IMG/VR virus record: IMGVR_UViG_3300037882_000936
Location: 1-36,646 of that record
DNA from: a virus
Length of the DNA: 36,646 bases
Direction: 5' to 3' (one strand)
Shown: positions 1 through 36,646 of the stretch, in pieces
How the letters are laid out: every line of letters starts with the position of its first letter
Position numbering within the stretch: position 1 is the stretch's first letter
Made by a program: the position numbers and the translations under genes
The notes under the pieces: model-generated
What the model saw: only the letters and a program-made list of their open reading frames with translations
Database searches by the model: none
Told to the model about the DNA's origin: nothing

Positions 1-99
1 CGTGGGTAGGACGACCCAAGAAGAGATAGACGCTTTTGTCGAGGCTAATAAAGATAAGCCCGTTGTTATTATTGACCAAAAACTAGTGGCTCTAGAGCC
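1..99. repeat. Terminal direct repeat, left copy (contig circularity)
   Basis: These 99 bases are identical to 36548-36646. A gene reads through the join: the 46-residue ORF starting at 36416 ends at 36556 inside the right copy, and the ORF starting at 2 also starts at 36549. An exact repeat of assembly k-mer size with genes running across it points to a circular or circularly permuted genome cut at an arbitrary place, not to a real short packaging repeat. Confidence 0.9.
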
Positions 100-121
100 T
101 CACCAATGGTGTCGGTTGTAA
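2..121 (+). CDS. Small hypothetical protein (39 aa), GTG start
   Basis: Unrecognised. The ORF starts with GTG inside the end of the 46-residue gene that precedes it on the circle, an 8-base overlap (GTGGGTAG), and ends in TAA. The product is acidic in its first half (TTQEEIDAFVEANKDK) with a short hydrophobic strand, VVIID, and a C-terminal HQWCRL. A further GTG lies ten codons upstream, so the true start is uncertain. It sits third in a chain of tiny overlapping genes behind the promoter at 36291, directly before the HNH and terminase genes. A small regulator or packaging accessory is possible, but nothing in the sequence proves a function. Confidence 0.5.
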   Translation: MGRTTQEEIDAFVEANKDKPVVIIDQKLVALEPHQWCRL

Positions 122-135
122 TATTTTTCATTTTT

Positions 136-792
136 ATGAATAAGATGCCCCCCATAATTAGCCATCATGAAGCAAAAAATCTCGGCCTGAAAAGGTTTTT
201 CACGGGCAAACCCTGTAAATACGGCCATATTTCAGAACGCCTTACGAGTAATAGGAGTTGTTTAGTTTGCGGTAAAATTAAGCTTCAGAGGTGGCAGCAA
301 GAAAATCCCCAAAAGGTTCGCGCCCTTGATAATGCTAGGCATCTTAGGGATAAAGACAAAAGGAACGCAGCGGCGCGCGCGCGCGCTAAAAGGGACGGAG
401 CCGCGGCAACAAAGCGCAAGAATGAGTGGGCCGCTAACAATAGAGACAAGGTCAAGAAAATACAAAAACGATGGAACGACAAAAACAGGCACAAGATAAA
501 TGCTTACGCAGCAAATAGAAGGGCACTTTTATTTGGAGCTGGTCAACATACTGGCGAGGATATAAAGCAACTATATCAATCCCAAGATGGAAATTGCGGC
601 ATATGCGAGAAGCGTCTGGGAAGGTGGCACGTAGACCACATAGTCCCTATATCCAAAGGGGGGCTTAACACAAAAGATAATTTGCAGTTACTATGCAAAA
701 CATGTAATTTAAGGAAAGGGGCTAAGTCCCTAGAAGAGGTTTTGTCTTTTTTGAAGGTAAATAATGGGACGCAAGGTGGGATCACAAAATAA
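136..792 (+). CDS. HNH endonuclease next to terminase
   Basis: A 218-residue protein with an N-terminal cysteine-rich segment (GKPCKYGH near 25-31, then CLVC near 42-45), a very basic middle, and a C-terminal HNH nuclease domain at about 154-194. That domain has a CxxC pair (C154, C157), the HVDH motif at 165-168, N182, and a second CxxCN at 187-191. HNH enzymes use a metal-bound ββα site to nick or cut DNA. Beside a terminase they either help packaging cleavage or are mobile homing nucleases. The start is ambiguous: ATGs at 106, 136 and 145 are in frame and none has a clear ribosome site. I chose 136 because the family-like part (EAKNLGLKRFFTGKPC) follows closely. The 3' end overlaps the next gene by 29 bases. 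Confidence 0.82.
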   Translation: MNKMPPIISHHEAKNLGLKRFFTGKPCKYGHISERLTSNRSCLVCGKIKLQRWQQENPQKVRALDNARHLRDKDKRNAAARARAKRDGAAATKRKNEWAANNRDKVKKIQKRWNDKNRHKINAYAANRRALLFGAGQHTGEDIKQLYQSQDGNCGICEKRLGRWHVDHIVPISKGGLNTKDNLQLLCKTCNLRKGAKSLEEVLSFLKVNNGTQGGITK

Positions 793-1105
793 AGCTAATC
801 AAGAGCTTCGTCTAGTGGTGGCAAAACTTGTAGACGACAATTCCCAAAAGTTTCAGGGCTGGCTTGATATGATCGAGCAGGACCACGGCCCTTTGGAGGC
901 CTTTAAGAGAATAGAGGCTTTACTAGAGTTCTGTATTCCAAAGCTAGCCCGCACTGAATTAGCTGGAGACAAGAAAAACCCGGTGGCGGTTGCAGACGTA
1001 ACAGACATCAAGAGCAAAATCCTAAAGGCCATTCCAGATGACCAAATCAATGCTATCCTCGCTACCGGAAATAACGATGGCGGATCTGATAGCGGAACAG
1101 CATAG
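764..1105 (+). CDS. Terminase small subunit (putative)
   Basis: A 113-residue protein beginning MGRKVGSQNKANQELR and containing an amphipathic core, about residues 36-66, with GPLEAFKRIEALLEF and PKLARTEL. This style is seen in small terminase or DNA-recognition subunits. The tail is acidic and low in complexity (NNDGGSDSGTA). Position is the main support: it overlaps the large terminase gene by 29 bases and follows an HNH gene, the usual order in headful-packaging phages. Its expected role is to bind the pac site and load the large subunit. Sequence similarity alone would not settle the call. Confidence 0.7.
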   Translation: MGRKVGSQNKANQELRLVVAKLVDDNSQKFQGWLDMIEQDHGPLEAFKRIEALLEFCIPKLARTELAGDKKNPVAVADVTDIKSKILKAIPDDQINAILATGNNDGGSDSGTA

Positions 1106-2459
1106 GCGCAAATACAGGCGCAAGGATTACTACTTTCCTGATTACGGCCCTTTGCGCCGCGAGCTTTACATCAAACACATGGAGTTTATTGAGAACACGG
1201 GTAAATACCGTGAATCATGCTTTATGGCTGCCAACCGCGCAGGCAAGTCAGAAACAGGCGCTTACGCTGTGGCTGTATGGCTTACTGGCGAATATCCAGA
1301 CTGGTGGCACGGCAAGCGGTTTGATGGCCCCGTCAATGTCCTTGTATCGGGCGAGACTGGAAAACTGGTTCGGGATTCGATCCAGAGGAAGCTGCTCGGC
1401 GCACCTAATGCATTAGGAACGGGTACTATCCCCCTTGATTGTATTATTGAAAAGCGCCCTAAGTCTGGTATTCCTGATGCAATCGATACGGTGCGAATTA
1501 AGCACGTTAATGGCGAAAGCATTCTGCAATTCCAGTCATATGACCAAGGACGCGAGGCGTTTCAGGCGACCGAGCGTGACGTAATACTTGAAGATGAAGA
1601 ACCACCTATTTCAATTCACAATGAAAATCTAATCCGCACGATGACAACGGGCGGTATTGTCATACTCACATTCACACCACTCAAGGGCCTGTCTGAAACA
1701 GTCCTTTCCATGCAGGAAAAGGCTGAAAAGGGCATTTGCTCTATTGTCCGCGCTACATGGGATGATGCCCCGCATTTGGGCGAGAAGGAAAAGGCAGAGC
1801 TGATGCTTGCGCTTCCTCCATACCAGCGCGATGCTCGTTCTAAGGGTATTCCACAACTTGGCAGTGGTGCCATTTACCCCATTCCAGAAACAGATTTTAT
1901 TGTAGACCCGTTCAAGATTCCTAGTCATTACAAGGTTGTGTATGGCTTTGACGTGGGCTGGAATAATACGGCGGCTGTGTGGCTGGCCCATGATCTTGAG
2001 AGTGACACGGTTTACCTAACACATGATTACAAGCGCGGACAGGCCGAGCCCGCTGTCCATGCAGCTTCTATCAAGGCGCGTGGCGATTACCCGGGCGTCA
2101 TTGACCCAGCCTCCCGGGGTAGGGCGCAAAAGGATGGTGAGCAATTAATTGCGCTGTACAGACAGCAAGGGTTGGAATTGCAGTTGGCAGACAACACCGT
2201 CGAGGCTGGTATATTTGATGTTTATGAGCGCTTAACTACTGGTAGGCTCAAGGTATTTAAGACTTGTCAATCCACCATAGGGGAATTTAGACTATACAGG
2301 CGCGACGAGAAGGGGCGGATTGTTAAGGAAAATGATCACTTGATGGATGCGCTTAGATATGCAATTAGATCGGGCTTGAAAATAGCAGATTATTGCAAAA
2401 AACGGAGCAAGGACGACCCCTTCGCAAATACAGGACATAATGCAGGATGGATGGCATGA
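1077..2459 (+). CDS. Terminase large subunit (ATPase and nuclease)
   Basis: A 460-residue DNA-packaging motor. The ATPase half has a Walker A at 51-58 (AANRAGKS), a Walker B with catalytic acid at 168-175 (DVILEDEE) and a coupling motif at 198-204 (TFTPLKG). The RNase H-like nuclease half has acidic residues in YGFDVGW (D292), VIDPAS (D343) and NDHLMDAL (D424). The protein docks on the portal, pumps DNA into the prohead and cuts the concatemer. I chose the ATG at 1077 because GGAA lies 7 bases upstream; an in-frame ATG at 1038 would add 13 residues and lengthen the overlap with the small subunit. Length is normal for the family. Confidence 0.95.
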   Translation: MADLIAEQHRRKYRRKDYYFPDYGPLRRELYIKHMEFIENTGKYRESCFMAANRAGKSETGAYAVAVWLTGEYPDWWHGKRFDGPVNVLVSGETGKLVRDSIQRKLLGAPNALGTGTIPLDCIIEKRPKSGIPDAIDTVRIKHVNGESILQFQSYDQGREAFQATERDVILEDEEPPISIHNENLIRTMTTGGIVILTFTPLKGLSETVLSMQEKAEKGICSIVRATWDDAPHLGEKEKAELMLALPPYQRDARSKGIPQLGSGAIYPIPETDFIVDPFKIPSHYKVVYGFDVGWNNTAAVWLAHDLESDTVYLTHDYKRGQAEPAVHAASIKARGDYPGVIDPASRGRAQKDGEQLIALYRQQGLELQLADNTVEAGIFDVYERLTTGRLKVFKTCQSTIGEFRLYRRDEKGRIVKENDHLMDALRYAIRSGLKIADYCKKRSKDDPFANTGHNAGWMA

Positions 2460-2656
2460 AAGAGGCGCTTGAAAGACTTAGGGAAGCCGTTGAGAAGATC
2501 GGCCTTACCTTTGATGATAATAATATGAAAATAAGTAGAGAGTATGATATCGAGCGTGATTGTATTTTTTACAAGGCCACTTACAGAGCTGATGATGATA
2601 CTGTGTTTGTTTTCCCGTGGGTTGAGGGTAAAAATGATAACAACACAGCCGATTAA
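2456..2656 (+). CDS. Hypothetical protein (66 aa)
   Basis: Unrecognised. It starts at an ATG sharing four bases (ATGA) with the terminase stop; an ATG at 2447 is an in-frame alternative. The N-terminal half is an amphipathic helix (MKEALERLREAVEKIG). The rest looks like β-strand with several acidic residues (TYRADDDTVFVFPWVEGK). The overlap with terminase suggests translational coupling and a late packaging-time role, but no family can be named. Confidence 0.55.
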   Translation: MKEALERLREAVEKIGLTFDDNNMKISREYDIERDCIFYKATYRADDDTVFVFPWVEGKNDNNTAD

Positions 2657-2801
2657 GAATATAGGGCCGATAATGTTTGCCCGCAATTATGAATATGCGT
2701 TCTATTCACGATTCCATAATTGCGTTAAGTATGAAAATATTAACTACACGCATTTATTTGATGTTTCTATTAGAAGATACGCTGGCTATCCTTGGGCTTG
2801 A
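2634..2801 (+). CDS. Hypothetical protein (55 aa)
   Basis: Unrecognised. A good ribosome site (GAGGG, 4-5 bases upstream) supports the ATG at 2634, which overlaps the preceding gene by 23 bases. The product is rich in Tyr, Asn and Phe (FARNYEYAFYSRFHN) and has no membrane segment. It is the last gene before the portal and is followed by a short gap holding an inverted repeat. Base composition is more AT-rich than in the virion genes around it, which may mean a recent arrival. Confidence 0.5.
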   Translation: MITTQPIKNIGPIMFARNYEYAFYSRFHNCVKYENINYTHLFDVSIRRYAGYPWA

Positions 2802-2837
2802 CCATAACATTGAACTAAGTTAATATCTTAAAGCCTT

Positions 2838-2849
2838 CGGTAAATACCG
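2838..2849. promoter_or_regulatory. Inverted repeat CGGTA-AA-TACCG before portal
   Basis: A perfect 12-base inverted repeat sits 9 bases before the portal start codon, where no ribosome site is visible. The inner ten bases (GGTAAATACC) also occur at 1200-1209 in the terminase gene. A longer relative with arms ATACGGTA and TACCGTAT lies at 14696-14714. It could be a protein-binding site or a small RNA hairpin controlling translation of the portal. Function is inferred only. Confidence 0.35.
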
Positions 2850-2858
2850 TCTGTACGA

Positions 2859-4922
2859 ATGCCCTTTCCGGGCCAATATCGAAAATCTCAATGGTTCGCA
2901 TTGTCAGATATTGTAGAAGACGCACGAAAAGGTTATGAAGCCGCGCAGTCGTACTGGTCCCCCATATACGAACCAGCTCGCGAGGATTTGCGTTTTCTGT
3001 CGGATGAGCCCGGCGCTCAATGGGATGACAAAGCATTTGCCCTAAGAAAGCGCCGCAACCGCCCCGCGCTAACAATCGATCAGCTCACTCAATTCGTTAA
3101 TCAGGTGTCAAACGACATCCGTATGAATACGCCGAGTATTAACGTAATCCCCCATTCAGGTGGTGCAGATTTAGAAACCGCTGAAATCTATCAAGGATTG
3201 ATTAGAGACATCGAGCAAACCTGCAACGCAGATGATGCTTATGACTATGCGGTGAATTCGGCGATTAAATGCTCTATCGGGTTTTTCCGTATTGACCATA
3301 GATACAAAGATGATCTGAGCTTCGAGCAAGAGCTTTACATAGAGCGCGTTGTCAATCCTCTCTCGGTTTACCTCGATCCCAACAGCGTTGCCCCTGATGG
3401 ATCAGATGCTATGTGCGCGTATGTTCTAGAGCAGATCAGCCTTGACGAATTCAAAAGCAGATATCCAGACGCAGACCCGGTTTCTTTTGACGATGGCAAA
3501 AAGATTGTACTGGAGAAGAAAGAAGACCAGATAACGATTTGCGAATATTTCAAGGTAGAAGAAGAAACTGTACAAATTGCCCAGCTTGCTGATGGTTCTA
3601 TCGTAGAAATGCAGGACGGGATAGAAGCTGTATCGGTTCGTGACGGCAAGCGCAGGATTGTTCGCCGCTATCATCTTTCCGGTGCTGACACGCTGAAGGA
3701 AACAACATTCCCCGGTAAATATATCCCGCTCATTCCTGTTTACGGTGAAGAGGCGTGGATTGATGGCGAGCGTAGAATTCATTCACTCATTCGCAAGGCA
3801 AAAGACCCGCAGCGCAGGTATAATATCTGGGCCTCCACTGAGGCTGAATTGCTGCTTAAGGCTCCAAAGGCCACGATTATCGCGGTCGGCGGTACGACTG
3901 AGAACTACGCCGCTGATTACAAGGACCCTGACAATGCAATCGTCCTGCGGTACGACCAGACGGATTCAAAGGGCAATCAAGCACCGCCCCCACAGCTTAA
4001 CCCCGGCCCGCAAATTCCAGCCGGGATCGTCAACGCAATGCAACGCGCAGCGGATGACATTAAATCCACGATGGGGTTGTACAACGCGTTCATCGGCCAG
4101 CGTGGCAATGAGACTTCAGGCGTTGCTATTCAGCAGCGCAAGATGGAAGGCGACCGAGCGATTTATCACTTTGGTGATAACCTTGTGCGCTCGATCACTC
4201 AAGCGGGTAGGCTTTTGGTGTCCGCTATTCCAGACATTCATTCTAAGCCTGAGATCGTGCGTGTAATAGGCAAAGAGGACGCAAGCGAAGAGGTCGGGAT
4301 TAACGGCGCGATGGCTGAAGGTCAGGAGCGCCCGTTCTATCTCACTCAAGGTCAATACAATGTCAGGGTAACGACAGGTGCGAGCTTCGCAACGATGCGC
4401 GAAGAGGCAGCAGACTTCTTCCAGCAGGTCATCCAGTCACAGCCGCAGCTTATGGAAGTTGCGGGCGACCTGATGTTTAAATACATGGACTTCCCCGGTG
4501 CGCAGGCCTTGTCAGAGCGCATGAAGAAAATAATCCCGCCGCATATTCTTGATGAAGAGGGCGAGAAAGACCCTGCCACAGCAGCGCTAGAGCAAGAAAA
4601 CCAGCAGCTCAAAATGGCCATGCAACAGATGCAAACCGAAATGCAGGCTACACAGCAGCAGCTTGATAACAAGCAGGGCGAGCTACAAATCAAGGCGCAG
4701 TCCGAGGTTGTTAAAGCGCAAGGAGATGAGAATAAGAACGCAATCGAGATTGCCAAGCTTCAATTGGAAGAATTTAAGGTCAGAACAGAGATGGAAATTA
4801 AACAGGCGGAACTCGCCCTTAAGAACCGTGAGCTGGACCTCAAAGAACAGGAGGCGCTTTTTAGCGCATCCCAGCAGCTTAACGCTGCTCAAACAGAGAT
4901 ACCGCAATCAAGCGGTTACTAA
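2859..4922 (+). CDS. Portal protein, P22-like
   Basis: A 687-residue portal, long like the P22 family. The N-terminal part (ALSDIVEDARKGYEAAQSYW, then FVNQVSNDIRMNTPSINVIP near 85-105) and the central section with ERRIHSLIRKAKDPQRRYN and NETSGVAIQQRKMEGDRAIY are typical of these portals. The C-terminal 110 residues or so are rich in Gln, Glu and Lys and would form a coil comparable to the P22 barrel. The dodecamer forms the unique vertex, the DNA channel and the terminase dock. No Shine-Dalgarno is seen before the ATG at 2859, and the upstream inverted repeat may matter. The gene is followed closely by scaffold and coat, supporting the assignment. Confidence 0.93.
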   Translation: MPFPGQYRKSQWFALSDIVEDARKGYEAAQSYWSPIYEPAREDLRFLSDEPGAQWDDKAFALRKRRNRPALTIDQLTQFVNQVSNDIRMNTPSINVIPHSGGADLETAEIYQGLIRDIEQTCNADDAYDYAVNSAIKCSIGFFRIDHRYKDDLSFEQELYIERVVNPLSVYLDPNSVAPDGSDAMCAYVLEQISLDEFKSRYPDADPVSFDDGKKIVLEKKEDQITICEYFKVEEETVQIAQLADGSIVEMQDGIEAVSVRDGKRRIVRRYHLSGADTLKETTFPGKYIPLIPVYGEEAWIDGERRIHSLIRKAKDPQRRYNIWASTEAELLLKAPKATIIAVGGTTENYAADYKDPDNAIVLRYDQTDSKGNQAPPPQLNPGPQIPAGIVNAMQRAADDIKSTMGLYNAFIGQRGNETSGVAIQQRKMEGDRAIYHFGDNLVRSITQAGRLLVSAIPDIHSKPEIVRVIGKEDASEEVGINGAMAEGQERPFYLTQGQYNVRVTTGASFATMREEAADFFQQVIQSQPQLMEVAGDLMFKYMDFPGAQALSERMKKIIPPHILDEEGEKDPATAALEQENQQLKMAMQQMQTEMQATQQQLDNKQGELQIKAQSEVVKAQGDENKNAIEIAKLQLEEFKVRTEMEIKQAELALKNRELDLKEQEALFSASQQLNAAQTEIPQSSGY

Positions 4923-4933
4923 CCCAAGGTGAA

Positions 4934-5749
4934 ATGATGCAAGACGAAAATGAAATCGTTGGTATGGATGTCGAGGTAAAAGATACCCCGGTTGTCGAGG
5001 ATGCCGCCGATGAAACTAGTGAAGATGTTTCCGAAGACAAAGCCACTGAAGCCGATGCCGAGGATGGCGCGGATGATGGTGGTGAAATCGACAAGGAAAT
5101 GAAAACGATCAAGAAGGCGTTGAACAAGAAGAATCGATACATCGACAATCAGCGCGCTCGTATTCGTGCATTAGAAGCCGAAATGCAAAAGCTGACAAGC
5201 CAGCAGAACAAGGCCGAGGCTCCAGAAATGGATAAGTTCGACAGTGTTCTTGATTGGGTTGATGCAAAGCAAACTTATAACCTTGACCAAAAACTACAGG
5301 AACAAGCGCAGCAACAGCAGCTAGCCTATTTGCAAAATCAGCAAGCTATGGTCAGACAGCAACAAGCGCAAGTCATAGAGGATACAATGACAGAATTGCT
5401 TTCTAGCAATCCTGACGTTAAGGCAGTTATCACGCAAAACGCGCAAGTCATTCAAAGTATGCCCCCACATATCGGGGCTTTGATGTTTGAGATTGATAAC
5501 GCCCCCGCTGCGACTTACGCACTGGCAAAAGAGGGAAGGTTACAAGACCTTTACTTTATGCCGCCGCACATTGCCGCTGCACATCTTGTTCAGGCAGAAA
5601 TTCGCGGACAGCAGTATTTACAGCAATCCGCAAAACCACCCAAACAAGCGCCGCAACCTATCGGACCTCTGAAGGGTGCGGGTAAATCGTCAAACAGGCC
5701 GCTAGAACAACGCTCACCAGATGAGCTTATGAAGTGGCTCAACACATAA
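4934..5749 (+). CDS. Scaffolding protein (putative)
   Basis: A 271-residue protein with a strongly acidic N terminus (about residues 1-55: many Asp and Glu around DAADETSEDVSEDKATEADA). A charged helical region follows, then a Gln-rich coiled coil near 115-150, and a helical C-terminal domain ending in QRSPDELMKWL. A helical, charged protein between portal and coat matches the scaffold that templates procapsid assembly in P22-like phages. AAGG lies five bases before the first of two tandem ATGs. Known scaffolds share little sequence, so the assignment rests on composition, length and position. Confidence 0.82.
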   Translation: MMQDENEIVGMDVEVKDTPVVEDAADETSEDVSEDKATEADAEDGADDGGEIDKEMKTIKKALNKKNRYIDNQRARIRALEAEMQKLTSQQNKAEAPEMDKFDSVLDWVDAKQTYNLDQKLQEQAQQQQLAYLQNQQAMVRQQQAQVIEDTMTELLSSNPDVKAVITQNAQVIQSMPPHIGALMFEIDNAPAATYALAKEGRLQDLYFMPPHIAAAHLVQAEIRGQQYLQQSAKPPKQAPQPIGPLKGAGKSSNRPLEQRSPDELMKWLNT

Positions 5750-5761
5750 AGGGACTAAAAA

Positions 5762-7000
5762 ATGTCTAATACATTAAATACACTAAAAAACGCCCCCGGC
5801 GTTGTGGCCTCTCTGGCTGCAAAAATGCTTGCTGATAAAGTTCAGTTTGCAAAAACTATCGATCAGGCCGATGAGTCTGATTATGACGGCAAGAATGGCT
5901 ATCAAGCTGGCGACACGATCTACATCAGCAAGAACGCCCGTTTTATCTCTGGCACAAACGCAGATATTACCTCTGCAATTCAGGACGTAAAAGAGGAGAA
6001 AGTTGCACTGACGCTCGATGAGCGCCGCGTAACTGGTATTGCCTTGACCTCTGCTGAAATCGCGACAGAAGCTTCACTGAAATCATGGGCTAAGCGTATT
6101 CTTGACCCTGCTGTTTCTGAAATGGCGCAAAAGATTGAGGCTTCTTTCCTCGATAAAGCCATGGATGCGACTTATAACAGCGTTGGTTCTGCTGGTTCGA
6201 CTGTTTTTGACATGGACACGATCTTGTCCGCTGGTCAGAAAATTGACGAATTTGCATGTCCTGACCTCGACAACCGCTATGTTCTGCTGAACCCAGCAGC
6301 GCAGCGCTCGGCTGTTAACGCTAACAAAGGCCTGTTTAATGCCGATGTTAAGGTTGCTCAGCAGTACATCAAGGGCCGCATGGGAACAGCAATGGGCTTT
6401 GACTTCCTGTCAAACAACCTTCTGCCAACCCACACAAACGGCAATGACGTAGTGTTTGAAGTCCGCACAACGGTTTCTACTGAAGGCCAAGCCACTCTGG
6501 TGGTCGAAGGCCTGACGACGACAACCGGGACTGTTAAGAAAGGCACAGTGTTTACGATTGGTTCTGTTAACGCTGTTCATCCGATCACCAAGACAGACCT
6601 TGGTTATCTGCAACAGTTCGTTGTCACGGCTGATGCGACTGCTGATGGTTCGGGTTACGCGACTTTGAGCGTGTCCCCTGCCTTCTACACCTCGGCATCC
6701 AATGGCCTGCAAAACATCTCAGCCTTCCCGGTTGATGGTGCGGCTATTACTCCGGTTGGTGCGGCTTCGACTGCTTACGTGCAGAATATTGCCTACCACA
6801 AGTCGGCATTCCGCATGGTATCGGTCCCTCTGGTTAAGCCTGATGGTACGGATATGGCAGCTCAGAAGACGGTCGATGGCTTTACGCTCCGCGTAATTCG
6901 CGACTACGACGTTCTGACTGACAAGCTGATTATGCGCCTTGACTTCCTCGGCGGTATCGCTGCGGTACGTCCTGAATGGGCCGTAAGGATCACAGCCTAA
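5762..7000 (+). CDS. Major capsid protein, P22 gp5-like
   Basis: A 412-residue coat protein of the P22 gp5 type HK97 fold. Family-like features include the N-terminal stretch with MLADKVQFAKTIDQ, the YQAGDTIYISKN strand, and the C-terminal DVLTDKLIMRLDFLGGIAAVRPEWAVRI, the usual end of this family. A Thr, Val and Gly-rich β section at about 225-305 is probably the inserted domain. The coat forms the icosahedral shell around the scaffold. The ribosome site is AAAGGGA, 6-7 bases upstream. A strong terminator follows at once, so coat mRNA probably ends here in part, which would raise head proteins over distal genes. Confidence 0.95.
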   Translation: MSNTLNTLKNAPGVVASLAAKMLADKVQFAKTIDQADESDYDGKNGYQAGDTIYISKNARFISGTNADITSAIQDVKEEKVALTLDERRVTGIALTSAEIATEASLKSWAKRILDPAVSEMAQKIEASFLDKAMDATYNSVGSAGSTVFDMDTILSAGQKIDEFACPDLDNRYVLLNPAAQRSAVNANKGLFNADVKVAQQYIKGRMGTAMGFDFLSNNLLPTHTNGNDVVFEVRTTVSTEGQATLVVEGLTTTTGTVKKGTVFTIGSVNAVHPITKTDLGYLQQFVVTADATADGSGYATLSVSPAFYTSASNGLQNISAFPVDGAAITPVGAASTAYVQNIAYHKSAFRMVSVPLVKPDGTDMAAQKTVDGFTLRVIRDYDVLTDKLIMRLDFLGGIAAVRPEWAVRITA

Positions 7001-7007
7001 ATAATTT

Positions 7008-7041
7008 GGAGGGGGCATCAAAACCCCCTCCTTCTTCTTTT
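7008..7041 (+). terminator. Rho-independent terminator after coat gene
   Basis: An 8-bp perfect stem (GGAGGGGG with CCCCCTCC) encloses the loop CATCAAAA and is followed by TTCTTCTTTT. It starts 8 bases after the coat stop codon. The next gene begins 20 bases later with no obvious new promoter, so partial read-through is likely. Confidence 0.9.
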
Positions 7042-7060
7042 AACATCGAAAGGTTTTAAC

Positions 7061-7573
7061 ATGGCTAAGAATAAGGTTTTATACGAAGGCGCGCTAGCTG
7101 CTGATACGCGGGAAGTAATTAACGAGAATTTTTATGACGTTGGTTATTGCTCTGCGCAGTTTCTTGCTGATTCGTCTGGCACGGGAACGACATTGACGAA
7201 TGTTACTGGTATGGTGACCGAAACTCTCCAACCCGGCACTTATGCTTTCCGCATTGTCCTGCGCGTTACCGCTACGGCAAACAGCGGCTTTAAGTGCGGT
7301 CTGAAGTTCGGCACCGCAAGCATGCTGACATCGATCTCTGCAAGAACCAAGGCTTACACAGCCTCGGCAATTGCTACGACCAGCTTTACGACAGCGACAG
7401 ACGCGGCCTCTTTGGTCGCGGCTACAACTGCGTACACTGGTGTTGAGGTTGACGGTACTTTGGTGGTTTCCACTGCGGGAACTCTTCAGTTCCAAGCTGC
7501 ACAAAACGCATCTCATGCTGATGACACGACCGTTGAGGTTGGTTCATTCATGGAATTCAGAAAGATTGCATAA
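7061..7573 (+). CDS. Head decoration or small virion protein (putative)
   Basis: A 170-residue protein rich in Thr, Ala and Gly with alternating β-strand character. Phrases such as DSSGTGTTLTNVTGM, LQPGTYAFRIVLRV and AGTLQFQAAQNASHADDTTV recur in small phage structural proteins with a jelly-roll-like fold. No signal peptide or membrane segment is visible. It lies between coat and adaptor genes, where decoration proteins are common, and is translated just after the terminator hairpin. The ribosome site is a weak GAAAGG. A decoration role is an inference from composition and position. Confidence 0.6.
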   Translation: MAKNKVLYEGALAADTREVINENFYDVGYCSAQFLADSSGTGTTLTNVTGMVTETLQPGTYAFRIVLRVTATANSGFKCGLKFGTASMLTSISARTKAYTASAIATTSFTTATDAASLVAATTAYTGVEVDGTLVVSTAGTLQFQAAQNASHADDTTVEVGSFMEFRKIA

Positions 7574-7824
7574 TGATAAAGCTGACAAAAGGTGAGGGCG
7601 TAAAGTTTCTTAGCCCTGAAAGCTCGCTTATTCCTATGCTTGTGCATGAGGGATGGGAGGCTGAAGGCAGCGGGAATAAAAAACCTGCTGAGGCTATCCC
7701 TGTTGTTGCTGATGATAAGCTTGCCGAGCTCCGTGCTGAAGCTGAAGCCCTTGGCTTGAGCGTTCATCACAAGACAGGAGTTGCAAAGCTTACTGAGCTG
7801 ATTGAAGAGGCAAAATCTAAATGA
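7573..7824 (+). CDS. Small head-region protein with SAP/HeH-like C terminus
   Basis: An 83-residue protein that starts on the last base of the previous stop (TAATG). Residues 1-33 (VKFLSPESSLIPMLVHEGWE) form a compact β-type segment. The last 35 residues (KLAELRAEAEALGLSVHHKT, then LTELIEEAK) match the helix-extension-helix pattern of SAP/HeH-like nucleic-acid-binding motifs. Similar small proteins with this ending occur in head modules of many phages. It might bind packaged DNA or neighbouring head proteins; the exact role is unknown. Confidence 0.65.
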   Translation: MIKLTKGEGVKFLSPESSLIPMLVHEGWEAEGSGNKKPAEAIPVVADDKLAELRAEAEALGLSVHHKTGVAKLTELIEEAKSK

Positions 7825-8510
7825 GTACAGCGCTGGGCATAATTAAATCTGCTATGAGAAAAGCGGGTGTTTTAACGAAGTCGGAAAACCCGTCTACGGA
7901 TGAAGCAACCGATGGGCTAGAAATGCTCAACGATTTATTGGCGAGCATGTCCAATGATAGCATGGTGGTTTATGCCCGGACGCTGGAAAACTTTACACTG
8001 GCTGGCGGTACGGCAAGTTATACGATAGGGGCTAGCGGTACTTTCAACACGGTCAGGCCGATTAAGATAATCACTGCGTATGTCCGCTCTGGAACGATTG
8101 ATTACTATGTTGATATTGTGAACGACGAGCAATATGCGTCGATCCCGATGAAAAGCATTAGCTCGATCCCGCAGTTTTTGAACTACACAAACGCCTATCC
8201 GCTTGGTGTGATTAATCTGTACCCCGTTCCTGCCGCGGCTGACACGCTTTATATCTTGAGCGAAAAGCAGCTTTCCGAATTCACGATCAATCAGACTGTT
8301 TCTCTACCGCCCGGCTGGCGCAGAATGCTGATTTACAATCTTGCTATGGAGTTAGGCCCTGAATACGGTCAACCACTTACTCAGGAAATCAAGATGATTG
8401 CCGATGAGAGCAAGGGCGAGATTCGCCGGGCTATTATGAATGCAAAATCCATGGAATGGGATGTCGGGTTGGCGACTGCTGGTAATGTCTACAATGGCTG
8501 GACAAGATGA
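7821..8510 (+). CDS. Head-to-tail adaptor, P22 gp4-like tail accessory factor
   Basis: A 229-residue protein of the P22 gp4 tail-accessory family. It has an N-terminal helical part (IIKSAMRKAGVLTKSENPST, EATDGLEMLNDLLASMSND), a β-rich middle with ASYTIGASGTFNTVRPIKI, and a helical end with LPPGWRRMLIYNLAMELGPEYGQPL. In P22 twelve copies close the portal after packaging and carry the hub protein. It overlaps both neighbours by four bases (ATGA), consistent with coupled translation of adaptor and hub. Length is somewhat above P22 gp4. Confidence 0.88.
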   Translation: MSTALGIIKSAMRKAGVLTKSENPSTDEATDGLEMLNDLLASMSNDSMVVYARTLENFTLAGGTASYTIGASGTFNTVRPIKIITAYVRSGTIDYYVDIVNDEQYASIPMKSISSIPQFLNYTNAYPLGVINLYPVPAAADTLYILSEKQLSEFTINQTVSLPPGWRRMLIYNLAMELGPEYGQPLTQEIKMIADESKGEIRRAIMNAKSMEWDVGLATAGNVYNGWTR

Positions 8511-9910
8511 AGATAGGATTGACAGGGCCTAGCTATGTGCAGCGTTCATTGCCTTTCGACGCGCAAAGGTCTATCAATCTATTCCCTGTCCTAGATGAAA
8601 TGGGCAAGGAAGTTGCCGCACTGTATGGCACGCCGGGGAAGGCATTATTTGCCACAGCCGGGCTAGGCCCGATTAGAGACGCGTTTTCAGCTACAAACGG
8701 CAGGGCTTTTGTCGTGTCCGGTGCTAATTTGTATGAGATTGATTCATCCGGAAATGAGACGAATTTAGGCACTCTGGATTCATCAAATGGCCATGTAACG
8801 ATTACTGAAAACGGTACTCAGTTGGCAATTTGCGATGGAGAAAAACTCTATATTTTAACATATGATAGCAATACTTTCAATAAAGTTACGGACCCGGATT
8901 TTCCCTTAAGTGTCGGGATGGTGGCGTTTATTGACGGCTATTTCATGGTCAATGAAAATGACAGCGGCAGGTTTTATATCTCAGCTTTGAATGACGGCGA
9001 ATCATGGGATGCGCTTGATTTTGCGACTGCTGAGAGTTCACCGGACAACCTGATTGCCGTTGTAAATGCTATCGGTCAGGCGTGGTTATTCGGCTCTGAA
9101 ACCACAGAAGTATGGACAAATACCGGGGATTCGCTGTTTCCGTTCCGCAGAATTTCCGGTGCTAAATTACAGACTGGTATACTTTCGCCGTTTAGCGCGG
9201 TTGAGATTGATAACTCGGTTATCTGGGTAGGGCGCGACAAATTCGGCCAAGGTCTTGTTTACAAAGCTCAGGGCTTTTCGCCTGTTCGCATATCCACAAC
9301 GCCCATTGAGCTAATCATCCAGCAAGCTACGGACCCGGAAAATATTACGGCCCATTCTTATCAAGAAGAGGGAAACACGTTTTACGTCCTTACGGGTGGT
9401 GGCCTATCTACAACACTGGTTTATGACCTTGTTACCCAGTTATGGCATGAGCGAGCGTATTTGAATGGGGACGGGGTATTTGAGCCTGACTTGGCGTCTT
9501 CTCATATGTTTGCGTTTAACAAGCATCTAGTAGGAGACAGGCGAAACGGCAAGATTTACGAGCAATCTTTGGATTATTACGATGATGGCGGTTCTGCATT
9601 ATGCCGCGAAAGAACCTACACACATCTTAGTGACGAGGGCAAAAGAATACGCTATAATGCTCTGGAAATCGGATTTGAATCAGGCGTAGGCCTGCAATCC
9701 GGTCAGGGTTCAGACCCCCTTGTTTCGCTAACCCTCTCTAAAGACGGTGGCAGGACATGGTCAGATGCCTATACAGGTTCCATCGGAGCCGTGGGCCAAT
9801 ATCAGAAAAAAATTGCATTTCGTCGCCTCGGCATTGCTGAGCAGATGACCTTTAGAATTAGGGTTACTGATCCGGTTAAGGTGGCGATTATAGGATCGTA
9901 TCTGACATGA
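8507..9910 (+). CDS. Packaged DNA stabilisation / tail hub protein, P22 gp10-like
   Basis: A 467-residue β-rich protein that resembles P22 gp10. It opens with GLTGPSYVQRSLPFDAQRSINLFP, followed by repeated propeller-like strands (AFSATNGRAFVVSGANLYEI, TITENGTQLAICDGEKLYIL). A typical middle reads AFIDGYFMVNENDSGRFYIS, and QAWLFGSETTEVW and LWHERAYLNGDG follow. The hub sits below the adaptor, seals the DNA in the head and anchors the spike or fibres. It overlaps the adaptor gene by four bases. Length agrees with the family. Confidence 0.9.
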   Translation: MKIGLTGPSYVQRSLPFDAQRSINLFPVLDEMGKEVAALYGTPGKALFATAGLGPIRDAFSATNGRAFVVSGANLYEIDSSGNETNLGTLDSSNGHVTITENGTQLAICDGEKLYILTYDSNTFNKVTDPDFPLSVGMVAFIDGYFMVNENDSGRFYISALNDGESWDALDFATAESSPDNLIAVVNAIGQAWLFGSETTEVWTNTGDSLFPFRRISGAKLQTGILSPFSAVEIDNSVIWVGRDKFGQGLVYKAQGFSPVRISTTPIELIIQQATDPENITAHSYQEEGNTFYVLTGGGLSTTLVYDLVTQLWHERAYLNGDGVFEPDLASSHMFAFNKHLVGDRRNGKIYEQSLDYYDDGGSALCRERTYTHLSDEGKRIRYNALEIGFESGVGLQSGQGSDPLVSLTLSKDGGRTWSDAYTGSIGAVGQYQKKIAFRRLGIAEQMTFRIRVTDPVKVAIIGSYLT

Positions 9911-10332
9911 GTGTTGACCCGCCACCGATCAATGAAGTTTTGGCAGAGCAAAACGGCCTGCCTAAATTACCATGGATTTTGTATTTCAACGCCCTTTTTG
10001 AGGGCGATGCTGGTAGCTCGTTTACGCCTACTTTCCAGAGCTTAACCACGGTCGGCACGCCCGATCTTTCCGGCAGATATTACCGTATTAATCAACAGTT
10101 TTGCTTTTTTACTGTTGTTGTAGACCCGGCGACAAGCACCACATCCACAGCTGGGGTTACTTATATTGATAATTTCCCGCTGACTTTCCAATCGGATTCA
10201 GCCTGTTTTTCGGTGTCTGGCGGCGCTGGAGCTGTCGGGCATATTGTGGCCTCGACTAACAGAATTTACACGCCCGCATGGTCGGCGGTGACTGTACCAG
10301 TGACAATTGTAGGAATAGGAGTGGCGAGATAA
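9907..10332 (+). CDS. Small tail-associated protein (putative)
   Basis: A 141-residue protein with a Pro-rich start (SVDPPPINEVLAEQNGLPKLPW), then β-strand-rich sequence with many Thr, Ser and Val residues (PDLSGRYYRINQQFCFFTVVVD). It overlaps the hub gene by four bases and the next gene by one. Similar small proteins sit between the hub and ejection genes of podoviruses; some act as tail or head fibres. No enzyme motif or signal peptide is visible. I regard it as a virion component without a proven role. Confidence 0.6.
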   Translation: MSVDPPPINEVLAEQNGLPKLPWILYFNALFEGDAGSSFTPTFQSLTTVGTPDLSGRYYRINQQFCFFTVVVDPATSTTSTAGVTYIDNFPLTFQSDSACFSVSGGAGAVGHIVASTNRIYTPAWSAVTVPVTIVGIGVAR

Positions 10333-11885
10333 TGGCACAAATACCGAGATATACCACGTCTGTAGGGGCTGACAGCGTAACGGTAAATTCTGCTGGTTCA
10401 AACCCCATCACGTTGCCGCGCTCGCTTTGGGATCGGGTTGTCGCTGATTATAACGCAAACAGCAATAATACGTCGGCAAGCCTTCAAAAAACCAAGGCGC
10501 TGTTAAACGACCCTGCTGAGATGGCGCGCCAAGGATTTAATCAAAGGACGCTGGCAAACACAATTCAGAACCTTGAGCGCACAGCTGGCGCAAACCCTGT
10601 ATTGGACCCCAATAATGTAACTGGTGACCTTAACACGACACTAACCGGAAATTTGATTTCCCCCACATATGGAAACATATCTGATCAGGTTTATGCTGCA
10701 CGTGATGAGGAAGTAAAAAGACTCCGTGCAAAAGAAGAAAGCAGCGGTGTCGGTGGTTTAATGCGCAAGGTTGTCCCGGCAGGGATTGCGCTCGGGGCTG
10801 GGTTCTTAGGAAGTGCGGCTCTTGCGCCTAGTCTTCTAAGCGGCGCTGGTATGACTGGCGTTAGCGCTGGCAATACGGGCTCTCTTCTGGGCAATTTTGC
10901 CCTAAAACAAGGCCTAAGCGGCGCTGTAAAGGGTGCTATCGGCGGCTTTACTTCCGGCGGCGATATCGGCAGCGCCCTCAAAGGCGGCGCTCTGGGTGGC
11001 CTAACTGGTGGCTATGGCAACGCGCTGGCTGGTGGCTTGGGTATTGCATCCAACGCTGGTAAATCAGCGTTTACTGGTGCGTTGACTGGCGCTTCTGGCG
11101 GATTGGCTAATGAAGACGCAAAAACGGCCCTTTTGGGCGGTGTTCTGGGCGGCGCTGGCGGTTATGTCTCGGGCGGTGGTTTGGGTTCCCCAGCAGGAAC
11201 ACCACTTGACGAGGCTTCTGGCGTGTTCGGTGCGCAAGGTCCGACACAAGGCAGCGGTATTGTCGGCTCTGCCACGCGCAATATTCCCGGCCTTGGTGAT
11301 CTTTTCCCTAACGGTTCAACATCTGGTGGCAGCCTAGGAGGGCTTAGCAACGTGAAATCATACATCTCACCAATCGCGTCTATTTATGGCGGTTATACGG
11401 AAAACAAAGCCATTGACGAGGCCACTAAAAGGGCCTTGGCAAGCGGTGACAGGGCGGCTTTAGGCCTTCAGCCATATCAGCAGATGGGCTTGAGCGCTCA
11501 ACAGGCTTTAAGTGGCAATCTTGCCTCTGGGTTCAATCCCGGTGATTTAGCGTCGGATCCGGGTTATCAGTTCCGCCTTGGTGAAAGCCAGAAGGCTCTG
11601 GACCGTTCGCTTTCATCTACGGGCATGACGCAATCGGGGGCGGCTATTAAAGCGGCTCAGGACCGCGCTCAGGGCTTGGCAGCAACGGAATACGGTGATG
11701 CTTATAACCGCTGGCTGGCGCAAAATAGCCAACTTGCAGGCTTGGGTAATCAGGGCCTTCAATCTGCGGGTGCTTTGGGTGATATTTACCAGAATCAAGG
11801 CAACGTACAGGGCGCAAGCGCTCTTGCGAAGGCTGACAGCAAGAATAAAACCATTGCGGCTATTTTGTCGGGATTGTTCGGATGA
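10332..11885 (+). CDS. DNA ejection / internal virion protein, glycine-rich
   Basis: A 517-residue protein. A long Gly, Ala and Leu-rich part at about 135-310 (for instance VPAGIALGAGFLGSAALAPS) could insert in membranes. The C-terminal third (NPGDLASDPGYQFRLGESQK, then SSTGMTQSGAAIKAAQDRAQ) is typical of podovirus injection proteins. Such proteins leave the capsid first and form a conduit for DNA through the cell envelope. I start at 10332, where TAATG couples to the previous gene and GGAG lies about 10 bases upstream, not at the in-frame ATG at 10278. It is the first of a cluster of four ejection-type genes. Confidence 0.8.
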   Translation: MAQIPRYTTSVGADSVTVNSAGSNPITLPRSLWDRVVADYNANSNNTSASLQKTKALLNDPAEMARQGFNQRTLANTIQNLERTAGANPVLDPNNVTGDLNTTLTGNLISPTYGNISDQVYAARDEEVKRLRAKEESSGVGGLMRKVVPAGIALGAGFLGSAALAPSLLSGAGMTGVSAGNTGSLLGNFALKQGLSGAVKGAIGGFTSGGDIGSALKGGALGGLTGGYGNALAGGLGIASNAGKSAFTGALTGASGGLANEDAKTALLGGVLGGAGGYVSGGGLGSPAGTPLDEASGVFGAQGPTQGSGIVGSATRNIPGLGDLFPNGSTSGGSLGGLSNVKSYISPIASIYGGYTENKAIDEATKRALASGDRAALGLQPYQQMGLSAQQALSGNLASGFNPGDLASDPGYQFRLGESQKALDRSLSSTGMTQSGAAIKAAQDRAQGLAATEYGDAYNRWLAQNSQLAGLGNQGLQSAGALGDIYQNQGNVQGASALAKADSKNKTIAAILSGLFG

Positions 11886-12058
11886 TACGGAATATTCTAG
11901 CGGGTAACGGTGTGATTTCTCCTATGATACAGGGGCAGCAGCCCATGGGCCAGATGCCCATGATGGGGCAGCAAATGCCGCAACAGGGGATTGACCCGTT
12001 CGGACAACAAATTAGCGGGCTGCGTCAAGCCCTGATGGGGATGAGAAATGGCTTCTGA
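11882..12058 (+). CDS. Met/Gln/Gly-rich small protein (58 aa)
   Basis: The gene overlaps the previous one by four bases (ATGA) and the next by 11. The product has a striking composition: residues 15-33 repeat Met, Gln, Gly and Pro (MIQGQQPMGQMPMMGQQMP), and 9 of 58 residues are Met. The end (FGQQISGLRQALMGMRNGF) could be an amphipathic helix. It lies inside the ejection-protein cluster, so a small virion or assembly partner is likely by position. I do not recognise a family. Confidence 0.65.
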   Translation: MIRNILAGNGVISPMIQGQQPMGQMPMMGQQMPQQGIDPFGQQISGLRQALMGMRNGF

Positions 12059-13040
12059 TTATCAAATGATCCGCAAGGGTGTTAACTCGATTGGTGATTA
12101 TCAAAGATTGCAAGAAGAGTTTGAGATAAAAAAACAATTAGCGCAGGCTGATTTGATGAAAGCTCAGTCAGGTGGGAATTTGCCAGCTGCTTTGCAGATT
12201 GCCGATGCCTACGCGCAAGCTAGGGCTTCTGGCGATACCCAGCGCATGAATGATATTGCTCTTGCAGCAAAAAGTTTCGACAAAGGTGTAGTTTACGATC
12301 AAAACGGCAATCCTGTAGCCATGACGGGATACGGCGATGCAGTAGGCTCCATTGCAGGAACGAAAAGAGCATACGAAGCACAAGCCCAGAACGCGAGTGA
12401 CTTGCAATATGATCCATTGATTGCAGGTGGTGAGGCTCAGCAAAGACAGGCGCAAGAGTTGCGATATGCAGGCCCCATTGCTGATGCGACAAATACTGCC
12501 ACTAATGCCGCAGCCAGAGCAGCGAAACGACAGGATGAATATGACACAAACGAAAAAATTCTACCAGCCGTAGACAGCCTGCGAGAACTAAATGATCAAA
12601 GCCCGACAATTCCTTATGCTGGTAAAACCCAGTGGATGCGTAGATTGATACCGGGTACAAGCCCCGAAGAGGCTGCGGTAGACCTTATGAAGCAAAGACG
12701 CTTAGAGCTTGCTGCACCATTAGCAAAACAACTGGGTGTTAACCCAACAGATAAGGATTTTCAAGCCACACTTGATAGAATATTTGATATTGAGGCATCC
12801 AAACCAAGCAGGGCGCAGCAAATTGAAGCATTGGGCGGCAATATAACGAATAGACAAAAACAGCTTGACCCTATGGCGGCATCCCGCGCGGCTGTGGAGC
12901 AAAGGGCGCAGGAATTAGGCGGCAACCAATACCAGACATTACCTGAACAGCCAGTGTCAGATGACAAAGAGGGTGATACCGCAACAGGCCCTGACGGGAC
13001 GCGCATGATTTTTACTAAAGGCAAATGGAGGAAGTTATAA
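12048..13040 (+). CDS. Probable DNA ejection protein (helical, 330 aa)
   Basis: A mostly helical, Ala and Gln-rich protein without a signal peptide. It opens with KGVNSIGDYQRLQEEFEIKK and LAQADLMKAQSGGNLPAALQ. A central region holds SPTIPYAGKTQWMRRLIPGT, and the tail is Gln and Glu-rich with VEQRAQELGGNQYQTLPEQP. Podovirus ejection proteins often look like this and lie in the same position between the glycine-rich ejection protein and the next internal protein. Its stop overlaps the next start by one base (TAATG). I do not recognise a closer family, so the call is by context. Confidence 0.6.
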   Translation: MASDYQMIRKGVNSIGDYQRLQEEFEIKKQLAQADLMKAQSGGNLPAALQIADAYAQARASGDTQRMNDIALAAKSFDKGVVYDQNGNPVAMTGYGDAVGSIAGTKRAYEAQAQNASDLQYDPLIAGGEAQQRQAQELRYAGPIADATNTATNAAARAAKRQDEYDTNEKILPAVDSLRELNDQSPTIPYAGKTQWMRRLIPGTSPEEAAVDLMKQRRLELAAPLAKQLGVNPTDKDFQATLDRIFDIEASKPSRAQQIEALGGNITNRQKQLDPMAASRAAVEQRAQELGGNQYQTLPEQPVSDDKEGDTATGPDGTRMIFTKGKWRKL

Positions 13041-14695
13041 TGGCTGGGCTGCCTCCTGGTTTCGTAAAAGATGCCCCTACTCAAAACGGATTACCACCCG
13101 GCTTTGTTAAGGATAAAAGAATTACAAAAACTGAAAGCTTTGGGCGCGGCGCTCTTTACAGCCTAGCCCAGCAGCCAAGGGATGCCATAGCAGCAATGTA
13201 TGCTTCTGCTATGTCTCCTGATTTGACCTTTCAAGATGCCATGGGAGAGGCTGCTGATTTATCATTGGCTGGTCGTGGCGAACAGGCAAAACAACAAAAC
13301 CCGCTTTCCTTTGGCGGCGGTCAGGCTATTGGTAATATTGCCGCTACTTTAGCCCCGGCCACGGCTGTAACGCGTGGAATAGGGGCGGCGGCCCCGGCCC
13401 TTTCTAAAATCCCGGTTGCTGGTAAGGCTATTTCCGGGCTTGCAAAATCCATTGGCACCTCAAAAGGCTTGCTTGGCGTCCCTGCTGCTGGAGCAATTCA
13501 AGGCGCTACATCTACAGCCATTACAGAAGGCGATTTGTCAGGTGCGTTGCCTGGTGCTGTAGGCGCTGGTGTGGTCGGTAGTGTTGGTAAAGTGCTTAAG
13601 CCTATAGCAGATGAAAGTATCAGCGCGGCCCGTAAAGGGTTTGTTGCCACTCTCAAGAAAGCCGGAATAACAGATTTAACACCGGGCCAGCTTACGGGAA
13701 ATACTGCATTGGAAACTATAGATGCCGTTCTTTCAAAGCTCCCGCTCACCGCTGGAGCCGCTCGCAAGAAAGCTGAATCGCAACTTAGGAAATTCACAGG
13801 TGAGGCTTTAAAATTTGCAGGGGCAAAAGGTGACGAAGTGACACCAGAGGTTAAGCGTGTTGTCGAGGATACTTTTAGTCAGCGATATAAAGACCTTATG
13901 TCTGGGCAAGTCGTTAATATTGACCAGCCAGTTTTAGATAAAGTAGCAGAAATAGCCTCAGATCAATTAGAAGCGCTACCGACAACCGTTAAGCCGATTG
14001 TGCAAAAATATATGCGCGATATTGTGCAAAGCGGCGGCAAATTGACAGGCGAAGCATACCAAAAAGCCAGATCGGCCATGACGCAACAATCGCGTTCATT
14101 GTCGGCTACGGATACTTATACCGCGGGAGTTCTTAAGGATTTACGGAATGCGCTAGATGATGCCGCCGAAAGGTCATTGCCAGCCGATAAGCAGGGGGCT
14201 TGGAAAGAATTACGTAAACAATACGCTAATTATAAATCTATACAAAAAGCATCAACAAGTGTTAGTAGAGATAGCTTAGAGGGGATATTGTCCCCGGCTG
14301 CCCTCTTAAGGGCTGTAGAAACCGCAAACAAAACAAAAGGACAGGCGGGATATGGAGAACTTTATGATATTGCTCGGGCTGGTCGTGGGGTGCTGGCTGA
14401 TACAGTACCTGATAGCGGAACTGCTCAGCGGCTATTCTACCAGAACCTAATGACTGGCGGGGTTGGCGGCCTCGGGGTTGGCGGGGCTACTTATGGTGCC
14501 ACACAAGACCCTGAAACAGCGGCCCTCGCAGCCGTTCTTGCGCTTGGCGGCCCTAAAGCTGTTCAGGCCTTCCTAAATTCTAAAGCTGGTCAGGTTTATT
14601 TTACAAAAGGAATCCCCGGCGGCTCTGCTGCGTCATCACCATTGGCAAAATCCCTTGGTGCTTTAGGTGCAGCAAGTCTAGCCAACGCTGAATAA
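13040..14695 (+). CDS. Internal virion / DNA ejection protein with LPPGFVKD repeat
   Basis: A 551-residue protein whose N terminus carries two copies of an eight-residue motif, LPPGFVKD (at 3-10 and 17-24). Duplicated Pro-Pro-Gly-Phe units like this are frequent at the start of phage internal proteins. A Gly/Ala-rich region lies at about 85-190 and a second near 470-545. The middle is helical and charged, with SRSLSATDTYTAGVLKDLRN, a pattern of virion internal proteins. The start at 13040 is preferred because GGAGG lies eight bases upstream; an ATG at 13025 would use the ribosome site as codons. It is the last gene before the inverted repeat and the fibre genes. Confidence 0.75.
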   Translation: MAGLPPGFVKDAPTQNGLPPGFVKDKRITKTESFGRGALYSLAQQPRDAIAAMYASAMSPDLTFQDAMGEAADLSLAGRGEQAKQQNPLSFGGGQAIGNIAATLAPATAVTRGIGAAAPALSKIPVAGKAISGLAKSIGTSKGLLGVPAAGAIQGATSTAITEGDLSGALPGAVGAGVVGSVGKVLKPIADESISAARKGFVATLKKAGITDLTPGQLTGNTALETIDAVLSKLPLTAGAARKKAESQLRKFTGEALKFAGAKGDEVTPEVKRVVEDTFSQRYKDLMSGQVVNIDQPVLDKVAEIASDQLEALPTTVKPIVQKYMRDIVQSGGKLTGEAYQKARSAMTQQSRSLSATDTYTAGVLKDLRNALDDAAERSLPADKQGAWKELRKQYANYKSIQKASTSVSRDSLEGILSPAALLRAVETANKTKGQAGYGELYDIARAGRGVLADTVPDSGTAQRLFYQNLMTGGVGGLGVGGATYGATQDPETAALAAVLALGGPKAVQAFLNSKAGQVYFTKGIPGGSAASSPLAKSLGALGAASLANAE

Positions 14696-14714
14696 ATACG
14701 GTAATATACCGTAT
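14696..14714. promoter_or_regulatory. Perfect inverted repeat between ejection and fibre genes
   Basis: Arms ATACGGTA and TACCGTAT (8 bp, perfect) flank the three bases ATA, directly after the stop at 14695. The core resembles the CGGTAAATACCG repeat before the portal. No T-run follows, so it is not a standard terminator; a protein-binding site is more likely. Downstream, 14744-14768 can fold into an imperfect hairpin (CATAT-AAAAC, loop GAAA, GTTTT-C-ATATG) containing the fibre start codon. Confidence 0.4.
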
Positions 14715-14765
14715 CTCACGCCGATACCGTGTTTGCATGGTGGCATATAAAACGAAAGTTTTCAT

Positions 14766-16847
14766 ATGGCAGTACTCTATGTGCAACACTATCAGCAGTT
14801 TTTCGACGATTCGGGCGACCCGTTAGCGTATGGAAAGCTGTATACCTATGCGGCTGGTACGACCACTCCGAAGGCTACATATACGACTTCAGCTGGTGAC
14901 GTTTCCCACCCAAACCCAATTATTCTCGATGCCTCTGGCCGCCCTGATGTCGGCGGCTGCATCTTTCTTGACGGGTCTTACAAGTTTGTCCTGCATGATT
15001 CCACTGATACCCCGGTAGCTGACGGGACTAGAGATAACATAACATCGTTTACGGCCTACACTGAGACAAACCAAGGTTTCTTTCAGTCATTTTCAGGTGA
15101 TGCTGTCGAGGATACGTTTACCCTCACTGACAATCTGGGCAATGACGAAAAGTCCCTGATGGTGTTTTCCGAGCTGGAATATTCCACAAATGGCACGTTT
15201 GTGGGCGATACGGGCTGGACTAAAGGTTCGGGCTGGACCATTGCGGCTGGCGTTGCGACTGCTACAGGTGCTATTTCCACAGCCCTTGAGCAATCTGCGG
15301 GTATTACGATAATTCAAGGGAAAACGTACCTTGTTAAGTACACGGTTACGCGGTCGGCGGGCTCTATTACGCCTAGCCTAGGCGGTACGGCAGGAACGGC
15401 AAGAAGCGCCTCCGGTACATATTCTGAAGAGATAATTGCTGGTTCAACTCAGACAATTAGCTTCGGAACCTCAGGTTTTACAGGAACCCTCGACAACGTA
15501 TCCGTTCGGGATGTCGGCGGTTTGACAATCCGCAATCCGGGCGATTATACGCTGGACGGTGACGAGCTGATTTTCATCAAGCCCCCTGCAAGCGGTACGG
15601 GCAATATTTTCGTATTCGCGCCTTATACGTTGATTGGGGCTGCTGGTGCGGCTCAAACGGCGGCTGATGCGGCTATCGCTGCTCAGGCTGGCGCTGAAGC
15701 GGCTGTTAACGCGGTTGCGTACCAATTCACCTTTGACAGCTCAACATCTATGGCCGATCCCGGCACAGGTGACTTCAGGCTTAACAATGCCACGCTGGCC
15801 AGTGTCACCGCAATTGCGGTCGACGCGCTAAGCTCGGTTACTGGCAACCCTGATGTTTCTGATGGCATTGCGGCATGGGGTGGTTCCGGCTCGACAAACA
15901 AGGGCCAGCTCAAAATTACGAAGTCCGGCACGCCTGCGACTTTCGCGCTTTATAATATTACGGCTGCGGTCACTGATAACACGGGCTGGCTGCAAATTAC
16001 GGTCAGCCATGTTGCCAGCAATGGGACTTTTACGGCGGCGGATGTTTGTTATCTGCAAAACGCAAGAACTGGCGATGTCGGCTCTCAAGGCCCGACTGGT
16101 ACGGTTTCAGGTGCGTCTTCTGGTACGATGGTCGGGGATGACAAAATCCTGTTTCTTGATACCTCGGGCGCGGATGCTTTGACGTATGACGATCCAGCGA
16201 CGATTGACGTTGCTATATTCGGTTCAGGTTCAGCAACGGATGGTTATGTGCTGACTGCTGATGGTGCGGGCGGCGCGGCGTTTGAGGCGATAGCATCAAC
16301 TGCATCCGGCTGGGTTCCGATCAAGACGGTGACGGCTTCCGCTGTTGCGACTGTGGATTTCGTGAACGGATCGGGCGGGGTTGTTATTGACAGCACTTAC
16401 AGGGCCTATGCGCTTGTGTTAACAAGCTTGCGCCCTGCGTCTGATGGAGCTGATTTATGGATGCGCGTTTCTGATGATGGTGGGTCAACATGGGAATCAG
16501 GAGCAGGCGAATATGATTACGGCGGCACACAAAGGCTAACATCCGGCACAACGGTTACAGGGTTCAACAGTACAGGGGCGGCTCAAATTGTTTTGGCTTT
16601 TGCTGCGAAAAACAACGCAGACAACGGCGCTAGCGGGATCATCGTAGGTTACGATACGCAAGGCGCAGGAAACCGTGTTTTTAAATACGACACGGCCCAT
16701 GTGAACAGTGGCAACGCCGGGGAAAACATTAATGGAATGGCCTTCGCTAATACCGGAGGCCCCTTGAATGGTTTCAGGATTATGTTCTCCACGGGCAACA
16801 TCACATCTGGAACGATAACACTCTACGGATTAGCGAGCGCAGCATGA
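14766..16847 (+). CDS. Tail fibre or tailspike with head-binding-type N terminus
   Basis: A 693-residue appendage protein. Residues 1-95 (QQFFDDSGDPLAYGKLYTYA, AGTTTPKATYTT, NPIILDASGRPDVGGCIFLD and GSYKFVLHD) form the common particle-binding domain of podovirus fibres and spikes. A Ser/Thr/Gly-rich β region follows, then an Ala-rich helical stretch near 290-320 (AAQTAADAAIAAQAGAEAAV). The receptor-binding end has DLWMRVSDDGGSTWESGAGE. Such proteins trimerise and bind host surface sugars or proteins. No Shine-Dalgarno is obvious; GAAAG in the upstream hairpin loop may serve. The gene overlaps the next by four bases. Confidence 0.88.
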   Translation: MAVLYVQHYQQFFDDSGDPLAYGKLYTYAAGTTTPKATYTTSAGDVSHPNPIILDASGRPDVGGCIFLDGSYKFVLHDSTDTPVADGTRDNITSFTAYTETNQGFFQSFSGDAVEDTFTLTDNLGNDEKSLMVFSELEYSTNGTFVGDTGWTKGSGWTIAAGVATATGAISTALEQSAGITIIQGKTYLVKYTVTRSAGSITPSLGGTAGTARSASGTYSEEIIAGSTQTISFGTSGFTGTLDNVSVRDVGGLTIRNPGDYTLDGDELIFIKPPASGTGNIFVFAPYTLIGAAGAAQTAADAAIAAQAGAEAAVNAVAYQFTFDSSTSMADPGTGDFRLNNATLASVTAIAVDALSSVTGNPDVSDGIAAWGGSGSTNKGQLKITKSGTPATFALYNITAAVTDNTGWLQITVSHVASNGTFTAADVCYLQNARTGDVGSQGPTGTVSGASSGTMVGDDKILFLDTSGADALTYDDPATIDVAIFGSGSATDGYVLTADGAGGAAFEAIASTASGWVPIKTVTASAVATVDFVNGSGGVVIDSTYRAYALVLTSLRPASDGADLWMRVSDDGGSTWESGAGEYDYGGTQRLTSGTTVTGFNSTGAAQIVLAFAAKNNADNGASGIIVGYDTQGAGNRVFKYDTAHVNSGNAGENINGMAFANTGGPLNGFRIMFSTGNITSGTITLYGLASAA

Positions 16848-17095
16848 CCTATAACAAACTTGTAAACGGCGAAATTATCCCTATGACGGCGCAAGAGATT
16901 GCAGACCGTCAAGCTGAAGAGGGTGCTTTCGTAATAGCGAAATCCACAAGAGACAAGATTGAAAAACGCCAAAATGCATTAGCGGAGAAATGGCCGGATG
17001 CCTTTGCATTGCTGGACGACATTCTTGAGCGCGGTATTGATGAAGTAAAAACTGAGCGTGCCGCCATCAAGGCCGCAAACCCTAAAGGAGACTAG
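16844..17095 (+). CDS. Small fibre-associated protein (possible chaperone)
   Basis: An 83-residue protein beginning with NKLVNGEIIPMTAQEIADRQ and continuing as a charged helix (KSTRDKIEKRQNALAEKWPD). The opening resembles the N-terminal part of phage tail-fibre-associated proteins, in which Met-Thr-Ala-Glu-Glu-type phrases precede a helical region. It overlaps the fibre gene by four bases, which suits a co-translated assembly factor. The protein is short for a tail-fibre assembly chaperone, so that role is only a suggestion. Confidence 0.6.
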   Translation: MTYNKLVNGEIIPMTAQEIADRQAEEGAFVIAKSTRDKIEKRQNALAEKWPDAFALLDDILERGIDEVKTERAAIKAANPKGD

Positions 17096-17098
17096 ACC

Positions 17099-17257
17099 AT
17101 GCATGCTATTTTCATTGTTATTCTCGCTGGTTTTTCAATCAACAGCCACAATACGGGCGGCGTTGCTTCAGGTAAGGAAGCCTTTGAAGACATCAGGGCC
17201 GGGATTGAAGAGGGCTACAGCAAAGACGAATTCACATCATTCAAGCTTAACGACTAG
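17099..17257 (+). CDS. Small protein with N-terminal hydrophobic segment (52 aa)
   Basis: A strong ribosome site (AAAGGAG, 8 bases upstream) supports this ATG. Residues 2-13 (HAIFIVILAGFS) are hydrophobic and could be a short signal or membrane anchor. The rest is acidic (GKEAFEDIRAGIEEGYSKDE). Unrecognised. It lies in the fibre block, just before a decoration-like gene. Confidence 0.6.
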   Translation: MHAIFIVILAGFSINSHNTGGVASGKEAFEDIRAGIEEGYSKDEFTSFKLND

Positions 17258-17265
17258 GAGATAAT

Positions 17266-17634
17266 ATGGCTACCGTACCACTACAGACCGAAAACAAAGG
17301 CAACGTCCAGCACGTTAAATGGGAAGGTTTGACAACAAACGACTACGGTCAGCCGTGGGAGCTTCCTAACCATTCTGACAAAACCCTGTCAATTCTGGGT
17401 AACTTCGGCTCAACTGGGGTTATCACAATGCAGGGGTCTAATGTCTGGAATCCGGTCCTGACAACTGATGCCGACTGGCACACGCTAACCGATACAACGG
17501 AAACCGACATCGCTGCGACTGCGAAGCTCGGCGCCCAGATACTTCAGAATTACCGCTGGATTAGGCCAAAATGCACACTCGGCACAAGCCCTGATCTGGA
17601 TGTTCTTATTTGCGCAGCGAGGATTAGCCAATGA
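17266..17634 (+). CDS. Virion-decoration-like protein (122 aa)
   Basis: A β-rich protein with Trp, Thr and Gly-rich strands. LSILGNFGSTGVITMQGSNV, followed by WHTLTDTTETDIAATAKLGA and IRPKCTLGTSPDLDVLICAA, follows the pattern of small phage structural proteins that compare a test strand with a -GTFGGATV-like phrase. Members are often capsid decorations or base-plate additions. The start follows a clear AGGAG about 6 bases upstream. The gene overlaps the next by four bases. Role inferred from pattern and context. Confidence 0.6.
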   Translation: MATVPLQTENKGNVQHVKWEGLTTNDYGQPWELPNHSDKTLSILGNFGSTGVITMQGSNVWNPVLTTDADWHTLTDTTETDIAATAKLGAQILQNYRWIRPKCTLGTSPDLDVLICAARISQ

Positions 17635-18092
17635 AAATCAATGAACTAGAAAAAATTGTCAACGACGGCCTTGTTAAATACAAGGCTTATAAAGATGCGG
17701 ATGACGCTTTGCGACAGGTTAAATCTTTGTCTCAGGCGACTGAAGACCTCGGCAAGACCGTAGCTGGCCTCGGAAAAGACCGCGATGCGCTTTTGTCTGA
17801 AGTGTCAAAGCTGAAGGAAAAAATCAGCACCGCCGAGAAAAAGGCCACTGAAATCGAGGAAGCCGCAAAGGTTAAGGCGTTAACTATTATTGAGAGGGCA
17901 GAACTAGAAGCTAAGTCAAAAATCGACGCGGCCACAGCGGAAGCCACCAAGCAAAAAGCCATTGAGGTAAAAGCCACGGCGGACGCAAAGGCTGCTCTGG
18001 AGAACCTTTCCGGCATTCAGACATCGCTTAAGGCTGCTGAAAAAGAATGGGCCGCAACGCAGGCCAAGTTTAAGGCTGTGGTCGGTGGTTAA
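17631..18092 (+). CDS. Coiled-coil protein (153 aa)
   Basis: Almost the entire protein is predicted helix with heptad-like spacing and high Ala, Lys and Glu content (KLKEKISTAEKKATEIEEAA, AELEAKSKIDAATAEATKQK). There is no Cys, no membrane segment and no enzyme motif. It overlaps neighbours on both sides (ATGA at its start, TAATG at its end), so it is part of one translational unit with the appendage genes. It may form a fibre shaft or an assembly factor. Function is unknown. Confidence 0.7.
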   Translation: MKINELEKIVNDGLVKYKAYKDADDALRQVKSLSQATEDLGKTVAGLGKDRDALLSEVSKLKEKISTAEKKATEIEEAAKVKALTIIERAELEAKSKIDAATAEATKQKAIEVKATADAKAALENLSGIQTSLKAAEKEWAATQAKFKAVVGG

Positions 18093-18238
18093 TGGCCGTA
18101 TTCCGCAGACGTCGAGGGCATCCAATGTTAAACGCCTTCAATGCCGCGGCCAATGGCTATTACTCAGACGATGCCAAGACAATGAGCTATTTCTTCGATG
18201 ATGCGCACACTATGCGCTATGTGGTGACAGATGCCTGA
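18092..18238 (+). CDS. Hypothetical small protein (48 aa)
   Basis: It starts at TAATG and its stop overlaps the next start by eight bases. The product has a basic start (MAVFRRRRGHP) and a repeated motif, YYSDDAKTMSY then FFDDAHTMRY: the same aromatic, Asp-Asp, Ala, x, Thr-Met, x, Tyr unit twice. Internal duplication in so short a protein suggests a structural adaptor. Unrecognised. Confidence 0.6.
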   Translation: MAVFRRRRGHPMLNAFNAAANGYYSDDAKTMSYFFDDAHTMRYVVTDA

Positions 18239-20213
18239 TACAGACATACGCGATTTAGCCTCTGGCGATGCCATAATCGATACAGACCTGTTCATCTCAA
18301 GGCAGGATGTCGACATAGTTGACGTGTCTGTCACTGCATTACAGATCAAGACGCATGTTCTTGCTAGCCCGGCAATAACTGGCGTAGCTACCGCAGGAAC
18401 TATACAGGCCACCACTTCCGCCGGGCTTATTCTTGAGAGCAATTCAGGCGGTGATGTTCTTCATATCGGCAATGGTAGCGGGGTTAATGCTACGGCCTAT
18501 GGCGGGTGGAATTTTGACGGCGCAACAGCGGATACGATTGCAAGCTTCGGCGCTTCAAAAACATTAACCAGCCTTTCTACTGCAACTTATCCGTCATTAA
18601 CTGAATTATCTTATGTTAAGGGTGTCACGTCTGCCATTCAAACGCAGCTTAACGCCAAGATTGGCGGCTCATCCGGCGCTACTGACAACGCTATTATCAG
18701 GGCAGACGGGACTGGCGGAGCTACTGTTCAAACATCTTCTTTGTTAATCGATGACAGCGGGAATATCACAGGCCCAGCCGCAGGGTTTAAGATTACAGGC
18801 GGCACTGGCACGACTGCTGATCTGTCATTCCAGACCACGTCTGGCGTCGGCGCAAGCGGCGCTGATATGCACTTCCTCGTTGGCAATAATGGCGCGACCG
18901 AGGCTATGACAATTTTAAATAGTGGTTTAATTGGAATAGGTAAAACAGCTCCTGTCGCCAAATTAGATATTGCCAGTACAGAAACGATTACTACTACAAC
19001 TATCTCAGACATTGCACAGTTAAAAACCCTAACGACCGCCATCACTTCCGGGTTTAGAAGTGCAAACCCCAACACGTTCGCCATTACCACCAGCGGAACA
19101 ATTACGGGTGGTAGCCTCTCTGTAAGAGCTATTAAGGCTGATATTACGGCAACCGATGTTACTTCAAGTTCTTCTTTGGGGGCGACATATACTGGTATCA
19201 ACGGTTCGGTGAACTACACTGGAACGGCTAATGTTGGAACCATCACTAGTTACGGGTTGCTATATAGCGTTGGTGGAAATGCAACCATTGCGGCTGGTGC
19301 GTCAGCTTATTATCGTGGCTTGACCGTTACATCTTCTGGGAATTTAGGCACATCAGGGACGACTAAACATATCAGCGCCTCCTTTGCTGCTCAAGGCACT
19401 GCGTTAGAAAATGATGCAATTGTTATCGCTGCTTCAAATGGCGCTAGCGTTAATTACGGCATCAAAATGGAAGAGACGTCTACCGCAACCAAACATTTAC
19501 TTGCCTTAGACTCCCAGAAAACTTATTTCGGCACGGGCGAGGATTTCTCGATCTATTACACCGGCACCAATATGGTGTTCGATCCTGAGCTTGCGACGAC
19601 AGAGATTGTGTTTAATGAAAGTGGCACGGATACGGATTTCAGGATTGAAGGCGATACTGCAACCCACCTGTTTTATACGGACTCCACGAACAGCCGGGTT
19701 GGGATAAATACCAGTGCACCGGGGCGCGGCTTGGAAATAAACGAAGCGTCCGGTAACTGCTTACGCTTGACCTATAATGACGCCGACGGCAGCGCAGCTA
19801 ACTATGCTGATTTCCTTGTGTCGTCTTCTGGAGATTTGACTATCACGCCTAGCGGTGGTGATACGACGATTACGGGCACACTGACAACAAGGCTTTTACC
19901 ACGCGTATCGACGACTGCATCATCTGCAACGCCTACGCCGAATGCCGACACTGACGATTTATACACCGTGACGGCCCAAGCTGCTGGTGCAACCTTCGGT
20001 GCCCCCACTGGTACGCCAGTTCAAGGACAGGCGCTCATGATCAGGATCAAGGACAACGGCACGGCAAGAGCACTTGCATGGAATGCCATTTATCGGGCCA
20101 TAGGCGTAACACTGCCAACCACTACCGTTATAAACAAAACGCTGTATGTTGGCATGATTTACAACTCAACAGATACAAAATGGGACGTCACTGGCGTGGC
20201 GCAGGAAGCATGA
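18231..20213 (+). CDS. Large tail fibre / appendage protein
   Basis: A 660-residue, Ser/Thr/Gly-rich β protein. Residues 85-145 contain SKTLTSLSTATYPSLTELSY and VKGVTSAIQTQLNAKIGGSS, the widespread linker of tail-fibre and host-specificity proteins, and later IIRADGTGGATVQTSSLLID. Many following segments look like short β repeats. The C-terminal part (RLLPRVSTTASSATPTPNAD, KDNGTARALAWNAIYRAIGV) matches the terminal domain found on several phage fibres. There is no signal peptide, unlike the next two appendage genes. The start overlaps the preceding stop by eight bases and the stop overlaps the next start by four. Confidence 0.82.
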   Translation: MPDTDIRDLASGDAIIDTDLFISRQDVDIVDVSVTALQIKTHVLASPAITGVATAGTIQATTSAGLILESNSGGDVLHIGNGSGVNATAYGGWNFDGATADTIASFGASKTLTSLSTATYPSLTELSYVKGVTSAIQTQLNAKIGGSSGATDNAIIRADGTGGATVQTSSLLIDDSGNITGPAAGFKITGGTGTTADLSFQTTSGVGASGADMHFLVGNNGATEAMTILNSGLIGIGKTAPVAKLDIASTETITTTTISDIAQLKTLTTAITSGFRSANPNTFAITTSGTITGGSLSVRAIKADITATDVTSSSSLGATYTGINGSVNYTGTANVGTITSYGLLYSVGGNATIAAGASAYYRGLTVTSSGNLGTSGTTKHISASFAAQGTALENDAIVIAASNGASVNYGIKMEETSTATKHLLALDSQKTYFGTGEDFSIYYTGTNMVFDPELATTEIVFNESGTDTDFRIEGDTATHLFYTDSTNSRVGINTSAPGRGLEINEASGNCLRLTYNDADGSAANYADFLVSSSGDLTITPSGGDTTITGTLTTRLLPRVSTTASSATPTPNADTDDLYTVTAQAAGATFGAPTGTPVQGQALMIRIKDNGTARALAWNAIYRAIGVTLPTTTVINKTLYVGMIYNSTDTKWDVTGVAQEA

Positions 20214-20344
20214 GTTATTATTTAACAAAAATGCCTTTGTTGTTTGCAGGGCAAAATACAGTCTCCCCTGCGGCGGTTACTTCCGGTGATGGTACAGGCT
20301 TTACGTGGGGCGATGGTACAAACGTAGAATGGAGCGCACCTTGA
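20210..20344 (+). CDS. Small hypothetical protein in fibre operon (44 aa)
   Basis: It starts at ATGA overlapping the previous stop and ends at a TGA overlapping the TTG start of the next gene. The sequence (MSYYLTKMPLLFAGQNTVSP, then GDGTGFTWGDGTNVEWSAP) has repeated Gly-Asp-Gly-Thr phrases. It is likely a small virion or adaptor component, but no family is recognised. Confidence 0.6.
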   Translation: MSYYLTKMPLLFAGQNTVSPAAVTSGDGTGFTWGDGTNVEWSAP

Positions 20345-21657
20345 GAAATATACTGACTTTAATCTTTGGGGTTTTATGCTTTGTCGCTATCCCGACTATA
20401 GCAATGGCGGTGTCAATCTGGGGCGCAACGGATAGGGCACCAGCAGTGGGCACATATCGATTGCCTGTAGATACGTCTTCAAGTTCATCTCCCGGTTATA
20501 TTGAAGTGCAGGATATTGTTGATTTAATAAATGTCACTGGCTTCGCGGCTTATAGCTCCGGCGGTACGAACAGCTTCGGCATAGACCCGACAATGAGCAG
20601 CACGATTGATCCGCTGGCGGATAACTCATTTGCAATTGGTGTGAATTTGACCGTTGGTGACATTCGTGGCGATGAAATAACATCTATTGGTTATGACGAT
20701 GGCACTCAATCATGCAACGGAAATCATGGCGTTTGCATTGGTTTTAACGTAGAGATGAACTGCACCAACGGCGTAGCCATCGGAGATTCGAACCGACTAG
20801 ACTGCTTCGGTGCGTCTCCTGAGGAGAAATCAGTTGTCATTGGCAACGACAATGTTCTGGATACCGCACCTGTAGGACACGCTACGTTTGTGGGGCATAC
20901 CCTTGAATCTTCAACGGGCTGTGATAACTGCGGTGCATTCGGTACGAATATCGATAACAGCATGGACGGATCAATCGGTCTTGGTAATTCCAACGTAAGC
21001 AGCACCGAAATTGTTGGAACGACTAACACAGTCTGGATAGGTAACGGGCTTTATACCCGCCTTGGTGGTGATACTGAAACCAACGTAACAACCCTGACAT
21101 GCAACAGTACCTCTGACGGTCTAGTTCAATACAACACCTCTGAAAACGCGCTCACTGTCTGCAATGGTTCCGCATGGCAGAGTATCCCCATGGTTCCGTC
21201 GTCTGGCGCAAACAATACCGCAATAAGCCAGTATTCTATGGCGTATCTTGATGAGACGAGCGAGGCCAACCTAAAGGCAGCACTGAACCTTGAGGCAGGA
21301 ACCGATTACCCATCGATGACAGCGCATGGTGACAAGGTCGATAAGGCCATGACAATCCGAACAGAAACCGCGAGTTACACCCTCGTTCTCACGGACGCCG
21401 CGAAATACGTCCGCATGAACGTGGGCAGCGCCAACGATCTGACCGTGCCGCTCAACTCTTCTGTGGCTTTCCCGACCGGAACGCAAATTCTCATCCGTCA
21501 GGTGGGAGCAGGACAGACTACCGTAGTCGCAACGGGCGGTGTCACCATCACCAGCCCGGAAACCCTGAAGCTCCGCGCTCAGCACTCTACGGCTTCGCTG
21601 ATTAAGGTTGGCACTGACGCATGGGAGCTTGCTGGCGATCTTGAGGAGGTGCCGTAA
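20341..21657 (+). CDS. Secreted fibre-like protein with YadA-like β-roll repeats
   Basis: A 438-residue protein. I choose TTG at 20341 because it overlaps the previous stop (TTGA), has GGAG seven bases upstream, and places a textbook Sec signal peptide at residues 1-23 (basic N end, hydrophobic core, AMA before the cleavage site). Residues about 98-235 hold nine short repeats centred on IG, VG or FG (at 100, 117, 134, 148, 168, 185, 201, 213, 234), often followed by Asn or Asp, as in YadA-type left-handed β-rolls. The region also has several Cys residues. The C-terminal part (LTDAAKYVRMNVGSANDLTV) is a common fibre end domain. Export of a fibre-like protein is unusual. The ATG at 20305 is a less likely start. 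Confidence 0.78.
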   Translation: MRNILTLIFGVLCFVAIPTIAMAVSIWGATDRAPAVGTYRLPVDTSSSSSPGYIEVQDIVDLINVTGFAAYSSGGTNSFGIDPTMSSTIDPLADNSFAIGVNLTVGDIRGDEITSIGYDDGTQSCNGNHGVCIGFNVEMNCTNGVAIGDSNRLDCFGASPEEKSVVIGNDNVLDTAPVGHATFVGHTLESSTGCDNCGAFGTNIDNSMDGSIGLGNSNVSSTEIVGTTNTVWIGNGLYTRLGGDTETNVTTLTCNSTSDGLVQYNTSENALTVCNGSAWQSIPMVPSSGANNTAISQYSMAYLDETSEANLKAALNLEAGTDYPSMTAHGDKVDKAMTIRTETASYTLVLTDAAKYVRMNVGSANDLTVPLNSSVAFPTGTQILIRQVGAGQTTVVATGGVTITSPETLKLRAQHSTASLIKVGTDAWELAGDLEEVP

Positions 21658-22448
21658 TGAGACTTTTAACGGTTCTCGCCTCGGCCATTTTTATCTGCGG
21701 CTTTACTGTTTCGACGCATGGGATTATTTCCGGGCAGACACTCGCTCCGCCTGGCGGAGACACTGGTATGCCTACGTCAGCCGTGGCTTACTGGCTGGGC
21801 GCAAACTACACATCCGGCGCATGGGTAAACGAAGAGGGCGACACCGCCTATGATCTGACCGTTAATGGCTCGCCCACATTCGGATCGGGCAAGTTTACCA
21901 TGGACGGAACTGATGATTACTTCTCGCTATCATCGAACCCGACAGACGTTGCCGAGATGCACGAGACTTCTGGCAAAAACCACTGGTTCGCCATTATGAT
22001 GAAATACCAGACGAACGGGGCGGTGAATAAGGGCATATTCACTACGGCATCAGGGACTTCTAATATCGGACTTTCTCTATATTTTAGGGGCGCGGAAACC
22101 TTGAGAGCAGACCAAAGAGGCTCTGCCAGTGTTACAGCTACTAGCACAGCCACAGGCACAGACGAAACAGTTATATGCGTAGGTTTCTCGCACGATAGCA
22201 CCGGGAATAATTCACGGTTCTGGATAGGCTCAACTACTGGAGCGACGGTGGCGCATAACTATAGCGACACGACAACAGACGCAACCGCTGTTTTCCAAAT
22301 AGGACGCAGACCGGGGACTGATTATATGCTTTCAGGAACAGAGGTTTACGCAGCCGCTTTGGGTATAGACGAGTACGCCGACAACACCATGATGGCCACG
22401 GTATTCGCGCAGATGGAAACAGACACAGGCGTGGATTGTACGCCATAA
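21657..22448 (+). CDS. Secreted LamG/concanavalin-like protein
   Basis: A 263-residue protein that begins with a signal peptide (MRLLTVLASAIFICGFTVST, one Arg, then a hydrophobic core). Residues about 70-260 resemble a LamG/concanavalin-type jelly roll: TMDGTDDYFSLSSNP, NHWFAIMMKYQTNGAVNKGI, VICVGFSHDSTGNNSRFWIG and a final strand with EVYAAALGIDEYADNTMMAT. These domains bind carbohydrates or surface proteins. It overlaps the upstream secreted protein by one base (TAATG), so the two are probably made together. No membrane anchor or lipobox follows. The ligand is unknown. Confidence 0.72.
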   Translation: MRLLTVLASAIFICGFTVSTHGIISGQTLAPPGGDTGMPTSAVAYWLGANYTSGAWVNEEGDTAYDLTVNGSPTFGSGKFTMDGTDDYFSLSSNPTDVAEMHETSGKNHWFAIMMKYQTNGAVNKGIFTTASGTSNIGLSLYFRGAETLRADQRGSASVTATSTATGTDETVICVGFSHDSTGNNSRFWIGSTTGATVAHNYSDTTTDATAVFQIGRRPGTDYMLSGTEVYAAALGIDEYADNTMMATVFAQMETDTGVDCTP

Positions 22449-22463
22449 ACACAAGGAGACAAT

Positions 22464-22784
22464 ATGCCGCTTACATTAGAAGAACCGCTGACAGTTGCAA
22501 ACCAGCAAACGATCAAATTCAGCCACTTGCAAATTACAGTCGAAAACTCACCCCGCGAACGCCAATTGTGGTCCGAGGTTGTGTTTGATGTTTTTGACGA
22601 AAACGGCAAGAATACAAGAAAGCAGCACGTTATTAGATACCAAGGTGAGGATTTTAATAAATGGTGGGATGATTTTTCCAGTGGCGGCTTTTTGTATGAG
22701 CAGCTTAAGTCTATCAAAGAATTTAATATAGAAATTCCAGATAATATAGAAAATGATTTCGTAAATACTATAAAAGAGGCATAA
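22464..22784 (+). CDS. Hypothetical protein (106 aa)
   Basis: Unrecognised. AGGAG lies about 5-6 bases before the ATG. The protein opens with LTLEEPLTVANQQTIKFSHL and has mixed α/β character, with a Trp-rich acidic part (FNKWWDDFSSGGFLYEQLKS). The C terminus is helical. It has no signal peptide or membrane segment and lies between the secreted appendage genes and the lysis genes. Small proteins of this type occur after fibre genes in many phages, but a role cannot be stated. Confidence 0.65.
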   Translation: MPLTLEEPLTVANQQTIKFSHLQITVENSPRERQLWSEVVFDVFDENGKNTRKQHVIRYQGEDFNKWWDDFSSGGFLYEQLKSIKEFNIEIPDNIENDFVNTIKEA

Positions 22785-22919
22785 ATGATTGAGATTACCA
22801 AAGACGAATTGCAAGCCGTTCTCAACACGCTTTATGAATTGAAATTTAAGGAAGTGGCTGGGCTGGTTCAGTTTTTTAATGAAAAAATTAAGTCGCACAA
22901 TACAGACCAAAAAGATTAA
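22785..22919 (+). CDS. Hypothetical small protein (44 aa)
   Basis: The start codon follows the previous stop directly. The product is a charged helix (MIEITKDELQAVLNTLYELK, then EVAGLVQFFNEKI). No ribosome site is clear beyond AAAGAGG, about 8 bases upstream in the end of the previous gene. Unrecognised; coupled translation with the 106-residue protein is likely. Confidence 0.55.
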   Translation: MIEITKDELQAVLNTLYELKFKEVAGLVQFFNEKIKSHNTDQKD

Positions 22920-22945
22920 AAGAAACTTAACTAGGGGAGGGAAAC

Positions 22946-23290
22946 ATGGCAAAAGACATTGACGAGGTATCGCACAAGATCGGCTCACTTGAAACCGCCC
23001 TTGTCAGTATGGAAAAGAGCATTACGAAAGAACTGGCTGTTTTAAGCAGAACCATGGAAAACGGAATGGCAAGCTGGGGTGTTACGGATCGCAAGGCAGA
23101 CAAAGCCCATGAGCGGCTTGATAGTATCGTTGAGCCTCTGGATAAAGCAGTCGCAAACTCAAACGACTGGGTCGAGGCTAAAAAAAAAGCAAAATGGCTG
23201 ATAATTGGCGGTGGAGCCGCCGGAACCGCTGGGGGGTATTCACTTGGTAAAACGATATCTGCCCTTGCTAGTATGATAGGTGGGCATTGA
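22946..23290 (+). CDS. DUF1515-like / membrane-anchored coil (lysis region)
   Basis: A 114-residue protein with a helical N-terminal part (HKIGSLETALVSMEKSITKE) and one hydrophobic Gly-rich segment near the C terminus, about 88-113 (KWLIIGGGAAGTAGGYSLGK). This layout matches small phage proteins of the DUF1515 or XhlA-like kind found beside lysozymes, some proposed to aid holins. A strong ribosome site (AGGGGAGGG) precedes it. The next gene starts at TTG overlapping its stop. A holin accessory or anchor role is likely but unproven. Confidence 0.6.
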   Translation: MAKDIDEVSHKIGSLETALVSMEKSITKELAVLSRTMENGMASWGVTDRKADKAHERLDSIVEPLDKAVANSNDWVEAKKKAKWLIIGGGAAGTAGGYSLGKTISALASMIGGH

Positions 23291-23757
23291 AGGACACCAT
23301 CAGGAAAGCTCTGGATATATGGCGCAGACACGCAATAGAGCGTGAGGGCTACAGGCGCAGGCCGTATCTAGACACCGTGGGCAAACTCACGATAGGCATA
23401 GGCCATTTAATCCTGCCTGAAGACAATATCAAGAACGATGAGCAAATATCTAAAGAACGGGTTGAAGAGCTATTCCAGAAGGACACGGCCAAGGCGCTGG
23501 CCAAGTCCATTAGACAAATGGAATATATAGGGATCAAAACCCCTGAGTTTCTGGCGGCTTTAATATCTGCAAATTTCCAATTAGGCGACTTTTCTGTTAA
23601 GTTTAAGAATTCGTATGAGCTTCTTAAAGAAGGCAAATACGACGAGGTTATAGAGAATTTACGCCGTAGCTTATGGATGCGCCAAACCCCTGTTAGGGTG
23701 AAAGATTTTATCAAGGCAATTGAGATTATAAAAGGAGATACTAATGGACAAAATTAA
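23287..23757 (+). CDS. Endolysin, GH24 lysozyme, TTG start
   Basis: A 156-residue T4-lysozyme-type muramidase that hydrolyses the β-1,4 link between MurNAc and GlcNAc. The catalytic triad spacing is exact: E20, D29 and T35, in EGYRRRPYLDTVGKLTIGIGH, the same E-x8-D-x5-T spacing as in T4 lysozyme. The rest (LAALISANFQLGDFSVKF, RRSLWMRQTPVRVKDF) is consistent with the family. There is no signal peptide, so it needs a holin for release. The start is TTG, overlapping the previous stop as TTGA. Length is typical. Confidence 0.9.
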   Translation: MKDTIRKALDIWRRHAIEREGYRRRPYLDTVGKLTIGIGHLILPEDNIKNDEQISKERVEELFQKDTAKALAKSIRQMEYIGIKTPEFLAALISANFQLGDFSVKFKNSYELLKEGKYDEVIENLRRSLWMRQTPVRVKDFIKAIEIIKGDTNGQN

Positions 23758-23986
23758 AGCATTTCTTACGGACAGCTTAGGCAAACTAATCGGCACCAGC
23801 ATTACGAGTTTCGTGGTTCGCATTCTGATTGCGCTTATTGCTCTCTACACAGGCAGCGCCACGGATATCGGTGATGCCGTAGGCCAAGCACTTGACAAGG
23901 ATCGTTCCATTGCTGCGGCTGTTGAGCTGATTAACGAAACACCTAAAGCAGAAATTAGAGAAGCCGTAGAACACGAAACAGAATAG
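23744..23986 (+). CDS. Small membrane protein, candidate holin
   Basis: An 80-residue protein with one transmembrane segment at about 18-37 (TSITSFVVRILIALIALYTG), a short amphipathic N terminus and a charged C-terminal helix (EIREAVEHETE). It follows the lysozyme with a 14-base overlap and has GGAG upstream. A single-span holin-like or pinholin-like product in the lysis cassette is plausible. The neighbouring 114- and 60-residue proteins are rival candidates. Confidence 0.6.
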   Translation: MDKIKAFLTDSLGKLIGTSITSFVVRILIALIALYTGSATDIGDAVGQALDKDRSIAAAVELINETPKAEIREAVEHETE

Positions 23987-23994
23987 GAGATATT

Positions 23995-24177
23995 ATGGGA
24001 CCATTTCCAGTATTAGCATTATGGATTTTATTCGCCGGCCCCGGTGTTATTGAAGGCGGTGCCGATGCCGTTGCAGCCAAGGGCCTAAAGCCTGCGCTTG
24101 TAGCCGCATGGGATGAACGCCAGCCTTATGACAGCTCAAGCCTTAAAGGCAAGTTGGGCAATTACGGCAACGAGTAA
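23995..24177 (+). CDS. Small hydrophobic-N-terminus protein in lysis cassette (60 aa)
   Basis: A ribosome site AGGAG lies about 5 bases before the start. Residues 2-20 (GPFPVLALWILFAGPGVIEG) form a hydrophobic stretch without a positive N end, and the remainder is soluble (ALVAAWDERQPYDSSSLKGK). It could be a membrane-anchored lysis accessory. The stop is directly followed by the next start codon. Confidence 0.55.
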   Translation: MGPFPVLALWILFAGPGVIEGGADAVAAKGLKPALVAAWDERQPYDSSSLKGKLGNYGNE

Positions 24178-24405
24178 ATGATTAATGCCTTAACTATTAT
24201 CAAGGCTCTGCTATCTATGGCGGATTGGTTCGCTAAGTATGCCCATGATAAACAGTTACTAGAGGCTGGCGAATATAAGGCTATAGCGAGGAATAATGCA
24301 GAAGCGCTTAACAGTATCAAAGCGGCTCAAGATGCTAGGAATGGCGTTAGCGACGATGATGATGACATCGTGTCAGACATCTTCAATCGTGACAACCGCC
24401 CCTGA
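24178..24405 (+). CDS. Rz-like i-spanin partner (putative)
   Basis: A 75-residue, mostly helical protein: weakly hydrophobic start (MINALTIIKALLSMADWFAK), then AGEYKAIARNNAEALNSIKA, and an acidic end DDDDDIVSDIFNRDNRP. Small proteins with this AGE-KAIA pattern and a D-FNRD end commonly precede Rz1-like lipoproteins in phages of Alphaproteobacteria and related hosts. Here an overlapping lipoprotein gene begins within it. The N-terminal hydrophobicity is modest for an i-spanin, so the function is tentative. Confidence 0.6.
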   Translation: MINALTIIKALLSMADWFAKYAHDKQLLEAGEYKAIARNNAEALNSIKAAQDARNGVSDDDDDIVSDIFNRDNRP

Positions 24406-24523
24406 CGTTTCCTGTATAGCGTTTAAGCCTATAAGCTTTAGCGCTCAGTTCGATAGCAAGCCGACAGTCCGAGAAATAAGACGCCACAACGCGGCATTTT
24501 CTGCTTTGTGCAATGACGTTTAA
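24296..24523 (+). CDS. Rz1-like o-spanin lipoprotein, overlapping frame
   Basis: A 75-residue lipoprotein in a different frame, overlapping the previous gene by 110 bases. The ATG at 24296 has GAGGA just upstream and gives a basic N-region (MQKRLTVSKRLK), hydrophobic core and C26 in MMTSC, a slightly loose lipobox. The mature part (CIAFKPISFSAQFDSKPTVR, then HNAAFSALC) matches the C-x2-F-x-PI-x-S to HNA-x5-C pattern of Rz1-like proteins in alphaproteobacterial phages. O-spanins sit in the outer membrane and help fuse the two membranes in the last lysis step. Confidence 0.78.
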   Translation: MQKRLTVSKRLKMLGMALATMMMTSCQTSSIVTTAPDVSCIAFKPISFSAQFDSKPTVREIRRHNAAFSALCNDV

Positions 24524-24535
24524 AGGAATAGCATT

Positions 24536-24589
24536 ATGACCGATACAATCTTAGTAGTTTTTTCATTTGTACTTTTCGTTTGCGCATAG
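24536..24589 (+). CDS. Tiny hydrophobic peptide ORF (17 aa)
   Basis: AAAGGA lies 8 bases before an ATG that opens a 17-residue ORF of almost pure membrane-type sequence (MTDTILVVFSFVLFVCA). It is the last potential plus-strand gene before the convergent minus-strand operon. It could be a lysis peptide or chance. Confidence 0.3.
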   Translation: MTDTILVVFSFVLFVCA

Positions 24590-24593
24590 TCCG

Positions 24594-24619
24594 CTATATA
24601 CAAATCTGGTTGTGTATAG
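24594..24619. other. Inverted repeat in convergent intergenic region
   Basis: Arms CTATATACA and TGTGTATAG pair over nine positions with one G-U pair, around an eight-base loop (AATCTGGT). It sits between convergent lysis and accessory operons, where a two-way terminator would be expected. No T-run flanks it on either strand, so termination is uncertain. The rest of 24524-24641 shows no other clear element. Confidence 0.35.
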
Positions 24620-24641
24620 TGGTCGGGGGGTTGGCTGTTCA

Positions 24642-24920
24642 CTAATCCCGCTCCTCTGCTGTTGCTGGCGGTAGATGTTTCCAGTGGCGAGGATTGCTGA
24701 TCAATCTCATTCCGCAAATTCTGGCATTTCTCCAATAGGCCATATCAACAGTTTTTCCGTTTGATACCTGATACCAGCGCCCATCGGTCGGAAAGCTATC
24801 GATAGGCTTCCATTCTTTATAACACTCAGAGCAAATCCATGTGATCATGTCGTTGCCTTCGCTGGTCATTGACATGTTGATGTCATGTTTTCTGCATACT
24901 TTCGGCAGGTCTATAATCAT
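24642..24920 (-). CDS. DUF551-like small protein with CxxC
   Basis: A 92-residue protein. The N-terminal half has C9, H12 and a CxxC (WICSECYKEW), a likely zinc site. The C-terminal half (DGRWYQVSNGKTVDMAYWRN) ends in SNPRHWKHLPPAT, close to the THWMPLP end of DUF551, a domain often fused to others in phage accessory proteins. Function is unknown. GGGAGG lies just upstream of the start, and the previous stop abuts. It is the last gene of the minus-strand operon. Confidence 0.7.
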   Translation of the reverse strand: MIIDLPKVCRKHDINMSMTSEGNDMITWICSECYKEWKPIDSFPTDGRWYQVSNGKTVDMAYWRNARICGMRLISNPRHWKHLPPATAEERD

Positions 24921-25247
24921 CTACTCCCTCCCTCTGGCGATGAGGCCTTGCGCGGCGAGGAAAAGACGAGCTGCTTCTAGGATTGGCACTAATTCCTTGC
25001 CGTCTATAATTATGCCCTCGTCCTCAACAGTGATATTTTTGAATGCCTCGTGTGGCGCGTTGTCTATTTCATGCAGGGCCATCTTCAACGCCTCCACCAA
25101 CTCCGCAGCTATAGAGGGGCGGTCGGCTCGGACATACTTATGCTCACCACGCGGCTCATCGCCTAGCGGGATGTCTACATAGATACCAGAGCAAGTACCG
25201 CTTCCACGCGGTGTCACATAAATCTCATCAGGCATAGTGTCGGTCAT
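24921..25247 (-). CDS. Phage accessory protein with YVRADR module
   Basis: A 108-residue protein; I take the ATG at 25247, which overlaps the previous stop as ATGA, over one at 25271. The first 45 residues (PDEIYVTPRGSGTCSGIYVD to EHKYVRADRP) resemble the short EIYV...YVRAD domain found in many phage accessory proteins. The remainder is helical with ELVEALKMALHEIDNAPHEA and a terminal AARLFLAAQGLIARGRE. No function is known for this domain. The stop abuts the next start. Confidence 0.65.
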   Translation of the reverse strand: MTDTMPDEIYVTPRGSGTCSGIYVDIPLGDEPRGEHKYVRADRPSIAAELVEALKMALHEIDNAPHEAFKNITVEDEGIIIDGKELVPILEAARLFLAAQGLIARGRE

Positions 25248-25375
25248 TGAATTCCTTCTCTTTCCTTCCATTGCTCAAACTCAGCCATGATCGCGTCAAA
25301 CTTCTCGGGATCATTTATTGCAGCCATTGCTCTAGCTGAATATGCCTGTCCTGTGATTTTTTGCTCAGGTGTCAT
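25244..25375 (-). CDS. Hypothetical small protein (43 aa)
   Basis: A short ORF with ATGA overlaps at both ends, which is strong operon-type evidence that it is real. The product (MTPEQKITGQAYSARAMAAI, then NDPEKFDAIMAEFEQWKERE) is helical and acidic. Unrecognised. Confidence 0.6.
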   Translation of the reverse strand: MTPEQKITGQAYSARAMAAINDPEKFDAIMAEFEQWKEREGIQ

Positions 25376-25614
25376 TGGCTCTCTCCTTGCGTTGTGGGGG
25401 CGGCGAGTGCGGATGCTGCTAATATCTCGGCCCGCATTTTCTGTTCATGTAAATCGGCAGCGGATTGAGCCATTCGCAAAAGGCAATCATAAAAATCTTG
25501 CGGTATTTCTACAGCCACCGCTTGTTCAGCCCCCATAGAGAACTTTATATAGACAGATATTTTATTGATGCCTTTGAAGGGGCTGTGAACCCATATTCTA
25601 TCAATGTGTGCCAT
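25372..25614 (-). CDS. Hypothetical protein (80 aa)
   Basis: A β-type N-terminal half (RIWVHSPFKGINKISVYIKF) is followed by a helical C-terminal half (QDFYDCLLRMAQSAADLHEQ). It overlaps the next gene by four bases and directly follows the previous stop codon. No family is recognised. It belongs to the run of small accessory genes downstream of the SPFH gene. Confidence 0.65.
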   Translation of the reverse strand: MAHIDRIWVHSPFKGINKISVYIKFSMGAEQAVAVEIPQDFYDCLLRMAQSAADLHEQKMRAEILAASALAAPTTQGESQ

Positions 25615-25998
25615 CTACCCCTCCTTGTGTGGCTGTAGGGCTGATCTGACAGCGACAAGCATTGTCATTTCAGGGTTTCCGACATACGGACAGAGTTGAT
25701 CGTCCTGATAATCAGCATCGGCGCGCTGATCGAAATATTCCTCGCACTCTTCCAAAGCCCCCCTCAATCGCTCATTCTCTGCCAGCATGGCTTCTATAGC
25801 GGGGGCGATCTGGCTTTCGATATACACAATCTCTTTGTTGTGAGCGCTGACAATTCTTTCGCATGAGCCGTATGAAGTCAGAACAGACAGGCGGTTTTTG
25901 CGTCCATCACGAACCCATGCCTTGCGCGGATTGTGGCACATTTCGACAACCCATCTGGCTTGCTGTACTTTCTCAATCAGGGTGCGGAGGGTGTTCAT
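25615..25998 (-). CDS. Hypothetical helical protein (127 aa)
   Basis: The start overlaps the SPFH lipoprotein stop by four bases (ATGA). A basic N-terminal portion (RKAWVRDGRKNRLSVLTSYG) precedes a helical middle (IAPAIEAMLAENERLRGALE) and an acidic stretch with EECEEYFDQRADADYQDDQL. The coil-like middle recurs in many small phage accessory proteins. No motif with a clear function is visible. Confidence 0.65.
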   Translation of the reverse strand: MNTLRTLIEKVQQARWVVEMCHNPRKAWVRDGRKNRLSVLTSYGSCERIVSAHNKEIVYIESQIAPAIEAMLAENERLRGALEECEEYFDQRADADYQDDQLCPYVGNPEMTMLVAVRSALQPHKEG

Positions 25999-26789
25999 GG
26001 TGATACCTTCAAAGCACCTTCAGGAATATTCAGCAACGTGCCGCCTTCGCCTGTGATGATTTGTGGAAGAATACCGTTCCACTTTTGCACAGCTTCATAT
26101 AAGACAAGAGACTGGCTTTCCTTCAAGGCCGCTGTTTTGATTTGCATGGCCTTCGCATCTGCCTCGGCAGCAATAATACGCTGGTTCGCCTCTTCTTGAA
26201 CGCGGACGGTTGTATTTTTAGCTTCCTCAGCCCTCTGGACAGCGACAACCTTGGCCTCTACAGCATGTTCAAACTCATCAGCAAAATCCATATTTGTAAG
26301 CTCAAGCTTGGAAACGGTAATCCCCCTATCAGCAAGAGCCTCGCGGATTGATTGTTCAATATCCATACTAGCCTTGTCGCGGTTTGCCACAATCTCAATA
26401 GCATTCCATTTGCCTATTACGTTCTTGATGCTTGCGTTAATGACTTGCGGAATAAGCTTTTGTTCCCAATCCCAACCGACCTGAACATAGATTTTTGCGC
26501 TGGCGGCAGACTGTAGGTTGTAATTCAATACCCATGTAACGCCCGCTTGTTGGACATCTTTAGTATAAACTGGCGTGGTGTCTTCTAGTCTCTGAACCTG
26601 ATTGTTCATCATTATGATGTTTGTAGTCAGCGGGTTTACAATGTAAAAACCGGGCGGGTATGTGTTATCAATATCTACCTTGCCCAGCGTCTTTTTAACC
26701 CCCGTTTCGCCTGCGTCTACAATTTCAATGCCGCAAGCCGAAGTGGCCAGCATGGGGATTACAAGAAATAAAGTGAGAAGTTTTTTCAT
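25995..26789 (-). CDS. SPFH/Band-7 (prohibitin-like) lipoprotein
   Basis: A 264-residue protein with an N-terminal lipoprotein signal (MKKLLTLFLVIPMLATSAC, C19 as the lipidation site). An SPFH/prohibitin-type domain covers about 20-190: IVDAGETGVKKTLGKVD, TYPPGFYIVNPLT, EIVANRDKASMDIEQSIREA and RGITVSKLELTNMDFADEFE. A coiled coil lies near 185-240, with EAKVVAVQRAEEAKNTTVRV. Bacterial members form ring or scaffold assemblies on membranes and bind proteases such as FtsH. A phage copy with a lipobox would sit on the periplasmic face or outer membrane. AAGGA lies about 7 bases before the start. Its purpose is unknown; membrane protection or protease control are guesses. Confidence 0.85.
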   Translation of the reverse strand: MKKLLTLFLVIPMLATSACGIEIVDAGETGVKKTLGKVDIDNTYPPGFYIVNPLTTNIIMMNNQVQRLEDTTPVYTKDVQQAGVTWVLNYNLQSAASAKIYVQVGWDWEQKLIPQVINASIKNVIGKWNAIEIVANRDKASMDIEQSIREALADRGITVSKLELTNMDFADEFEHAVEAKVVAVQRAEEAKNTTVRVQEEANQRIIAAEADAKAMQIKTAALKESQSLVLYEAVQKWNGILPQIITGEGGTLLNIPEGALKVSP

Positions 26790-26801
26790 TGTGTTTTTCC
26801 T

Positions 26802-27014
26802 TTAGAGTTGTTGAAAACGTTTAAAAAGAACGGCGCGGCCAGCGGGCGCAAAAACTGCCAATGGCCAGATCAATATGAACGGCAGAGACTTAAGCAGATT
26901 GCAAAAGCTTGTCTTGCTAGGTCCGAATGCAAAAGAGGCCAGTGGGTTTAGGAACAATACGGCGGCCACAACAATCCATATTCTCCATGCCATGACGATA
27001 TAAAATAAGCTCAT
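26802..27014 (-). CDS. Small membrane protein (70 aa)
   Basis: Two hydrophobic segments at about 3-29 (LFYIVMAWRIWIVVAAVLFL and following) and 42-60 (LPFILIWPLAVFAPAG) predict a two-span membrane protein. The start overlaps the previous stop as ATGA. It lies directly upstream of the SPFH lipoprotein gene, so the two may act at the same membrane. Unrecognised. Confidence 0.65.
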   Translation of the reverse strand: MSLFYIVMAWRIWIVVAAVLFLNPLASFAFGPSKTSFCNLLKSLPFILIWPLAVFAPAGRAVLFKRFQQL

Positions 27015-27187
27015 TCCCGCACTCCTGTTGTCTTTACTGGTTCAAATATCTCTTCTTTCAAGGTGCAATCCGCCACATCATGTTCATACTGGCAGGCACC
27101 TTCTCCGCCGTGGTAAAGAATAAACATAATAAGAAGCGCCAACATCAAGCCCACCCCAATTCCTGCATTGCAATCGTCACTGCTCAT
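27011..27187 (-). CDS. Small membrane protein (58 aa)
   Basis: One transmembrane segment at about 9-26 (GIGVGLMLALLIMFILYHGG) is followed by a Cys-containing tail (ACQYEHDVADCTLKEEIFEP). ATGA overlaps on both sides tie it to its neighbours. Three successive small membrane proteins (27306 to 26802) precede the SPFH gene. Unrecognised. Confidence 0.6.
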   Translation of the reverse strand: MSSDDCNAGIGVGLMLALLIMFILYHGGEGACQYEHDVADCTLKEEIFEPVKTTGVRE

Positions 27188-27306
27188 TCCTCAATCCTCA
27201 TCGCCAGATGATTAACCGTGCCATAGTTCGCATAAACATAACCGCTGAGAAACATAGCTAAGGCCATAAATAGCATAAGCATGTAGTCTTTCATTGTGTA
27301 TTTCAT
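27184..27306 (-). CDS. Small membrane protein (40 aa)
   Basis: Residues 8-27 (YMLMLFMALAMFLSGYVYAN) form one hydrophobic span. The ribosome site AGGGG lies 7 bases before the chosen ATG at 27306; an in-frame ATG at 27312 directly abuts it. The 15-base leader AGGGGAATGACAATG is identical to that before the small membrane gene at 28950. Confidence 0.6.
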   Translation of the reverse strand: MKYTMKDYMLMLFMALAMFLSGYVYANYGTVNHLAMRIEE

Positions 27307-27372
27307 TGTCATTCCCCTAATCTTTATAAAAATCATTTTACCCAGATGCTTGCAAGAAAATCAGCGCGGCGG

Positions 27373-27555
27373 TCATAATACTTTCTCCAATGTATCAATC
27401 AAGAATGATGCAGTCTTTAATTCACCGCCGTCAAACCATCTGCACGGCACAAGCTTTTCGTATGTATAGCAACAAACTGTCATATCAGGAGACCCGCTTT
27501 TTAATTTTACTATGTCTCCGATTTTCATACTGCATTCTATGTTTTCGCTGCTCAT
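27373..27555 (-). CDS. DUF2158 (YodC-like) small protein
   Basis: A 60-residue protein. The core at about 11-57 (IGDIVKLKSGSPDMTVCCYT, then CRWFDGGELKTASFLIDTLE) follows the DUF2158 pattern: GD-V-LKSG-P-MTV, a central CxWF and a closing F...L. Function of this SH3-like small domain is unknown. It is the first gene after the minus-strand promoter at 27580-27607 and has GTGGAA upstream. A start at 27528 (MKIGDIV) is possible. Confidence 0.8.
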   Translation of the reverse strand: MSSENIECSMKIGDIVKLKSGSPDMTVCCYTYEKLVPCRWFDGGELKTASFLIDTLEKVL

Positions 27556-27579
27556 TGCGATTCCACTTTTGTTAAACTG

Positions 27580-27607
27580 AATATACTATGTTAAAAAAAA
27601 TAAACAA
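27580..27607 (-). promoter_or_regulatory. σ70-like promoter for the DUF2158-SPFH operon
   Basis: Read on the minus strand: TTGTTT at 27607-27602, a 16-base spacer, TATATT at 27585-27580. The 29-base stretch starting one base before the -35 box matches the promoter at 28982-29009 at 24 of 29 positions. The first gene starts 25 bases downstream of the -10 box. Confidence 0.7.
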
Positions 27608-27609
27608 GC

Positions 27610-27849
27610 CTAATCTTTGTAAATATCCTCAAGCATATTTGCCAGCGCGTCTTTTCGTGCGCCGTAATACCTTGCAAGCCTTATAAGCTCCGGCACAATG
27701 CGCTCAGCCGGGATGGTTTTAGTTTCCCCTGTCGCCCAGCGGCTAACTGTCACATTGCTATAACCAATATCCTTTGCAAAAGGTGTCTGCCATTGCGCCC
27801 CATAAATCGTCGTGCAGTATTTAACCAGCTTTTCTTTTGTCAGTTTCAT
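27610..27849 (-). CDS. Helix-turn-helix DNA-binding protein (79 aa)
   Basis: Residues 21-42 (QTPFAKDIGYSNVTVSRWAT) form a helix-turn-helix of the type in phage repressors and Cro-like proteins, followed by ETKTIPAERI and a helical end. It is a candidate regulator of the twin promoters on either side (27580 and 28982); the second contains a palindrome overlapping the -10 box. It overlaps the upstream gene by four bases. Which genes it controls cannot be read from the sequence. Confidence 0.75.
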   Translation of the reverse strand: MKLTKEKLVKYCTTIYGAQWQTPFAKDIGYSNVTVSRWATGETKTIPAERIVPELIRLARYYGARKDALANMLEDIYKD

Positions 27850-28118
27850 ATATTTCCCTTGTGTATTCCGATACGTGATATTTTGTGAACTTCAGCCTCT
27901 TCTATGCCCATATCCCTTAGCAATAGCACCTCATAGTAAAATGCGGTCTTGTCAAAGCCCATTGCGTACAGGAGTTCTATTTGTTCGGCGCGGGCGTGTG
28001 GGGTCATTCCTCTATCTCCTTTAATCTGGTGGAACGACCCAAGGCGTTTATCCCGTTCTGTCAGTGCCGATTTAACGGTCACAACAATACTAGCCTTACA
28101 CGCCAAGAGCCGTTCCAT
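27846..28118 (-). CDS. Hypothetical protein (90 aa, or 53 aa from internal start)
   Basis: Unrecognised. The ATG at 28118 has GAGGA seven bases upstream. A second in-frame ATG at 28007 also has a strong AGGAG, giving a 53-residue form that begins MTPHARAEQIELLYAMGFDK. The C-terminal half is helical (FYYEVLLLRDMGIEEAEVHK) and is the part most likely conserved. Both forms may be made. It overlaps the HTH gene by four bases. Confidence 0.6.
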   Translation of the reverse strand: MERLLACKASIVVTVKSALTERDKRLGSFHQIKGDRGMTPHARAEQIELLYAMGFDKTAFYYEVLLLRDMGIEEAEVHKISRIGIHKGNI

Positions 28119-28121
28119 AGG

Positions 28122-28238
28122 TTATTCCTCGTAATATCTCCGCCAATACGAATCCTCAGTTTCATAAAACAACGGAACCGGGCTTATAATCGTACACGTC
28201 ACAGGCTGGTAGCCGTTAATGGTGTAAGCAAATTTCAT
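28122..28238 (-). CDS. Hypothetical small protein (38 aa)
   Basis: AGGAG lies 6 bases before the second of two tandem ATGs; that ATG is chosen. The product (MKFAYTINGYQPVTCTIISP, then PLFYETEDSYWRRYYEE) has a β-type start and an aromatic, acidic end. The next gene starts four bases after its stop. Unrecognised. Confidence 0.55.
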   Translation of the reverse strand: MKFAYTINGYQPVTCTIISPVPLFYETEDSYWRRYYEE

Positions 28239-28519
28239 CATAGGCTCCTGTAGCTGTTTTGCTGTTGATACGATCCGTACTTTGCAATCTCAGCTTCCTC
28301 TTGTTCGAGAGTGTCAACAAAGCTCGCGGCCTCGCCTGACATCTTGTTTGCGTAATCTTCCCAGTACAGTAAATGGTCGTGCAGTTCTGCATACGGGCAT
28401 TCAAGCCGCAGCTTGCGGATTTCCTGAGCGGCTTTGTCAAGAGCGTTGCTGATATCCGCTGATTCCTGCGGTGTTTCCGCGCTGTAAATTCTTGCAACTA
28501 ATGTTTCAATGTGGTCCAT
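28238..28519 (-). CDS. Hypothetical helical protein (93 aa)
   Basis: A charged helical protein with MDHIETLVARIYSAETPQES, DKAAQEIRKLRLECPYAELH and an acidic coil-like part (FVDTLEQEEAEIAKYG). It ends within the tandem start codons of the next gene. No family recognised; it belongs to the accessory operon behind the promoter at 28982. Confidence 0.65.
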   Translation of the reverse strand: MDHIETLVARIYSAETPQESADISNALDKAAQEIRKLRLECPYAELHDHLLYWEDYANKMSGEAASFVDTLEQEEAEIAKYGSYQQQNSYRSL

Positions 28520-28520
28520 G

Positions 28521-28817
28521 TTATTTTCCTTCTGCTTTGGCTATGGCTGCGCGGGCATGGGAAAGTTCGGTTGATATTTCGCCTTCATCCTCTTCGCGCA
28601 TTGCCATGTCAGAGTTGACAATCAATTCGAGGGCGCGAAGTAATTCCGGCGCGGCGGCTATAAGATGGGCATTTGCTTCCATTTCTGAGGCTCCTGTGTG
28701 GTGGCTGTGTATCGTTGCTATGCAATGAGTGCTCAGCCTTCCCGGGCGCACTCCGTAAATGGTTGCGTCTTCTACTGAAGGGAAGTCACAGGCCCAAGGC
28801 CCCGGAGAATGTGTCAT
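28521..28817 (-). CDS. Phage accessory protein of the 'PGPW...ANAHLIAAAPELL' family
   Basis: A 98-residue protein with the pattern shared by many phage and prophage proteins: HSPGPWACDF at the start, ANAHLIAAAPELLRALE at about 50-65, and a helical end with HARAAIAKAEGK. The family is common in accessory regions of phages of Proteobacteria; its function is unknown. It lies between a small membrane gene and the 93-residue gene, two bases from the next gene. Confidence 0.8.
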   Translation of the reverse strand: MTHSPGPWACDFPSVEDATIYGVRPGRLSTHCIATIHSHHTGASEMEANAHLIAAAPELLRALELIVNSDMAMREEDEGEISTELSHARAAIAKAEGK

Positions 28818-28818
28818 C

Positions 28819-28950
28819 CTAACCTCTCAACACAAATTCAAGCGCAGCCGCCGCCCAGAAAAAGGCGATAAAGCAGGCAAGAGTTAACGCAACAGAAACC
28901 GCAGTCAGTAGCAATTCATACGCGGTCATTTGTTTGATATGTTTAAGCAT
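28819..28950 (-). CDS. Small membrane protein (43 aa)
   Basis: One transmembrane segment at about 13-37 (LLLTAVSVALTLACFIAFFW) with a basic N terminus (MLKHIKQ). I choose 28950, with AGGGG 7 bases upstream; an ATG at 28956 is in frame. It is the first gene behind the promoter at 28982-29009. Its leader is identical over 15 bases to that of the small membrane gene at 27306. Confidence 0.65.
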   Translation of the reverse strand: MLKHIKQMTAYELLLTAVSVALTLACFIAFFWAAAALEFVLRG

Positions 28951-28974
28951 TGTCATTCCCCTTTTGTTTAAAAC

Positions 28975-28987
28975 TATAGTCACTATA
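28975..28987. promoter_or_regulatory. Palindromic operator candidate over -10 box
   Basis: TATAGT-C-ACTATA is a perfect 13-base palindrome with one central base. It contains the whole -10 box of the minus-strand promoter. A dimeric repressor bound here would block that promoter. The HTH protein encoded at 27610-27849 in the same operon is the nearest candidate. Confidence 0.55.
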
Positions 28988-29009
28988 CCATGATAAAAGA
29001 AATTAACAA
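28982..29009 (-). promoter_or_regulatory. σ70-like promoter for the 28950-27610 operon
   Basis: On the minus strand: TTGTTA at 29009-29004, a 16-base spacer and TATAGT at 28987-28982. It is a near copy of the promoter at 27580-27607 (24 of 29 positions). The first gene starts about 32 bases downstream of the -10 box. Confidence 0.72.
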
Positions 29010-29040
29010 GAGATATTTTCAATTATTTTTTTAATGAATA

Positions 29041-29137
29041 TTTAACTAATATATGGCACAATAAAGATGTTCGGCTTCTTGAGGGAGCTTGTTCACAAAC
29101 TAGGCCCGGGGGCTAAAAATCCCGGGTTCTTTTTTAT
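29041..29137 (+). ncRNA. Candidate small RNA opposite the minus-strand operons
   Basis: The 180-base gap between two minus-strand genes holds an AT-rich start (TTTAACTAATATATGG, then CACAAT), about 60 bases without a convincing ORF, and a plus-strand terminator at 29105-29137. A terminator pointing against the surrounding genes implies a plus-strand transcript, perhaps a small or antisense RNA. The promoter is weak by eye, so the 5' end is uncertain. Confidence 0.4.
29105..29137 (+). terminator. Rho-independent terminator, plus strand
   Basis: CCCGGG at 29105-29110 pairs with CCCGGG at 29121-29126 around the loop GGCTAAAAAT, followed by TTCTTTTTTAT. On the minus strand no T-run follows the stem. 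Neighbouring genes on both sides are on the minus strand, so it does not end a known gene. Confidence 0.75.
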
Positions 29138-29481
29138 CAGAATTCCTCTATTGCCCAACCGCCGCCGCGCTTCTTGGCTTCTGCCCTAATAGCTATAAAT
29201 CTAAACGGGTACATATCGGCCGCAATCTTGATCTTTGCCCGTGCGTCATCTTGCCAGAAGCCCTTAACTTCGTGGGCCTCCATCTCCCCGTTTGCCAGCA
29301 TGACGATAAAATCAGGCGTATAAAAAGTGTTGTCGGCAAGGCGGAATTTTATACCCTCGAACTTGTACCAGAGAATTTCCCCCGCGATCTGACGGCTTCT
29401 GAGGCTGCAATCATATAACCCTTCCGTCTTGTTCATCTGGCCTGTCTTAAGACGACCGAGTGCGTGGAATTTCTTGGTCAT
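29137..29481 (-). CDS. DUF1064-like PD-(D/E)XK nuclease
   Basis: A 114-residue restriction-fold nuclease. E35 lies in the early helix (GEILWYKFEGI), D57 in YTPDFIV, and E71/K73 in HEVKGFW, in the order expected for the D...ExK active site. An additional KIKIAADMYPFRFI follows, as in DUF1064 proteins, which are often placed with phage recombination genes as Holliday-junction or flap nucleases. The neighbours (ERF, SSB-like, HNH) support a recombination role. Substrate is inferred only. Confidence 0.8.
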   Translation of the reverse strand: MTKKFHALGRLKTGQMNKTEGLYDCSLRSRQIAGEILWYKFEGIKFRLADNTFYTPDFIVMLANGEMEAHEVKGFWQDDARAKIKIAADMYPFRFIAIRAEAKKRGGGWAIEEF

Positions 29482-29547
29482 TTTCCATCCTTAAAAGATT
29501 GGGGACCGCGCAACCCTTGGGAGGTAAACGCGATCCCCGCCCCGCCA

Positions 29548-29949
29548 TTACTTGTGGGGAACGACAGCGGGGGTATTGGTTAACCATTGGTAAATTAGTT
29601 CAATGGCGTATTTAGTGTTTCCTGTGTTAATCCATAAATCCAATGCGGCCTGCTTTGCATCGTCTATCAAGTCACCCCAGAATTTAGGCTCCCCAATGGA
29701 ATGCTGATAATGATGATGCGCGTAACACATCGGCACTTGTTCTATGGGCTTTGTCCCCATTGCATTATGACCTTTTCTTATATGGCATGACTGAATCTCT
29801 GCGCTGCATTTGATGTTGTGCATTCCCTTTGCCATACATAATCCTAAACTGATTAACCATTCCGCGTGTTGCCTTAGCTCTGCTTTCGTGGGCTTTGGTT
29901 TCTTCAGGTTCAAATTCTGCCCCGCAGGTTTGCAGACTGCGAGCGCCAT
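29548..29949 (-). CDS. HNH-type recombination nuclease, DUF968-like
   Basis: A 133-residue protein with Cys and His residues arranged as in DUF968/NinG-like phage HNH proteins: C48, C55-H56 (SCHIRKGHNAM), C75 and a His cluster (MCYAHHHYQHSIGEPKFW, residues 74-91). These act on recombination intermediates or are structure-specific nucleases. The gene overlaps the upstream one by 40 bases. GAGG lies only one base before the start codon. It is in the same operon as the DUF1064-like nuclease. Confidence 0.7.
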   Translation of the reverse strand: MALAVCKPAGQNLNLKKPKPTKAELRQHAEWLISLGLCMAKGMHNIKCSAEIQSCHIRKGHNAMGTKPIEQVPMCYAHHHYQHSIGEPKFWGDLIDDAKQAALDLWINTGNTKYAIELIYQWLTNTPAVVPHK

Positions 29950-30227
29950 ACCTCGATTTTTTGCTCAGCAGCCTTGATTAGGCCGCGTATGGTTTCCTCT
30001 TCCAGAACAGCTTGACGGATTTCTTCCAAGTGGGCTGTGTATCTATCATCTGCGTAAGCCAACTGCTCTCTGACAGCCGCCGCGCCTTCGTAGTTGTTGA
30101 ACAGAATGGCCTTCAGTGACTTGCGGTATTCTTCACAGTAAACACGGTGAGCTTTTGCCGTAGCGAATGCCTTTGCATTGTCTCTTATGTAATCCGCCGC
30201 CCGTTCTGCTTGTTCGTCGTTTACCAT
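29910..30227 (-). CDS. Phage recombination-region protein (105 aa, function unknown)
   Basis: An all-helical protein. The stretch DNAKAFATAKAHRVYCEEYR, then KSLKAILFN, has the AKAxRVYxEExRKSLKAI pattern of a small family common in phages next to annealing proteins. The rest is a charged helix (QAVLEEETIRGLIKAAEQKI). No catalytic motif is visible. The stop overlaps the DUF968-like gene; the start follows the HNH gene's stop with no gap. It may be a partner of ERF or the nucleases. Confidence 0.7.
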   Translation of the reverse strand: MVNDEQAERAADYIRDNAKAFATAKAHRVYCEEYRKSLKAILFNNYEGAAAVREQLAYADDRYTAHLEEIRQAVLEEETIRGLIKAAEQKIEVWRSQSANLRGRI

Positions 30228-30716
30228 TTACTGCCCAGCCTTTCGGCGCTCCTCGTTAATTTCTCTGTGCCTTAACCCATGACATTTAACGCAAAGCCAT
30301 AAAACCTCTAGAGGTTTAAAGTAATCTTCATGGTGACCATGCGGCGTACATTGTATTTTGCATCTCTCGCAATTCCCCGGACGGAATATTTTCCCGTCCC
30401 TCAGGGCGTTGGAAAGCATGTTACGTGCAGCCCTTTCCCGCTGTGTCTTTTTCCCGTGCTTTATTTTATAGTCCCATTCTTTTCTGCGGCCTTCTGGGGT
30501 CGATATTTTTAGATGGTATCTTTTTCTGTTGGCTTCTTTGCGGTGTTCAAACTGCCCCCTCAGTCGGTCATAAGCCCTGATTTCTTCTATTTTCTCTTGC
30601 CTTCTCGCCCTTTCTCTTGCCTTCGCACATTCTTTGCATTTGCCAGCCACATAGCCAGCGTGGTTATAAAAATCAGAAACTTCCTTTGCTTGATTGCAAT
30701 TTTTACAAATCTTCAT
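30228..30716 (-). CDS. HNH endonuclease with N-terminal zinc ribbon
   Basis: A 162-residue protein. The N terminus has two CxxC pairs (C4/C7, C27/C30), a likely zinc ribbon. A basic linker follows. The C-terminal HNH-like domain, about 115-150, has CERC (116-119), HGHHEDY (126-132) and LCVKCHGLRH (141-150). Phage HNH genes of this kind are often free-standing homing nucleases. It sits within the recombination operon between the 105-residue protein and the SSB-like gene, and has a more AT-rich, Lys/Arg-rich composition than its neighbours, in keeping with an inserted gene. Confidence 0.82.
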   Translation of the reverse strand: MKICKNCNQAKEVSDFYNHAGYVAGKCKECAKARERARRQEKIEEIRAYDRLRGQFEHRKEANRKRYHLKISTPEGRRKEWDYKIKHGKKTQRERAARNMLSNALRDGKIFRPGNCERCKIQCTPHGHHEDYFKPLEVLWLCVKCHGLRHREINEERRKAGQ

Positions 30717-30752
30717 GGCTTAATATTGAATTAATTAAGAATGGATGTCAAC

Positions 30753-31019
30753 TCAGAATGGTATACTATCATCTGAAAAATCCACTGGGATGTTTGGCGT
30801 TCCTTTTACGGCCTGCCGCGCCTCGTCAAAGTTAGGCTTGAACTTAGGCTTAATCGACCCAGCCAGCATGGTGCCGGATGTTCCTTTAATCCAAAAAGCT
30901 ACGTCCTTTTCTTCGCCGTTAATCAGGGCTTTTCCTGTCCAGTCAGGCCCTTTTTCTGTGCGCTTTTCCTTAACCTTATAGACGACGATATCGCCTTCTT
31001 TTTGCTGGTATCCTGACAT
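30753..31019 (-). CDS. SSB-like protein with acidic tip (DDSIPF)
   Basis: An 88-residue protein with a β-type body (IVVYKVKEKRTEKGPDWTGK, ALINGEEKDVAFWIKGTSGT) somewhat like small DUF736-type domains. Residues 83-88 (DDSIPF) reproduce the acidic C-terminal tip that single-strand DNA-binding proteins use to recruit partners. It directly follows ERF: its ATG shares a base with the ERF stop. A single-strand-binding role is likely, though the body is shorter than a standard SSB OB fold. Confidence 0.7.
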   Translation of the reverse strand: MSGYQQKEGDIVVYKVKEKRTEKGPDWTGKALINGEEKDVAFWIKGTSGTMLAGSIKPKFKPNFDEARQAVKGTPNIPVDFSDDSIPF

Positions 31020-31657
31020 TACATTCTCTCCATTGCTGATCTGTCTAATTCACGGTTGCTTAATTCTGTAGATCGGTTTTCGGTTTGCTGCTGAATCAGA
31101 TCAAGCTCGCCCTGTGTTGCCCCCAATTCCTTAAGCCGTTTCCATTGGTATCTGCCAACCGCCTTAACGCTTTCCGGGTCTTCGGCGTTATTAATAAGTT
31201 CCATGGCGTCTTTCCATTCCTTGTGGATTGCCTTGGTGGATTTATCAATCGGGTTGAAATTGCCCTTGGATGCCTTGTCATGGTCGTTTGTCGCATCTGC
31301 GTCTTTGGTATCGTCAATGCAGAACAGGCCATTCAGCGCATATTTTCGGGCATAGCTGGACGTTGCGCCTGTGATTTGGGCATCATCCGATTTTTTCTTG
31401 TCCAGAGCCTCACGCGCAAAGGCCGAAACCTCAAGCTTGCCCTTGCCGTCTAATAGCGTAGCCGTGGCCTTCACATAGTACCTATCCCCAGTCTGGACTA
31501 TATCATCTGATAGCAATAAGACCACGCCCTCTGGAAGCAAGGGCTTCACAGCTTCAAGAATATCCTCACATGAGCGATATTTGTAGCCGCCAAACTCATT
31601 CATCTGCCCCTTGGGGACGCGAAGTTCACGCTGTATTTTGCTCAATATATTAATCAT
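31019..31657 (-). CDS. erf: ERF-family single-strand annealing protein
   Basis: A 212-residue recombinase of the ERF family. The signature GATSSYARKYALNGLFCIDD is at 97-116, followed by KDAD and an acidic Lys-containing linker. The N-terminal domain (PKGQMNEFGGYKYRSCEDIL, KPLLPEGVVLLLSDD) matches as well. ERF proteins anneal complementary single strands, circularise phage DNA and make concatemers for packaging. It partners with the SSB-like protein and nucleases downstream. No exonuclease of the λ Exo kind is visible. Confidence 0.92.
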   Translation of the reverse strand: MINILSKIQRELRVPKGQMNEFGGYKYRSCEDILEAVKPLLPEGVVLLLSDDIVQTGDRYYVKATATLLDGKGKLEVSAFAREALDKKKSDDAQITGATSSYARKYALNGLFCIDDTKDADATNDHDKASKGNFNPIDKSTKAIHKEWKDAMELINNAEDPESVKAVGRYQWKRLKELGATQGELDLIQQQTENRSTELSNRELDRSAMERM

Positions 31658-31664
31658 TTTCCCC

Positions 31665-31811
31665 TCAATGCGCCGCTAGATGCTGTTCAATCTTAAGAAT
31701 GCCAGTCATTATGTGGCGTCTTGCTGTAAGTGTCCGTTTTGGCGAAACTTCCTGCAAATGCTCGACCGTTTCCATTAAGATGTCTTTGATTAAAAACCAT
31801 TCCTTTTCCAT
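31665..31811 (-). CDS. Hypothetical small protein (48 aa)
   Basis: AGGAG lies 5 bases before the ATG at 31811; the ATG at 31814, just upstream, shares ATGA with the previous stop. The product (MEKEWFLIKDILMETVEHLQ, then TLTARRHIMTGILKIEQHLA) is helical and basic. The next gene starts seven bases after its stop. Unrecognised. Confidence 0.6.
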   Translation of the reverse strand: MEKEWFLIKDILMETVEHLQEVSPKRTLTARRHIMTGILKIEQHLAAH

Positions 31812-31960
31812 CATGTCTCCTTTGCTTGCCTCATGTGTTCTTCGCTAATCAGTAGACGGACATAATCAGCTTGACTTTTCATGCCAGTCTTTAAAAAAAG
31901 ACCCTCGAAATTCTCGGCAAGTGCGCCTTCAAGGGGTATTTGTAGGTGTATTTTCTTCAT
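31811..31960 (-). CDS. Ribbon-helix-helix-like small protein (49 aa)
   Basis: A β-strand (KKIHLQIPL) followed by two helices (LAENFEGLFLKTG and SQADYVRLLISEEHMR) fits the ribbon-helix-helix (Arc/CopG) fold of small DNA-binding regulators. As first gene behind the leftward promoter at 31993-32022 it could regulate the face-to-face promoters. An in-frame ATG at 31972 is an alternative start. Shortness makes the fold call tentative. Confidence 0.6.
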   Translation of the reverse strand: MKKIHLQIPLEGALAENFEGLFLKTGMKSQADYVRLLISEEHMRQAKET

Positions 31961-31980
31961 ATTGAAACCCATTAAATTAA

Positions 31981-32009
31981 TTGACTTTCAATTTTATCGC
32001 ATATATTTT
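31981..32009 (+). promoter_or_regulatory. Rightward early promoter candidate
   Basis: TTGACT at 31981-31986, a 17-base spacer and TATTTT at 32004-32009, followed by the 65-residue gene at 32045. It overlaps a leftward promoter, so the two cannot be used at once. Confidence 0.5.
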
Positions 32010-32022
32010 ATACGCATGTCAA
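31993..32022 (-). promoter_or_regulatory. Leftward early promoter candidate, face-to-face with the rightward one
   Basis: On the minus strand: consensus TTGACA at 32022-32017, an 18-base spacer and GATAAA at 31998-31993. Transcription would run into the ribbon-helix-helix-like gene and the ERF operon. The -35 boxes lie at the outer ends and the -10 boxes are in the shared middle. Confidence 0.5.
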
Positions 32023-32044
32023 CAAGAAAAACAGGTTAACCAAA

Positions 32045-32242
32045 ATGAAAGAATTTGCACAAAAGAACGCCAAAAAGATCAAGCGGGTCCGATCAGGGAA
32101 AAACGATATTATAACGATAGCTCAAAGGAACGGGTTGATCTTGGGCCTTTCACATTTGCCAGCGGTGTACATCGCTGATTTTCTCAACTGCGCTCCGTCG
32201 TATGTTCAGAGGGTTATCGACTACAAAACAACGGGCCGATAA
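32045..32242 (+). CDS. Small basic protein, possible regulator (65 aa)
   Basis: The first rightward early gene. A Lys-rich N terminus (MKEFAQKNAKKIKRVRSGKN) precedes a helical part (DIITIAQRNGLILGLSHLPA, then YIADFLNCAPSYVQRVIDYK) that could be a helix-turn-helix. CAGGTTAACC, with its GGTTAACC palindrome, overlaps the ribosome-site region. Opposite orientation to the ribbon-helix-helix-like gene suggests a pair of switch proteins. No family is recognised. Confidence 0.55.
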   Translation: MKEFAQKNAKKIKRVRSGKNDIITIAQRNGLILGLSHLPAVYIADFLNCAPSYVQRVIDYKTTGR

Positions 32243-32340
32243 TTTTTGTGCAAAACTTGCAAAAACGCTTGAGGGTTGGAAAAGGTTCCGTTATATTTTA
32301 TCGGCTGGTAGGGCTTTGCCCTCGCAAGCTTCTGTCTCTC

Positions 32341-32380
32341 TCCCCAGTGAGACAAAGGCCAGTCATTCTTCTACTGGGGA
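32341..32380 (+). promoter_or_regulatory. Hairpin masking the HNH-AP2 ribosome site
   Basis: TCCCCAGT (32341-32348) is perfectly complementary to ACTGGGGA (32373-32380), an eight-base stem with a 24-base loop. The 3' arm contains GGGGA, the only ribosome-binding site for the ATG at 32386. A second hairpin (GGGC-TTT-GCCC) lies at about 32310-32320. Translation of the nuclease may be held low until the stem opens. Confidence 0.55.
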
Positions 32381-32385
32381 AATAC

Positions 32386-32865
32386 ATGAAAAAAATACCA
32401 ATAAATAAAGGACTTTTTTGTCTCGTAGACGATGAGGACTACGAATTTCTGTCACAATGGAAGTGGACCTCTAATGCCAAGGGGTATGTAGTAAGGACTC
32501 ATAGGGAGAAAATGGGGCGCGGAACTTACACCGAGCATATAATAATGCACCGGGTCATTAATAACACCCCAGATGGCATGGTCACAGACCATATTAACGG
32601 CGATAGGCTTGATAACCGCAGGTGTAATTTAAGAAGCTGCACCGTATCCCAAAATAATTGTAACAGAATTGCTATAAAGGGGAAAACAAGCTCTTACAAG
32701 GGGGTTAGTCTATGTAAAAGAAGCAATAAATGGAGAGCCCAAATTTTAGGAGCAGGCAGCATTGGATATTATGAAACTGAAATTGAGGCCGCTAAAAAAT
32801 ACGACGAATACGCCCTTAAGCAATACGGAGAATATGCAAAGTTAAACTTTGGGGGTGGTTTTTGA
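32386..32865 (+). CDS. HNH homing endonuclease with AP2 domain
   Basis: A 159-residue protein. The HNH core is at about 66-85 (VTDHINGDRLDNRRCNLRSC, with H69, N71 and N81). An AP2-type DNA-binding domain covers about 102-157: SSYKGVSLCKRSNKWRAQI, then GYYETEIEAAKKYDEYALKQ and EYAKLNF. HNH-AP2 proteins are typical mobile homing nucleases of phages. The start at 32386 follows GGGGA by five bases. The larger reading frame from 32248 has no sensible N terminus. The stop overlaps the next start by one base, so the element sits neatly between two genes and does not obviously interrupt one. Confidence 0.88.
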   Translation: MKKIPINKGLFCLVDDEDYEFLSQWKWTSNAKGYVVRTHREKMGRGTYTEHIIMHRVINNTPDGMVTDHINGDRLDNRRCNLRSCTVSQNNCNRIAIKGKTSSYKGVSLCKRSNKWRAQILGAGSIGYYETEIEAAKKYDEYALKQYGEYAKLNFGGGF

Positions 32866-33563
32866 TGGATTGGTACCCTTGGTATTTCCAAATCTATGAA
32901 TCTGACACAATGCACCTCAATCCTTATCAGGACGGGTGCTACCGCCGTCTTATAGACCACTACATGAAAACCCGATGTGCGTTGCCAGACAATGACGCGG
33001 CGCTTGCTCGGATCGTTGGCGATAGCGAGGCCAATTGGGTGGCTATAGCCTCGCCATTAATTAGACCTTTTTTTAAAGCTAAAGATGGGCTTTTGTACCT
33101 CCACAGATGCGAAATTGTTCTCGCTCAACAGGACGAAAGACGCAAAAGCTTGTCGGAGAGCGGAAAAAACGGCGCAAAGAAGAGATGGAATAAAGTCAAT
33201 GAAATCAATGAAACCGATGGCCACCCTATAGCCACCCCAATGGGTACCCTTAAGCCAAACGATAGCACAGGACAGGACAGGACAGGACATATAACCCCTA
33301 TAGTCCCCCTTACAGGGGGCGCAACCAAAGTTTCCAAAAGGGGCTGTAGAATACCAGACGATTGGGATTGCAGCTCTGATTTGGGAAAGTGGGCCATGAC
33401 ACAGGGCTTGAGCAGGCCGGAGGTTCTTCACGAGATCGAGCAATTCACAGACCACTACCGAACGGCCACCGGAAAAGGCTCCACTGCGTTGGACTGGGAT
33501 TTAAAATTTAGAACATGGATAAGGAACACGGTAAAATGGCAAAGTTCAAAGACGAGCAGATAA
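32865..33563 (+). CDS. DUF1376-type replication protein
   Basis: A 232-residue protein. Residues 1-95 form the DUF1376 domain: YPWYFQIYESDTMHLNPYQD, GCYRRLIDHYMKTRCALPDN and LARIVG. Lys-rich GKNGAKKRWNK near 105-115 is the usual end of that domain. A Thr/Gly/Pro-rich linker follows, and the C-terminal part (DWDLKFRTWIRNTVKWQSS) is typical of phage replisome organisers, which bind the origin and load host helicase. The linker region contains pentamer repeats and a hairpin, as expected of an origin inside the initiator gene. The start is the ATG at 32865, after GGGGGTGG. Confidence 0.85.
   Translation: MDWYPWYFQIYESDTMHLNPYQDGCYRRLIDHYMKTRCALPDNDAALARIVGDSEANWVAIASPLIRPFFKAKDGLLYLHRCEIVLAQQDERRKSLSESGKNGAKKRWNKVNEINETDGHPIATPMGTLKPNDSTGQDRTGHITPIVPLTGGATKVSKRGCRIPDDWDCSSDLGKWAMTQGLSRPEVLHEIEQFTDHYRTATGKGSTALDWDLKFRTWIRNTVKWQSSKTSR
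33266..33290 (+). repeat. Tandem pentamers (GACAG), candidate origin iterons
   Basis: One CACAG, three perfect GACAG units and one GACAT lie in tandem inside the DUF1376 gene, encoding a Thr-Gly-Gln-Asp-Arg-rich linker. A strong hairpin begins 15 bases downstream. Repeats inside an initiator gene are the usual place for a phage origin. The units have the same five-base, G-ending form as the tracts at 34490-35448. Confidence 0.6.
33305..33319. other. Strong hairpin in the replication gene
   Basis: CCCCCT, loop TAC, AGGGGG: a perfect six-pair GC-rich stem. With the neighbouring iterons it resembles a small origin: initiator sites plus a stem for strand opening or priming. Confidence 0.5.
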
Positions 33564-33730
33564 ACACAGGCGGGTTGAAGAGGTTCGACCAATGGGACGG
33601 AAACTGGCAAACCTACCTTGCCTACCTTGACGAGCATGACGTGCTATCAAGTAATATTTTCAAGCAGGGCGAATATTACAAACTTCGCCCGGGCTTTGTA
33701 CCGCCTTGGACGCTGAAAGATTTCAAATGA
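33536..33730 (+). CDS. Hypothetical protein (64 aa)
   Basis: Unrecognised. The ATG at 33536, preceded by AAGGA about 10 bases upstream, gives MAKFKDEQINTGGLKRFDQW and a Trp- and Tyr-rich body (GNWQTYLAYLDEHDVLSSNI). An ATG at 33515 is in frame. It overlaps the replication gene's end by 28 bases and may act with it. The C terminus (FVPPWTLKDFK) is typical of short accessory proteins without a known domain. Confidence 0.6.
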   Translation: MAKFKDEQINTGGLKRFDQWDGNWQTYLAYLDEHDVLSSNIFKQGEYYKLRPGFVPPWTLKDFK

Positions 33731-33759
33731 GAAAAGGCGGCAAGAGTTGAAAAAGGATG

Positions 33760-33786
33760 TTGACACGTACCCATTATAGGTATAAA
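33760..33786 (+). promoter_or_regulatory. Promoter for the tract cassette
   Basis: Consensus TTGACA at 33760-33765, a 15-base spacer and TATAAA at 33781-33786, followed 55 bases later by the gene at 33842. The spacer is short, so activity may depend on an activator. The intergenic region 33731-33841 holds nothing else recognisable. Confidence 0.55.
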
Positions 33787-33841
33787 CATAGTTTTAATAG
33801 TTCTGGCTCCTCGCAGATTTTCAGGGGATTGAGGAAATACA

Positions 33842-34489
33842 ATGTCTAAATCAAACGTATCATCACTACCAAAGCAAACCGTACAGATCGCCGCGCCCAA
33901 ACTTCGCACGGCAGAATTCAAGCTGATCGGTGTGACGCCTTTTGTTCAGCTTCGATTTTCGCAAAAATCCATGAATGCAATGATGGACAAAATGAAGGCC
34001 GGGTCTCAATCCAAGGGGAAGAAGGTCCGTGAGGCGAGAGATTTCAATGATGACTTCATTCAGGCGCAGCATATTTCAACGGAAGGCTGGAACGGCGTTC
34101 CTGCTGGAGCTTTTAGGGCTGGTATGATTTCCGCTTGCAGGCTTGTTGGTTTTAAAATGACCCTTGCCAAGCTTTCTGTTTTTATCGAGGCTGATGGTTT
34201 CGACAAGGTGGACGGGGTGCCTCTGGTTAAAATTGAAGGAACGCCGGAGCCTAATACGATGGCTGTCAGAAATGCAACAGGGGTTGCGGATATCAGATGC
34301 CGCCCGATGTGGAAAGAGTGGTCGATTAAACTTCGTGTGAAATACGATGAAGACCAGTTTTCCCTACAAGATGTTTCAAACCTTCTCTCACGTGTCGGCC
34401 AGCAAGTCGGCATCGGTGAAGGCCGCAATGACTCAAGAATGAGCGCAGGCCTTGGTTGGGGCTGCTTCAAGCTTGATGAAGGTAAATAA
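33842..34489 (+). CDS. Conserved phage protein of unknown function (215 aa)
   Basis: A β-rich protein of a family I recognise by pattern only: FKLIGVTPFVQLRFSQKS near 26-43, GVPAGAFRAGM at 85-95, IRCRPMW at 151-157, VGIGEGRND at 189-197 and GLGWGCF at 203-209. The spaced Gly-Ile-Gly-Glu-x-Arg and Arg-x-Arg-Pro motifs suggest conserved binding residues rather than an enzyme. GAGG lies upstream of the start. It is directly followed by the first G-anchored pentamer tract, and with the gene at 34784 forms a two-gene, two-tract cassette. A nucleic-acid-binding role for the tract is my hypothesis. Confidence 0.7.
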   Translation: MSKSNVSSLPKQTVQIAAPKLRTAEFKLIGVTPFVQLRFSQKSMNAMMDKMKAGSQSKGKKVREARDFNDDFIQAQHISTEGWNGVPAGAFRAGMISACRLVGFKMTLAKLSVFIEADGFDKVDGVPLVKIEGTPEPNTMAVRNATGVADIRCRPMWKEWSIKLRVKYDEDQFSLQDVSNLLSRVGQQVGIGEGRNDSRMSAGLGWGCFKLDEGK

Positions 34490-34733
34490 AGTTTACGTGA
34501 CTGGTCGCCGCTCGTAGTTGCAAGGCTGGGCGCGGCTAGGCACGGTAAGGCAGGCTTGTTACGGGTGACCCGTATCGGTCTGGTATGTTTGTCTCGGCAG
34601 CCAAGTCTAGTCCAGCAGCGGCGGGGCTAGGAATGACCTGGCAGGTAAGGTCCGTCTGGTCCCGGCGTGTAGTCGTCTGGCCCGGTTGGTATGGCAGGAG
34701 TGTCCTGTCATGGTGAGTCGACGCAAGGCACGT
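34490..34733 (+). repeat. G-anchored pentamer tract 1 (non-coding)
   Basis: A GC-rich intergenic stretch built of degenerate five-base units ending in G. Seven consecutive units obey the rule at 34520-34554 (GCAAG, GCTGG, GCGCG and so on), eleven at 34596-34650, and eight of nine at 34650-34694, with the last two runs sharing a G. The usual unit is (G/T)CNNG. It also holds a 15-base palindrome, TACGGGT-G-ACCCGTA (34560-34574), and a nine-pair hairpin with loop GTG at 34691-34711. Both strands lack a plausible gene. Confidence 0.85.
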
Positions 34734-34760
34734 CATGGAGCGAATAGGCGCGGTTAATTT
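34734..34760 (+). promoter_or_regulatory. Boundary element at the end of tract 1
   Basis: CATGG, three bases, GAATA, then GGCGCGGT and TAATTT. The same parts, in the same order with 1-2 base insertions, end tract 2 at 35419-35448. It lies before the AAGGAG ribosome site of the next gene. It could be a promoter-like, processing or binding element. Confidence 0.6.
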
Positions 34761-34783
34761 GTTTTTAACAGAAGGAGAAAACT

Positions 34784-35230
34784 ATGAGTATCAAAGAAGA
34801 ACTTGAAATATTGTGTAAACAAAACAACGGCTTCCTGCGTCCGCAAGAGGTTGTTGAATTTGCAAGGAACCCTGATACGGCTTTGCACACTCAGTTTGAG
34901 TGGGACGACGGCGCTGCGGCTGAAAAATACCGCCTAGCTCAAGCAAGGGCTATTATCCGGGTTGCTGTTATCGTCAATCCTGATAATCAAGAAAGCGTCC
35001 GGGCTTATGTCAGCTTGACAGACGAGCGTGATGAAAATGGTGGTTACAGGGCATTAGCGGAAGTTCTCAGTGATGAAATTCTGAAAGATAAAATGCTTTC
35101 TGATGCTCTAAAGGATCTGCAAACTTTCCAGCGTAAATATAACAGATTGAAAGACATAGCAGAAATTGGTATTATTCTTGATGCGATTGATGGTGTTATG
35201 CCTTCAGCCGCAGAAAGCAAAGTTGCTTAA
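34784..35230 (+). CDS. Conserved phage protein of unknown function (148 aa)
   Basis: A protein of a family seen in many phages, known by LRPQEVVEFARNP at 18-30, FEWDDGAAAEKYRLAQAR at 38-55 and RAYVSL at 73-78, ending in a helical part with QTFQRKYNRLKDIAEIG. No catalytic motif can be named. A very good ribosome site (AAGGAG, 8 bases upstream) supports the start. It lies between two pentamer tracts that share the same end element, so the gene and the tracts probably form one unit with the 33842 gene. Function unknown. Confidence 0.75.
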   Translation: MSIKEELEILCKQNNGFLRPQEVVEFARNPDTALHTQFEWDDGAAAEKYRLAQARAIIRVAVIVNPDNQESVRAYVSLTDERDENGGYRALAEVLSDEILKDKMLSDALKDLQTFQRKYNRLKDIAEIGIILDAIDGVMPSAAESKVA

Positions 35231-35231
35231 C

Positions 35232-35418
35232 GGCAGGCTAGTCCGGACACGTCAAGGTGTGACTGGGCGATGCTAGGCAGGCGAGACGGGACGAGTCGCG
35301 GCGAGTCGCGGATTGTCACGGTCGGGCAAGGCAGGCTACGCATGTCCAGGCAAGTCAAGTAAGGGCGCGGCGAGCATAGGCCAGGCAGGCAAGGAAAGTC
35401 GGGTTAAGGGCGGAAACG
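35232..35418 (+). repeat. G-anchored pentamer tract 2 (non-coding)
   Basis: 33 five-base units cover 35232-35394 in three registers: 9 of 10 end in G at 35232-35281, 12 of 12 at 35281-35340 and 11 of 11 at 35340-35394. Each register change is a slip of one base in which a G is shared. Position 2 of the unit is C in 25 of 33. It includes an exact tandem decamer, CGAGTCGCGG twice at 35292-35311. No credible ORF occupies it. After 35394 the pattern fades into the boundary element. Confidence 0.88.
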
Positions 35419-35448
35419 CATGGCGAGAATATGGCGCGGTATTAATTT
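35419..35448 (+). promoter_or_regulatory. Boundary element at the end of tract 2
   Basis: CATGG, three bases, GAATA, T, GGCGCGGT, AT, TAATTT. It is the counterpart of 34734-34760 and ends directly at the ATG of the HTH gene, where no Shine-Dalgarno is visible. Confidence 0.6.
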
Positions 35449-35652
35449 ATGAAAAACCATCCAAATCGTAACAAGATCAGAGATTGGCCAAATTATCTAA
35501 AACAGTTCCGTATTAAGCACGGGCTGACACAAAAGCTACTTGCAAACAAATTGCAAATCTCGTTAAGAAATCTTGAGAACTGGGAGCAAGGGGAAAGCAT
35601 ACCCCCTGCTTATTTGAAAAAAGCACTAAACGATATAGAATCTGATTTATGA
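35449..35652 (+). CDS. XRE-type helix-turn-helix protein (67 aa)
   Basis: A compact XRE-family DNA-binding protein: RDWPNYLKQFRIKHGLTQKL, then the helix-turn-helix LANKLQISLRNLENWEQG (31-48) and IPPAYLKKAL. Such proteins act as phage repressors, Cro-like regulators or antitoxin-like regulators. It lies at the end of tract 2 and its start immediately follows the tract boundary element. Its stop overlaps the next start by four bases. No partner toxin is visible. Confidence 0.8.
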   Translation: MKNHPNRNKIRDWPNYLKQFRIKHGLTQKLLANKLQISLRNLENWEQGESIPPAYLKKALNDIESDL

Positions 35653-35873
35653 ACCTTGCCCCAGAAGAACGATCAATGCTCCGCCTGATATACCTATGCG
35701 CATTTCCACGAGGATCGGTCCTGATGAAGGATATGTTCGACCGTACCTCACCAGCGGGCACCTCGTATAAACGCATACTGAACGATCTATGGGGCAAAGG
35801 GGCTATATCCATCCGTGATGGGGGTATGGTACACTTCGACAGGCAAACTTTGATCAAGGTTCTAAACTCATGA
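35649..35873 (+). CDS. Small protein, possible winged-helix (74 aa)
   Basis: A helical body with PEERSMLRLIYLCAFPRGSV, a middle helix (SYKRILNDLWGKGAISI) and a short hairpin (RDGGMVHFDRQTLIKVL) suggests a winged-helix-like DNA-binding fold. It overlaps the HTH gene and the next gene by four bases each. As part of a regulator run, a transcription role is likely but unproven. Confidence 0.6.
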   Translation: MNLAPEERSMLRLIYLCAFPRGSVLMKDMFDRTSPAGTSYKRILNDLWGKGAISIRDGGMVHFDRQTLIKVLNS

Positions 35874-36112
35874 CCGACGACATCCTGTACATCGCAAACG
35901 ACGACGAACCACACCCCGCATGGCTTGAGGTCATCGAGCTTAACAAACGCCTCAAATACCCGCCAAAAGCCCTGTTGATGGCTAAGCACGGCATAGGCGA
36001 GGCATACGAACGATCAATCGAAAACTTCGCTTGGTTCATGCGGTTTCAGCTCTGTTTGTCAGAATACGAGGCCGATGTCAGGCGGGAGGGCCTCAGGGTG
36101 GTGGAGCCATGA
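35870..36112 (+). CDS. Hypothetical protein (80 aa)
   Basis: A helical protein with a Trp- and Glu-rich N-terminal part (YIANDDEPHPAWLEVIELNK) and a basic or aromatic core (LLMAKHGIGEAYERSIENFA). It overlaps both neighbours by four bases. No domain is recognised. It lies before the late promoter region at 36291. Confidence 0.6.
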   Translation: MTDDILYIANDDEPHPAWLEVIELNKRLKYPPKALLMAKHGIGEAYERSIENFAWFMRFQLCLSEYEADVRREGLRVVEP

Positions 36113-36294
36113 AAATCATTCAATGCCCCACAGCCTATGCCTACGGATACGCCACACATGGGCATATTCAGGAATTTATAGACAGCACCAAAGATATCGC
36201 TGAACCTCATAGAGTGCTGCAAATCCTGTTCAAAAACGGCAACAACAAAGCTAAAGGCGCTGAATTCCTCATGCAAAACGGGATGCTCGATTGA
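36109..36294 (+). CDS. Hypothetical protein (61 aa)
   Basis: The ATG at 36109 overlaps the previous stop (ATGA) and has GGAG 4-5 bases upstream; an ATG at 36031 in the same frame is less likely. The product (MKIIQCPTAYAYGYATHGHI, then HRVLQILFKNGNNKAKGAEF) has no recognised domain. Its stop codon overlaps the -35 box of the promoter at 36291. Confidence 0.6.
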   Translation: MKIIQCPTAYAYGYATHGHIQEFIDSTKDIAEPHRVLQILFKNGNNKAKGAEFLMQNGMLD

Positions 36295-36318
36295 CAAACT
36301 ACAAAACAATAATATAAT
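36291..36318 (+). promoter_or_regulatory. Consensus σ70 promoter for the late operon
   Basis: TTGACA at 36291-36296, a 16-base spacer and TATAAT at 36313-36318, perfect at both boxes. It lies in the only gap before a chain of tiny genes, the HNH gene, terminase and the head genes, and is the strongest promoter in the window. It is the best candidate for starting the late transcript across the contig junction. Confidence 0.85.
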
Positions 36319-36327
36319 ATATCTGGC

Positions 36328-36423
36328 ATGGATAACGTTGTGACATTCCCCGTTAAGGAAAAACCACTCAACACGCCGTTCGCCTCTCTGGTTGAATTGT
36401 TGAGGGCGAAAGAAGATGCTTAG
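36328..36423 (+). CDS. Tiny protein at the head of the late operon (31 aa)
   Basis: It begins 10 bases after the -10 box, so its transcript may be leaderless or nearly so. The product is MDNVVTFPVKEKPLNTPFAS, then LVELLRAKEDA. It ends eight bases into the next ORF. Unrecognised; translation with so short a leader would be unusual. Confidence 0.45.
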   Translation: MDNVVTFPVKEKPLNTPFASLVELLRAKEDA

Positions 36424-36556
36424 CGAACAAGTGCAAGCAATACTATCTAAGCCAGGTAGCTTCTGGACACCGGAAGAAAAGAACATCATCACCGATATGG
36501 TAAAGAACGGGCAGCGTGCGGAACTCAAAAAGATTAGAGAGCAATTGCGTGGGTAG
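36416..36556 (+). CDS. Small hypothetical protein (46 aa), crosses into the right terminal repeat
   Basis: GAAAG lies just before the ATG; upstream GAGGG is an alternative. The product (MLSEQVQAILSKPGSFWTPE, then EKNIITDMVKNGQRAELKKI) is helical and could be a small DNA-binding or partner protein, since the end is basic. It overlaps both neighbours by eight bases. It ends at TAG inside the repeated 99 bases, matching bases 7-9 of the window. Confidence 0.6.
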   Translation: MLSEQVQAILSKPGSFWTPEEKNIITDMVKNGQRAELKKIREQLRG

Positions 36557-36646
36557 GACGACCCAAGAAGAGATAGACGCTTTTGTCGAGGCTAATAAAG
36601 ATAAGCCCGTTGTTATTATTGACCAAAAACTAGTGGCTCTAGAGCC
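36548..36646. repeat. Terminal direct repeat, right copy
   Basis: Identical to 1-99. The ORF beginning at 36549 (GTG) is the same one that starts at 2, and is complete only when the two ends are joined. Confidence 0.9.

What the first reader, a model, noticed from the sequence alone, without database searches (positions are those of the whole stretch)
34490..35418. Two non-coding tracts made of degenerate 5-base units ending in G
The sequence shows directly that the two intergenic tracts after the genes at 33842 and 34784 are not ordinary GC-rich DNA. Every fifth base is G over long runs: 7 of 7 at 34520-34554, 11 of 11 at 34596-34650, 8 of 9 at 34650-34694, then 9 of 10, 12 of 12 and 11 of 11 at 35232-35394. 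The unit is close to (G/T)CNNG; position 2 is C in 25 of 33 units of tract 2. The units are not copies of each other, and register shifts are always one base with a shared G. Selection therefore appears to keep spacing and the G, not sequence. A five-base step is half a helical turn, so a protein filament or array reading alternate faces of DNA, or an RNA with regular contacts, is possible. I know no described element like this.
Basis: partly seen in the sequence, partly recalled or inferred. Interest (0 to 1): 0.92.

Follow-up and report, generated by a model that had tools for sequence, protein, structure and literature searches.

The report
Phage guide-RNA arrays (VIPR system)
The two strange five-base tracts are guide-RNA arrays of a phage-encoded VIPR system, a CRISPR-like weapon described in a 2026 preprint that reads only two bases out of every five; related arrays decode to genes of other phages, which independently supports the published code.

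Summary
Both tracts (34496-34756, 35235-35427) fit a period-5 model G-(G/T)-C-N-N far better than any of 1000 shuffles. The same tract lies beside homologues of the upstream gene almost wherever I looked, nearly always on that gene's strand. A DNA-only pattern scan recovered the same gene family.

The explanation is a VIPR system (PMC13142463, preprint, 2026). ORF 33842-34489 is a Vipr: a minimal RAMP/Csm3-like protein whose profile matches the solved SUSP1 Vipr. The tracts are vrRNA arrays: GGY is scaffold, the NN pairs are the guide. ORF 34784-35230 is the likely accessory protein.

I tested the published 1-nt-skip code on this clade. Exact 8-NN matches in one target phage group: 0/9/1/0 guides for skips 0/1/2/3, none for shuffled or reversed guides. 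Targets are a Sak4-like annealing gene and a serine integrase, skip base at codon wobble. The window's own guides gave no certain target; the best candidate is a capsid gene (19 of 20 bases).

Verdict: new member of a recently described kind. Expression untested.

The parts
33842..34489 (+). vipr: 215-aa minimal RAMP protein (PHROG 4652), predicted guide-RNA-binding subunit
   Evidence: AlphaFold2 pLDDT 82; Csm3/Cas7 folds, Foldseek E 3e-5, Z 11.4, rmsd 3.5 over 149 residues; profile matches PDB 36pp_D 'SUSP1 Vipr protein', E 2e-4
34496..34756 (+). Tract 1: vrRNA array of GGY-NN pentamers, five modules
   Evidence: Period-5 model gain 44 nats against -47 (sd 7) in shuffles; same tract in homologous loci
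34499..34552 (+). T1 module 1 and its GGCA junction; NN = TG GC TC GT AA TG GC TA AC AA
   Evidence: Unit parse
34553..34599 (+). T1 module 2, irregular units, and its GGCA junction
   Evidence: Unit parse
34600..34643 (+). T1 module 3 and its GGCA junction; NN = AA TA CA GC GG TA AT CT
   Evidence: Unit parse
34644..34696 (+). T1 module 4 and its GGCA junction; NN = AA CC TG CC GT GT CT CC, then an irregular end
   Evidence: Unit parse
34697..34756 (+). T1 module 5; last units may be an AT-rich tail instead of guide
   Evidence: Unit parse; similar end in tract 2 and L001
34784..35230 (+). Candidate vap (VIPR accessory protein), PHROG 15946, 148 aa; N-terminal domain weakly like winged helices plus a long helix
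   Evidence: Found in 85 of 147 Vipr loci; model pLDDT 92.6; Z 5-6 only, so the fold match is inconclusive
35147..35175 (+). Promoter-like site upstream of tract 2 (TTGAAA-17-TATTAT, extended -10); could be chance
   Evidence: Consensus scan, 4 sites found against 2.4 expected
35235..35427 (+). Tract 2: vrRNA array of GGY-NN pentamers, four modules
   Evidence: Period-5 model gain 52 nats against -33 (sd 7) in shuffles
35236..35279 (+). T2 module 1 and its GGCA junction; NN = TA CG AC AA GT TG GA TA
   Evidence: Unit parse
35280..35333 (+). T2 module 2 and its GGCA junction; NN = GA GG GA GC GA GC TT AC CG AA; best candidate target an HK97-type capsid gene
   Evidence: Unit parse; 19 of 20 bases, wobble-aligned, in L405 and L434; not significant alone
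35334..35387 (+). T2 module 3 and its GGCA junction; NN = TA AT CA AA AA AG GC GA TA CA
   Evidence: Unit parse; no convincing target
35388..35427 (+). T2 module 4, degenerate
   Evidence: Unit parse

Best explanation
The tracts are two vrRNA arrays of a phage-encoded VIPR system. Shown here by sequence and computation: the gene before them encodes a Vipr-family RAMP protein; the tracts are tandem GGY-NN pentamers on that gene's strand, cut into guides of about 8-12 units by GGCA|GGC junctions; sister arrays in this clade decode, with one skipped base between NN pairs, to genes of other phages. Inferred from the published system: the tracts are transcribed, Vipr subunits assemble on the RNA with GGY as the grip, the NN pairs base-pair with double-stranded DNA (the skipped base usually at codon wobble), and binding silences genes of competing phages or prophages, helped by the neighbouring accessory protein.
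For: Protein: RAMP fold and match to the solved SUSP1 Vipr. Linkage: tract beside the gene in 52 of 54 viral loci by the model (one more with an AGCNN form, one cut off), 15 of 16 genome loci and all 7 annotated phages examined; strand agrees in 143 of 145 loci; a DNA-only scan for GGCNN runs finds the gene in 88 of 117 tract-bearing contigs. Anatomy as published: GGY/NN pentamers, small accessory gene, long intergenic arrays. Code: a guide shared by two distant systems hits 106 contigs, all in one Sak4-like gene with the skip at wobble; 719 other guides give exact 8-NN matches for 0/9/1/0 guides at skip 0/1/2/3 and 0 for shuffled or reversed guides; decoded peptides.
Against: No expression data. 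The window's own guides have no certain target. The sequence match to SUSP1 Vipr covers only about 50 C-terminal residues. No structured 3' tail as in SUSP1 was found. The target contigs are homologous to each other, and some matching guides are variants of one another, so independent events are fewer than the counts.
Confidence: 0.95

Rival explanations
1. A DNA site: an array of half-turn-spaced contacts for a DNA-binding or annealing protein (Erf/RecT-type filament, partition or replication site).
For: Five bases is about half a helical turn; the window encodes an Erf annealing protein at 31019-31657; RecT-type proteins are thought to use about five bases per subunit (own knowledge).
Against: The tract follows the Vipr gene, and always its strand, in phages with different recombination genes (Cy-LDV1 has Bet, UmaThurman RecE); the gene is RAMP-fold; NN bases decode to phage genes only at 1-nt skip, which a DNA site would not predict.
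Confidence: 0.02
2. RNA landing site for a TRAP-like ring protein (triplets separated by two free bases, about 11 per ring), used for regulation in cis.
For: Same five-base step, triplet plus two free bases; modules of 8-12 units.
Against: The co-occurring protein has a RAMP fold, not a TRAP fold; unit number varies between modules; free bases would carry no information, yet they match targets.
Confidence: 0.01
3. A VIPR system that is decaying in this phage: the arrays are relics with weakened GGY scaffold and no live target.
For: GGY fit is looser than in many relatives; some units of tract 1 are irregular; no certain target.
Against: The Vipr frame is intact and keeps the family's invariant residues; the first G is still present in 87% of units; L001, with a Vipr 85% identical, shows the same relaxed consensus with entirely different guides, as expected of guide turnover instead of decay.
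Confidence: 0.06

Closest known systems
VIPR systems (Vipr + vrRNA + Vap), PMC13142463
   Same: Phage-encoded minimal RAMP protein, small accessory gene, long non-coding arrays of GGY/NN pentamers, 1-nt-skip decoding with wobble alignment (shown for sister arrays), targets in other phages
   Different: Modules follow one another with only GGCA|GGC between them, instead of separate RNAs each with a structured tail as in SUSP1; the preprint mentions staggered overlapping arrays, which may be the same. The last one or two units before GGCA often do not match the target. Type could not be assigned because the supplement was not available.
Type III CRISPR Csm3 / Cas7 (RAMP backbone subunits)
   Same: Protein fold; periodic contact of protein subunits with guide RNA (own knowledge, cited also in PMC13142463)
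   Different: No cas genes among ten neighbouring ORFs tested, no repeat-spacer array, five-base step with only two of five bases read
TRAP (trp RNA-binding attenuation protein) sites
   Same: Five-base repeat of a conserved triplet and two free bases, bound by repeated subunits (own knowledge)
   Different: Unrelated protein fold; the free bases of TRAP sites carry no guide information

Membership tests
VIPR | Vipr: single minimal RAMP protein related to SUSP1 Vipr | tested here: met
   RAMP fold, Z 11.4 to Csm3; profile hit to 36pp_D, E 2e-4
VIPR | Intergenic arrays of tandem GGY/NN pentamers beside vipr | tested here: met
VIPR | Accessory gene (vap) beside vipr | tested here: met
   PHROG 15946 in 85 of 147 Vipr loci; identity with a named vap1-6 not tested
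VIPR | Guides recognise DNA by the 1-nt skip rule | tested here: met
   Met for sister arrays of the clade; for the window's own guides inconclusive
VIPR | Carried by phages or proviruses | tested here: met
   Virus record with head, replication and recombination genes
VIPR | Invariable structured 3' tail on vrRNAs | tested here: inconclusive
   Common GGCAGG ends but no clear fold in window modules
VIPR | vrRNAs expressed and bound to Vipr | not testable with these tools
   Needs RNA sequencing and pull-down
CRISPR-Cas (type III) | cas gene cluster around the RAMP gene | tested here: not met
   Ten neighbouring ORFs searched in Pfam and PHROGs, no Cas protein
TRAP-regulated leader | Bound by a TRAP-fold ring protein | tested here: not met
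   The linked protein is RAMP-fold

The most novel reading that the evidence does not exclude
This clade uses tail-less, head-to-tail guides: one transcript carries several guides of about 8-10 NN, each ended by one or two unread pentamers and a GGCA|GGC phase reset that closes one guide and opens the next, so several targeting complexes arise without the structured tail known from SUSP1. Distantly related VIPR phages have converged on the Sak4 annealing gene and the integrase of one phage group.
Probability: 0.35. Interest if true: 0.65.

Novelty: new member of a known kind. Interest (0 to 1): 0.58.

Why it matters
In the library searched VIPR is known from one preprint, with experiments on few systems. 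Here a clade picked out from raw sequence by periodicity alone obeys the same unusual code, which is outside support for the 1-nt-skip rule. It also names natural targets (a Sak4-like annealing gene and a serine integrase), shows distant VIPR phages sharing a guide, and gives a DNA-only signature (GGCNN runs with GGCAGG junctions) that finds such systems without gene annotation and explains some odd annotated 'proteins' in phages.

Tried and rejected
Half-turn DNA filament and TRAP ring: see rivals. Coding: the tracts lie between the ORFs taken here as genes and contain TAG stops at NN-G (read from the sequence). Two-tier G-quadruplex: the second base is T or A in about 40% of the window's units while C at position 3 is kept, which a quadruplex does not need. 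Known RNA family: none in Rfam for the locus, and only a tRNA in 16 other loci; no hammerhead ribozyme. Literature searches for pentanucleotide repeats or phage RAMPs led nowhere until the PDB hit gave the name. Target searches that failed: all guides against about 3 Mb of VIPR-phage DNA, all skips at chance; guides of four mycobacteriophages and two Gordonia phages against thirteen actinophage stretches; window guides against the window itself; exact 20-base window guides in viral contigs; T2m3 16-base pattern, 27 scattered hits. T2m2 16-base pattern, 51 hits in many proteins; other protein families have as many hits as the capsid, so it stays a candidate. A working note put pattern loci with Vipr at 91 of 120; recounted it is 88 of the 117 with a scored tract. 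Structure search of the Vap candidate gave only weak matches.

Full report
OBSERVATION. The two tracts were re-read and measured. Lag-5 autocorrelation of G is z 5.4 and 5.1 against dinucleotide-preserving shuffles, recurring at 10 and 15, and C shows the same. A cyclic hidden Markov model fitted to both tracts clearly improves on a memoryless model only at period 5 (or 10), by about 105 nats, with emissions G 0.87, G/T 0.55/0.28, C 0.63, N, N. With a fixed pooled model the tracts score +44 and +52 nats against -47 and -33 (sd 7) for 1000 shuffles each, and every positive-scoring 250-base stretch of the 36.6-kb window overlaps the two tracts.

CONSERVATION. The window is an IMG/VR virus record. 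The gene before tract 1 (33842-34489) belongs to PHROG 4652 and the gene between the tracts (34784-35230) to PHROG 15946, both of unknown function there. Scanning viral contigs with the first protein gave 54 loci; 52 carry a period-5 tract by the model, always on the gene's strand. Of the two others, L048 has a tract with AGC in place of GGC and L054 stops at the contig end just after the gene. The tract is also present in Cyanophage Cy-LDV1, Gordonia phages ODay and UmaThurman and Mycobacterium phages Donkeykong, Quico, Brocalys and Saal, and in 15 of 16 loci from bacterial genome assemblies. The reverse test used no gene: the pattern GGCNN x9 + GGC in viral contigs gave 120 contigs. With an iterated profile of the protein, 88 of the 117 that carry a scored tract encode it, and over all loci the strand agrees in 143 of 145; in one of the two exceptions the stronger tract is on the gene's strand. 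Some of the 29 without the gene are cut off at a contig end.

ARCHITECTURE. In 576 distinct junctions the consensus is GGCA followed by GGC, with free NN on both sides. Junctions divide tracts into modules of mostly 39, 44, 49, 54 or 59 bases, i.e. 5n+4. Many tracts also end in GGCAGG.

IDENTITY. AlphaFold2 gave a good model of the 215-aa protein (pLDDT 82). Its nearest solved folds are Csm3/Cas7 RAMP chains of CRISPR complexes (Foldseek E 3e-5; Z 11.4, rmsd 3.5, 149 residues). A profile search of PDB sequences hit 36pp_D, 'SUSP1 Vipr protein', E 2e-4, over about 50 C-terminal residues. This led to PMC13142463 (bioRxiv, April/June 2026; found, read): VIPR systems consist of a minimal phage RAMP protein (Vipr), an accessory protein, and vrRNAs of 9-16 GGY/NN pentamers whose NN pairs recognise double-stranded DNA with one skipped base between pairs. 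The anatomy of the window fits. PHROG 15946 occurs in 85 of 147 Vipr loci, and in one locus without a Vipr in view; it is the likely Vap. Its predicted model (pLDDT 92.6) has an N-terminal domain that resembles winged helices only weakly (Z 5-6), in line with the preprint's statement that some Vaps are predicted DNA-binding proteins.

TEST OF THE CODE IN THIS CLADE. NN strings were extracted as guides (730 distinct). Distant systems share guides: L035 and L083/L074 share 18 bases exactly, offset by one unit and with different GGY letters, although the L083 Vipr is only about 28% identical to members of the window's family. Written as a 1-nt-skip pattern, this guide matched 106 viral contigs. 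All 106 lie at one site of one gene, a Sak4-like annealing protein (PF13479, PHROG 124), motif TVVQIAHTD, with the skipped base at the codon's third position (in two records another frame was longer, one of them apparently through a frameshift). The extra first unit of L035, AT, matches the preceding Met codon, giving 20 of 20. For comparison, two 20-base window patterns matched nothing, and two 16-base ones matched 51 and 27 contigs scattered over unrelated proteins. Using the 106 contigs as a target set and leaving out the guide that fetched them, exact 8-NN matches occur for 0, 9, 1 and 0 of 719 guides at skips 0, 1, 2 and 3, and for none of the shuffled or reversed guides at skip 1. The matching guides come from several arrays and read, in frame, other parts of the same Sak4 gene (GYGKGYVA, IKRFDSPE, YDRYVIKL, DVGFNKK, NKKISRAV) and of a serine integrase (TEEGLDQN, NTTTSMGR; PHROG 95). 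The 106 contigs are homologous, so their number is not a count of independent events; the number of guides is the fairer measure, and some of those are variants of one another. In several of these guides the last one or two units before GGCA do not match, which suggests that they belong to the end signal (inference). Within homologous modules NN bases differ less (2.8% and 7.3%) than the third scaffold base (13.5%); that set was chosen for alike NN, so the contrast is overstated.

THE WINDOW'S OWN GUIDES. None matches the window itself notably better at skip 1 than at other skips. T2m2 (35280-35329) has its best match, 19 of 20 bases and wobble-aligned, in an HK97-type capsid gene (L405, L434; 18 of 20 in L428, L440; PF05065), but its 16-base core hits many proteins, so this is a candidate only. 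The window phage's own coat protein is in another family (PHROG 283). T2m3 gave nothing convincing.

MECHANISM. Shown: gene family, tract anatomy, gene-tract linkage, and the decoding of sister arrays. Inferred from the preprint: transcription, assembly of Vipr on the RNA, DNA binding and silencing of competing phages. Likelihood that the tracts are VIPR guide arrays: about 0.95.

LIMITS.

Noticed in passing
L058:4438-4824 (Mycobacterium phage Donkeykong gene 48): A vrRNA tract (4456-4802) is annotated as a protein-coding gene; in related phages (Quico, Brocalys, Saal) the same place is left without a gene. Likely a spurious gene call.
   Followed up: partly
L058, L276, L277, L278 tracts: Four mycobacteriophages share one guide almost unchanged (NN core ATTCATGCTTxGATTGGC) while other modules differ; its target was not found.
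   Followed up: partly
L048:3593-4560: A homologous locus whose arrays use AGC-NN instead of GGC-NN, with AGCA|GGC-like junctions; a scaffold variant missed by the GGC model.
   Followed up: partly
window 34730-34770 and 35410-35446; L001:3840-3880: Both window tracts and an L001 tract end in a similar AT-rich stretch (GGCRCGGTWW..TAATTT) instead of GGCAGG; it could be a tail of the last guide or a leader of the next gene.
   Followed up: no
window 32248-32865: HNH endonuclease with an AP2 domain (homing-endonuclease-like) next to a DUF1376/DnaT-like primosomal gene (32862-33563), just upstream of the VIPR locus.
   Followed up: no
L060-L179 loci without a Vipr, e.g. L063, L080, L098, L147, L155: Some contigs with strong GGCNN tracts gave no or only distant Vipr match in the stretch fetched; they may hold more diverged Vipr types or be cut off.
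   Followed up: no
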